The notes beneath the pieces are model-generated. The model worked only from the letters and a program-made list of their open reading frames with translations. It was not told the origin of the DNA and made no database searches. A DNA stretch of 64,000 nt. Origin: Patellaria atrata CBS 101060 (lineage: Eukaryota > Ascomycota > Dothideomycetes > Patellariales > Patellariaceae). Position numbers and translations under genes: made by a program. Location of the stretch: contig MU006093.1 of assembly GCA_010093705.1 (NCBI GenBank), positions 827,301-891,300 on the forward strand, written 5' to 3'. Positions within the stretch are counted from its first letter, which is position 1. The number at the start of each line of letters is the position of its first letter. Of the stretch, positions 1 through 64,000 are shown piece by piece.

Positions 1-697
1 TAATCTTGTGTTCGCCTCTGCGGTATTCGACGTCCACATATATAGGCGCCGCATAGGTCATATCTCGAAGTCGGCATTCATTTGGAGTAATCGAGGACTT
101 GTAATTCTTTAAATCGTCTTCCACCATTCGGTTCGGAGAGAGCACCCGGATGTCAGTATACTTCCACCAGAATTTATTGTCCACATCACTTCGGACATAT
201 TGATTGGCCTTGACAATATTCTTAAGCTCAACATCAACAAAGTAGTTGAATGAGTCAATGTGCTGCTTCACCAGTCCCTTGACTTTTAGGAAAGCTGGAA
301 GAAGGTTCCATTTGTCTCTAGCTGTGTCAATGGGATCGGTAAGGCTTTTACCATAGTAAAAAGGCTCCAGAAGCGCGTCGAAAGCGTCATCACGCCCTAT
401 GCTTGTATGTGGCCTATTCTGTCGCTGAACTGCAGATCTTGGTAGTTCGGGGGCTTGATTTGGAGGTAATGAAGGTTGGGAGGTAGATGATTCTGGTTCA
501 CGGAGGGTTCCAGCTGTAGCTGATAGAGCAGGATCTTTGAGTCTGCGTGGTGCCCGCGGCTTTTTCACTTTGGTGGGGTCCTACGAGAGCGTCATTCAAA
601 TGTTCGACGAGATATGGCACACAAATCATACCTTTGCAGTGATTTCAGAGGTCTCTGGGGCTTCCAGATGCGTAGGTTTCCTTGCTTTCGGTGGCAT
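1..697 (-). CDS. RET1: RNA polymerase III second-largest subunit (RPC2/RPC128 type), 5' part only
   Basis: This is the N-terminal part of the second-largest catalytic subunit of nuclear RNA polymerase III, which makes tRNA and 5S rRNA. The ATG is at 697-695. Exon 1 is 697-632, the intron is 631-581 (51 bases, GTATGA..TAG), and exon 2 runs from 580 off the left edge. The first ~85 residues are a basic, low-complexity leader. Then comes a block I know from RPC2 proteins: DPIDTARDKWNLLPAFLKVK, then GLVKQHIDSFNYFVDVELK, then FWWKYTDIRVLSPNR. About 215 residues of a protein usually ~1,150 long are present, so the catalytic core lies outside the window. The family call rests on recalled conservation, not a search. 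Confidence 0.9.
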
Positions 698-2705
698 ATT
701 GTACGTGCGCGTATAACTAGGTAAGGTAACCTTTATGAATGATCCTCCAGAAATCTTTTGGTTGGTATGCCGAGGAAGAGATCTTAGATTCTTGGCAAGT
801 CAGATAAGATAGGCGAAATGATATTCCGAATAGTCCGAGCGGCTCCCACTAGTCAGGGACCATGCGGTGGTTGTGGTGTTGCGGGGGGAGATCATGGTGA
901 AGGCATGCCGATGTTGACCTAAGCTGCTGTACATCTCACAAAAGCGGTGAGAGACTTTGAACCGGTGAACATATTTTGCAAGGTTTAAGGATAGATAACA
1001 GCTAGAAAAACATGAAGATATAGATACAGCTTGACAAAATGAACATCCTTCTGTTCATCTTGCATATGCGTGGCTTTATTCAACGTACTTTGCAGCTTGG
1101 ACCTTGCTGCAAAGGCTCTTCAAACATCCCACATACGGAATACATTGCCCCACCAGTCATGTTCAACTCTACAGATCAGTAGTGGCGCATATTTGCCCAA
1201 ATACTGCATCACTAAACGATCGAGTTCGAAATAGTAAGGTAGTATGAGAACTCGACTTTCGCCGGTATCCATAATCATCCATTTAGTTTGTATTTCTAAG
1301 TTTCCACAAGCAAATCGAGGGCTGGCAGCTCGGTGCTATAACCTTACCTTACCTGATTGCCCCTCACTCTCATTACCTCTCTCCTCTTTACTCCATGTTG
1401 TAATCCGGAATTCTGGAAAGACTTGTTACCCGCGCAAAGAAATGATCCTCATACAAAAATGCCAAAGAAGTCAACTGGAGAGATAGCCGCCAAGGTGGCC
1501 AGAAGTTGCAGATCATTTACTAACTTGCAGAACCTACTGTATGTCGTGACCTGAATTGCGCCCACAAACTCCCTTTAGCTTCCGCTTGAAATCGCCGAGT
1601 GCGTGCGGTTCTGTTCAAAACCAAAGGCACTTTCCTCCTGCAATCTAGAGAGTCTGTACGTTTTGTTCCATAAGGTACTTACGGCTCCTTGTCTAAACCA
1701 AAATAGGGGACCAAAGTACAGTCCTTTTTTTTTTTTTGATCATATCTGCGCTGTAAGTTGTACTTGTACTTGTACATGTACTTTGTACATGCAACATCGT
1801 ACTGTACCACTTGACTCGCGGAGGGGGGAGTTATGTATGTAGAGTGCGAACCGGGGGGCAAGGTGTTTCTCACTTGCTCTCCTAGATTGTCGTTTACCAA
1901 TTCGTAATAAGATAGACAACGTGCAGTAGTCCTCTTGAAGTCGATCGAATAGAAGTTGTACAGGATGGCAATCGATATGAATACTCTTCCGGCCAGAAGT
2001 TCTAAGTGGTGGCGTTTCTTGGAGTAGGTCCTCTTGTACCTTGAGGTTAACGTAGGTCGAAACGTCGAATTATTATCTCCACTGAACGCTTTTCGTTTTT
2101 CGCTTCTCTCAGGGTCTCTTGGTCCTTGCGCTTAGAACTAACCTCCACTACCTTAATGGCCCTTGCGATTTGCGTCGTCCCATGGCTAAAGATGGCTTGA
2201 TTTAATTCTCTGGTAGACTTCGGCCTCGTCCTTCGATCTTCAACTGTACTTTCTCTTTCCTCTCTGTCATTCTTTGTGTACATTTTCGGTGTTTGGGTCT
2301 TATTCAACAGAAATTTGGCTGGGAAAGCACCGAGCGTTTCTCGGCAGCTCCAAGCGCTGTAGTGTAGCACGACTTCTACCAAAACTTTCCCTGGTCAAAG
2401 GCGAACGGCCTGCCTCACAACCTCCTGGCTCTTTCGATCTCACTCAATACTGCTGCAGTCCCGCATCACTCTTTCAGGGCACTCGCCCTCTGTACTTTAC
2501 TGTATACAAGTCAGTTTTCCTTTAGGTGAGCTTCCATATCTTCTATACTTACCTAGAAATCCATCCTGTCACCTCACCATATAGTACGTGTAAGGTAGAG
2601 GCTCGCGCTCCCCCACACCGCCCAACCCCACACACTCTAGACGACCTCGAACTTTACTCTTGGCTCTTATACTGATATTTCGAGAAGTCCTGTAGAGATT
2701 CCGAT
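698..2705. other. Gene-free stretch between the Pol III subunit and PUF gene
   Basis: No convincing coding exon is seen. The stretch must hold the promoters of both divergent neighbours and probably a long 5' leader of the PUF gene; the part after about 2050 is pyrimidine-rich on the plus strand. A run of overlapping TGTA words lies at about 1758-1790. Confidence 0.6.
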
Positions 2706-5700
2706 ATGGCGTTCACCAACGGGCTTGGGGACCGCGATCGCGTCGACCACATGCGCTTCCGTAGTGTACAGTCTCCTCGAGAAGAGTCCACCTTTTCGAT
2801 TAAATCTCCTATTCGAGGCATTGGAAGCCAAATATCAGGGACAAATCCTCCTTCTTCGACTGATCCGCGGATGAGCTTGCAAAGACGATTTACAACGAAT
2901 ACTGTACCTACCATACCTACAACATCATCGTTATCCCCAATTGGGCAGCAGCGGAGACAAGCAAATGAGTCTTCAGATCTGACGTCTGCGGTAAGTGAGA
3001 TATATCTTTTAAAGTTTGATTTCTACCCGTGATGGAGAGGTCACAAGACGAGGTTGTTCTTGGAAAGGCTTGAATGTTGAAATTGTTCTTTCACATAACC
3101 CCTTGCATTTGCCATCTGTGACATTCCTCTCTATAAGTGACTGACTTCTCGTAGACTTATCATAAAGTACAACTTGTAAGCTCCTCTTCCCTAGATGGTC
3201 ACCGTGTATCTCGGATACTCAATCCCTCCAATATACGTGACTCTGTACCCTTCCATTTGCTCTGGTGATACGTCAGTGTGTATAAGTCTCGTGGACAACT
3301 ATCATATCTCAATATCCACTTTACCTAAAGCCCCCCACCTGACTTCTTCTGCCCCTCTTTCAAGATAGCAGATTTTTTATTCAAAGACTCTGTTTGCTGT
3401 TACCTCAATTGAGCACTCCCTTAAACCTCATCTTAAACACACATCTGTCTTGATTGCTTTCGATCACTCTATCTCCTGACCGATACCGTATCTGGGTAAT
3501 TAATCCAATTATCTCTGACTGGTGATAGCTCGAGAAGAAAAAGATGGAGTATGAAATGCTAAAGGAGCAGCGGCGACGCTTTGAAGCTGAAATGGAGCTT
3601 CTAGACCTGCAAACTCGCAACAACGAGGAGCAGATCAGCCACCTCTCCCGCGACATCAATCCATATAACTACTCCGGCCATCAAAGCGAGCCTACAACTC
3701 CTCCAGAGTATGCTCGCGAGATCAATAACGGCTTTCCGTCTTCGTTATCCAAACCAAATCGTTTCTCTGCCAGCATGGCTAGCCTAAATGGCTTGACGTC
3801 GCCTCCTGGAATATCAACTCGCCCTAACCGTTCCGGATCTCAACTCATATCCCCATCCTTCAACCCTCACACACAATTGCCATCAAATTCTGTACCTGGC
3901 TCTCGCCGCAATTCTGATGAGGAAGAGCAGACCTACGAATATGAGTTCGGCAATGCAAAGCCTCGCTCGACAACGTAAGTCATTTCCTTCACCGTTCTGC
4001 CCACCTCTGGAGGCATCACTACCTCCTTGGGTCACGCAACATTCCGTAGAACCATTGTGTCGGCATTACCCCACCCAGAATCACATTCCGCTACGTTTGT
4101 CGCGTTATCCGCTGACCTCTTCTTCAGTGTTAACAGGAACTCCATGCCGGTGACCGGACTTGATCTTCGCGGGCGTAGTGACATAACAGATCTCGCCTCA
4201 GTTCTTGGACACATCAACACCACCGGCTTTTTGTTCGGTGACGACGACGACAAACCTGCCAACAACAACATTTTGAACTCGCTTTCATCTCCAGACGCCA
4301 AAACCTACCTACAGATGAATACCACTGATGACAAGTTCCCCATTCTTGTTCGACGTGACGGTGACGGTAATATGCAACTTTCTGCTTCTTCTGCAGCCCT
4401 CGATCTCGCATTGTCCTCCTCACCTGGCCCCGAGTTTCAGTCAAACGGCTGGCCCTCATTTCCCCGCCATCGTCAGGCTCAGCATTCTCTTCCTATGAAC
4501 GCACTTCGGTCATCTAACAATAACGAAGAAGCGGGGTCAACAAACGGGTCAGGTGCTGCCACTCCGACCAGGTCACAAGCATCATCAAGTCGCCACTCTA
4601 TAGAGTCAGCCTTTTCTCCATTTAACGACACCAACAAGCGTCCAACTTTGTTAACCACTCCACCCAACGGCATGCCAAAACTTCAATCTTCCTACTCCAC
4701 CAACGATTTGCCCACCATGAAGAGTGTTAACGGTATAAACGACGTCTCTAGCCCTACTCCAAAGACCCATGCGGAGAAGTACCTTCACAATCACAACGCA
4801 AGCTTGGGACGCATTCCACCCAACGCTGTTCCACGCCATTCTCGTGAGTTATCTGGAGGTGAGAACAGGGTTGAAGAACAACAGAACAATTTTCGCCCAT
4901 TGCAGAGTGTTCTTCAAGCGAGTGCTGCGCCATTTGGTCCTCCATTGACCACCGCTACTGCTGCAACAACATCTGCAATCATCTCACCCACTAGCAATCA
5001 CACCAGCAATCACGTCGATGCAATCAACTCATCTCCAATGTCCGGATACTCCAATAATTCTCCGTACTATGGTGGATATGCCATGGCAATGCTGAACTAC
5101 AACATGAACAATATGAACATGGCAGGGCAGAACCAATGGGCAAATCAGCAGATGCAGATGTATCAAAATCCATATGCTCAATTTGCTCACGCCTATCAAC
5201 AGCAGACGACCACACCATATGGCCGCTTCCCTGACAGTCAAGCACGAGTTATGCAACAACGTCGTATGCAGAATCAAGCCGATGGTGAGTCATTGAATTA
5301 TATCAACGTTATCCAAAGATACGTAACTAACCTTTCATCCAAACAGATCAATCCAGACTCAATGGTGCTAGTCTTGAGTCGGTTCAAGATGAGATCTACA
5401 ACCTATGCAAGGACCAACACGGTTGTCGCTATTTGCAGAAGCGTTTGGAAGAAAAGAACCCCGATCACATTCGAATGATCTTCGAAAAGACAAATGAACA
5501 TGTTGTCGAGCTCATGACCGATCCTTTTGGCAACTATCTTTGTCAGAAATTGTTCGAATTTTCCAACGACGAGCAACGCAGTACTCTGATCAACAATGCT
5601 GCGCCTCAAATGTTCACTATTGCTCTCAACCAACATGGCACACGCGCTCTGCAGAAGATGATCGAGTTTATTTCTACACCGACTCAAATCCAACAAATCA

Positions 5701-6707
5701 TCAGGGCTCTCGACGGTCAAGTTGTCAAACTCATTCAAGATCTTAATGGAAACCACGTTATCCAGAAATGTCTCAATCATCTCTCTTCTGCAGATGCTCA
5801 GTTCATCTTTGATGCTGTTGGTAAGATGTGTGTTGCCGTAGGCACTCATCGCCATGGCTGCTGCGTCCTTCAGCGCTGCATTGACCATGCTTCGGGCTAT
5901 CAAAAGGCGCAGCTCGTCAGCCAGATCACCGACAATGCATTCCAGCTGGTTCAAGATCCCTTTGGCAATTATGTTGTCCAGTATATTTTAGATCTAGCAG
6001 AACCAATGTTTACCGAGCCGCTTTGCCTCACCTTCCGCGGAAGCATTCCTGCTCTTTCCAAGCAGAAGTTTAGTTCCAATGTTATCGAGAAATGCATCCG
6101 CTGCGGCTCTCTTGATACAAAGCGTTTGATGATCGAGGAGCTACTCAATCCTTCTGAGTTGGAAAAGTTACTTCGAGACTCTTATGCTAATTATGTCATT
6201 CAAACCGCTATGGAACATGGTGATGAGACCTCCAAGTTCCTTCTCGTCGAAGCCATCCGTCCTCTTATCGCCGGTGTTCGTCAAACTCCGTATGGTCGTC
6301 GCATCCATCAAAAGATTATGGAATACGATAGCCAACGCGATGGTTCTGGCGGACATACTAGCCCTATGGGTATGGGTAGTCCTATGGGCATGGGTAGTCC
6401 TATGGGTATGGCCAGTCCTATGGGCATGGCCAGTCCTATGGGCATAGCTACTCCTATGGGTATGGCTACGCCACCGATGCAACTTCCCGCACAGCTAAAT
6501 GGTATGTACAACGGTGGCCCAAACGCTGCCTATGGTAGCCCGACTGGAAACCACTACGGTCAAGCCAACGGCTACGGACCTGTCATTGCTTCTCCACAAC
6601 CACATCGTTTGAGCAACCCTCCTCTCCCAAATCATCTTCAAAACACTGTAAATTCGGCTTTGCCTTACAGTCGTGGTGGACAGATGAACGGTCTCGGCTA
6701 TTATTAG
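2706..6707 (+). CDS. PUF4: Pumilio/PUF-family RNA-binding protein (Puf4-like)
   Basis: The protein is predicted to bind UGUA-type sites in mRNA 3' UTRs and promote decay or repression in the cytoplasm. Exons are 2706-2990, 3529-3974, 4137-5284 and 5347-6707, giving 1,079 residues. The first intron is unusually long (538 bases). Intron 2 has two in-frame acceptors (exon from 4128 or 4137), a 3-residue difference. Residues 1-626 are low-complexity, rich in S, N, P and Q, with a short coiled region near EKKKMEYEMLKEQRRRFEAE. Residues ~630-955 hold eight PUF repeats. Their recognition triads include GNY..Q in repeats 2, 6 and 8, GNH..Q in 4, SSN..E in 7 and HGC..Q in 1 and 5. Read with the standard PUF code this predicts a UGUA core. 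The cores CKDQHGCR and THRHGCCVLQRC recall yeast Puf4. Residues ~963-1000 are a tandem PMGM repeat. Confidence 0.92.
6361..6470 (+). repeat. In-frame tandem repeat coding (S/T)PMG(M/I)(G/A)
   Basis: An 18-base unit is repeated about six times inside the last exon of the PUF gene and codes PMGMGS, PMGMAS and PMGIAT variants directly after the PUF domain. Copies differ by point changes, so the array is not brand-new. It is likely to vary in copy number between strains. Confidence 0.85.
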
Positions 6708-7960
6708 CGCTATATGTACTGATCGAACGACGTAACGACTTTGACGACTTTGACGGCCAACCAACGGCAAATCAATTACCATCACTCCGATACTATTCAT
6801 CTTGTGGCGAAGATGTCGACCCGGGCACCTGTCTAAATCACGTCCGAGTCTCATCATAATCCATTCGTACAGAATAACACGCACGCACAAATCTCATTTA
6901 CGAAATGTCACGGCCACGATCACCGATAGAATCACGATAGCTACACGCATCGCCCACCGGATGTTAATGCCTTTTGTACACTACACTTTTTCAGTAGAAG
7001 CTCTATCACCTCTAGGCATGTCTTGTGGGCGATTGCAAGGCCTCACGGCTTTTGGCGCTGATTGAGGTCTTTTATTTTCCTCTTCAATTTCTCCCCTGTA
7101 CTTTGATTCCCGACCGAACACGAAACCCTTTTCCCTATATGCACCACCACCAGCTTCATGATCCCCTATCATACTTTCATCACCCAGGTTCAAGAATCAT
7201 GTCTTTCTGGTCTTTCTCTACTACTGCATTATCAAAAAATATCCTTCTCTGGTTTACCCATGGATTCGGCGAAAATTTCTTCTAAAATCTCTGACATCAT
7301 GGCGGGTTCGATACTTTGGCTTACTACCTTATGTGGCCTGTTCATGTTCATGGATCCCTCTTGAATTTCTCAAGGATTATCAAGTTTATATAGGGAAAGT
7401 AGTTAGGTACCTTGGCGGACGACGGACTAGCTGTCGGGCCATCAAATGCGTACATCATCTACATTGCCGCCCTTTTATAAAGCCCGTGACATGAAACGTT
7501 TTACCTCATTCCGAAAACGTCGATGTATGATTCCCGCGCCAGCCTACTAATAATAGCAAGCAAGAACTCGGTAGATCCCCGGTAAGCGGCCACTTGGCGT
7601 TCATCCAAGACTCCTCATCTGAAATTTGGCATTTTCACGATCGAGTCTATCAAATCCATCTCGCGGCCAAGTTTAAAACCCATATTATCATTGATTGTCC
7701 TGGCATAAACCAATTATGTGGGCTAGTGACACTGACGGCAGCTCATCTACGACCGTACAAGAATTCAAGAAAAGCACTGCTATGTTTACTTAAAGTAAGA
7801 TGATTACAGGTGTAGCATGCGGAATGACGGGTCGACAGCTCTATATAAGGGTTCGTTGTCCTCAGCTTTCAGTATACCTTCTCTCTCTTCACGCTCATTG
7901 CGCACGTAATAACATTCCTTCTGCATTTCATTCATTTTTAATTATCTATTCTTCCCTAAG
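6708..7960. other. 3' flank of PUF and gene-free stretch
   Basis: The first few hundred bases are the probable PUF 3' UTR. No coding exon is recognised. A TATATAAG box at 7842-7849 lies about 115 bases before the ATG of the broken AA9 gene and looks like its old promoter. Confidence 0.5.
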
Positions 7961-8515
7961 ATGTCTTTCCTTCATGCCGCAATCTCTTGGGAGCTCCCAG
8001 TGTCGCTGTGAACCCTTACGGTACATTTCAGGGCGTCACTATTGGGAACAATACTTTTTCGGTTACAACCCCTTTTCCGATTCCAGAATCCTCCTCCTAA
8101 AGTTATGCGATGGACCGCCGACAATCTTGACAATGGCTTCGTTACCCCGGATGCCTTTTCCAATCCTGATATCATCTGCCACAAGGGAGCTCTCATTGTC
8201 GCTGTGAAGGCCACGGTACATTGCAGGGGGTCACCATTGGGAACAATACTTTTTTGGTTGCAACGCCTCTTTTCGATTCCAGAACCCTCGTCCTAAGTTC
8301 CAGCTGAGACCGGCACCCCGTCACCAACGCCCTCATCCACCTCAGGATACTTCTCCACTGAGGAGAACTTAGCGTATGTCGACTCCTCCATCAACAAATA
8401 CTTTGTGCAGAACCAAGTTAACCAACACCTACGTACCCAGGACTTCAGTATTGCTAATCTCCTGGAATATCAATGCAATGTTCTCTCACGCCCATCCACA
8501 AAACTATCCCCGTGA
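7961..8515 (+). pseudogene. Relic of an AA9 lytic polysaccharide monooxygenase gene with internal duplication
   Basis: A segment at about 8085-8190 reads VMRWTADNLDNGFVTPDAFS followed by NPDIICHKGA. This matches the core of AA9 copper monooxygenases (cellulose-active, formerly GH61) just before their usual C-H motif. The rest of the enzyme is missing: no N-terminal catalytic His after a signal peptide and no downstream HHGP or QxY motifs. The fragment sits between two diverged copies of a ~108-base unit, at about 7988-8098 and 8186-8298. The frame is broken by stops, and copy 2 has lost a base relative to copy 1. Sequence to about 8515 stays partly open (STSGYFSTEENLAYVDSSIN) but I do not recognise it. 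An upstream TATA box survives. A broken host gene is the best reading. Confidence 0.6.
7988..8298 (+). repeat. Direct repeat, two copies of ~108 bases about 198 bases apart
   Basis: Copy 1 (about 7988-8098) and copy 2 (about 8186-8298) both begin ggagctc and share blocks such as attgggaacaatactttt and gattccagaa. They differ at many points. The piece between them carries the AA9 motif, which suggests a partial tandem duplication of the old gene. Confidence 0.75.
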
Positions 8516-9663
8516 CCTTGCGGTTCGTGGATAACTAGGAAATTCAACCTCTTTAAAAGTTTTGAGGAACCGCAGTATGGGACGTTCGATCCTCTCTATA
8601 TTTATTATAACTTTTCCGACCTTTACTATCGTCGCGAATCGACTATTTTTATGTACAAAGAGGTTTTTCACGATTCAGGTAATTCAGTTATCATTGTTAA
8701 CTAAAATACAGCGATGAATGATGTCATTTTTATGTGAGGAACTTATTCCATACCTATTGGTTCTTCTCTCCTGATGTGACTTTTTGAGCGCATTATTCCC
8801 TGTAGTCTGTAACCTCCCCCTCATTTTCAACATACATTATTACCTGCCGTGCCTGTTTCGGTGTGTTTCCAACCTATTGGGTCCACGTGCTTGTTCCTAA
8901 TCCGGAAGTTTGTAATATAATCACTCTCATGATGTGTTTTCGCTTCGTTATCTTTCTACAAAGTTTGGTTTATTACAACTCTAGTGTCCTCAGTCACAGT
9001 ACGAACCTTTTGAATAGACTGTAGAAACGCTGAAAACACTTCTCGGATAATTTCTACTGTAGTACAAGGATGATATAAGTTGAAGGATCCGGCGTGGGTC
9101 AGCAAAGTGGCGAAGCAAGGGCCAACTTATGTTAGGTACTAAACACGCAACAAATAGGTACAGCAATCCAGTAGTAATCCTCCTTCTGCAATACTAGTGA
9201 GATCACTAGCTAAACTAGCTGTTGCTACTGGGGTTGCCTTATGCTCTTAAGTGATATTCGGGCCTCTGCTCACAGTTAGGTGTGGTCCCGTTCCACGTTG
9301 CATCGATCTTTCCTTTCGAGCAGCTACAATGCTACAGTGAGTTAGGGATTTTGGGTATGTTATGACGCACTTGCTTGTAGTATGTTACTTCCTTTAAGTG
9401 TTATTCCTAGCTATCCCCATGTTTTAACTTGGTGCGCAATGCCCTACGTTGGTATTTAAAGATGAAAATGCCCGCAGTTGTATAACTTGCGGGGTGACTA
9501 CAACAGTATTTCAACCAGTACTTTGGAGTATCATCCAGAACTTAGATCCTTTCTTTCTGCTCTCATGGTGTCTTTCAAATCATAGAAATACCGACAATCT
9601 GTCCAAACCCGTTCTACTAACATCTACAGAGTGCGTCTTTCCGACCTCTTAGTTAATCTTACA
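8516..9663. other. Gene-free stretch before the GH43 gene
   Basis: AT-rich sequence with only short random ORFs. The last part is the probable GH43 promoter and leader. Nothing else is recognised. Confidence 0.5.
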
Positions 9664-10720
9664 ATGGTCTTCTTCAAGCTGTTAGCATCTGTCTCACTCT
9701 CCTGCCTCTTCCATGTAGCAAAAGCTCAGGGTGGACTTGTCCTCGACCTCAACTTCCCAGACCCTGCCATCATTCAAGTGAATAATCGATGGTACGCATT
9801 CGCAACGACCAATGGACAGGCAAACGTACAAATAGCGTCCTCCGATGACTTCAGCACATGGAGTCTTCATGAAGGCCAAGATGCTCTTCCGGACTTACCG
9901 TCGTGGGTGAACGCTGGTGGTGCAAACGTATGGGCACCAGACGTCATTCAAAACGTACGTTTGACAACCCCTATTCCCCACAGCAGACCATCACATCAGT
10001 AAGTTAAACAACATAGCAATACGCTAACCCCGCACCCAGGACGCCGGCGAATTCGTCCTTTACTTCTCTGCCACCGAAACGTCGTCGGACCACCACTGCA
10101 TTGGTACGGCGATCTCCTCCTCCGTGACTGGTCCTTACGTCCCTGCCTCTTCCGCCTTCGCCTGCCACCGCGAGGAAGGCGGCTCTATCGACGCCGCGGG
10201 CTTCCGCGACCCTGCGTCGGGCAACACCTACGTCGTCTACAAAGTGGACGGTAATTCAATCGGGAACGGCGGCCTCTGCAACAACGACGTCCCGCCCATC
10301 GTGCCGACACCTATCATGATGCAGCGGGTAGAAGCAGACGGCGTGAGCAAGATCGGTGACGCATTCCAGATCCTGGACAGAGACGAGCGGGATGGGCCGC
10401 TGGTCGAGGCGCCGAGTCTCGGCAGGATCGGCGGGAGGTACGTGCTGTTTTTCAGCAGCAGCTGTTACAGTTCGACGCTTTATGATGTCTCATATGCCAT
10501 CGCGGACGCGGTCGAAGGCCCGTACACCAAGTATGGACCGCTGTATGTGACGGGGGATCTGGGGATGACGGCTCCGGGTGGGGCAGATATTGCTGCGGAT
10601 GAGACCAGCTTCGTGTGGCATAGCAATAGAAACGGGGCGGACATTGGAGGTGGAAGGGCTATGAGGGCCGCCAAGGTCAGTTTGAGCGGGAACGTCATCA
10701 AGGCCGTACCTGTGAATTAA
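9664..10720 (+). CDS. Secreted glycoside hydrolase family 43 protein (arabinanase/xylosidase type)
   Basis: The product is predicted to hydrolyse arabinose- or xylose-containing plant cell-wall polymers outside the cell. Exons are 9664-9954 and 10040-10720, giving 323 residues; the intron (85 bases) ends CCCAG. I chose the ATG at 9664 because it opens a clean signal peptide, MVFFKLLASVSLSCLFHVAKA. The GH43 five-blade propeller marks are present. DLNFPDP near residue 30 carries the base Asp. GFRDPASG carries the second Asp that tunes the acid. GPLVEAPSL carries the acid Glu. The length is that of a single catalytic domain with no binding module. Substrate cannot be told from sequence alone. 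Exon 2 is much richer in GC than exon 1 or the flanks. Confidence 0.88.
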
Positions 10721-13700
10721 ATTGAATGGAGGGTGAGGAGGGGGTGTGATAAGCATGCTATTCTGCGAATTTAAATTTTGATTTTTTTTGGTAACCTTTC
10801 ACTCCTGCTAGAATATGACCTATAAGCAAAATAGTCATGATATTCTCCGTATCTATGAAAATGGACTTAGCTGTTATTCTTTCTGGATGGCACGTTGCGA
10901 CCAGCCTCTTGAAGAATACGTGAAGGGGTGCCGTGTATTTTGAGTTTATATTGCTTGTGCTAATGCAGGGGCAGATGCTCGATTAGGCTTGGGTGGGAAC
11001 CAAGAATAAGTACCCGCTGGAATGGGGCGAGCCGCTATTATTCATCCAACATTGATCTTGCATAAGCGCGAGGAATATGAATTCAGAATATACAGTAATA
11101 TCGCTCTTGCCGTACAAATTTCAGTGCGTGTTGTTTTTGAGGGAGAGTCTTGTGCGTGATGTTGAATACGGTAGGGAACTGTTCTCCCAAACGAGCATTG
11201 AGCGTTCAGATGATATGAGCTGAGGGATGATACAAGGTATCATGATCTGTCACATAAAGGTGAGAGGAAATAAAATAGTCCTCTTGATACTCGATATTAA
11301 GTGGTGATATGATTTTGGTTCGGAACCTTATCGAGAATTCGGGATCGGAAACAGTGGAGAGTTCCCTGTGATATTCTGTGGGAGAGTGGGGTAAAATAAT
11401 GTGGGAGATGAGTAGGTTGTGAGAGAACAGAGGAAGACATACTTAGCAGATGGTAATATAGAGTGAGTTAATGCTCTTGTGATGGCTTGCGATCTTGGAG
11501 ACGATTACCAGAGTCGGTTCCTGCGGTTAGATATGAAAGTCTCCACGTCGCCGATGATAGATGATCCGCGAGGAGTGCTCAAAGCATATATCAATGCAGT
11601 AGGCATGGTAGACTAGATACTGCGGGCAATCCGGCACAATCCGGCATAATAGGTGTCCAGATCGTGGGGGTCTTAATGCAGCGGATGTATGTCAGCAAAA
11701 GGTACAGTATATTAAAGGTTTCCACCCGTAAGGTAGGTATGAGACAAAAGGTTGATAACGGCAGTATTAAGCGTGCGCTCACATGGCAAAGCTGTAACTT
11801 AACGTTCGGTATTATAGGTACTTCCACCTTCGTACCTTCTACTGTTTCTAGAGTGAAGTGAGACTTGAATGCACGTACCATGTACGAAATGAGTATTAAA
11901 GGGAAATGCTGATCCAACCGATTGGATGGAGGTAGTAGGATTCAGCAACCCGAATGCAGCGTTTCGGTTATGCAATAGTAGAGAACCGGTTTAAGATAAG
12001 GTATGAAGAATGACACTATCTATAAAAATGCACAGATCTGATAGAAACTGCAACACAGCTTATGTGTCGAACGTCCAGTCTATCTTTCTATGATAATGGA
12101 TAGAAATATATGAGATGAGGTTTCATTCTAGAATGATTAGATTATTGCCCAATGGAACGATGAGCGATAGAAAATGGCATGAGTATTATAGAGGATACGC
12201 TTACGAGACGATCTTCGATTCCTAGATTCAAAAGATATAAAATGCTTTTTAGTATCTAAGTAGAAAGTAAGGCTCGGCTGAGATATTATTCAGACTCTTG
12301 CTATGAAAGTATAAGATGTTGTAGATATATAGGTAAACTAAGTGATAGAAGCCTGTATCGGATTATTTTGATATTCGACTATAGAGTCCACACTCTCTTT
12401 CCCCGTGCGGGATCCGCGCTAGTAATGAGTTACTGTAGAGACCGACAGAGGTCCACTAACAATTAGGAGTCGGGATAATAGCTGAATGAATGACTGAAGG
12501 ACCACCGTTTCTCTTTTGTCTTTGACCATTTAATCCGTCTCATCAAGCTTCAGTTCTGGACAGAAAGGGACGTAGTTCTACTGTAGTAATTGTACAGTAC
12601 GCACCTGCGAAGTCAAAAAAGTTTGAGCCTGTAGTATGTTGGTGTTGAGAAAAGAACTTTTTGTTCTAATCTAAAAAGTATGACTAAAATGTTTGTTGAG
12701 TTTGCACATACTGTGGGTCTACACGGGAGCCAGAATTAAAACCTCCTGAACGTTTCTTCATTTGAACCATGATGCAGATAACGGAGAAGTTTCTCTCGCG
12801 TGAGGACACTGATGAAGTGATGATCGTTTACTCACGGACGGAGCGTGGTGAGAGTCTAAATTTTGAGATTTATCTCTGATGATCGGCCATGTCGTCGCCA
12901 AATTTTTTCCTACAAGAACTGTCTCAAGCTACACATATCTACGTCCAGAATTCATGCGGAGCAAACCGAGTCCGGTTTATATTCTGTCTATCACACAAAG
13001 CAAGCTTTATTTGAGCCGTAATAGGTTATTCTGGGTATCGAGTATCGGATTTTCGCTTCCCAAGATCTGGTACAGTCCATGTTTCACCAACCCCTGAAGC
13101 GAAGAACTACGAAGCTTCTTGTGTCTGATATCAACCCGCATTTATCCCTCAGCAGCGAGAACACTTGCGCAAAGAGAGCGTCTGTCCCTGAGAAACCAAA
13201 CCGAGCTATCATTAACCTGCTGAAGGAACCCCGCTATTCTGAATACAGCTATGAGAGTTGTTGTGCACTCTTCTAAGATCGGTATACAATTGATTCCATA
13301 AAGCTACCTACATTCTGGAGTTCTCAAAAGGTAGCGACCAATTCATCTAGAAAGAGCATTGAATCCTGGAGATTGATGGCGCAAGGATACAAATCGTCCC
13401 GAAGACTGGGCTTATAACCGCTTGACATATGCGCCCCGACTTTGGGACCTTGCATTGTCTCGAAACGATGGAAAAAGCTTAGCTTAGCCTAGTCGTCCCT
13501 GATTATAGTCCTCCACACCATTATCTGAATGACAAACGCCTTCAGGACCACTGCTGCGAAACAGGCATTTTGGTTTGAGCTCAACTCTTATACCTCGTCA
13601 CGTCTCATATGGCCTCGACAACGGTCGACCGCCCTGCGCATACACTCGTTCTTGTGTCTTTCCTTTCTTCTGCTGACTGGTTCAGACAAGTTTTCTCAAT

Positions 13701-13839
13701 GGGTTGCGATTGAGCAGGTGCTACTCTCGTTCCCTCATGACTTGATATTACGACTTCCATTTTCTAGCACTGCCGCTGCTGGACTTCAGCGTTCACTGTC
13801 CTTCTTTACATTTGTTTTCAGGAACACGGGAGGAGCAGG
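10721..13839. other. 3.1-kb AT-rich gene-free stretch
   Basis: Only short ORFs without recognisable motifs are seen on either strand. There are no clear terminal repeats or target-site duplications. It may hold decayed repeats, but I cannot name any. The last ~300 bases are the 5' region of the seven-helix gene and include an acceptor-like tttgttttcag just before its ATG, so an upstream 5' UTR exon is possible. Confidence 0.45.
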
Positions 13840-16088
13840 ATGATTGAAAGATGGGTTGAGGGACAGCTTTTCGCCCGTGGATTCGGCGCATTCAACAACA
13901 ATGACAACAACAACAACTTGAACACCAACCGCAATCAGACTCTCAATGGAACCGTTCACATGAACCAAAATTCGCAACAGTTTGAGGCGAATTTCAACCA
14001 GACGAGGATGATCATAAACAATTTGGCTCTAGATAAAGTACGATCTCTACGGACAATGCATATAGTCCTAGGTGGCTTTAGCTTAGCACTGCTCACTCTC
14101 ACATTTCTGAGGATCCTCAATGATGCTCGGAAAGCAGCAAAGCTCCAGGTGGTGCTGAGACCGAAGTACGGATTTCGAATATAGCAATTTATAGAGGGAT
14201 TAGTTCTAACAGGTGCATAGGAGGTTCGCTTTCGTAGATTGTATTCATCCCGCAGAGCTATTTCCCCTTATATTCTCTGGTTCAATCCTTGTACAAGTCA
14301 TTGTCTTCATCGCCGTCCAAAGTAATGCTTTGAACAGTATATTAGTACGAGGATGTGATCGTACTGCTCAAATCATCTTCCCTGGTAAGCTACTCTCACC
14401 GCGGACTGCACCTTTCGAAAATACTGATTTGTATATAGCACTTTACCTCCCAGCATTTACATTGCTCATATTTGGAGTAGAAACGGTTGTCAGGTCCTTC
14501 AAAAGAGAACGTTTTGGTCCTCGCGGGAAATGGAACACTAAGATCTGCCTTCTCCTCATAGCTCTGGCTACTTTAGCTATTTGGGTCCCTACCACGGTTA
14601 ATAAAACTCGACGATTCTGTTTTGGTAGTATTGTGTGGTTCGTGATACCATATTATACCATTTCCATTGCATTAATACCTTTTCTTCTATTCTCGTTCCT
14701 ATTGCTTGCTGGAATTATCGCCGTTCAGCTCTTAAGAAGTATGAAGGTGGACCCTAATGAGCGAATTGCGGCCTCTTGGATGATATTTTATTTCTTCACC
14801 GGAGTCGTCGTCTATGTAAGCACAGTTATTATTATCGTTACTGAAAGTATTACTGATTTCCGCAAAGGTACTAGTTCTGCCCTTCTACCTTCAGGCGAAG
14901 ATGCATGGCTTCGACGATAACTTAACCACGACCCGTGTGGCTGAGATTTCTCTGTTCACTTACGGTCTTGCTATTGCTTTCATACATCTGTTCATGCGCG
15001 TCAATGCCAGTCGTATGGTCATAAAGCCGCTCGGGACCCCCTGGAAAAAGTCAAGAGGAATCCGATTCTTTGGACCGGCAGACCTCGAACTGAATATCAG
15101 TGGTCCATTAGGGCTGATGAGTAACAATGACCGTGAAGAGCACGTTGGATCGTTGGAGAAGGACGCAAATACGAATGACCTAGAGACAAGAGGTTATGTA
15201 CATGAAAAGCAGGGTGTACCATCTCGAAGTGTTACGCCTGTCGATCCATCCAGATGGCCTCTACCACCGGATCCTGCGCAAACTCCACGAGCATCTATGG
15301 CTCGGTCACATAAGCGCGCAAAGTCAAGCTATTCATTATTTCCTACGCGAGCGGAGGATGTCCCTCGCCTACCTGCGACTGTCTACTCACCTCCCAAACG
15401 TAGCAACACCCGCGCTACGCAAGCTTCCATTCCGCACTCAGTAACCGATGTCCGTGAGATGGCTCAACACCTCGATCCCCCAATATTTCCAAATAGTCAC
15501 CGTCGGGACGCTAGCAGTGATAGCAGTGCTACTGTGCAGATAGGTCTACGTTTCTCTGTCGCTCCAGCTTCAATAGCAGCAGCAGATTGCAGTACTCTGA
15601 AAAGAGCACTTAACCCTGCTACACCATTACCACTTCCTAATCGGAGGCTTTTACCTCCTGCACTACTAAGCCGGGAATCCAGCGAATCTAGCCTTGGACT
15701 CCCTATTCAACGGCCCTCTTCTCCAGCTGGTTCACCAAACCCGTCACCTGTTGAACAAAGTTCTCATAATCCAACCTCTCCTCAGCTGTTATCTCGCATC
15801 ACTCCACAAAATTGCAGCAATTATCTTAAGAACGCTCGAAATAAGGTGCTCCCGCCTACACCGCGCGTATCTAACCCACCAACCTTTCCCGCCCCACTAA
15901 GGATGAACCCTCCGACGGTGGTTTCTTCACCAGTCAGAACACCCGTAACCACTACTCCATCGCCGAGACGGACTGGTCCCGGCATTGGACAGGCTACAAT
16001 GGGTACAAGTTCAGGGATGCGGAGTCCTCTGCGGAGCCCTCTACGAAGTCCTCCGGCCAAAAGACCTGATGGACCGGGTTGGATATGA
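13840..16088 (+). CDS. Orphan seven-helix membrane protein with long Ser/Pro-rich tail
   Basis: I do not recognise a named family. Exons are 13840-14165, 14221-14384, 14439-14815 and 14895-16088, giving 686 residues. The 54-base intron 14385-14438 keeps frame and could be retained, but it has good GTAAGC, CTGAT and TAG signals. The N-terminus (~70 residues) is Asn-rich with N-glycosylation sites (NQT, NGT, NQT), which suits an outside location. Seven hydrophobic segments follow, starting at residues ~72-92 and ending with SLFTYGLAIAFIHLFMRV near residue 320. The tail of ~365 residues is polar and rich in S, P and R. It opens with GIRFFGPADLEL and closes with RSPLRSPLRSPP, likely kinase sites. 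The topology is receptor-like, but no known fungal GPCR signature was seen. Confidence 0.8.
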
Positions 16089-16801
16089 GGTAGATGTAAA
16101 GAATTCCTGTATTTTATTTCTTATTAGAGTTTGGTATGCACAAAACCAGAACTAAAGCTTACTAAGCGTTTTCGTCGCCTCGCAAGAACGTCTTGTTCAG
16201 ATTTTCTAAGGGAGTGGGATTTACATATGGCTTGGATGGCATAGTACAAACGGATGAAACTGATTCCCCAGATAGACACTGTTATTCCTGATGTCGCTCA
16301 TTTTGGTTTCATTTACAATGTATCAATCATTTTCCATACGTGGCTGCAGAGGAAGGGGGAAAAGGAGCTCACTGTAAGATACCTTAGTTAAGAAGCTTCA
16401 ATGAAAAGATCATGACCCGGTTCGAACAAGTTCACTTTGAATCTCCAAAAGAAAAGTACATAGTGAAGACCCAATCGTAGCTATCTCTGACGAGTTGATT
16501 CGCACTAATAGTGGAAATGAAGTTAGAGACAGTACTGGGCCATAAGAATGGCGTATCTAGATACGCTTAATCTTCAGATCCTAACGTGATATCATAGAAG
16601 CGTTGCATATAGTTACCTGTAAAAGCTTGCTCCTCGTCATTCATCAAAAGACCGATTCAGCCAGCTTCCCCGAGATTTTGGGTGAACCACATCTACCAGC
16701 TACAGCAAAGTCTCTCAAATATGCCCCAGCTGGTGAAGAAGGGCCTTTGGGCCAAGATCCACCTTCGAACTGGGATATCTTCCATCAACATGAGAGAGGA
16801 C
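16089..16801. other. Convergent spacer between the seven-helix gene and MAK16
   Basis: It holds the 3' ends of two genes that converge here. No coding exon, RNA gene or repeat is recognised. Confidence 0.5.
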
Positions 16802-17914
16802 TTAGGCATAGGCCACTTGCCTAGGTACCGGCTCCTTCTCAATCTCATATTCGATCTCTGTCTTCGGTCCCTTCGCACCCTTCTTCTTCGGTTTCGACGA
16901 AGGTGCTGCTGGTCTCTTTCTCTTTGCTCCGGCAAGCGCTTTCTTCAGTCTTGTAGTTTCTTCTTCATTGTCTTCACTGTCATCCTCACTATCTCCATCA
17001 ACATCCTCGTCCTCATCCCCATCCTCTTCACTTTCGTCACCCAACCAATCCTCCAAATCGTCGATATCAGTGTCGGACTCTCCCTCTATGTCGCTAACAT
17101 ATTCAACTTCACCTATACCGTCTCCTTCTAATTCCCGCTCGTGTTCAAACTCTTCTTCTTCCTCCACAACACCCTCATCCAGGTCCTTGTCCCTTTGCCC
17201 CTCACCTCCCTGCTCCAAACCTCTTAGAACCTTCTTCCATATAGCTTCGTCTACGTTCAAAGGCTGAGTACCATATGCACCACTACGTAACCTTTCAATA
17301 AGTTCTCTTTCAATGGCCCTTTCTACCTTTGCCGCAGCCATAGCTTTCCGCTCTCTTGTCTCTTCTCGACGACGTACTTTGGGGGCCAATTTCGGTACAA
17401 GCTGTTCGCCTAACCTCTCTTCCTCTTTTGCTAGCCTTTTCATGCGGATTGCGACTTGCGTCAATCTAGTAAGCCGTTGCTCTACAATTGGTTAGGTGAT
17501 GTCTCAAAGGCAGATCTAGCTTGGAGACATACTACACTTGTGGACTAGAAACTTTGGCCAGTAAATTAATCTCTCATCTACCTGTTCGAGCGCTTTTGCA
17601 TAACTGGAAGAGAGTCGTATGCGCTCCCACCATTTAGAAGGCATGTGGCTTCGCTCGATCGTCTTCATGTATAGATAGAGAGTACCAGTGTCTGGGTTCG
17701 CACGAATTGTTGCATAACGGGAATTTGCGAGAGGACATGACTGGCGATTGCAAAGACCTGTGACATTATGTGGTTCCCTGCAGAAGGTTTGGTTTTTCGA
17801 AGTTCTGTATGCAATGAGACGAACCCTTATGATTCCAATGTAGACAACTTACTTGAGCTTGAAACTGCAAAATTGATGCCCAATAACAGACCAGACTATT
17901 TCGTCAGACGCCAT
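16802..17914 (-). CDS. MAK16: Mak16, 60S ribosomal subunit assembly factor
   Basis: Mak16 is a nucleolar factor needed for 25S/5.8S rRNA maturation in early pre-60S particles. Exons are 17914-17853, 17804-17533 and 17481-16802, giving 337 residues. The N-terminus ([20 protein letters not shown], then [20 protein letters not shown]) is the highly conserved Mak16 block with its cysteines. It is followed by [10 protein letters not shown] and [14 protein letters not shown]. The middle ends [20 protein letters not shown], also family-typical. The C-terminal third is a long acidic run of D and E followed by a basic KKKGAKGPK stretch, a common nucleolar layout. The start lies 198 bases from the divergent MSS1 start, so the two probably share a promoter region. 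Confidence 0.95.
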
Positions 17915-18112
17915 GATCTCCTGTAGAATGCTAAGGTTTGGGAGTTGCGGGCATGATACGAAGGTGAACGACGAACTTCCTGTTGCATTTCAAAATTTCG
18001 GTCGAAATCTTGGCAAAGTCCGGGGATGGAAAATCATCAACCGCCGAGACCACGCCGCAAAACAAAACTCCTTTATTCACATCATTCTAATTGCGACTGC
18101 ACACTCTTCTTG
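17915..18112. promoter_or_regulatory. Shared divergent promoter of MAK16 and MSS1
   Basis: Only 198 bases separate the two start codons. The interval must carry both promoters. No TATA box or known operator is evident. Confidence 0.6.
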
Positions 18113-20085
18113 ATGCGAACTTTAGGATGCGCATATCTCTTTCGAAGCTCAATTACACCTGGTACTATTCGGCGAAGGGTTTTCTCCTCGCAGCTTAGGC
18201 CTTTGGTAGTGCTGAGATACCGCCCTTGCTATGGTAACCTTTCGCGATACGAACGATCCTTGAGGACTCTTCCTGCACAATCACCATCAGCCGCACATAA
18301 AACTTCAGCAGAGCTCCTCTCCGAAGACAACTCAACCATCTATGCGTTATCATCAGCCCCTGGTCAAGCTGCTATAGCAATTATTCGCCTTTCAGGGCCG
18401 GCATGCGTTGAGGTATCTCACGGGGTCTGTCTTAGTTAGAATCTCTAAACTTATTTTACTATTCTAGATATACCATGCCTTATGTCCTGACCGAGAACTT
18501 CCAAAGCCTCGTTTTGGTGCTCTGCGGACCCTTTACGAACCCTTGCAGCCACCGCATCGAGATAGTGTTCTAGATTCAGGTGCCCTGGTTCTATATTTTC
18601 CCTCACCCAATACAGTCACAGGTGAGGATGTACTTGAGTTACATGTTCATGGTGGCCCTGCAATTGTGAAGGCTGTGCTATCAGCTATTTCACGATGTTC
18701 GATCCCGTCTAAATTTGTACGCTACGCTGAACCAGGAGAATTCACTCGGCGTTCGTTCATGAATGATCGGCTTGATCTTACACAAGTAGAAGCGCTTGGC
18801 GAAGTGCTATCCGCAACGACTGAACAACAACGACGTCTTTCTGTCCGTGGAACGAGTAATAGTCTAGCCAAGCGATATGATGCTTGGAGACAGCAGCTAC
18901 TGAATGTTCGCGGAGAACTTGAGGCGTTGATCGACTTTTCAGAGGATCAGCATTTCGATGAGTCCCCTGAGATACTTGCTTCCTCTGTTGCTGCTCAAGT
19001 CAAAACTCTCAAAAAGTATATTGAAGCACATACCAGAAATGCTGTCAGAGGGGAGCTACTCCGAAATGGCATAAATCTCGCCCTTCTTGGCGCCCCGAAC
19101 GCAGGGAAAAGCTCCTTGCTCAATAAGATTGTTGGTAGAGATGCCGCAATCGTGAGCAAGGAAGCTGGTACCACTAGAGATGTCGTTGAAATTGGAATAG
19201 ACATCGGCGGTTGGCTATGTCGCTTAGGTGATACAGCTGGACTGAGACGCGCTGGGATACCTGAACCGTCAGCCTCCACATCCACAGATGCAAGCCCACG
19301 GCACGCACCGAGTGGCGGCACCGTTGGCGAGGTCGAAAAAGAGGGGATCAAGCGAGCTAAACAGCGCGCCATGGAGTCGGATGTTGTCATCGTAGTATTC
19401 TCCGTTGAGTATGCTGAAGATGGCCCTGAGTTTGAGATGGACCCTGAAGTCGTGGGTACTGCACGTAAATGTCTCGATAATAACGGTAATGTTGTATTTG
19501 TTGTGAATAAGTCTGATCGAATTCCTACCAAATTGCTATCTGCTGTAAAGGAAGAGATAACCCTTTCCATTCTGGACCGGCTTCCATCCGCTCAAGCAAA
19601 TTCTATCTACTTCACATCCTGCAAACAAATTTCCAGTCCTAGTTCCACAACGGATGATCCCGGAGACATCCAAAATTTCCTTCAAGGCCTGATTTCCACT
19701 TTCCAAAACATGACCAGCGCCATAATTCCAGACTCTGAAGAAGTAATTTCTGATCCTTCAATTTGGCAAGAATCCCTGGGTGCTTCCGAACGGCACCGAC
19801 TCCTTCTTGAACAATGTCTTGTCCACCTTGTTAATTTCCTTGCTGAAGTAGACATTGGAAACATTTCCACCGAGCTGGAAGGAAAGGTTGACATTGTCAT
19901 AGCAGCAGAACATTTGCGTTCTGCGGCAGATTGTTTGTCCCGAATTACGGGCAAAGGAGAAGCGGGAGATGTGGAGGAAGTACTTGGTGTGGTATTTGAA
20001 AAGTGCGTTGACCAGCAACGACTTCCCGTCTCATGATATTGCTAACAACAAACTCGCTTGAAACAGATTCTGCGTTGGAAAATAA
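18113..20085 (+). CDS. MSS1: MnmE/Mss1, mitochondrial tRNA modification GTPase
   Basis: With its partner Mto1/GidA this GTPase modifies the wobble uridine of mitochondrial tRNAs. Exons are 18113-18412, 18468-20002 and 20067-20085, giving 617 residues. The start at 18113 gives an Arg/Ser-rich mitochondrial presequence (MRTLGCAYLFRSSITPGTIR). The folate-binding N-domain begins near IYALSSAPGQAAIAIIRLSG. The GTPase motifs are GAPNAGKSS (G1), GTTRD (G2), DTAG (G3) and NKSD (G4). About 25 extra residues rich in S, T and P lie between DTAGLRR and VEKEGI, in the switch II region. The last exon is only 19 bases and supplies FCVGK, the conserved C-terminal Cys-x-Gly-Lys end. Without it the ORF would read on to a false C-terminus. 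Confidence 0.94.
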
Positions 20086-20405
20086 AGGGAGTGGAAAAGG
20101 AGATAATGATAAACGATTAAAATGTAAAAGACCAACATGCGATGCTAGACAGAAAACAAGAGACCAATAACGCCGGCGCATCGCTTCCCAGTCACAATCA
20201 TGTCGACCTCGACGCGCAACTCCTGAAAGAAAACCCCAAGTCTATAAAATCCTAGTCCGGTGGAACGCCCCCATGATCAACCCCAGAATCTCTTCCCCGG
20301 CCCCTGTTACCCCCTCGCCCAGCTCTCCGCCCCGGTTCCGTAACGCCATAAGAATGCCGAAATATCCTGCTCCCGCGAGCCATGTCTCACCCTAAAGTTT
20401 CCGAC

Positions 20406-20522
20406 TTAGTTGTAGCCGCCCCGTCCGTCGTCAACCATTGATGATGATTGAGCGAAGATTGCTGAGAAGAGTCTTCCAATGGTGCTGGTTAAAAGCTGGC
20501 TAGCAGTCAAGGCAGCAGACAT
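20406..20522 (-). CDS. 38-residue short protein ending GRGGYN
   Basis: I do not recognise a family. The ORF reads MSAALTASQLLTSTIGRLFS and ends SSSMVDDGRGGYN. An upstream seven-residue ORF (20656-20633) on the same strand reads MGRGGYN. The GRGGYN-stop segments of the two ORFs differ at four bases, and all four are third codon positions (GGC/GGA, CGA/CGG, GGA/GGC, TAT/TAC). That pattern indicates protein-level constraint on both. A TATATAAG box on this strand at 20880-20873 lies about 350 bases before the ATG, so one short transcript could carry both ORFs. The leader is rich in CAA/ACA without structure. No signal peptide or membrane helix is seen. Function is unknown; coding status rests on the synonymous pattern and the TATA box. 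Confidence 0.6.
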   Translation of the reverse strand: MSAALTASQLLTSTIGRLFSAIFAQSSSMVDDGRGGYN

Positions 20523-20632
20523 CGAGGTAGATATTGTGGTGGGTTGTTTTTGTGTGTGTTTGAAGTTGAAGTGTTGAGGATAAGATCGAATTGATATCGA
20601 TTGAGTGTTGTTTGGTTTGCAGTGGATTGAAT

Positions 20633-20656
20633 TTAGTTATATCCGCCTCGGCCCAT
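20633..20656 (-). CDS. Seven-residue upstream ORF MGRGGYN
   Basis: The ORF is ATG GGC CGA GGC GGA TAT AAC TAA on the minus strand. It lies 110 bases upstream of the 38-residue ORF and repeats that ORF's last six residues with only synonymous changes. It could be a regulatory uORF, a separately made peptide or a relic of a duplicated last exon. It is too short to call by coding statistics. Confidence 0.5.
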   Translation of the reverse strand: MGRGGYN

Positions 20657-20872
20657 GTAGAATATTGTAGTAATGTAGTTGAGGTTGTTTGGTAGTAAGT
20701 TGATTCTGATTGTTGTAGTTGTTGATAGCAAAGTGAATCTAATGCAACGCTTGAACGCTGGACCGAAAAATGCTAGCAGAAGTATGAAATAGAAAAGAGT
20801 CGAAGATGCTTTAGTAAGTTGTGATGTTGTTGTATGAGGAATGAATCCATCTAGGCCGCGAACCTGCGCCGT

Positions 20873-20880
20873 CTTATATA
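20873..20880 (-). promoter_or_regulatory. TATA box of the short-peptide transcript
   Basis: TATATAAG on the minus strand lies 217 bases before the seven-residue ORF. A CAA/ACA-rich leader follows it, as in highly expressed fungal genes. Confidence 0.5.
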
Positions 20881-23800
20881 TCAGAGAAAGGTGCGAACAG
20901 ATAGTACGTACTCGAGTGGAATAGGGTATCATCGTCTGCCTGAAAAATAGATACAGCCCATCCCCAATCCAGGCAGTCACCAAAACAGTCATAGCACACA
21001 CCACCACCACCATCCATCCATCCATCCATCCCATCGTACACAGACGCATAGAAGGGGTCCTGTTCGGTTTTCGTCCAATCCTCGTGCATCCTGACCTCGT
21101 TACCCAGTCCACTGACCGTTGGACCCAGCCCAGCAAGCCTCAATCTCCCCTACCCTTCCTAACGGTCCACAGGGCTGATGCACGGACCCTCCCCTTCACA
21201 CCCCCTTCCCAGCGCAACCGTTCCAACTACGACACGAGGTCCCCGGGGGGGGGTGCTTGTACATACATACTACACGTTACTACATAGCCACGAAGGGTCG
21301 CCGGGGTGTCCAGTACTGTTGCGGTGGGTAAAGGGTCTGTGGTTTGTGCCTTCGACGGGGTTGCGAGCAGCTGGGAAAGCCACAGCCGCTGCGGGACAAG
21401 GGGAGGAAAAAGAGAAAGTGATTAGAACAGATTAAGTGGGTTTGGGTTTGGCTCAGATTTGGGGAAGAGGGGGGGGGGAAGGGATGATGATGAGTGGGAT
21501 TACGTGGGTTGTAGTGTTGCTACTGTGGGATTAGACGTCGTAGTGTGGAATATCGTAAGGTATAATTGTAGAGTAGTTTTTTTTCTTCGATTATTTATTT
21601 TAGGCGACAGGGGATGGGAGGGCATGCGCTGCCGAGTTTTATTAGTCGGTGCGTGGACTTTCTAGCGTCCAAGGTTGCATGCATCACGAACATTTTGTCT
21701 GTTCCTGGACCCGGCGGTTTTCTTGTTAGTTGGAGACGGTGTGCGAGCCGGTCGGTGGTTATGGGCTTTCGGTGAACGGGTTGAGGTTTCGCTACACTAC
21801 ATACATTTTATTTTGCTTATTCCGCCTTTTCTGGAAGAAAACTATCTGACTATAGAAGAACTAAGGAACACGGGACGAGAGATGGAATAGAAACTTTTTT
21901 TTTGGAAACATTTTAGAGCCCGTGGAAGCTGTACGGCTAAAGTTGCCAGTTTATGACACTTTGATCATATTTTTGTACGAGAGAGCGTTTAATAAGATAA
22001 TAACTAGTTTTGTAATCAATATTACGAAGCACGTGTAGAAGAATTAGAATAGTTCTGCAATGCTCGTGCGCAATCTTTAGAATGCTCTGCCTCATGCCCG
22101 AATGACGCTTCAAGTTCTAATTTGCCCTCCAGATGACGCTCGAAACAGCGCGAAGAAAGCTAATATTGTAAAATTGACGGTTTCGTGTTGATTATTGATC
22201 TGCAGTTGATAGGTTACAACGGCTGGGAGGGGGGTAGGGTTAAGAACACACAGTCATACGGATTGCCCAACCGGTCGGGTAGGTTATAAAATATGCGCAG
22301 CAACGTGCAACATCTATACATTTCTAGATACTACTTGTCAACTGAATATTTGGGACCTGAAGATCTTCGATTGCATTGCCGTACCGACAGTTTCCATGGA
22401 TGGTGCCAGGACGTGGCTCGTGGGTCTGGTGGAATATCATCATATGTCACCTTTGGGTATTTATTTCTCCTATAGACCCATTTCTGTTTTTGGACACCTA
22501 TCGACTTGATGATTGTATACGCGGTGCTTCATGTGATGCCTAAGGTACAGTACCTAAGATGAAAGAGTCATTGATGCCTTGAAGACTCATACTCTCCAGC
22601 GGCGCAGTCGAACTGGAAGTGATGTTGCCCTCTCCAAAATATCGCTGCCTGCCCGTGCCTACTGTCAAAAGCGTCATCTGCCCCCATCAAAAGTCGCAAT
22701 CCCGCATTCAGGACGCGCAACCTACCACAACATATTCTCCCAGGTCCCGAAATACCCCGTCGACCCCAGTGGTTGTGTCTCCCCGTATCCTCTCACAATA
22801 TCCGTGTTAGATAGGGTACACGATCCCGACCCAAGGCATCCATCACTCGTCGATCGTTCGTTCTGCAGCCAACCGCGATTTTGGGAACCGTTATAACGAC
22901 CTCATTCCGATACCACAGTGTCCCATAGATTTGTATAACCACCCTCCGTTTTCTGCAAAAAGCCTCGTGGTGTACCAGGTCTTCGCCTGAGACAATCCAC
23001 CCCATCGCAAGGTCTGCCCATCTCGTTGGGTCAGGAACAGCACACCACTCCACGCCGCATCCCTTGTACCTACCCGAAAGAGGACATCCCAAAATGTTTC
23101 CAATACATGCAACTAAGAATCCACTTGGGGGGTTTTCATGAGTGGTTCGCGAGATGCCGTAAGCCAGCGAAAAAAAGGTCGCTGCACGGGCCGCGAGCCG
23201 GGTGAGCTTGACCGAGACAAAAATAAACCGCCCCCCCTAGTCCCCCGTCTCCCCGAAAACCCCCTAACCCTTTCAGCCCTACAGCATAACCGGCTACCTA
23301 ACCTTAGTGAGTAGTGGACCCCCCTAGGGACCGGATGGCGTCTCAGCGACCAATCGTCACCGCTTCTACGCTTGTTCCGTGGAGTCACTCTCACATGGAT
23401 GTCACGCACCGTCTTTTCCTCAAGGAGTCTAAACGGGAATCCGCTCTGTAAATTCGACCCTCATTCGGACACCAGAGGCTGTGCGTCACGAAAGGGTCTG
23501 TGCGGATTTAGTAACTGGGTGATTATGGCGACCTGTAACTTTCATGACCGACTTGTGACGAAAGAGACCTGGGGAGAGCTGGTGAAGCTTTAGGTTCCCG
23601 CAAGTCAATTCGTTGAAACCTGCGGTACATGGCGGAGGGGCTCTGTTCGATGATGAGTGGCGAGTGGGGTTAGCTGTTTGATACTTTTGTATCAATTGAC
23701 GGCCCCTCAAAGCTGGTTGGTCGAATATTTTGATTAATTTCTGTTTTTGCGTGGATACTTTTATTCGAAAATCTCTCGATCCTGTGACTGTTTCTTGGGG

Positions 23801-25102
23801 TCAGGATAATAGACTATTGGAGTAGTATTAGGAACGTTTATGGCGTTACTAATGACGCACACAACAACACCAAGGGCAGATGCTTGAGGCTGAGTGCAGG
23901 TAACTAGTCCGATTGGCAATATTTTAGCAGCAAATTATTTCTTTCTACTGTATTCGATGACTTTGAGAGAAAAGACTGCTAAAAGACTACTAAATCTACG
24001 CTTACCTATCACATCCACGCCTTTTCGTCAAAACGCTCTACACACCGCACTTGGCAGGAATCTTTGCCGGAGTCCCCGACCATACACCGTCTATCATTAA
24101 TTAACGGCTTAGTACACATTCACGACATTCTGAAGACTTTCAAGGGACAGTACGAGCTTCTGATCTTCGGTTTTCGCTAATCGCGCATTAATCGCATCTC
24201 TGACTCGTAGTAGGATTATTGGTATCACCCACAATTCACAAAGAAAGATATGTTTTCCGGCAAGGATCGAAAAACCACACCACCGTCGTGACATTCACTC
24301 TCAGCGCACAAGTACAGGCTTAGGCGATGTGACTGATCACATTCGGAGAATTTCCGAGCACATGCTACGCCATGTTATACCACGTTGCACCAAAGGAATG
24401 ATTCATCTGGAGTGTAATATTCTGGAAAGGGGTCCCCACGAGCCTCATCAGCGACCCTGCATCGCCCGTACAAAAGACAATGCGCTGCAATTGTGCTGCA
24501 GCACATCCATGGAGAGACTAAATTGCCGATGCATGACTTTGTCATACTCGCTGAGAGAGTTCAATAGCACCCTTCGTACCTGCATTTGAGCGCCCTTTCA
24601 CAACGTCCTACCGGTTCGTCCCGCATCCGACGGATCATAGTGCAACCAAAGTAGGCACCGAGCATCCTTACCGATGACACATAGTCGGAAATTTTTGCTG
24701 CGCAGCGAAGCGTAATACTACTTTGAGATGTGAGCCGGAATTATGATTCACGAGTCGAAAGGAGCTTGACCGGAACATGCGAAATCATACGATTACAAGC
24801 TGCTTCATTCTATCAGGGCTGTTCAGCAAGAGGAGTGAACTGGCATTGAAGAGGTCTGTTCAGTAGTTGAAAACCCCACGGTCGATTCTCTGCTCATCAG
24901 CCTGCTGTGTGAGCGATGTAGTACTGTGAATTGTCAATTTGATGTCGAAAATGCCTAACGAACACAAGAAAGAATACCGTAAGCACAGAAGAATCTTCTT
25001 CCTCTTCTTCGCTTTGCAAATAGACATACAACACGATAGCATGCTTGTCACATACGCCTATCCATCGTCAGTCATTTTGATCGGAAAACATTTCGTTTGT
25101 CT
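20881..25102. other. 4.2-kb gene-free stretch
   Basis: The first part (to about 21450) is the upstream region of the short-peptide gene and holds C- and G-runs and a CATC microsatellite. The remainder has only short ORFs with no recognised motif. A short C-rich patch with CCCCCTAACCC lies near 23260. No tRNA or transposon ends are seen. Confidence 0.45.
21011..21032. repeat. (CATC)n microsatellite
   Basis: Five tandem CATC units, upstream of the short-peptide gene. Confidence 0.85.
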
Positions 25103-26125
25103 TTATTCACAAGCAATCACACGCCCACTAAGCTTCCCTATGGACAAAACCTTTGACAGGTCTTTCCCATCTATTCTCACGGAAGCCCACCCCTCGAGAC
25201 TCTTACCGTCGGCAGACCCCTTTTGCTTCATGATGGTGCTTGGATGGTTAGCGATGCCTTCTTCTCCCCCTTCTACCTGAGTAGGATCTAGTTCAGGATT
25301 AGAAAGTTCGGTCCAAAGGCAAGAAATATTCTGAGGATCCGTAACAACACTTAGTCGAAGACATCCATGCATGTTAGCCTCGAAATTGATGATCGGCCTG
25401 TTCTGACGACCACTACGAGAAACAGTATCCCGTATGGCTATCTGAGTGAATTGGTCTGAAATGCTCTTCAGGGCCTTCAAGTTGGGTAGTTGGATGTGTA
25501 CATCAGGATCTGGACATCGAGGCTCATGGATATTTGCTACTGTCTCCGGGCTTAATACTCGGATTGGGATCTGCTGGTTGATCTCATGAGTTCGATCTGT
25601 ATTGCCGGTGGTTTGAAGGTCAACGGTTTGACCATCGCCATCGAACTGGTCATTGAATGAGCTGCCAAATGTACCGGAAGAACCGCTGAGCGATGTTATC
25701 TTCAAACATAAAATCGGCTGGTTGCCAACTTTGGTAAGACGAAGTTCAGCAGCTACGGCATTCAGGGCGGATTTGAGCGCAGCTGTAAGTTGTCCAATTG
25801 GGATTTCAAGATTGATAACGTTGTCAGCTTGTGATACGATGGTGTACTGGTCAAACACGGTGTTCTAGCACCTCTTTAGTTTTATTTCCTGATAACAGTC
25901 ACTCTAGACGTACGATGCTAAGCACACTGAATACTTATCAGTTGATAGAACTATAACCAAGAGAGAAGTCACTCACGCCCAAACCTGCGAGCCTTGCTCG
26001 GGTATGATGGTGAATCTGATATCATCTAAGCTCAATCTGACCCAACATATGCTCCCTATGGAAGTAAGTGCAGACACCAGCTTGTAGAAAGTATTGATAT
26101 TCTGGACATCTGCCTTAAAGCGCAT
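25103..26125 (-). CDS. HUS1: Hus1, subunit of the 9-1-1 DNA-damage checkpoint clamp
   Basis: Hus1 forms a PCNA-like ring with Rad9 and Rad1 that is loaded at damaged DNA and activates the ATR checkpoint. Exons are 26125-25977, 25926-25914 and 25864-25103, giving 307 residues. The middle exon is only 13 bases (TGTGCTTAGCATC). It is needed to keep frame between VWA and NTVFDQYTI, and both its introns (50 and 49 bases) have standard ends. The N-terminus MRFKADVQNINTFYKLVSAL and the SICWVRLSLDDIRFTIIPEQ block are typical Hus1. Later marks include INLEIPIGQLTAALKSALNA and, at the end, KLSGRVIACE. The length is normal for fungal Hus1. The gene is divergent to the P450 gene. Confidence 0.93.
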
Positions 26126-26595
26126 GATGGTTGAATAGGGTACGCGTTGCTAAAGACGCGTAGAGCTTTCTTCGGTAGTTGACGAATCAGTAGCGATGAG
26201 TGCACGGTCTCTATGAGAGGTAATTATCACCTCAGTGACCTCACAAGCTCAGCTAGCTTTTGACCTGCCTTTTTGTTCGTAAGGAGGGGCATCGATTCAC
26301 GGACACAGCCAGTTTTTCGCTGCATCACGGTTCAAATTAATGAAGCCTCTCGGTTGCTAAGCATCGTCCAGTCGGCCCTCGATGCTTCGCAAGCTTTGCT
26401 TGATTGAGCCTGGATAGGATAAGCTTGTATGCATCATGATCGACCCGAGGCAGCACCCAGCTTGGATCGTCCTTCATATGAGACTTTTAGATGGTGTTTC
26501 TATCTTCTCACTTAAATGGCTTTCCCTCCTCGTAGGTGGTATTTCTTCGATTCCGTGTTTGCTACTCCACTACTGTATATTTAAACCTTTTCAGT
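26126..26595. promoter_or_regulatory. Divergent intergenic region of HUS1 and the P450 gene
   Basis: This 470-base interval separates two divergent start codons. It holds both promoters. No specific element is identified. Confidence 0.45.
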
Positions 26596-28367
26596 ATGGC
26601 TCAGAAGGTCCATCCCTTGATTATAGCAATTCTTGTCTCTATATTTGAAGCGTGCATTCTTATTTATCTCTACAAATACCTAGGTCGCAATGACATATCG
26701 TTTACATATGCTTTTCTCTTTTCTTGTGCTGTCAATCTTGCCTTATGGATTGTCTACATTACCCAGATCTACCCAAACTTTATCAGTCCGTTACGCCATC
26801 TACCTAGTCCTTCCGTAAGTCTCCAAAACCCATAGACTGGAATATGAATTGATAGAGGAAGGGAGCTTGGCCGTTCCTAGGCCACATGTACGTTGCTTTT
26901 TCGAACCCTCCAGGACAGAACCTCCAGGAATTCGCTGCAAATATTCCTAACAATGGGATCATTTATTTCCAAGGGCTTTTCAAGGGTGACAGAATCCTAT
27001 TAACAGATTCAAGAGCTCTTGCAGATGTACTGGTGCATAATGCTTATGATTTCGAAAAACCGAACAAAGCTCGCGTCTTTTTACGGCGTATCTTAGGCGA
27101 TGGATTGATCCTCGTAGAAGGAGATCTTCACCGATTCAACAGAAAACATCTTATGCCAGCTTTCAGTTTTCGCCATATTAAGGAACTCTATCCCATCTTT
27201 TGGAAGAAGTCGATCGAACTGACCCAGGCCGTAGAAGGGGAAATCAGGCACAAACGTGCGACTGAAAACAAGGAGAAATTTACAGATGATACCGACGTCG
27301 AACTTAAGGAGTGGGCGAGCAAAGTTACATTTGATATAATAGGTGATGCGGCTCTTGGGCGCGACTTCAACACCCTCTGGAGTCCAGATGATCCGTTGAC
27401 CAGTATTTATCACGAAGTTACTAGACCAGACTTAGGGAAAAACATACATTTCTTGCTTAATCTTCTTGGGCCACAAAAGCTGGTGTCTTTACTACCAATC
27501 AAGGAGGAGCTCCTTCTGAGAAAGAATAGTAAAGCATTAAGAGAACATTGCCGTGAGTTACTGCGGGAAAAGAAAGAGCGTATGAAATTGGAAAGCTCGG
27601 AGCATGTCGATATTCTTTCTATCCTGATCAGGAGCAATGACTTCGCTGACGATATGCTCATTGATCAACTCCTTACGTTCCTCGCGGCAGGGTTAGTGCA
27701 ACTCACTTGATATCGAAAAGACTCCTTACTGACCAAATACAGACACGAGACTACCGCAGCAGCATTCACCTGGGCCGTCTATCTCCTTTCCATCCACCCA
27801 TTCATCCAAACCAAGCTCCGCGAAGAACTCTTCGCCAACATGCCCGAACCCTACTTCCAAACCAACCCCTCCAACCCTCAAAGCCTCTTCGCCCTTCTCG
27901 ACTCCCTCCCCTACCTCAACGCCATCTGCTCCGAATCCCTCCGCCTCTACCCCACCGTCCCCATCACCCTCCGCGATGCCGTCCGCCCCACCAAGATCCT
28001 GGACCAGCACATCCCCGCCGGCACCCAGGTGGTCGTCTCGCCGTGGGCCATAAACCGCAACCCGCACCTCTGGGGCCCGCGCGCGACCGAGTTCGTCCCC
28101 GAGCGCTGGATCGACGGCAGCGGCCAGGCGAACAACACCGGCGGCGCGACGAGCAATTATAGCAATTTGACGTTCTTGCATGGGTCGAGGAGCTGCATTG
28201 GGCAGGGGTTTGCGAGGGCGGAGTTGAGGGCGCTAGTGGCGGCGTGGGTGGGAAGGTTTGAGATGCGGATGGCGGATCCGACGGAGACGGTGGTACCGAG
28301 TGGGGTTATTACGATTAAGCCGAGAGATGGGCTAAGGTTGAGGTTGAGGCCTGTGGTGAGGAGTTGA
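26596..28367 (+). CDS. Cytochrome P450 monooxygenase
   Basis: This is a membrane-anchored haem-thiolate oxygenase of the ER. Exons are 26596-26814, 26856-27691 and 27743-28367, giving 559 residues. The first intron is short (41 bases) but joins LPSPS to RKGAWPFLGHM, the usual proline-rich hinge. Two hydrophobic segments precede the hinge. Helix I reads FLAAGHETTAAAFTW, the K-helix ExxR motif is ESLR, the PERF region is FVPERW, and the haem loop is FLHGSRSCIGQGFARAE with the ligand Cys. All catalytic marks are intact. The substrate and CYP family cannot be set by eye. It has no biosynthetic-cluster neighbours. Exon 3 is strikingly GC-rich with C- and G-ending codons, unlike exons 1 and 2. Confidence 0.93.
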
Positions 28368-28962
28368 GGGAGTTGGGTCTGTATGGTTGATCTGCTTGAG
28401 GATACTGTAGAGTGCTTAGTCATAGGGTTATGATATCATGAGAGAAGTTCCTCTGTGATATATCCAGCCGTAGATATATAAGTTTGCGGTTCATTAATAA
28501 AGATCAGAGGAGAAATTTGCATTAGCAGTCATCAAAAATCTCCTCATTTCAATATAGCTTCAAACAGACCACACGACAAATAAACCAACCAAAAGAAACA
28601 TCCCAAGTCCCACAACTCCTCCTTCCCCCCCATCCACCCAGTCTACGACAAACCACGTGCCTCTACGGGAGCCGGTAACCCAACGCGGTCGCACCCGCTC
28701 CCTCGTTCCCCTAGCAACCGCGTACAACCACCCACTTGATTGGCCAGTTCCAACCTCACGATTCAGCAGACGTTCGACGAAAAATTAAAATTTCCTAGTC
28801 GGGTATAGTCGGCGGGCGGATTTCTATCGCGATATATGAGGGATGTCTGATTGATATCTGGGGATAATGCACCATACTAAGGAAGCAGTGGGGATGTAAT
28901 ATTATTTTACTGTTTATATTGTTAGACGGATCTGAGTGTGTGAGAGGGGTTTGGGTGAATTG

Positions 28963-29011
28963 GAATTGGGGTTGGGGTTGGGGTTGGGATTGGGATTGAG
29001 ATTGGGATTGA
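28963..29011 (+). repeat. Imperfect GGGGTTG/GGGATTG tandem repeat
   Basis: About seven or eight short units, first GGGGTT type and then GGGATT type. It could form G-quadruplex DNA. It is internal to the window, degenerate and not a telomere end. Confidence 0.8.
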
Positions 29012-29663
29012 GCGGGATGTATGGTGGATGTTGTTTTTCGAGTGGCCGGGAAGCGGATGGCCTGACGTGGCACAACCACACACAGAGGTAGTTGAAAAGT
29101 TAATGGAGACTTGAAATATCATCTCATCTGCTATTTTCGCTTTATGACTGTATGTCCTATTACAAGCATCGGTATAAAGATTCGAATATTGAGGATAAGT
29201 GAACGGGGAAGGAAATAGAAATGTCTAAGAAATGGTGGTACTGGTTTGTCCTGTACTTAACATATTTAATAAGTGATAACGCCTCCAATGACGAAAAAGG
29301 GGGGACTGGTTGCGGAGATAGGGTTGTAGTATCTGGCCGTCCGTCTACTCTGTGCTCTTTATCTGTAGTTAAACAAAATAATGGATAGAAAATGGCAAGG
29401 CTATAAGTCTGGTCTTAAGAGATTCGTAGAGCTTTCCCAGCTTAGAGTGACATAGATATTTCGTTATGGGCCGCGAAGACTTGAAGCGAACTTAAAAATG
29501 ACGTCTTGACCCGGAGCAAGGAAAGTATAATACTGTTTATACGTAGATTGTTGACACGTCAACCAGTGATACGGTCCTGCATTTTGCTCATATTCTCACC
29601 AAATCTCACGGGGACAGCACAAATCGCTAGGGCACCAGCATATATAAATCTAGTGCATTCGTA

Positions 29664-29870
29664 GTGGACGGTTTGAAACCTGTTCCGTGCACCTGGGTTG
29701 CAGGTCGTGAAATACAGTATCCTGATCATTCGATAAGAATATTCCCGGAAGGGGGATGCAGACACAAAGCGACACAAGAGAGATTCAATGAGTTGGATGA
29801 GCTTCTACAACCTGGATTGAAGCTCTCCCTGAATCGAGTAATTAAGAAGTGGTTGAAGGGAAATATCTAA
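29664..29870 (+). other. Isolated 68-codon ORF, possible gene remnant
   Basis: The reading frame gives MDGLKPVPCTWVAGREIQYP followed by DHSIRIFPEGGCRHKATQER and ends IKKWLKGNI. Its residue mix looks protein-like, but no start context, partner exon or family is recognised. It could be the end of a decayed gene or chance. Confidence 0.2.
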
Positions 29871-32242
29871 AGCCTCTCAAGCTCATCAGGATACATGACA
29901 AAATATTATAAACATGCGCCAGCAAAAATGCGGAACAAATATAAGATTAAATTATTCTTAGAATCAAATAATAAAGTGAAACCCGTGCTACATCAGCAAG
30001 CGGACCGAAAGAGTTGACGAAGATAGATTGGACGGGTTTCGAGCTTCAGACCTTAAAATTTTCAACGAAGAACATGAACAGATCTTTCTACTTGATCATG
30101 GATGCAGCTCTTTGAGGTCAAGCGAGTCGTTTTGCAGTATGGAGACTTGGTTTGAAGGGTATATCTAAGGGTAATTATTCGAAAACGAAAAGAAATTCTA
30201 TATTATGTGACCGTCTAGAGTGATATTTTTCCAGAACTATTTTAAAGAAAGAGAAACCAGATTAATGAAAACCTATTATTTAATTTTTCATCGTCTTCTA
30301 AGTCCATGTTGGAGCTATCTTTCTTGCTATCGAATATGCTTAATCTTTTTCTAGATCAGAACTTTTCAAGGGAAGGCCGTCTATAGAAAAGAGCGACAGT
30401 CGGATAGAGAAAGAAGAACGGTACTCCACCAATGATAAACTGTTTTTATCATATTAGGAAATACTGGGTGAATTTTGTTAAAAATCTAGCCTTCTATTCG
30501 AAACTAGTTCGAATAATTAAGGTGCATATACGATTGACGTGCTCCCCAGTTCGTATCGGAAAACGTCAGGCGTTTAGAAGAACATCGACCTCGTCCTTAA
30601 TTCTTGTAACGGAATGTACGGATGCTCGATATTCGAAGGTTGTGCAGCTAGCTCGTGTTCAAATAATATGTTTGCCAATCCAAAAAGGCTCAACTGCCAC
30701 TCTTTCTGATGAGTGTGAAGTAAATGAAAGATACTTATCTTTTCTCTAAATTCATATTAAACTCCGGTAGGGATACTTCCTGCTTATGTTATATGTGTCG
30801 TAGACTGTGAGAATAAGAACTGAGTAGAAGAATATTTGACGTGCTTTGGTGGAGATTAACTAAACAATAACTGAGAGCCTCATCCAGAGGACGGGGAACA
30901 CAAAATACAAATGCGGTGATGGAGGATTGACCAGTGTAGCAATATTTCCAGTTCCAGTAGTATGATCTTCTCAGAAGATCAAGGGTGTACCGGTGTGGTT
31001 GTGCTAGATATAAGCCAGCCTCGTCCGGACGCATCGTCGAGAATCGAGATGAACAAAAGTTGGTGCCTACGCAGGTATATGGAGTACTAGGGCGTAAGAC
31101 GGAGAATCTATTTTCGATCCGTATACATGATTTGAGGATTGCGAAGCGTTAGTTCTTTGAGCTGGGAACCACAAGGCTATGAGGGACTCATTTCCACCAA
31201 GTCCTTGTACTCCATACTGATACAGTTGTCCGAGTTCAGTTTTGGGCTGAGTCTTGCGAGGACTTTATCGGTATGGATCCGATGTTGAATTAATGCCTTT
31301 TGTTATTAATTCAGGCGCGTAGAATTTTCATCGTAAGATGGTTGAAGTTGGTGGGGAGGTGAAGCTATAGTATTCCTCAGGAAGCTCCCCTTGCTCGTTG
31401 GGGGCCGATATGTACGCTTCTTTTGACGTCCAACAAGTCCTTAAGAGGACAATTATAGAGACGGACAGTAATGACAATATTACTCGTTCACCGGATTCAT
31501 CGGAATCAATTTATTCTACATGAGCCACATTAGCAAATGGTCCAGTAACTTGAAAGCTTGGAATCGGAAATCATGTTCTCGTCCCATCTCGGCCAACGGC
31601 TGCACGGCAGGCAGAACTTTCGTAATTGAATCTAGCAAATGTGAAATATCAGAGCCAAAGCCACATAACTCGTATACTTCCATCCATCATGATGATCGTC
31701 CAATGATGTTGTGATAGGTATTCAGCTACGGGTCATGCGCCTGATGTCCACAAGGCTTCACGTGGAATGAGCAGAATCGATGAGTGCTCTGGTTGGACGA
31801 TGAGGTCAGCCAGGGATATGAAACCTCTTGCAAAGGCTTAAAGTCGTCGCTGTTCCAGCTCTGAGCCACTCATCGTCCGCTACACGAGAATATTGACCGG
31901 CATCCATCATGCTGTGATGCTCTGATGCGCTGCAGGTTTGGACTAATTAGTTCATCTCAAAAGGCTGCCATAACCCGGCTTGAAGACTTGCTGAGAACGA
32001 AAGAAGCTCGTCGAACTTTTCGTTTGATTTCTCTTCTCAGTGAACTTTGTGTGAATCTTGTGACTAGGAACATACATAGTCCCGTCCAGTCTCTGTCACA
32101 TTATCTTGGACAACGAAGTGCTTCCTTGGCCACTTCCTTGCGTCGTCATCAGCGTATTTGCTATAACTTTAAACACGCAGCTCTAGCATCGTCTACCTCT
32201 TACCTACCTTCATACAACTTCTACACTTCTCCGACAGAAACA

Positions 32243-32868
32243 ATGGCCTTCAACTTTACCTTACCGTTGCGCATCGTGCAAATACTTTTCAGCGTCATAG
32301 TGCTAGGACTACTCGCTTATGGTATGTACTATCCTGTTGCCGCAGCTCGACTGCTATGTCGGTTTATCGTCGACCAACGCTGACTAGAATCCAGTCGCAA
32401 ATTGGTGGAATCAATTCTGGTGGACATCATCGCCATCTGAAATCAACTTCCTCATCTTCTGCAGCATCTGGACACTCCTCGCGCTCGTATACCTGATCAT
32501 CGCACCATGGAAATTCCCAGTTGCAGCCCACAAGTTCGCCATCCTCGGAGTAGAGGTTGTGACGATGATCTTCTGGTTTGCAGGTTTCATCGCTCTTGCT
32601 GCCTTCTTGGGTAACGGTAGAGAATGCCGAGGAAGTGTTTGCAACAGTGCTAGAGCTGGCGTCGCATTTGCGGCCTTCGAATGGTATGTATCTCTGATAC
32701 AGCCTTGTATCGATTTCGGCAGCTGATTCTTGATATCATAGGCTTCTCTTCACGGCCACGACTGTTATGGCTGTTCTCCATGTCTACCGCACTCGTAACA
32801 CTCATAACAACGAGCCTCCAGCGGAGATGCAAGTGCCAACCACTACTACGACTCCCAAGGTTGGTTAA
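32243..32868 (+). CDS. MARVEL-domain-like four-helix membrane protein
   Basis: The product is a small tetraspan membrane protein, probably at the plasma membrane or in vesicles. Exons are 32243-32321, 32395-32683 and 32742-32868, giving 164 residues. The four hydrophobic segments are IVQILFSVIVLGLLAYG, NFLIFCSIWTLLALVYLIIA, FAILGVEVVTMIFWFAGFIALAA and WLLFTATTVMAVLHVY. A loop with two cysteines (GRECRGSVCNSARAG) precedes the last helix, which is usual for fungal MARVEL proteins. The tail TRNTHNNEPPAEMQVPTTTT is polar. No specific role can be given. Confidence 0.82.
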
Positions 32869-33499
32869 GAGAATCGCCGCGATGATGATACCCAAGTTTG
32901 ATGGGAGCTGTGTCTCTTATTAGACTGAAAGTTGGCGTTGTTTAGAAAGACTATGGTCTCCTTGAATTAATACCCAACTCTGATGAGGACGGGGGTTTCC
33001 GGTTCAATCTTTATTACGATACCAATGCCTTTGGTGGGCTGCTATGGCTTATGCTTTACCTTGCTAGATAATTGAAATCTTAATTTCAACTCACTCGGAG
33101 CTTCACCTATGACGTTTCCTGTGGCTGCATAACACTAATGCGCATTGCTAACTTCTCAGGGATAGATTCGCGTAACTGGATACTTAAAATTCTGAATGTG
33201 TATTTGCATATATGAATGATATTCAGGTCAGAGTAGAGTAATAGACAAGCTAAGACTGCTGCTTCGTACAAAGGAAGGACAGACGGGAACACAACAAGCG
33301 GATGACAAATGCGGGCAGAAATGGAAAGTCGGGGAACACGCCAGCTCGACCGCCTAGCTCACCATATCTACTTCAACATCTTTTGCCTCCCAGCTCACGA
33401 TGTCTAGCATTCTTCAACACTCCGACTATTCTAGCATACTCTCATACGACTACAAGATACCCTAGAAACCCCCGAACTATAAGACATACTAGGAGAGCA
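32869..33499. other. Spacer before the WLM gene
   Basis: No exon is recognised. The frame of the WLM gene stays open back to 33302, but that part lacks family features and is read here as leader. Confidence 0.5.
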
Positions 33500-34561
33500 A
33501 TGGCGGAAGCTACAGATCAAATCACCACCCCATCGTCATCGTCGGACGAGCTCCAACTCACAATAACCCACCACGGCACACCTCACATCTTCACCCTCCC
33601 CTCCACCTCCACAATATCCGACCTCTCCACCGCGATCTCCAACGACCTCTCTATTCCCTCCTCGCACCAAAAACTCCTAATAACGCCACGAGTCGGCCTC
33701 CTCCGCGCCCCCTTCAAAGACCCCACCCTCCCCCTCTCAACCCTCACCTCGAAAAAGATCCTCCTGATGGGCAGCACAGCCGCCGAAGTATCTCAAATAA
33801 CCAGCGCCAGCACAACGTCCCACGAACAATCCCTCCGCCGCGCAGCCGGTGGGCCCATAAAACCCGCCACACCCTCCCGGACACACAACCTGACCCGCAC
33901 CCTCGAAGAAGCCCAATACACCTTCCACACCCTGCGCCCCCTCCCCTACCTCCCAGACCCATCGCGCTCCCTAGCCCTCCTCTCGCGCCTGCGCTCCGAC
34001 CCAGGCATCAAAGCCACCATGCGGCGACATAAATTCTCCGTGCCTCTCCTCACGGAAATGGACCCCGCAGCCCACACCACGCACGCCTCCCGGACGTTGG
34101 GTCTAAACCGCAACCGGGGCGAAGTGATCGAGCTCCGTCTCCGCACCGACGCCGGAGACGGGTATCGGGATTATAAGACGATCAGACGGACGCTGTGTCA
34201 CGAGCTCGCGCATAACGTGTGGGGGGAGCATGATGGGAGGTTCTGGGAGCTGTGTCGGAGGATCGAGAGGGAGGTTGAGAGGGATGATTGGACGAGGGGC
34301 GGGAGATCCGTTGGAGAAGAAGTGTTTTATGAACCCGATGTTGTGGCGGATCATGGGGGGTGGACTGGGGGGGAGTTTGTGCTTGGAGGGGGGAATGTTG
34401 TTGTGGGGGGTCAGACGGGGAGGGTGGAGGGAGGTGCTGATGGTGGGATGAGTAGGAGGGATATCTTGGCTAGAGCGGCGGAGGAGAGGGCGAGGGCTGG
34501 GAAGAGGGCGGAGCAGGAGGGTGGCGCTCAGGAGGGAAAGAAACCGGAGGGGACTGCGTAG
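33500..34561 (+). CDS. Ubiquitin-like/WLM metalloprotease (Wss1 relative)
   Basis: This is a single-exon gene of 353 residues. An N-terminal ubiquitin-like fold (LQLTITHHGTPHIFTLPSTS to ~residue 95, ending SKKILLMGS) is followed by a WLM domain with the zinc-protease motif HELAHNVWGEHDGRFWEL. Yeast and fission-yeast relatives remove proteins crosslinked to DNA or act on SUMO/ubiquitin conjugates; that role is inferred here. The frame is open upstream to an ATG at 33302. I chose 33500 because the ubiquitin-like domain starts just after it and the upstream part is unlike the family; a mitochondrial-type extension is the alternative. The tail is Gly-, Arg- and Glu-rich and low-complexity. GC content is well above the flanks. 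Confidence 0.88.
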   Translation: MAEATDQITTPSSSSDELQLTITHHGTPHIFTLPSTSTISDLSTAISNDLSIPSSHQKLLITPRVGLLRAPFKDPTLPLSTLTSKKILLMGSTAAEVSQITSASTTSHEQSLRRAAGGPIKPATPSRTHNLTRTLEEAQYTFHTLRPLPYLPDPSRSLALLSRLRSDPGIKATMRRHKFSVPLLTEMDPAAHTTHASRTLGLNRNRGEVIELRLRTDAGDGYRDYKTIRRTLCHELAHNVWGEHDGRFWELCRRIEREVERDDWTRGGRSVGEEVFYEPDVVADHGGWTGGEFVLGGGNVVVGGQTGRVEGGADGGMSRRDILARAAEERARAGKRAEQEGGAQEGKKPEGTA

Positions 34562-34651
34562 TTTGGTGTATACATAGCGAGGCGTTGGTGTTTTGTTACT
34601 GTACACGTTCTCCCTGAGCGATTTTGGCGCAAATGGAATATCATGTGTTAG

Positions 34652-35017
34652 TCACATCGTCAGACCGAGAAATAAGAATGTCAGCATAATAGCAGATATC
34701 ATACTGTCAAATCCACCTCTCGTCTCTCTACCGTCCACCAACAAAAAATCTCTCCTTCCGTGATAGACCCATCTCACATCCTCCCAAACACGAAGGAACC
34801 CATATCCCAGATCCAGAATAGCAAGCCAAGCGAACGCTATGAGGGTATCAACCCAATCGTGCGGAAAAAAAACAGTAAACCTCCCAGAAAGAACACTTGG
34901 CGCCAAAAATCCCAATGCCATCGAAAAGAAAACAGAGAGCCGCATCAGAGGAAAATAAACATGCGTTTCATAGATATGGATATAATATCTGTTTTGATAT
35001 GTCAAGTATGAAAACAT
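34652..35017 (-). CDS. Hypothetical small membrane protein
   Basis: The ORF codes 121 residues from ATG 35017 and lies just downstream of the LicD gene on the same strand. It has hydrophobic stretches (LSVFFSMALGFLAPSVLS, DTLIAFAWLAILDLGYGFL, MISAIMLTFLFLGLTM) and a polar loop (YHGRRDFLLVDGRETRGG). The first ~30 residues look less natural, so the true start may be an inner Met near 34937 or follow an intron. I do not recognise the family. It may be a real small gene, an incomplete model or a remnant. Confidence 0.4.
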   Translation of the reverse strand: MFSYLTYQNRYYIHIYETHVYFPLMRLSVFFSMALGFLAPSVLSGRFTVFFPHDWVDTLIAFAWLAILDLGYGFLRVWEDVRWVYHGRRDFLLVDGRETRGGFDSMISAIMLTFLFLGLTM

Positions 35018-35115
35018 GGTATAAAGCAATGTACCGGTCCCGCATGGTCCGGCCTGAACAAAAAGTTTTGATTCCCTGTGAACGAATTTAGTGGTATGAT
35101 GCAGCTTTGAATATG

Positions 35116-36230
35116 TCACCAACTAAGGATGCTGCGTTTTATTTTCTTCTCTTTTTTCTCGTTGGTGGTTTCAGGGTTTTTGACCCATTCTTTGAGATCC
35201 GGGTTCCAGGTATGACTGGAGCAAAAAGAAGTTAGTTATGAACTATTGCTCAAATTTATTTTGTGGCTAGGACATACCCCTGGAATTCAGTCACAACCAA
35301 AGCTTTGTCTTTATACTCATCCGTTAGGATCTTGTCATAGGCGTACGGAATTAGTGCCGGTACACCCTCGTATATCGATTCACGCATCGGATACAGCTCT
35401 GTCGTCTTGTATCTATGGAAGTTTTTACAACTCCAGATCCCAGGGTGAATGTCAGGTTGTGTCTCACTGAGCCCGGTGATATCGATGTATAGACCATTTC
35501 GCATATCGATCCAGCGTGCATCAATGATATTTTGCCCATCACCTCTTTCGCGTTGCCAAGCCCATCGGTTAACGTCAAGGAGGTAGTCACGCCTCACGGT
35601 CTTATCTTCTGAGACGTAGTGATGGATTGTGCGGTTATGGTGTTTACCCATATAGTCTAATGTTGCGCCAGATACTTGGGTATCTACGTCCCAGTCCCAT
35701 GGTAACATCTACAAAGCGGTTAGTGAAGAATGAAGAGGAGAAGCCAAGCGTGATTACCTTGCCATTCCACCACCAACCTAGAAGAGTACCATGTGCTATC
35801 CACGTCTCTAAACCTTGTTCTCGGAACCAAGTTAAATATGCGCGAATCATGTGTGTAAGGGTATCAGTGCGTTCATCGTAAGATACGGCTTCTTTAAAAT
35901 ATCGTGTGTCATAATGGCCGAGTATATCGTCAGAGCTACAGATCCGTTAGTTTCTCGGATGCGAAATACTTTGCAAGGGCTGAAATGACTGAGGCGCATA
36001 CCCAGGTTCATCTAGATCAAAGTCAGTGAGGAGAATCAGGGATATATACTGAGATATGTCTTAAACATACGGAAGTATTTATTATCGCCTTTCCTTGGTC
36101 CACCCCTCTTTTCTATTTTTCTTTTCTCCAATCCCTTTTTATCCGTCTCCACTGTTGCCTCTGGAGCAGCTATCACCGGTGCAACCAGAAGTGCGGATAC
36201 GAGGAATGTCGCATATTGTAAAAGTCTCAT
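35116..36230 (-). CDS. LicD-family protein, secreted or Golgi (Mnn4-like)
   Basis: Fungal LicD/Mnn4-type proteins are linked to adding phosphate-containing groups to glycans in the secretory route. Exons are 36230-36071, 36011-36002, 35935-35758, 35708-35278 and 35215-35116, giving 292 residues. Exon 2 is only 10 bases (ATGAACCTGG). It joins KYF to SDDILGHYDTRYF as KYFHEPGSDD, and its flanking introns have good CTGAC and CTAAC branch sites. Residues 1-22 are a signal peptide (MRLLQYATFLVSALLVAPVI). The LicD core reads IRAYLTWFREQGLETWIAHG, then TLLGWWWNGK and MLPWDWDVDTQVSG with the nucleotidyltransferase-like DxD. The tail is basic (NEKKEKKIKRSILSW). Confidence 0.88.
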
Positions 36231-38707
36231 ACTCTTCCTTTTCGCTAACTCTTAACTATGCTGATAAGTGTGATTGTTTTAAGTTCTATTCGCGGCGAAG
36301 AAGCTGTCGAAAACTCCTAGAGAGAGATTACAACGACGTCAGATAGCTAGGACAAGCTGAACTACAAGCCTTCGAGGATAGTTGGGTCAAACTTCGAGGC
36401 GAGGAAGTACAGAGGATGATTATTAGGGATAAGCGAGTATTTCAGGTCGTAAGAATATTAAGGTGAAGGATTCAGAGACTTGCGTACTTCGTTGGGTACG
36501 AGGCTGTGGGGAATGCCTTACGACGAGTCGCAGCACGTTCAGATAACCCCAAGGTATAAGTAAAACGGGCGTCGCTATGTACGATGTGGGATCAAACGGA
36601 GAGTACAAGAAGAAGGGAATTCGCGCGATTATGAGTACATGTACAAGGCGATGATAAGTACAAGAAGAAGGGTCAAAGGGGCCAAATTGGTTAACAAGTT
36701 TGCGTTGGTTGAGAGTGAGAGTTGGGATCAAAGTCTCCCTCTCCTGAGTGCTGAAGTTCGTACAGGTACAGCCGTTGGCCTGTCGCGTGCCCTAGTGCTA
36801 AACGTGCCCAATTGCCATTTCGGAAAGCGGCCTCGGTTGTCAAACTGTGATCCTTCAAGACTTTTCAACCCACTCAGCCTTCCCCAGAATAATCCCCGCT
36901 TAACCCTAACAGGAGAATCTCACCCGTCAAACTCAATATCTGACACAAACCCTTTCTGACTTTAAAAAGTTCCCTATACTTACCCCTCCACGGCCTCCAT
37001 AAAGTAGTCAGACATTGCGGTCCATGCCGCTCCCTTAAACTGGCTCTTTTCCAATCATTCCTTCGCTTAAGGACGACAAGCTTTAAGTTGACCGCTTATT
37101 ACCATAGCCTCGAGTTAAGCTCTCTTTGAAACAGTGCTTATCAGATTTCGATAGGGAGAACGCCAGGGACAGATGAATCTAAACCAGGCTGAATGCTCCT
37201 CACAGGGGAAATACGACATCTTTTAAACACAGTGAGGGAGGTTACGCATACTGTTTACGTATGTCGACAAGAAATCCAGCCATAGGATGCGTCGACGACA
37301 AATTCAAAGTCACTTTCGGCTAGAAGGAGTACGTATGAACGCAAGAGAGACAGATCCTCTCGATGTCATGGAGAGATAATGGGAATGAGCATCTGGGTCG
37401 TCAAAAATAAAAGTAAAATCATGTCCCACCTTCTGTAATGCATGGTCTACGTCAAAGACATGTGTACGTATGCAAAGTCGTAACATTGCCGTTCCTATAC
37501 GTTGTAGGTGAAGGATGGGAAGTCTTCGTACGAGCCAGTCACTGTACAGAAAACCATAATGTTAGATTCTCGGGGGGACAAATTCTGATGCTTGCTCCGT
37601 ATACTGACGTGCAATGGTATTGACAAAGCGCGGCTCCTGTACGGATTGTACGGTATGTGATATGAATGCAATAAAGCAAAATATCTTTACATAAAACGCC
37701 TTGAGAAGCTCACTCTGACTAGGTAGAGCATGGAGAGCGTACAGCTCCTGCACAACGAAGCTTTGCGTTCACATGTTGATAGAAGATGGTCATCCCTTAG
37801 CATCTTTGACTGGGAAAGGGAAATGAAGCCCATTTGGACAATCTCCTCCTATGGATAGTTTGATATAGCATATGCCCACGACTTGCCATTCGATGGACGA
37901 GCATACGTATAGTATATTGGAATAACGTTTCCCGTAAAGTAAATCAAACGCGATGGGTCCTTGGTAGGAACAAAAGTGCGAAAGATTGGTGCCCTAGACT
38001 ACTCAACTCCTCGAACGAACTTCTCGTATCAATTGGATCCTCCTCTCATGGAGCCTGAACTTCTGAGGTATTGGATACTTGTTTTATAGCCATGGTCTGT
38101 TGTCGACTTTGGTTCCTTACATTGTCTAAATGACGTACTACTGCAGATCTAGAGCTTGAGAGAGGGCTAAACCACCCCTCCGTGCCCTGCTACCCCTCTA
38201 TCAAAAGAAATAGAAATCTGGGGAGCTCATGGTGGGTGTTGGTACCTTACAGTATAGAATGCAGCCCCATTACAGGCACACAGGATTGATATTGGAGCCA
38301 ATAAGATCTAATTGTAGTTCGAGGAAGACGAACTTACAGAGGGATACAGTAACACGCATTTGTAACAACAACGTGTGCTGTTGTCCTCCAAAGGACTGAC
38401 CTCTTTTAGGTCCCTCTGGCCCCTTCATGATGATCTAGTGCGGGGGAATGATGTTGGCTTCACCAACAGCCACGCCGCCTCAGAAAATTGCGTGATTGCT
38501 GGAGTAAAAACACAAGGAGCTTGAGAAAAGCCTGCGAAATTTTCTTAAAGAAAGCGATACCCTTTCTTCTCTTACTTGTAGTTTCTAGCTTACCTTATTG
38601 ACCCACCTTGAAGGAATTGAAATAAGCAACGACTTGCTAGGTAGTTCATCACTCATTCTCCCCAGAAAACATACCAAAAGAGTTGTTATATCGTCCCAGG
38701 TCCCATC
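36231..38707. other. 2.5-kb gene-free stretch
   Basis: Only short ORFs without motifs. It should contain the divergent promoters of the LicD and sulfhydrylase genes. No repeats with clear ends are seen. Confidence 0.5.
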
Positions 38708-40425
<1,718 letters not shown>

Positions 40426-41832
40426 GAAGATTAAACCGGTGTGCGGTGTATAAGCGTCGATGTGGATGCAGATGGACCTCCAATGGCATAGTGAGGGCAT
40501 CCGATCTCTAGGGTTTGATGAGAAGTAGCACTGTTTGCATGTTCACAATGCTAGCAATGATATCCCAGAGTATCAATCAAGCATCCATCTCGAATCGTAG
40601 AAATATTCTTTTGCACTTGATGAAATTTCCATTTCAAACGGTGGTCTTCTTTCGTCCTGGTCACCGGTTCATTTCCGAGCTCTTGTAGCCCGCCGCCTGG
40701 CTCCAAAACCTAAAGTCGATGGATAGATTTTTCTTTCGCAGAACATCCCATTTCAGCACATGTCAATCCCAAAAGCCCGATATCGAGCGCTCTTATCGTA
40801 TGTTCATACCTTAGGATGATAGCGCGACAGTGTATCGACGTGCGCGATATAGTGAAGACGTGTCATGAAAAGATCGTAAGTAATAATTTGCAATGTCGTG
40901 ACCGGGTCCATGATACTGAGGATTGCACTACCTGAAAGTAAAGATGATTGCTTTAGTATCGCTTCAGTGGTTCATTTCGGTGTTTCCTCGTGTATTGTAG
41001 CTCCCCTGGGCATGCTAATAAGGTAATCATCGGGGACCCCGCTGCGTGACCTTGTAACAGCTGCCCCACGTGCCCATCTAAAAGTCCCAAACGGAGGTTT
41101 TGCCCCCACAGCTTCCAGTTCCGACCGGATGGCCATGGAGTTCGGGGTAGAGTAGATCTACTATCACTAATAAGGTAATAACTTTTAGAGCTGTAAGCAT
41201 GTGAAGGTTGGGTTCTAACGTAAGAACCTTAACAGCTTAATTTGATGGATTACCTACTGTGAGACAAAGTTAAGCACGCGTAGCTATATCTAATAAGGAT
41301 TTGAAAGACAATAGGAGGATGCTGCATCCTAATCTTGAAAGTGGTCAAAAGATACCTTACATCTTCACCGAAAGCAATACTCGGCGGAGTTACCTAGAAG
41401 GTGCATGTCCTCCTTGTCCAGTCTGAAAAGCCCGGTGTCGTACAAAAGTACCGAGGCTTGTACTTGTTCAAACAAAATAGCTTCGCTCTAGTTCTACCAC
41501 TTGAAGAAGGCCTTCATCCCTCCTTCTCACCTTCTAATATTTTCTTGTTCCGTTCGAAATAACTTACAGTATCAGATCCTGCCCTCTCATGCATATTAGA
41601 TGAAATCCTACGGTTAAATCCGGACGTCCCACCTTAACATAGGAGTTCCACTCATCCCTTTAGTATTGGACTATAGCATCATTCCAGGTTGGAATCAATC
41701 AAGGTAGGATTCACAGCACTGGTTGGTTAATGCTTTATGCTGAAAGTAACATTTTAGAAAACATTGGCCATTCAAGACATCCTAACTTTCCTACGCCTCG
41801 TCTGGTTCATCTCGCCGTTATAACACTTTACG
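40426..41832. other. Spacer between sulfhydrylase and acyl-CoA synthetase genes
   Basis: No coding exon is recognised. It holds the 3' end of one gene and the promoter of the next. Confidence 0.5.
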
Positions 41833-44189
41833 ATGGCTCCAGTAGAAATCTTAGCCGTTCAGCGGGCTGCTACTTTGCAACCACCTCCCCCGAAAGGGTC
41901 CCCTCATGGTGTCGCTCTACCTGGAACGAAGAGAGACGGTCGAAGTGCGATATACAGACACTGGCGTTTCCAGGACGAGCTCTTAAAGACATTGGACCCC
42001 TCCGTGAGCTTTCCATAGCTGATACTCGTAGAATATAATGACTGAATCTCAGCTTATCTTCTCCTAGGTGACAACTTGTCATGAAGCGTTCGAACAGACG
42101 GGTAAGATATTCTGAGTCTTTTGGGATCTCACATATTGACATCTTCTTGTAGCTAAGGCCGCTCCGAAGCGAAACTGCCTCGGTCATCGTCCGTACCACC
42201 GTGACACGAAAACCTTTGGAGACTATGTATGGCAAGATTATGAGACAGTCCAACGGCGAAGAAAAAATCTCGGTGCAGGCATTGTACGCCTCCACAGAGA
42301 AGCTGGTATCACGGAGCAAAAGTATGGAGTTGGACTATGGTGCCAAAATCGTCCAGAATGGCAAATAGTTGGTATGTCAGACATGAAGCAGAAATCTATG
42401 TCCTCATGTTTGGTGTAGGTACTAACCCTGGACATAGATCTTGCTTGCATGTCTCAGAGCCTTTTCTCCGTCTCTCTTTACGACACGCTCGGACCGGATA
42501 CAACCGAGTACATCATAAACCACGTCGGCATGACCTGTGTCGCAACATCTTTGAGCCATATCACGACTCTTCTAAAACTTAAGCCGCGCCTTCCCACTCT
42601 TAAATTCATCATATGCCTTGACCCCCTGAGCGAAGGCGAGCGACTCGGTGAATCAAAAGGCGAAATATTAAATGCTATCGCCCAAGATCTTGACATTTCG
42701 ATATATTCTATTCAGGACGTAGAAGCAATCGGCGAAAGTACCCCGATTCCCTATAATCCACCCACAGCAGAAGACATTGTAACCATAAATTACACTAGTG
42801 GCACCACAGGTGACCCAAAGGGCGTTGTATTGACACATGCTGCAGCGATAGCCGCGGCAAGCGTTTCATTGCTTGTCATTGATAAAGATGCTGGAGATAG
42901 ATTACTATCATTCCTTCCACTTGCTCACATTTACCAGCGGGTGGGTGAACACTCCGCTTTGTGGAGTGGCACATCGATTGGCTACTTTCACGGAAATATC
43001 CTCGAATTAGCAGACGATATCAAATTACTTCGTCCGACGGTATTCAGCGCAGTGCCGAGATTGTATAATAGATTTGGCGGTCTCATCAAAGCTGCTACGA
43101 TCCAACAAGGAGGCGTGCGGGGCGCATTGTCCAGACGTGTCGTCTCTACGAAGCTTGCAAATATCAAGGCACCCGAGGGTACAGCTACGAACAAGCATCT
43201 CTTCTACGATCGTATTTGGGCAAAGAAAGTCTCTGCTGCTATCGGCCTGGACCAATGTGTGACAATGGTCTCCGGCGCCGCACCCTTAGACCCTTCCCTT
43301 CATCAGTTCCTACGCATAGTCTTCGCCAACGATTTCAAGCAAGGTTACGGCTTGACTGAGACTTACGCTGCGTCCATGGCACAACTTAAAGATGACATGT
43401 CATCTGGAAATTGTGGTCCTCCAGCTGCAACTCATGAGCTTTGTCTCTTAGACGTACCTGATATGGATTATCTATCCACAGATAAGCCCCATCCGCGCGG
43501 GGAATTGCTCATCCGGGCGACTTCTTTGTTCAGAGAATATTATAAAAATGAGAAGGAGACCACCAAATCTATTGATAGCGACGGTTGGTTCCACACCGGT
43601 GATATCTGCTCGGTCGATGAACTAGGGCGTTTCAAGATAATTGATCGTGTGAAGAATGTTCTGAAGCTAGCGCAAGGGGAGTATCTTTCTCCTGAGCGTA
43701 TCGAGAACGTTATTCTGGCGAACTGTAGCTGGCTTCAGATTGCATACGTGCATGGGGATTCCCACCAGAGTTTCCTGGTTGCTATCTTCGGCATCGCGCC
43801 TGACGCGTTTGCGCCTTTTGCAAGTAAACTAATAGGCAAAGAGTACTCTGTTACAGATCTGAAAACGTTGGAGTCTGTGGCACAGGAACCTAAAGTTCGG
43901 AAGGCAGTAATCAAGGAGTTAGACAAGGTGGCCAAACGAAACAAGTTCAACAGCTATGAGAAGGTTAGGGACGTCAGATTGCTCGTCGATCCTTTCACAA
44001 TTGATAATGAGCTCTTGACTCCGACGTAAGTAGAATTTCCTACTCTCGTAATTGACTAGATGATGCTAATAGCTTTACAGTCTCAAGCTTAAGCGCGCGC
44101 AGGCCGCCAGGAAGTATCGTCATCTGCTGGATGAAATGTACGAGAACACCCTCGCAGAGGATGAGAATAAGCCCCGGGCTAAGCTATAG
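41833..44189 (+). CDS. Long-chain acyl-CoA synthetase, peroxisomal
   Basis: The enzyme activates fatty acids to acyl-CoA with ATP, here probably for beta-oxidation in peroxisomes. Exons are 41833-42003, 42068-42101, 42153-42371, 42438-44025 and 44081-44189, giving 706 residues. Exon 2 is 34 bases. The AMP-binding P-loop is YTSGTTGDPKGVVLTH. Later marks are LSFLPLAHIYQR, QGYGLTET, SDGWFHTGDI and the linker FKIIDRVKNVLKLAQGEYLS, whose VKNVLKLAQGE form marks the long-chain acyl-CoA synthetase branch. The last three residues are AKL, a type 1 peroxisome signal. They come from the last exon. Confidence 0.93.
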
Positions 44190-44725
44190 TTTGGAATCGT
44201 GTTACGGGACTAGGAACCGAACGTCTCGTTGTACATACATATCTTGTGTTATGAAATATTAAGGTAGGTGCTTCGAACTGCTCGTCTAGACGGAGTGAAG
44301 CAGGATTGGATGAATCATTTCCCTCCATTTTGTCGTATTTATGGGCATTTTAGAAATGGAACTGCATAAGATAGCATATTAGATATAATGAACGAAAGAT
44401 TATACCTTACTATTACGTGCAATTAATTTTAAAAACAACAGCTGTGAACTTTCATCATACTGATAGGGCTGATAATTTGCGGGATGAGAACAGACCCTGG
44501 TCTCTCCCTTGGGTCGACCGGCAAGCTGATACACAACCTCCCTTCGATTCTTTACCTCCTCAATTTGCCCTTATACATATTGTAATCGCCTATTCGAATC
44601 CCTTCATTACTACCCTGGGTCACTCATTTTATATAGACACGCGTCGTTGCTGTTTTAAATAAATCTTTTGCGCCTTGCGCGGCGCCGCCGCACCTGAAGA
44701 TCTCTTTCTTCTCGACAGCGCAATT
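44190..44725. other. Spacer before MID1
   Basis: AT-rich intergenic sequence. The frame of MID1 is open back to 44675, but the ATG at 44726 opens the hydrophobic leader and is preferred. Nothing else is seen. Confidence 0.5.
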
Positions 44726-46703
44726 ATGCAGTTCCCTAAATTAACACCTCTTCAATCTCGCCTTGCTGCCTCACTTACGACCGCAGTAATTCTCATAGTC
44801 ATACTATTCTCTCTGTCGCCAAGACATTCCGCATACGCAGCTGAAATCGACTCGATACTGAACGACGAGCATAATCACCACTGGTTACCGGAAAATGTTG
44901 ACGCAGCTGGTTTGAGTTGGGACGATGAAAAGGATCAAGATGCGTATGAAGCTGAGTTTCTCGGATTAGACAGGGGGATAATAGGAAGAGCACCAGCCGG
45001 AGTTGATGGACTGGATAACAATACACCGAGCAATCTGAATCTTGACCCTGGGCGGACAAATAACTACGTTTTCGAAAACAAAACATTATGGGGAAATCAT
45101 TCTGCGACGGGTCTAGGACTTCCCGCACTTCCTCGGACCAGAGAAACTCGAGACGTGGGAGAATTCGCTACCCCTATAGAAATAAGGCAAGACCGAGCGT
45201 CGCAAACCACTCGACTATTGTATATTTCCATCAATGTTTGTTCACAACCAACTAGGAATGGCACCTCCACTTCTACGGGGCCTCCTCCACAACTTACGTT
45301 GTACATATCGCAATCTGAGAGAAACCAACGACCCAGCCCAGACGCCAACGAGCTTGATATGAAAACGTTACCACTAAATGAGGGGTTCCAAAATTGTACC
45401 ATCGACGCTACAGGAGATGTCTATATTGGTGTCCACGCCCCGGAATTGCCGCAAGGTTTCTCTGGTGGATATAACTATGACCTCGCTGCTTCTATCGACG
45501 GCTATTACCATTCGTGGACTGAGGACGAGAAGGACTCTCCGCTTCTTTATCTCGTTGACAGTGACACGAGTTCCGCCCTTCTCGTAACTAGTAACTTAAC
45601 CCAGAACGATATTACTGACAGAGTGTACCAAAATGGGTTGAACATGAGGCCACCATTTCAGATCTTTGCATTCAATGAAAATGAGACGTCTATCAAGGGC
45701 TTGGAGCATTCATACTGTGGCCTTAAGACCATGAATGCATCGACCCAGGTAATAACCGACAGAAGTATGACAGTTCGAGGGTTGGGGAACCACCCTAAGG
45801 AGCAGTTCTACGTTCGAAACCTGAATCATAGCTCGACGTATCTCTCGTACCTCGCTATTGAAGGCAACTCGACAAACTTCGGAGCTGGTACTGTAGGAGG
45901 GGGTGGTACGATATTGGTTCGCACTACCTTCAAAACCAAAGCGGGTACGGATACATCATCCTACTTATTCTACCATTACTAATGATGTGATAGACAATAA
46001 CTGCCGTGTTGTGTTTAACTTGACTTTTTGTTCTGAAGTCGCCTACGCCGTCCCATCTAACCCTGAACTGTTTCCCGACCGCCAAAATCTAGCAGACATG
46101 TACGATAAAAATGCTGCGCATCATTATCAGAATTTCAACTATTCACTCCAGCAGATCCCTTGCAGTACCACTGCCAACGATACAAAGTACTCGCTCGTAC
46201 GCAATTGTACCCACTGCGCCCGTGATTACAAAAACTGGCTCTGTGCAGTCACCATTCCCCGTTGTGCCGACTTCTCTACTTCATCGCAACTCTACTATCT
46301 GCAACCGAGGAATCTGGCTCAAGCTTTCATCAATGGTTCGAGACCGTTACATGATACCCTGACCTCCCACAGGACATTAACACAACGTCTTGGAACTAAC
46401 AGTTCACGCAATCCATGGATAGACGAGGAAATTCGCCCAGGGCCATACAAGGAGGTGTTACCGTGCGAGGACCTCTGCTACAATGTGGTGCAGAGCTGTC
46501 CGGCAGCTTTTGGATTTGGATGTCCAACGTCAGGCCAAGGTCTAGAAATGAGCTATGGGACACGAAATGAGAAAAAAGGTGTGGTGACATGCAACTTTCC
46601 AGGTCAAATGATCCCCGTAAGTGGAGGAGCGCCTATGAGGTCTCAGAGCTGGAATATTTGGGCCTGGGTTGGGGTAGTGGCTTTGTTCACGGCATGGCTA
46701 TGA
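44726..46703 (+). CDS. MID1: Mid1, stretch-activated calcium channel subunit
   Basis: Mid1 is the regulatory partner of the Cch1 calcium channel and is needed for calcium entry under mechanical, pheromone or ER stress. Exons are 44726-45944 and 45994-46703, giving 642 residues; the intron is 49 bases with a CTAAT-type branch. A signal or anchor segment (LAASLTTAVILIVILFSLS) lies near the N-terminus and a hydrophobic C-terminal segment (IWAWVGVVALFTAWL) at the end, as in fungal Mid1. Between them are many N-glycosylation sites and the Cys-rich region (CRVVFNLTFCSEVAYAVPSN, then NCTHCARDYKNWLCAVTIPR and later PCEDLCYNVVQSCPAAFGFG CP). The Cys pattern is the family hallmark. The length is near the usual. 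Confidence 0.93.
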
Positions 46704-47296
46704 GGGTCTGTTTATATGGATGGTGAGGGTCGCATTTTATAGGACGGAATTGCATGGATGGCGTTCTGGGTGAATGTGGGTTGTATGACGGTTCGTTTGG
46801 GCGACTGGATCTGTATGACTGTGAGCCATCGTATATGAATGCTAATATAGGCGCACGCCCCTAATGGACGTTACTAGACCCTTCCCGTACCGTTGGGACT
46901 GACGGTCAGTTATGCGCCTCCCGTGTTGCGGGCGCAAGAGGTTTCTCTTCTTCTATCAGAGCATTACTGGCTTACTGTACACCTTTGGTTCATGCATGTA
47001 TCGGGATTGACCATACAAACTATAGAGATTTGATAATGGGCCGGAACTGTGAGTATGTCAGTACGTGTACAACAACCGTACAGCGTATAACGACTGGTAA
47101 CATGAACATCCTAAGGTTACTAAAACGTTTATAATTTCATCCTCCATTTTCAAAAACCTAAGCATCTTTTGCTAATCGATCCTGACCTTCGAAGCATTGC
47201 TGTGAACGCCGTTTTTAGATGCTTTGTCCCCATGCGCCGCCGCTAATAAACAATATCACTACCCAATAAGTGGAATATCCCTGAAAAACGAAATCT
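46704..47296. other. Convergent spacer of MID1 and SPT4
   Basis: Both flanking genes end here. No exon, RNA gene or repeat is recognised. Confidence 0.5.
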
Positions 47297-47730
47297 TCAT
47301 TCATCCTCCATCCCTTCCTCCTCTCGCTTACTTCCATCTCTCCTATTACCAATTAGTATTCTATCTTTGCATTCCCATTCCACTCGCAGGATCAAACTTA
47401 CGGGAAGTACCTCACCCCCGCGTTCTCCATATTTGCCAATACATCCTCCGGTAGCATACCCGTAACTTTGACCGCATACGTCCCCGGAACAAAGGAATCG
47501 AGCCGTTGCCATTTCGCTACCCAAGATGTTGCAGGGTCGGTGAGTGCGATCAGGCCTTCGTAGACCTGTGATGTGCATTCTCGAATAGCGTCGTTGTTGC
47601 CGACTAGGCTGAGGAAGTCGTCGCAGTTGGGACAACCAGAGGTATAGAATTTGTGCTGGTGTTGCACGATAGAGCAGACCATGCAGGCCCGTAGAGCACG
47701 GTGTTGAGAGCGGGCGACGAAGGCAGACAT
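47297..47730 (-). CDS. SPT4: Spt4, transcription elongation factor (DSIF subunit)
   Basis: Spt4 pairs with Spt5 to keep RNA polymerase II processive. Exons are 47730-47402 and 47342-47297, giving 124 residues. The zinc finger is CMVC..(13)..CPNC. Family marks are RACMVCSIVQ, GCPNCDDFLSL, ECTSQVYEGLIALTDPATSW and VPGTYAVKVTGMLPEDV. The second exon adds RDGSKREEEGMEDE after VRYFP, the usual acidic Spt4 end. The gene is divergent to PPT1, with 447 bases between start codons. Confidence 0.95.
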
Positions 47731-48177
47731 ATTGGGGTTGGTTTGAAAGTGGGATGTCTAGATTGTAAGTTCGACTGTTGAGTCCTGGCCTTAATGTGTA
47801 GTAGGTGGAGGTGTGGTCAGAATATGAAGCCCATGATGCTTTGTTCGAGATTCGATGAAGTTGGAAATGTACCAAGGGCGGAGCGGAGCGGACTAATTCC
47901 GCCCGTCTGGAAAAGAAGTTTGTGGAACGCTGCCCTAAGCTTCCATCCATCGTCATTTGTGTTGACCCGTCGACCTGGACCACGAGGTCACACCGAATTC
48001 GGACAGTGTTATTCTTGACTGTCGCTAGAGATTTTTACACCTATATATCGCTCCTTCACTGAAATCTATCTTTTGCTATAAATCCTTACGAGTTTCGTTG
48101 ACTTCTGTCTAACCGCCCCGCTGCAGCTTGACTAGCTCTAGAGACATACTAAATTCGTGCCCCTTCCAATTCGAACG
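47731..48177. promoter_or_regulatory. Divergent promoter region of SPT4 and PPT1
   Basis: This 447-base interval lies between two divergent starts. A TATATAT-like run lies near 48041-48047. No other element is identified. Confidence 0.45.
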
Positions 48178-49878
48178 ATGACCGCGGCCGAGGAGGCCAT
48201 TGCCTTGAAGAACAAGGGGAATGAGGCGTTCAAAGCTCATGACTGGGCAACTGCCATCGAGTATTATACAAAAGCCATTGCAGTAAACGATAAGGAGCCT
48301 TCGTTTTACACCAATAGAGCTCAGGTTCGTCTAGCTGTCAAGTCCACATATGGGCACGCGACATAGCTAATAGGATATTGAATAGGCCAACATCAAGCTA
48401 GAATCATACGGATATGCTGCCGCAGATGCAACGAAGGCGATAGAATTAGATTCAAACAATGTGAAGGTGTGTAGACAGTCCTCGTCGTTATCGTAGGCAT
48501 ACTGACCGCTGTCCCATAGGCATACTATAGAAGAGCTGTTGCGAACACAGCTACCTTAAAGCACCGGGAGGCGCTACAGGACTGGAAAATTGTTGTCAAG
48601 AAGTTGCCAGGCGATAAGGCCGCAAAGCTTCAGCACGATCAATGTAGCGCGATAGTAAAACGAGATGCCTTCCTCAAGGCTATAGAAATTGAAGATGCAC
48701 CCTCAGCAGCGGAGGGTCTCGATATAGACAATATCGCTGTAGAGGAAGCATATGATGGCGTACGGTTAGGCAAAGAGATGACACAAGAGTTCATCGATGA
48801 TATGATTCAACGGTTCAAGGACGGAAAGAAGATACACAAAAAATATGTGTATCAGATAATATTGGCGGTTAAGGATATCGTATACAAAGAGGCTACTATG
48901 GTTGAGACCGAAGTTAAAGAAGGCACGAAGATCACGGTATGCGGTGATACACACGGTGAGGTCCCATTCATATCAAGGTTAACCTTCCATGAGAAACCCA
49001 ATACTAATTTATTTTACGCATTTAGGCCAATACTTCGATCTTCTCGAACTCTTCCGCCTGAATGGCTTCCCCTCGGATACACACCATTATCTCTTCAACG
49101 GTGACTTTGTCGATCGCGGCTCCTGGTCCACGGAGATCGCTCTCCTGCTCTACTCATACAAGTGGCTACGACCCAATTCTTTCTTCCTCAACCGTGGCAA
49201 CCATGAAACTGATGACATGAATCGCATGTACGGCTTTGAAGGCGAGTGTCGCCACAAGTACTCCGAGCGTGTCTTTAAGCTCTTCTCTGAGTCCTTCTCG
49301 GCACTACCACTCGCAACCCTAGTCGGCAAGAAGTATTTCGTCCTCCATGGCGGCTTGTTCTCGGATGACAAGATCACGCTTGACGATGTGCGGAAACTAA
49401 ATAGGCATAAGCAGCGGCAACCCGGCCAAAGCGGTCTCATGATGGAGATGCTGTGGACCGATCCGCAAAAGGACCCTGGCAGAGGGCCGAGTAAAAGAGG
49501 AGTGGGCTTGCAGTTTGGACCGGATGTTACGAAGAGGTTTTGCGAGAACAACGGTTTGGAGGCTGTTATTCGGAGTCATGAGGTCAGGATGGAGGGCTAT
49601 GAGGTAAGCAACCATGAGCATCTTCCGCTTGATATCATCCTAAGGGGTTCCTTTTGTGTGGTAGCGATGTTAACTCTATCTACTCACAGTCCGAACACGA
49701 TGGCCGCTGCATCACTGTCTTCTCCGCACCTAAATATTGCGATTCTACCGAAAATAAAGGCGCATACATCAACATCGGCCCCGATTACAAACTCGATTTC
49801 CACAAGTTCGACGCCGTGCCACATCCAAATATCAAACCTATGGCATATGCTTCGAGTCCACTCATGGGGATGATGTAG
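48178..49878 (+). CDS. PPT1: Ser/Thr protein phosphatase 5 (PPT1/PP5)
   Basis: PP5 is an Hsp90-associated phosphatase held inactive by its own TPR domain. Exons are 48178-48324, 48386-48466, 48520-48955, 49026-49603 and 49690-49878, giving 476 residues, the usual PP5 size. Three TPR repeats fill residues ~5-115 (EEAIALKNKGNEAFKAHDWA, then SFYTNRAQANIKLESYGYAA and AYYRRAVANTATLKHREALQ). The catalytic motifs GDTHGQ, GDFVDRG, RGNHE and HGG are intact, as is the C-terminal FSAPKYCDSTENKGAYI. It ends with the PP5-type SPLMGMM helix region. The start was chosen where the TPR domain begins; no ATG precedes it in frame. Confidence 0.96.
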
Positions 49879-50597
49879 TCGCTATTCTATAGACTATAAT
49901 GTTTTGGGAACTTGTGCAGCGGACTGTTCAGATGTACTAATATTTGCGCAGTGAGCATCGGCGTCAGGGGTCGTGAGAGGGATTTGGATGGCAATTGCAT
50001 GTCGGGATGATGTTTCCGCTTTGTATAGGCGATACGAGGTCGTATGTACAGCATATAGGTAAAAGTGTGTAGTGGGGAGTTTTTCGGAGTTTTGCTCCGG
50101 AAATTTTATCAGGGCTGTATAAGCACTGGAAATATATCTAAATTTGAGCTTGAGGTATACGTATCGCTTCCTTGTTACGGATATATGTGAGTTATTGCAC
50201 GATTGCTGTACACGAATTAGCAAAACTGTTGAGTTTCGCCCCTTAGCGAATTTCGAAATATGTACAGCAGAGTCCGAAGTCGTACAGATATTTGCATACG
50301 GCAACTTGGGGAGCGCCACAGTGAGGGAGAGCATCGATTTTTGCGCGTTTCAAAATACCGATGCGCCGTATAGCTCTTTCGGGGGTCTTCTCAAACGTTA
50401 GTGTGCCGCAATTCAGAGGATGTCTCATAAGGCAAATGAAAGATCATAGATATTTCCCTTATAGCTCAGCAACACCCAAACGCCCATACTCCTCCCCCCA
50501 ACCCGCAATTGCCCAAACAACTATTTTCTTTTCCCACCCCGCAAGCAAGTTCATAACCAAGCGAACCCAATACACCCCTATATAACAGAATTCGGGT
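49879..50597. other. Convergent spacer of PPT1 and RFC4
   Basis: It holds the two 3' ends. Short ORFs only; nothing is recognised. Confidence 0.5.
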
Positions 50598-51857
50598 CTA
50601 CGCCATGGGCACCTCGAAGAGCCTCGGCTCCATGTTGACCCTGCAGAGCTTGGCGATGCAGCCGGAGAGCTGCAGGAAGGTCTGGACGCCCTCGAGGATG
50701 CGCATGTGCGTGAAGCCAATCTCGCGGATGAACTCGAGCTTGGAGTGCTCCGGCAGGTTGGGGATCGTTTTGGTCACTTTAAACATGGTGCTGATTATGT
50801 CATGGCAGGAGTAGCCGAGGTCCCTGGGAGTTGGGGTGTTAGTGGGTTGGGTTTTGGTTTTGGCTTTGGAATATCCGATACGGTGGGAGAAAGGAAGGGG
50901 GACGTACCACAGCTCTTTCAGCAACTCTAGCGCATCGTCGACCTTCATTTCCCAACACGCCTTGATCATCGCTTGTACTTTTATCGGATGCGGGCTATCC
51001 ACAACCTTGAAAACGTTATCTCCGTTCACAAATCCGAAGCCTGCGCTGGTCGACTGCAGATTGTTGATCGCTTGTCTCATATCTCCCTCTGCCGAGAAAA
51101 CAAGCGCGGCTATGCCGTCGTCATTGTGCTTTACATCCTCTGCTTCGCAGATTTGCATCAACCGTTTCCTTATCTGGCCCTCGGTCAACCGCGAGTAGCG
51201 CAGGATGGCGCACCGAGACTGCAGAGGCTCGATGATCTTGTTCGACTGGTTGCACGCAAAGGCAAAGCGTGTGGTAGCGGAGTAGATCTCCATCGTGCGT
51301 CGTAATGCTTGTTGCGCCCCTGATGTCATACTGTCGGCTTCATCGAGTATGATGAGCTTTTGCCGGCCTGGCGGGAGGGTAACTTTCTTTTGGGCAAAAC
51401 CTTTTATGCGGTTGCGGACAACGTCGATACCTGGGAGTGTTATCAGCTTGATAGAGACTTGATATTGGAAGAGGGAGAGGGTTCTGACCTCGTTCATCAC
51501 TAGCATTGAGTTCGAGAACGGCTTCCTTGTATGCATCGCCCAGGAGCTGACGCGCGAGGCAGAGGATCGATGTCGTCTTGCCGATACCAGGCATGCCTGA
51601 TATAATGACGTGAGGCATGTTACCATCTTTTGCTATTATCTTTAAGCGTTCGATTGTTTCGGTATTGCCAACGATGTCATCCAGGACGATGGGACGGTAC
51701 TTTTCCACCCTATCAATCGTTGTTAGCCGAAATGAGTAACATTTGGGGAATACTATTAATTGGAAGCATACCACGGTAACTCATAGTTTGCCGCATTATT
51801 TGGGTTTGCTTTGATGCCATTGCGGGCTGCTGCTTTTGAGGACTCTGCCTCTACCAT
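50598..51857 (-). CDS. RFC4: Replication factor C subunit 4 (human RFC2 type)
   Basis: This is one of the small AAA+ subunits of the RFC clamp loader that puts PCNA on DNA; it also serves in the Rad24 loader that loads the 9-1-1 clamp containing Hus1, coded at 25103-26125. Exons are 51857-51772, 51709-51489, 51430-50908 and 50823-50598, giving 351 residues. Intron 2 uses a less common donor, GTCAGA. Marks are [20 protein letters not shown], Walker [27 protein letters not shown], Walker [11 protein letters not shown], and the SRC motif [11 protein letters not shown]. The C-terminal [20 protein letters not shown] is typical of this subunit. The length is normal. Confidence 0.96.
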
Positions 51858-52672
51858 GGTGTTGGTGTGATGTTGGGTAGTTGCACGTCTTTGGACCACG
51901 AGTGAGACGCGACGTGAAGAACGCGATCACGTGCAGTCTAGAAGTGTTGTTCCCGATTGGTACACAACGTTCATTTTGGTCTGGTTACACTTGCCCGCTC
52001 TCAACTATAGTATGTGGCACAAAAACTACTTCAGAGATATCATATATTGAGATAAATTCTCGTGAGTCAACCTCCCGTAAGTTGCTCGTAAATCTATAAC
52101 CCTGTCCACATAGCTAACAGACATCGTGCAGTGAGCGCTCCTATTCAAATCTATACCACGCTTATTCCCAATCAATAGAATGAATCAAAAGCTCCTGTTT
52201 ACAATAACCTTGGAAGAACAACGGCAAGATCTTTGAAAGTAAAGAGAAGAAATGCAAACGGAGGGATGAGTATAGGGATTAGGACAGCGGAAGATGATTG
52301 GGTGGATTATGCGCGTGCCGCGAGAACTTGGTATGGATAAGAAAAATCGATACTCACCTATCCCTTCGGGTGTGAGAATACATCATCAGCCATGCAATTG
52401 ATCTTACGGCTCTTCAAAGTTGTAAAGCTTTGGGAGACCCAATTCAGGGCTGAAAGATACGTACTCTTGCTGCCTTACCTTACCTAGCTCCTTAGCGCCA
52501 CCATCCACGGCGATCGACGAAGAGCTCAATGAGCATGAGGCTGAGATGAAGCCGCCCCGCTATGAAGAGTCCCGAGCAAGCCTTGCGCAAAACTCGTCCT
52601 TTTCGACGCAGGGCGGCAACAGAAAGCAAACAGTCAACATACTATGACAGTTGAAATCAGCTCAGAGTAGCC
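51858..52672. other. Upstream region of RFC4 and of the patatin gene
   Basis: This divergent interval holds both promoters. No exon or repeat is recognised. Confidence 0.5.
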
Positions 52673-53868
52673 ATGTTAACTCAAAAGACCGCGTCTGCCC
52701 GACCGAAACATGGTAAGGAACTGTGCCTCCTATCTCTCGACGGAGGTGGTGTTCGAGGATTTTCGACATTGTGCATTATCGAAGAGATGATGCGAAAGAT
52801 CGATCCGTTGAATCCTCCAAAACCATGCGATTATTTCGACATGATAGGAGGCACAAGTACAGGCGGGTAAGAAACTCATACTCCATGATGTTCCTAGCTA
52901 ACTTAGCAAAGGTTGATCGCCGTAATGCTTGGAAGGCTGAAGATGACAGTCGAAGAGTGCCGCGAGGCATATCGCGAACTAGCAGATGAAGTCTTCCAAC
53001 CTATGAACCATCTCATTGCGCCGGCTTGGACCCCGTTTTGGCGCTGGCGATTCAATGCCCGCTTTGATACTGAAGCCCTGGAGCGCAGTATTAAGAAGAT
53101 CATCTTTGAACAACTCAAGAAGGTTCCTGGGAATGAAAATAAGCCGGAAACGGAGCTTGAGGATACCTTGTTCCAAGAAGACAATCCAACATGCAAAGTG
53201 TAAGATCCTTACTTATATTCCAACATAGAGGTGCTAATAAAGCATTCAGTTTTGTCACTGCTACTAGCGCCTACCTGCCTGACAGGACGACCATTCTTGC
53301 AAACTATGAATCCAGCCGCTTCCCTAGGGCCCTCTTTGATTGCACCAAGATTTGGGAGGCTTGCAGAGCAACTTCTGCTGCTTCAACCTTCTTCGAGCCA
53401 ATCGATATTGGTCCCGACAAGCAAAGGTTTGTTGATGGAGCTACTGGGGCCAACAATCCGGTTGTCGAGGTCTGGTCCGAAGCCCGTGAAGCTTTCAAAC
53501 TTGGACGGGAACTGGAGGACAATGTCATGTGCCTAGTATCTTTAGGCACCGGTATTCCTACAGTCGAGGCATTTGGAGAAACCTTCGTAGAGGTCGGACG
53601 GACATTGAAAGCTATGGCAACCGAAACGGAAACTACAGCAGAAAAGTTTCTCCGCGAACATACAAACTTGGACACTGAGCATCGCTACTTTCGCTTTAAT
53701 GTCAAAACTGGGCTGGAGAAAATCGGTCTAGAGAATGCTGCCATGAGGCCTCAGATCGTGGCAGCGACTGATAGATATGTTTCCTCTGAAACTGTACGCA
53801 AGGAACTAGAACACTGTGCAGACACGTTGAGACTGAGAGATTGTCTGTTGAACCCTGATTTTACTTAA
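52673..53868 (+). CDS. Patatin-like phospholipase (possible NLR effector domain)
   Basis: The product is a predicted lipid acyl hydrolase with a complete patatin site. Exons are 52673-52866, 52912-53199 and 53250-53868, giving 366 residues. The oxyanion loop is DGGGVRG at residue ~24, the nucleophile elbow is GGTSTGG at ~60, and the catalytic Asp lies in DGATGANNP. Introns cut at conserved places (STGG|LIAVMLGRL and CKV|FVTATSAY). Patatin domains of this type usually form the N-terminus of fungal NLRs with NACHT or NB-ARC and repeats. Here the frame stops, and 137 bases later a NACHT-ankyrin ORF begins on the same strand. The two may be separate genes or one gene with an unrecognised splice. 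Confidence 0.9.
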
Positions 53869-54005
53869 GCAGTCTTTTACTGATCAATAGTATATAGATC
53901 ATAATATATATTTTTGACTAGTCCATGTGCTGATTCTATCGTTGTGCAGGGTTCCGCGCTATCCCGTTCCTCCTTGAAGCCGCCTCCAGTAAGCATTCCG
54001 CTGCG
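53869..54005 (+). other. Junction between patatin and NACHT ORFs with an intron-like 3' end
   Basis: The stretch ends like an intron: a CTGAT branch-like site and TTGTGCAG at 53942-53949. After that acceptor the frame of the NACHT ORF is open upstream of its first ATG and reads GFRAIPFLLEAASSKHSAAM, which looks like real protein. So the NACHT coding part probably begins before 54006 and an exon upstream is spliced to it. No strong donor of the right phase was found. Confidence 0.5.
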
Positions 54006-57000
54006 ATGAACTTCTTTACGAAGACCTCTTCAGGTGCCCATAGATCTCCTAGTTATGGACAGTGGATCACTAGATTTCCGCAATACAAGGAGTGGCTCTC
54101 AGACCCGAGCCGGGTCGGATTATTTTTCATCGATGAGGGAACAGACCACATCGATATGGCTCATGAAATGGTTGCTCATGCCCTACATCCTATATCTACA
54201 GTTCAGGGCACGGTTTTCATAGATCTATCATCCCTGGGCAGTATGAACCAAGAGTCATGCTTGACGGAAGTGCTGCAAAGAATACTATATCAACTTCTTC
54301 ACTTGAACCCCGAAGGCTTGTGGACTCTTTATGGAACTCTTTTCAGGAGTGGAACCATCCCAGCGAAAGCTTTAGAGCGTTTTTTTAACCCTAACGATAA
54401 CAATCCAAAGGACCAGGATTTCCGCATGGACGCGTTATTATGGGCACTACCGGATTCAACAGATAATCTATACATCACATTCACTGGACTAGAGGTTATC
54501 GACCCCGATACACAGATCGCATTGCTCGATTTATTTCTCCATCAAGTCGCCGCATTCCGGGTTCGCCCGGTCAAGCTCCTGTTTTGCAGCAAATCGCCGC
54601 AGCCTCAGTCCAAATTGCCAATATGGGCTGCGATTATTGATCAGGAAGCGCAAAGAAAGCGTGAGTCATCAAAACTTCGCGACGACTGTCTCTAACTTTA
54701 AGTTTTAGACTGTATAGACTCCTTGTACTTCAATGAATGGCAGGCTCGGAGATCTCTTATAGATCCACCGTTAGAGGATACTGATGAGTGGGTTTGGCAC
54801 CATAAGTCTTTCCAGTCGTGGTTGGAAAAGCCATCCGGAGTTCTTTGGATTAAAGGAAAACCTGGAAGTGGAAAGTCTACGATTGCACGGGTTATTAACG
54901 ATGGGCTACAGATTGAGGACGAGACACTCAATGCGATGCTGCCGCGTTCGAATACTAAGCGAGTCATCGCCTTCAGTTTCTTTTACAGTTATAAATTACC
55001 AGAACTAGCGACTCAGCATCAGTTTATGTTACGGTCAATCCTTTATCAGATATTGAAGGAAGAATCCTCCTACTTCAATCACATTCAAGACATTTATCAC
55101 CGCATTTATGCACGGAATGACCCTCCTCACTGGACACTTCTGGATCTGAAAGAAGCTTTAGAGAAAATTTGTACGGCAAGATCAAAAAATCAGGAATCTC
55201 AAAAGCTTTGCTTGATCCTCGATGGCATTGATGAAGCCGAAGATCAGGATAACGAGTGGCATAGCTCCCTTACAAGCGAACAAGGCGTACTTCGATGGCT
55301 TACTAAACTGTCTTGTGCTGATGAGAATACACGCTTGAAGCTCATCATTTCATGCAGGCCTACGACATCGATAACCCAATCTCTAGGAAGCTTCCCCAAA
55401 ATCGTTGTTGAGGAGCACAACAAAATGGCGATCGAGAAGATTATTGAACATGGACTCAAGCACATTAGGACCTCGATGATTCAATGGATAAAAAGTGACT
55501 CTGGAAGCCCAGTTGTAGAGACCTATGATGCATCAGATGACATGTTAAAAGACGTGGATGTTATGATCAATACACTACGGAGGCTTCTACTTCCACGCGC
55601 GTCAGACACTGTACAATGGGTCGTTGTGGTTTTGAAAGAACTACATTCTTACATTGGTGAAAAAGGTTTGTATAGACCCGGGATTATCGAGGAAATGATA
55701 GAGAGTCTTCCACAAGGTTTGGAAGAGCTCTACAAAGAACTTATCTCTAGGTTGCAGCGTCGTCTAAATGAATCGGACATTCAACGAGCTCGTTCCATGC
55801 TAGAATGGGCATGTTTCACCCAGCGTCCACTACGCTTAGATGAGTTTCAAGATGCCCTTGCACTAGCGCATGTTGAGGAACAGAATGCAAGGTCGCTTCA
55901 AAATTGCCTTGACTCGCATCGCATGTCTTTCTTCCAGGCCGGAAACTGGGCCCCTTTGGAACGCGACATTTCCGACACTTGCGGTTGTCTACTTGAAGTC
56001 GTTCTACCAAAGTCATCCCAGCCAAGAGAGGCGAAAGCTATGTCCAAGAAACGCGTTTCTCCGGACTATGTCGTCCAGGTGATCCATCATACAGCTAAAG
56101 AATACCTCGTCCGTCGGTTAGATAGCAGTCATGGTTTGCTTTTAGATCCCAAACATGCACGCGCATCATTCTCCCGCTCGCTATTTTCTTATATATCTTT
56201 AAGTCTCCCACTATCATCGATAGATGATGATACCGAAGCAACAAAAACACCGATACTAGATTGGAAGCCGACAGAATACAAACGATTAGCACATATGTTG
56301 GACGATAGACCTCTACTCTTATATATTATTCAGCACTTTCGACAGAATCATGTAGACTCAAGTATGCTTGGTGCTATCCAGACGTATTTTCAGAACTTGC
56401 GACTCTCCCCATCCGAGCACGGCTGGGGCTTACTCCGTTACTGGGTTGAGCCTGAAAATCTAGTACCTACGAACTATGACACCTCTCGTTCAGGAGATTA
56501 TCAGCTACGTAGAACGCTTTTTACCGACCTTCGCACAAGACACAATATTAGACTAGGTTGCTGCCGAGATAAACCAGTGGAAGAACGATTCTCTCACGAT
56601 TTGTTTCTCACGGCGTGCCGATTTGGCTATGCTACGGCAGCTCGATTACTATTAGAGTCACCTTTCCAAGTTTATGATCAAGTTAAAAGTGATGCTTGTA
56701 TACAGTGCGTCCGGGAAAACATTATTCCTATCGTTAAAGTTCTTCTACCCGAAATAGACCATATCACCAAACAGAAAGTATTGACCAGCGGATTTTTGAC
56801 CGCTATTGAACAGGGAAAACCTTTGACTGTGCAGCTTCTATTAGACTACGGGGCAGATCCGAACTATTTAACTGGGGACGGCTATACCTCACTACACAGA
56901 GCGGTTTATTTTAATTGCATCCCCGTTGCAGAGGTCTTGTTAAAGGCTGGGGCTAACATAGACTATAACGGTCGCCTTGGAACACCGCTTATGTTCGCCG

Positions 57001-57329
57001 TAGAACAGGGAAATAAAGAATTTGTTCAATTTCTTATTGACCAGAAAGCAAACATTCACCTGAAGAACGATGACGGCTTTGGAGCGTTGTATCTCGCCTT
57101 GATCTCAGACAGCAAGGAAGACACAAACATGATCTCGATGCTACTCCATGCCGGTTCTCATCCCCTTGAGCGGGAGGAACATGATCGTGTACTACTAGAT
57201 ATCCTGAGGAATCGGGTAAGGGCCCATCGCGCGATATTGTCTCCGCTTGGGGAGATTCTAGAATCTCTAGGTGCGATGACTTTACGCTCTGATACATTGA
57301 CAGGAGTTGAGGCGGAACAACAGGAATGA
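54006..57329 (+). CDS. NACHT-ankyrin STAND protein (fungal NLR type) with a second, degenerate NACHT-like region
   Basis: The product is a predicted nucleotide-switch receptor of the fungal NLR class, tied in other fungi to non-self recognition and regulated cell death. Exons are 54006-54660 and 54709-57329, giving 1,091 residues from the first ATG; coding may extend upstream. Residues ~10-215 look like a NACHT with no P-loop: SPSYGQWITRFPQYKEWL leads into GLFFIDEGTDH where GKPGSGKST would be, and LYITFTGLEV stands for Walker B. A full NACHT follows, with Walker A GKPGSGKST at ~268-276 and Walker B KLCLILDGIDEAED at ~382-395, then LKLIISCRPT. A helical region follows, including HHTAKEYLV, typical of this family. 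About four to five ankyrin repeats fill ~850-1040 (YTSLHRAVYFNCIPVAEVLL). The repeats are not near-identical, so recent expansion is not seen. Confidence 0.88.
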
Positions 57330-58156
57330 AATAGTCTCGCGCCGGAAACAGTACGTCGTTGACTAACATTCAATCAATCCCGCCTCCTATAGCATGGAAT
57401 ACTATTGACTTGTTCAAATCTTACTCTTCGAAGTTCCCCTCACAAGTTCAGCCAAAAGCTCACGAGAACAACAGAACCATGTCAACCATCTAGGATCGTG
57501 CCCAAATTCGAAAGGTCATCAATCTAGTTTATAGGTTCTCTACCGCAAGCTACCATGCGTAAAGCAACCCAACTTAGGGACTGAACCCGCAGAGGTCAAT
57601 GGTTTGAAGGAACCGGCCCTCGATCCACAAGATCCGTATTTTCTAGGTTTGCGAGATCATACAGAGTTTACATCAACGGTGAGCCAAAGCACAGTTGGTA
57701 TCCTTGGTCAAACGTACGGTGGCGATTTGGTATCAGTCTCATATCTGAGACCGGCATAATGATCACTGGTCAAGAACGATAAGGCCTCATTCCATCTTTT
57801 ATGCCTATTTGTAATCCTGATTCCACTGCAAATCAAGCTCTCAAAGATTGAGCTCATGACGAGCATCGAATTACATAGTTTTCAATCCGTCCTTGCTTAT
57901 GGGGGAAACACTCGAGGGATTAGAGTAGGGTTATAACTAACAATCAGTTTTCATTTCTTGTGTATATTTACATTTGAATCATAAGACGAACATAGTATGT
58001 TTCTATTCCTCCCAGAATCCGCGTTGTATCATGTTTCGGTAAGAGAGGCTCTTTGCCATGGGGGATATTTTACCTATTTACATCAGCTCCTCTTTTTTCC
58101 TCCACATTAGTCATTGAATCGTCTCAGGTCTCTACTGACGTGTTTGAGAATTTTCC
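57330..58156. other. Convergent spacer of the NACHT and CDF genes
   Basis: No exon or repeat is recognised. Confidence 0.5.
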
Positions 58157-59659
58157 CTATCGCAAGAGGCTTCTCAGTGTTCTATGCTCTTTTTTCTTGA
58201 CATCATATAATGGTTTATGCTCCTCGTGTACATCGTGTTCGCTCTCGTAGTCAACATGCACGAAAGCTCGTTCCACATCTGCTAAACCTACTGGTTGTCA
58301 GATTTGCCCACTTATTCACTTTACTTGACAGATAACTTACCTTCGAGTTTCCTTTGTAGTGATTGACTAACATCATGGCTTATTTTCAACGGTGTTGATT
58401 CATCCATGATTATGTCGACCTCGACATAGTATCGTTGACCAGCGTGATACGCCCGGCACTATGATATAGTCAGCAGCGGCGTAACCGCAGGTTTGAAAAA
58501 AAAAATACTTACTGTGTCCACCTTCATGATTTGAGGATCGTGTGTTACGACAAGGTAAATTAGCTTCGAGATAAACTCTCGAGGCGCGCCTTTACCGACG
58601 AGCAACCATACATGTTCGAACGCAGTGGAAGCCCATGAGAAGAGAATCAAAAGACCAATACAGATAGCACCAAGAGGATCCAACCACCATACGAATCGAT
58701 CACCAACAATAGACATGATCAGACCAAAAATATTCACAGCAAGATCATTGCGATGGTCGATCTGGACTCATTAGCAAGTCGTGTTGTAAAACGATGACCC
58801 ACACCAACGTACGAAGAATACCCTTGCAGCAGGGTAACGACGAAGAGCAAAGCAATAAAGAAAGAGAGCGAACTTCGACGCAACTACAAACTTGTTAGCT
58901 AGAGTGTTATAATATCGAGAGTCAAAAACTTACTAGCAACAGCCACAAATGTAAGTGGGATTATCTTCAACTGTTGAGCTTCATGCTCGCCTTCTCCAAG
59001 AGCTCGACCAGACTCAATGATGAGTTGCACCGCCACAGTTGTCATCAAAGCGCAGAACAATATGATACCCATCGTTTCGATTCGAGTACGGCCCTAAGAT
59101 CTGTTAACATCTGGCTTTATGCACTACTTTGGTCAAGCTAGGCATATCTTACCACAGGATATTTGTATACGCTGGGCCTTGTGGCCATCCGAGAGGTGAT
59201 AAGCATGACAAAAGATGACACGAGATCCATCTAGGTAGACCATTCGTCAGTTATTGTTTACGGTCTGGCAACAATATCACATACAAATGCGTCTGCAGCC
59301 GTGGCAAACAGGGCTAGCGAACCCGTTGCAATTGCGGCATATAGTTGAATTATGAACAAGCAGAAATTCACTACGAAAGAAGCATTCACGGCAAGTTTGA
59401 CCTTTGGGCCATTTTTTACGGTGTCCAGAGCGTGCAAATGTTCCTCATCACTGCTTTGTAAAAATTGGTCGATCAGCTCGTTTTGCCTGGTGTAGAATTT
59501 CTTTATTTTCTTCGGGTTGGCTTTGGGATGATCAAGTTTAATTTGGCCATGTGAGACGTCTTCACGTTTGTGCTGGCCCAGAGATAATGGGTCTGGATAT
59601 TCCTGTGTCGTAGACACTGGAGCAACAGTCTCTTGGATGGTATCAGATTGGTTTGCCAT
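58157..59659 (-). CDS. Cation diffusion facilitator, manganese-type (Mn-CDF)
   Basis: The protein is predicted to move Mn2+ out of the cytosol into an organelle or out of the cell by proton exchange. Seven exons: 59659-59285, 59230-59153, 59093-58934, 58883-58813, 58761-58513, 58458-58341 and 58287-58157, giving 393 residues. Six hydrophobic segments form the CDF core. The two metal sites read DAFMD in helix 2 and DHRND in helix 5, both DxxxD, which marks the Mn group, while Zn-type CDFs have HxxxD. The C-terminal cytoplasmic domain is typical (CRAYHAGQRYYVEVDIIMDE, later VERAFVHVDYESEH). A ~90-residue hydrophilic N-terminus precedes the membrane part. A ZIP gene lies 1.7 kb away, divergent. 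Confidence 0.92.
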
Positions 59660-61395
59660 GGCTCAGCAGCAAGCACTTCGTCTTGCTAGGCAAGATGCTT
59701 AGTGATGGATTATCGATAGGGGTATCTGCACCTCGTCAGCACTCTAAGAAGAGATCGATTGTGGGTCTGACAGAGCACAAACGATCAAAAAGAGATTTCA
59801 AACTCGAAGAATCTTCAAACGATACTGATATTCTCCAACTGCAGTATATGATTCCCCCCTAAGGACATACTGAAGCATATATAACCTCTGATGTTGGGGG
59901 CTGGGACGATGAAGTCGCCGTTTGACATTTGCTTCAATCCAACATCTTACTAAAGTCTCCTGCTGCGAACATCAAACAGAAAACAGATAAAGCCGGGGAG
60001 CATAGGAGACTCGGTAGTTCTAGAACCTTGTACATTAGGATTAGATCTACGACTAGGGAAGCGCAAGCGTAAGTGTTCTTTGCTTATATACTAATGATAC
60101 CCTTCCATGATGGGTTAGGAGGAGAGCCAGGGGTTCACCAAACGGAGCGGAGACTTTCTTTTCTTGGCTCTTGGCTCTCTGCTTTAGGTAGACAGTTACA
60201 ACGGGTCTGAAACATCACATCGACCATTCCCTCTGTCATTCAGAATGCCTGTAACCTCTATGGCCGCTGCTTTGTTACTGCTCTCGTCACAAACCGGGTG
60301 CAAAACTCCCGGTACGCGCAGGAGGCCAAGTTTCTGCCAAGTGTGATGCGGCTCTTGAATCGTTCAAGCCTCAGCTCTTCTTCTACCAGACTACGGTACC
60401 ACTTCCTTTACCTCATTCACTTTGAGGCGGACGTCGTCGCCAAGATGAGCGTCTCAGGTAGAAACGGTTTTATGCTTACTTCACGACGTCTCTCATTGGT
60501 TTCTAGTATAGGCACTTCTCAGATTTTCTGTAATAGTACAGTGTGGAGTACTCTTCTGTTCTATAGGCCCATTCTGATCACCGCCTGTCTCAACGCAAAC
60601 CTGGGTCCTTGTTGGGGCTCCAACTGTCTGGACGATGACAATTTTGAGGCTTCGATGCTGAGGCCAAGGAGACTGTGTGGGAATCCTTTTCGAGAATGAC
60701 TGAAGCCAAGAGCGAAACCACACTTGAAATTCCTGAATCTAGAATGCCAATACCTTCGGCCAATCACGGAGTGCGTAAGCTATACCGCAGGAAAACTTTC
60801 GAAGAGTATGAATCTTCTTCCATCAGTATCCTAGCCTTCTAGGAACGTCTGTGATGCGGCTCCGACACTGATCTAGAATAGCACGACACACGTAACAAAA
60901 GTGGTCAATCATATCGCAGGAAGTGTCGAGCACAGACTGAATGATTACTCCTACAGCCAACGACAAGTGACAAGACTGTGGAGAGTGTGCTAGTGGGGTT
61001 CTACGATATGAGCTGGGGGATACTACACAATCTGTAAGTTCTTTAAAGCGAACATGAATCCTCTTCTCTGGGCACCAAGACAACCATCAAGTGGTATCTT
61101 CACTTCAATTCTTTCTCTCGTCGCTGGAACGGCCTATTCCTTGTGTTTTTTAGTTCCTTTCTCTTCGTTGTTTATTTTTTTTTTGACCTTCCCGCTGGTC
61201 GGATTAATTTGATTTTTCTATTCGGGAGTTTTTTTAGTTGATATTGATCGTACTGCTTTCTTCGGCGAGAAAAATATACCAACTTAAACATCCGCTTCTC
61301 AAAGTTTACCAAAGGGTATGTGAGGAATTACTCGAATTGAGATGAGGCTAATGAATTGAACAGTTTTTATCCATCATAGCTAAACCGATCCAGCA
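59660..61395. other. 1.7-kb stretch between divergent metal transporters, with a possible gene remnant
   Basis: The ends are the promoters of the CDF and ZIP genes. Near 60246-60720 there are coding-like pieces in different frames: a short ORF with a hydrophobic leader (MPVTSMAAALLLLSSQ) at 60245, KLPVRAGGQVSAKCDAALES near 60303-60360, and TEAKSETTLEIPESRMPIPS near 60700-60760. I could not join them into a gene with good splice sites. A decayed small secreted-protein gene is possible. Confidence 0.3.
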
Positions 61396-62933
61396 ATGTC
61401 TACTGACGAGCGTCCCGTTTGTGGAGGAGGCGGTATCGATGCAGCCAACTATGATTTTCCGCTTCACATAGCAGCTGTTTGTATGATGCTACTTTTCAAA
61501 ACATCACGTAAAAGTGGCTAACTCGAGATAGTTATTGTATTCGCTGCAAGTATCGCAGGTTCGTTTACTATCCTTTATCTTTTGAGGTCCGGAATGATAA
61601 CAGAGAATAGGGGCCGGCTTTCCCGTAGTGGCAAAGAAAATAAGATGGATGAAAATTCCACCAAAGGTTTTCTTTTTCTGTAAACATTTCGGTACTGGTG
61701 TCCTAATCGCCACTGCATTCGTACATGTAGGCATGGTTCTGAACTTTCTTTAACGTACCCGCTGACCACTTTAAGCTCGTACCAACGGCTTTTGCGTCAC
61801 TCACTGATCCGTGTTTACCTCCTTTGTTCACTGATATATATCCCGCACTTCCGGGAGTTATCATGATGTTTTCTCTCTTCTGTCTTTTCGCTCTTGAAAT
61901 GTGGCTGAATGGCAAGACTGGTGGCCATTCCCACGGTGGACCGACTGGAACTTCAGGCTCGCTTGTGGAAAATGCTGCACGATTCGGCATCTCTACTCCC
62001 TTGGAAGCGGGAAGATCTAGAGGGCCTCTCCCTGGGACTGCCCTCACCCGAAACGACAGCTATATGAGCGATGGTAGTTATCCGGATGAGAAAGCAGGAT
62101 ATGTTCATACGTAAGACCTAATTCCTTCCTTTGGACGCTTATTTGGTTAACGAAATTTCAGCACTGTTCACCCCGTTGAAAATCCGTTCGAAACGAAAGA
62201 TGGAGAGCTTCCCTCTGAGATGCCAGCATGGTTTGTCGCATTCTACAAACAATATGTTCGCCAACGTGACGAGCTTATTGCAATGGTCACGCGAGTACCC
62301 AGTTATACACCCGATCCACAACCCCAAGCTTATCCCGCTGTCTCAAGTTTTGATCGTGATGAAGAAGGATGGGTTGATCCTCTTGTTCTTAAGAAGATGA
62401 ACCTGAACATTACCCTTCTTGAAGGTGGTATTCTTTTCCACTCAATTTTCGTTGGCATGACGATCTCAATAACAAGTGAGGGCTTCATCATCCTCCTCAT
62501 TGCTATTCTCTTCCACCAATTCTTCGAAGGTCTTGGTCTTGGTTCTCGCATTGCAGAGGTCCCCTATCCAAAGAAGAGCCCGAGGCCTTGGATTCTTGTT
62601 GTTGCCTTTGGCACCACATGCCCCATTGGTCAAGTCATCGGACTCGTGACGAGAAATAGCTATGATCCAAGCAGTGCCTTCGCCCTCATTCTTGTCGGAG
62701 TCTTCAATGCTATGTAAGCTAACTCAACAAGTATGTTGATCCCTGTGGTCGAGACTAACATTCACTTTAGATCTTCTGGCCTCCTGATCTACGCTGCTTT
62801 GGTGGACTTGCTCCAGGAAGATTTCCTTTCCGAGGAGGCTAACCGCACCCTTTCGGGCAAGGATAAGATCGTTGCGTTTCTCATTTTGCTCCTCGGCGCC
62901 CTTGGTATGGCTATCGTCGGTGCTTTCGCATAG
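61396..62933 (+). CDS. ZIP-family zinc/iron transporter
   Basis: The protein is predicted to bring Zn2+ (or a related metal) into the cytosol. Exons are 61396-61480, 61532-61558, 61611-61726, 61776-62110, 62162-62713 and 62771-62933, giving 425 residues. Exon 2 is only 27 bases and codes the middle of the first helix (IVIVFAASIAG joins across it). ZIP marks are KHFGTGVLIATAFVHLVPTA in helix 2-3, ILFHSIFVGMTI in helix 4 and LFHQFFEGLGLGSRI in helix 5; the last two carry the HS and HQxxEG metal site. The loop between helices 3 and 4 is long (~120 residues) and holds a short GGHSHGG motif. The N-terminus CGGGGIDAANYDFPLHIAA is usual for fungal Zrt-like proteins. Confidence 0.94.
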
Positions 62934-64000
62934 ACCATGTCAGTGGATAGCCTTCGAGTTGCATATAAGATAACACGGTCTTTGTTCATCTATTCACTAT
63001 GTATATTACTTTCCAAGAAAATGGATCAGAAAAAGATGGAATATTGGACACTACTACGCACAAATTACCGGCTCGTGTTGGATCAAGCCGAAGCAATCGT
63101 TTATCATTCTCTCCATCTATGTTCAAGGCGTCGGGCGATTGCGGGAAATTAATGATGATGACTATATATAAAGAGTAGAGTCGATCGCTTCTCACGCCAT
63201 GACTGTTGCTCCACTACACTAGGAGCTGTATGGAGTATTTGACCAATCTCGACAGAGGCTCTTCAGGGCGTATATAGCCCCTGTACGGCGTTGGGAGTGG
63301 TTCCCGTCAGCTATCTATCACGCGTTAGAGAAATGACAATCATGTCAGCCTTTTCAACTTTCTATATAGACAAATGTGCTTAGGCGCAGTGGGAATTAGT
63401 AGGCTAAATGCACCATCATCTCCCAAGCCATGCACTATGTTTCATGTCGACAGATTGGTGTCAGGAACAATTGAGGCACAACCCCGCACACTCACTCTCG
63501 ATCCACTTCCCCGGAATATCTACGCGAAGCCGCTCTCAAAACGGACGACCAGATTTCAACCTCAATCTAATCCTCTGAGCGAATTGTGTGATATTGGGCC
63601 ACGCCGGAAATATTGTTACTGCTTTCCGCAGAGATACTCCTGACGATATCTATTAGAGATATGTTTTCCTCCCTCGCCAGGATCGTCTTGATAGCTACAT
63701 ATCTCCAAACAACTCCAGTTACTGAGAAACCCGATGGCTTATTGTCCATAACGGGAAGATTTCAAGGAGGCTCTGCATGCACGATGTTATCGTCTATATC
63801 CCTACTGCTTGGCCCTTCTGTCAGGAACTCCCGGGATCGGTAGTCAATGTGACCCGGTTCAAGAGGTGATCGATATGAATATCCCACTTGGCTTTCTGTT
63901 CAGTTGGGTGGATGGCAGTTTTTCGCCGAGCTCATTGGATTTCGGCTATTGTCAGCAATCTGAGAGCGTTTAAAATGTGTTCTGGAAGATGAAGAAATTA
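62934..64000. other. Right-edge stretch without a recognised gene
   Basis: It holds the 3' flank of the ZIP gene and then two overlapping short ORFs (63374-63643 and 63613-63843, plus strand) without recognised motifs. A gene that starts or ends beyond the edge cannot be excluded. Confidence 0.4.

Follow-up and report, generated by a model that had tools for sequence, protein, structure and literature searches.

Layout and neighbourhood of the locus

Two short open reading frames lie on the minus strand of the window analysed here (the whole stretch of DNA, 64,000 nucleotides), between an MnmE/MSS1-like frame on the plus strand that ends at 20036 and a Hus1-like frame on the minus strand at 25106-25864. 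Other frames of the window match Mid1, NPHP3_N/NACHT with ankyrin repeats, a P450, an AMP-binding enzyme, a PLP enzyme and a calcineurin-like phosphoesterase, and two of the ten frames scanned are without a family match; such a set of neighbours would suit a filamentous fungus. The frame with NPHP3_N/NACHT and ankyrin repeats comprises 875 codons (54702-57326, plus strand), and its make-up is presumably that of fungal NLR-like genes. Read directly from the minus strand, the first short frame (ORF1, 20656-20633) is MGRGGYN-stop; the second (ORF2, 20522-20406) is MSAALTASQLLTSTIGRLFSAIFAQSSSMVDDGRGGYN-stop, 38 residues that end in DDGRGGYN-stop. A spacing of 110 nt separates them. The sequence-only reading that drew attention to the pair had given both ORFs, their coordinates, this spacing and four third-position differences between their tails, all of which prove exact on re-reading, and the pair is unusual. 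The features of the locus are as follows.

20873-20880, minus strand: TATA box (TATATAAG), putative core promoter, a perfect match that starts at 20880.
20657-20840, minus strand: putative 5' leader of 184 nt with no ATG and 8% G, from composition and the list of ATGs, its start being placed at about 20840.
20633-20656, minus strand: ORF1, MGRGGYN-stop, read directly, with T at -3.
20523-20632, minus strand: spacer between ORF1 and ORF2, 110 nt with no ATG, no GT and 4% G, from composition.
20406-20522, minus strand: ORF2, 38 residues ending DDGRGGYN-stop, a predicted helix, read directly, with T at -3.
20406-20438, minus strand: possible internal start of ORF2 at the in-frame ATG at 20438 (a putative start), giving MVDDGRGGYN.

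An open frame of 138 codons, without a Pfam match, runs on the minus strand from 21049 and has ORF1 as its last part. For MGRGGYN to be a separate ORF of 7 residues, the transcript would have to begin after the TATA box. The first minus-strand ATG after the TATA box, at 20850, opens a frame of 25 codons and lies 23 nt beyond the end of the box, perhaps at or before the transcription start site; the next two ATGs are those of ORF1 and then ORF2. If the transcript starts upstream of 20850, ORF1 is therefore its second ORF and not its first. The T at -3 of both start codons is what we take to be a weak start context. Further upstream, the putative promoter is separated from the Hus1-like frame by roughly 4.2 kb (20881-25105), a long interval for a compact fungal genome; its sole frame of at least 150 codons is the open stretch 20636-21139, and it carries no Rfam or tRNA match.

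The upstream TATA box that had been claimed is indeed there, as a perfect TATATAAG beginning at 20880 on the minus strand. As the window holds 11 TATAWAWR sites on the minus strand and 7 on the plus strand, a TATA box alone is weak evidence. The leader had been described as unstructured, and 20840-20700 in fact folds no better than its shuffles (z 0.09). Folding of the spacer gives one small hairpin of -3.7 kcal/mol (z -5.72; shuffle mean -0.27; one of 200 shuffles folds as well); it is small in absolute terms and its shuffles hardly fold, and we build nothing on it. Stretches of 110 nt with at most five G occur at four places on the minus strand of the window, the spacer lying within one of them, and at two on the plus strand. 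Scored against the splice consensus, every GT before 20520 agrees with fewer than two of the four variable donor positions; that part has no usable donor, and one unspliced leader is therefore plausible. Leader and spacer together resemble a 5' leader of the kind expected in translated fungal genes, and the setting of the tail pair looks like a promoter with its leader. For a single transcript over both ORFs, the TATA box and the absence of donors are consistent with such a reading. Rfam gave no match in 19000-22500 at E up to 1 and none at the gathering score in the whole window, and no tRNA was found; on these negative results we set a structured RNA aside.

The MSS1-like frame lies only 369 nt from ORF2, in the opposite orientation, so there is no room for a long main ORF after ORF2. 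Among ATG-ORFs, the class covered by this search (spliced frames were covered in part), the longest on the minus strand that starts in 20405-20037 has 78 codons and runs antisense into the MSS1-like frame. This bears on a reading in which the two peptides act as cis sensors rather than free products, with the nascent GRGGYN stalling the ribosome at the stop codon of ORF1 and again at that of ORF2. Both matches end exactly at the stop codon, and fungi are known to have conserved uORFs of very small size, such as that of the amd motif (PMC5640933). Against it, no long main ORF follows, and stalling could therefore regulate only ORF2 itself; we regard translation control of this kind as unlikely.

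Just after ORF2 the minus strand turns G-rich (43% G over 20405-20256). Two overlapping minus-strand frames in 20255-20391 carry the GRGG-like words RAGRGGNRGRGR and LRNRGGELGEG, probably an effect of composition. A good donor-like site, G|GTGAGA, occurs at 20390 on the minus strand, 15 nt after the ORF2 stop; if used, it would place an intron in the 3' untranslated region, and such introns can trigger mRNA decay.

It could also be that ORF2 is one exon piece of a larger spliced protein: an intron would cut out or skip the tail, and translation would continue from ORF2 into the open frame GETWLAGAGYFGILMALRNRGG at 20391-20245. Immediately behind an AG, that frame has 49 codons without a stop, and by direct reading a join at the GT at 20435 would be in frame. 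The donor there (GTTGAC), however, fits none of the four variable positions of the consensus, and the intron would be only 44 nt long, which makes its use unlikely; the 49-codon frame has no match in Pfam or NCBIfam (the 43-codon frame beside it has none in Pfam), and its codon score is modest at 3.6 bits. We consider a spliced protein of this form highly improbable.

The shared GRGGYN tail

The two GRGGYN-stop tails lie 227 nt apart and agree at 17 of 21 bases. Their four differences fall at positions 3, 6, 12 and 15 of the 21, each a third codon position and each silent. The sequence-only reading had argued from this silent-only pattern to selection, and here we cannot follow it. Because the peptides are identical, every difference in their coding is silent by definition, and the pattern is not independent evidence. 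Pairs of GRGGYN codings drawn independently from the codon usage of the window (eight Pfam-supported frames, 3,309 codons) show a mean of 4.4 differing bases, and 53% of draws show four or fewer, against the four seen. The third positions look as if the tails were unrelated, or as if their common origin were so old that the silent sites are saturated. A neutral-substitution figure of 0.0020-0.0035, for four random tail changes all being silent, presupposes common descent and is left unused as support. With the silent-change argument invalid, what supports the finding is the hexapeptide match together with its setting.

The same differences speak to the idea that what is repeated is a motif in DNA or RNA, such as a protein binding site, and that the shared peptide is incidental. 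Agreement at 17 of 21 bases between two copies within one leader is what such a motif could produce. Yet the differences are confined to third positions, which has a probability of 0.005 for random sites and is what a peptide match would give, and there is no Rfam match; a nucleic-acid motif seems to us scarcely probable at all.

That a recent duplication is unlikely, as had been proposed, is supported by the leaders themselves, whose best alignment to each other is equalled by 20% of 1,000 first-order shuffles. Each leader does contain one copy of a 22-nt direct repeat with 77% identity (20684-20705 and 20607-20628), although two-copy repeats of about 22 nt in A/C-rich DNA often arise by chance, a caution attached to the repeat finder. 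Its copies are 77 nt apart, as against 227 nt for the tails, and being out of register it does not carry the tails along. Leader similarity at the level of shuffles and a repeat out of register together make a recent tandem duplication unlikely.

The tail match is rare, and striking for one window, yet not overwhelming. Of the 53,960 stop-anchored six-residue tail pairs no more than 400 nt apart in the window (25,463 on the plus strand and 28,497 on the minus strand), only that of ORF1 and ORF2 matches at all six residues, and one pair elsewhere, on the plus strand, matches at five. Residue frequencies give a chance expectation of 5.6e-8 per pair for a six-residue match, or about 0.003 per window; 40 first-order Markov shuffles yielded no six-residue matches and 0.375 five-residue matches per window. 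ORF1 and ORF2 are likewise the only pair with more than four matches among 10,057 pairs of ATG-ORFs at most 1 kb apart (ORFs of at least six residues), a count that took the first ATG of each frame and into which ORF1 entered as the 138-codon frame.

These figures leave room for chance, that is, for two unrelated short frames that share a glycine-rich hexapeptide end in an ordinary leader or in non-coding DNA. The expectation of 0.003 per window translates into one or two pairs of this kind over an assumed 40-Mb genome, the silent sites differ as they would between unrelated codings, and the codon statistics of the locus are weak. Moreover, many features were read at the first stage, so the oddest of them was probably the one selected. 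Chance accounts less readily for the arrangement of ORF1 and ORF2: a single TATA box precedes both, they are near neighbours in one leader poor in ATG and in G, and such a region offers far fewer pairs for comparison than the window as a whole. We therefore weigh it as a serious, if on the whole rather unlikely, explanation.

Coding signal and relatives

By codon usage, ORF2 hardly stands out from random ORFs. Its codon log-likelihood of 6.2 bits is the highest among 48 ORFs (at least 20 residues, starts at 20037-25000), and the runner-up, at 5.7 bits, is an opposite-strand ORF of 37 codons at 20142 on the plus strand, just past the MSS1-like stop. In codon adaptation ORF2 ranks tenth of 44 ORFs of at least 25 residues. 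Codon bias in the window is weak, and both tests consequently have little power.

Searches with ORF2 returned sub-threshold matches only in Pfam (best PsbT at E 0.062 and DUF5969 at 0.11) and in NCBIfam (best E 0.15), and no significant match among PDB sequences, where the six that were returned, at E 0.58-1.3, are all photosystem II protein T. We read these as probable helix look-alikes. A single-sequence AlphaFold model predicts one helix over residues 3-37, with a mean pLDDT of 88.9 and 74 in the last block; because the model was made without an alignment, we place little weight on it, and least of all on the tail.

A pattern for ORF1, which also permits serine, matches one stretch in IMG/VR and three in GTDB prokaryote genomes. 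Three of the four read MGSGGYN and one (L002) reads MGRGGYN, and none of the four stretches fetched has a second RGGYN-stop on the matching strand; we take these viral and prokaryotic matches as background, apparently single and unrelated. A pattern for the ORF2 tail has no match in IMG/VR. In the full-text literature, GRGGYN occurs in what excerpts describe as the Hrp1 nuclear localisation signal. No match listed for GRGGYN or RGGYN, in a search to which most subscription papers lie outside the scope, names this peptide or locus.

A candidate short-peptide gene and known systems

The sequence-only reading had proposed a real two-ORF short-peptide gene. Its argument from silent changes falls away, but the proposal itself is reasonable and remains our leading reading, given the rare tail match and a setting that resembles a promoter and leader. 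The reading that we tentatively favour is of an unannotated, unspliced short-ORF gene, laid out like pri/tal of insects, in which the free C-terminal GRGGYN is functional. In its favour we count the rare tail match, the TATA box, the ATG-less and G-poor leader and spacer, the lead of ORF2 in codon score, and the layout of pri/tal and Sloth1/2; we count against it the small size of that lead, the synonymous pattern of unrelated codings, the lack of a significant family or PDB match, the lack of a relative in the non-fungal collections searched, the one or two chance pairs expected over an assumed 40-Mb genome, and the ATG at 20850 that possibly precedes ORF1. As biology, a two-ORF gene of this kind is plausible.

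Such a gene would produce an unannotated, unspliced mRNA with only short ORFs, transcription probably starting some 30-45 nt past the TATA box. Ribosomes would scan the G-poor leader and translate ORF1, and would get to ORF2 either by leaky scanning, the start context of ORF1 being weak, or by crossing the 110-nt spacer and reinitiating. The two products would have a free C-terminal GRGGYN in common, displayed by ORF2 where a partly hydrophobic helix ends and by ORF1 as a bare heptapeptide. The likeliest function would be that of a short C-terminal ligand for one partner that recognises both products. ORF1 and ORF2 may then be redundant, like the peptides of pri/tal, or ORF1 may act as a soluble competitor of ORF2. 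It is tempting to go further and speculate, doubtful as this stronger version is, that the locus is a fungal counterpart of pri/tal encoding only tiny peptides (MGRGGYN, the 38-residue helical peptide and perhaps MVDDGRGGYN), all of which offer a free GRGGYN to a single receptor, where anchored forms cooperate or compete with soluble ones.

Several known systems invite comparison. In the long leader of cpc-1/GCN4, two short ORFs control a long downstream ORF, and N. crassa cpc-1 reinitiates after its first uORF; the available text of PMC5487733 reports no shared peptide ending for these uORFs. The fungal amd-motif uORF has 6 or 8 residues and a conserved C-terminus; a long protein gene lies downstream of it, and it coincides in part with a conserved RNA structure (PMC5640933). 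Unlike that case, neither a long downstream gene nor an RNA structure was found here by ORF scan and Rfam. With no long main ORF downstream of ORF2, assignment to a cpc-1/GCN4-like or amd-type conserved-peptide uORF fails.

Closer in kind are Sloth1 and Sloth2 of Drosophila, two similar short ORFs on one transcript, for which there is evidence that translation of the first reduces that of the second, and a proposal that ribosomes get to the second by leaky scanning, the start of the first being weak (PMC9681215, in excerpt). According to the same excerpt, the two proteins are 79 and 61 residues long and show 27% similarity when compared in full, their ORFs are 5 nt apart, and they are conserved in other eukaryotes, whereas at our locus the match is confined to six residues and 110 nt lie between the ORFs.

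The insect gene pri/tal/mlpt (polished rice / tarsal-less / mille-pattes) has a single-exon mRNA with three 11-residue ORFs and one 32-residue ORF that share a core motif, LDPTGQ(T)Y, present twice in the longest peptide, and its function has been shown genetically (PMC3136413, in the part available). The likeness lies in several short ORFs on one strand with a common short motif (here 7 and 38 residues, with GRGGYN) and in the lack of a long ORF downstream, the longest ATG-ORF having 78 codons. The differences are that the motif here is another one, set at the very C-terminus, that the organism presumably belongs to another kingdom, and that the locus is known from sequence alone. Direct reading of the ORF1 and ORF2 peptides finds the LDPTGXY motif absent from both, so the locus is not a member of the pri/tal family and is similar in layout only. 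If our favoured reading is true, a heptapeptide ORF can be a product although it is much smaller than anything gene finders call, and a fungus has a polycistronic gene for short peptides with a common motif; the cases compared, as excerpted in PMC3136413 and PMC9681215, are animal. Among the systems considered, pri/tal has the closest layout.
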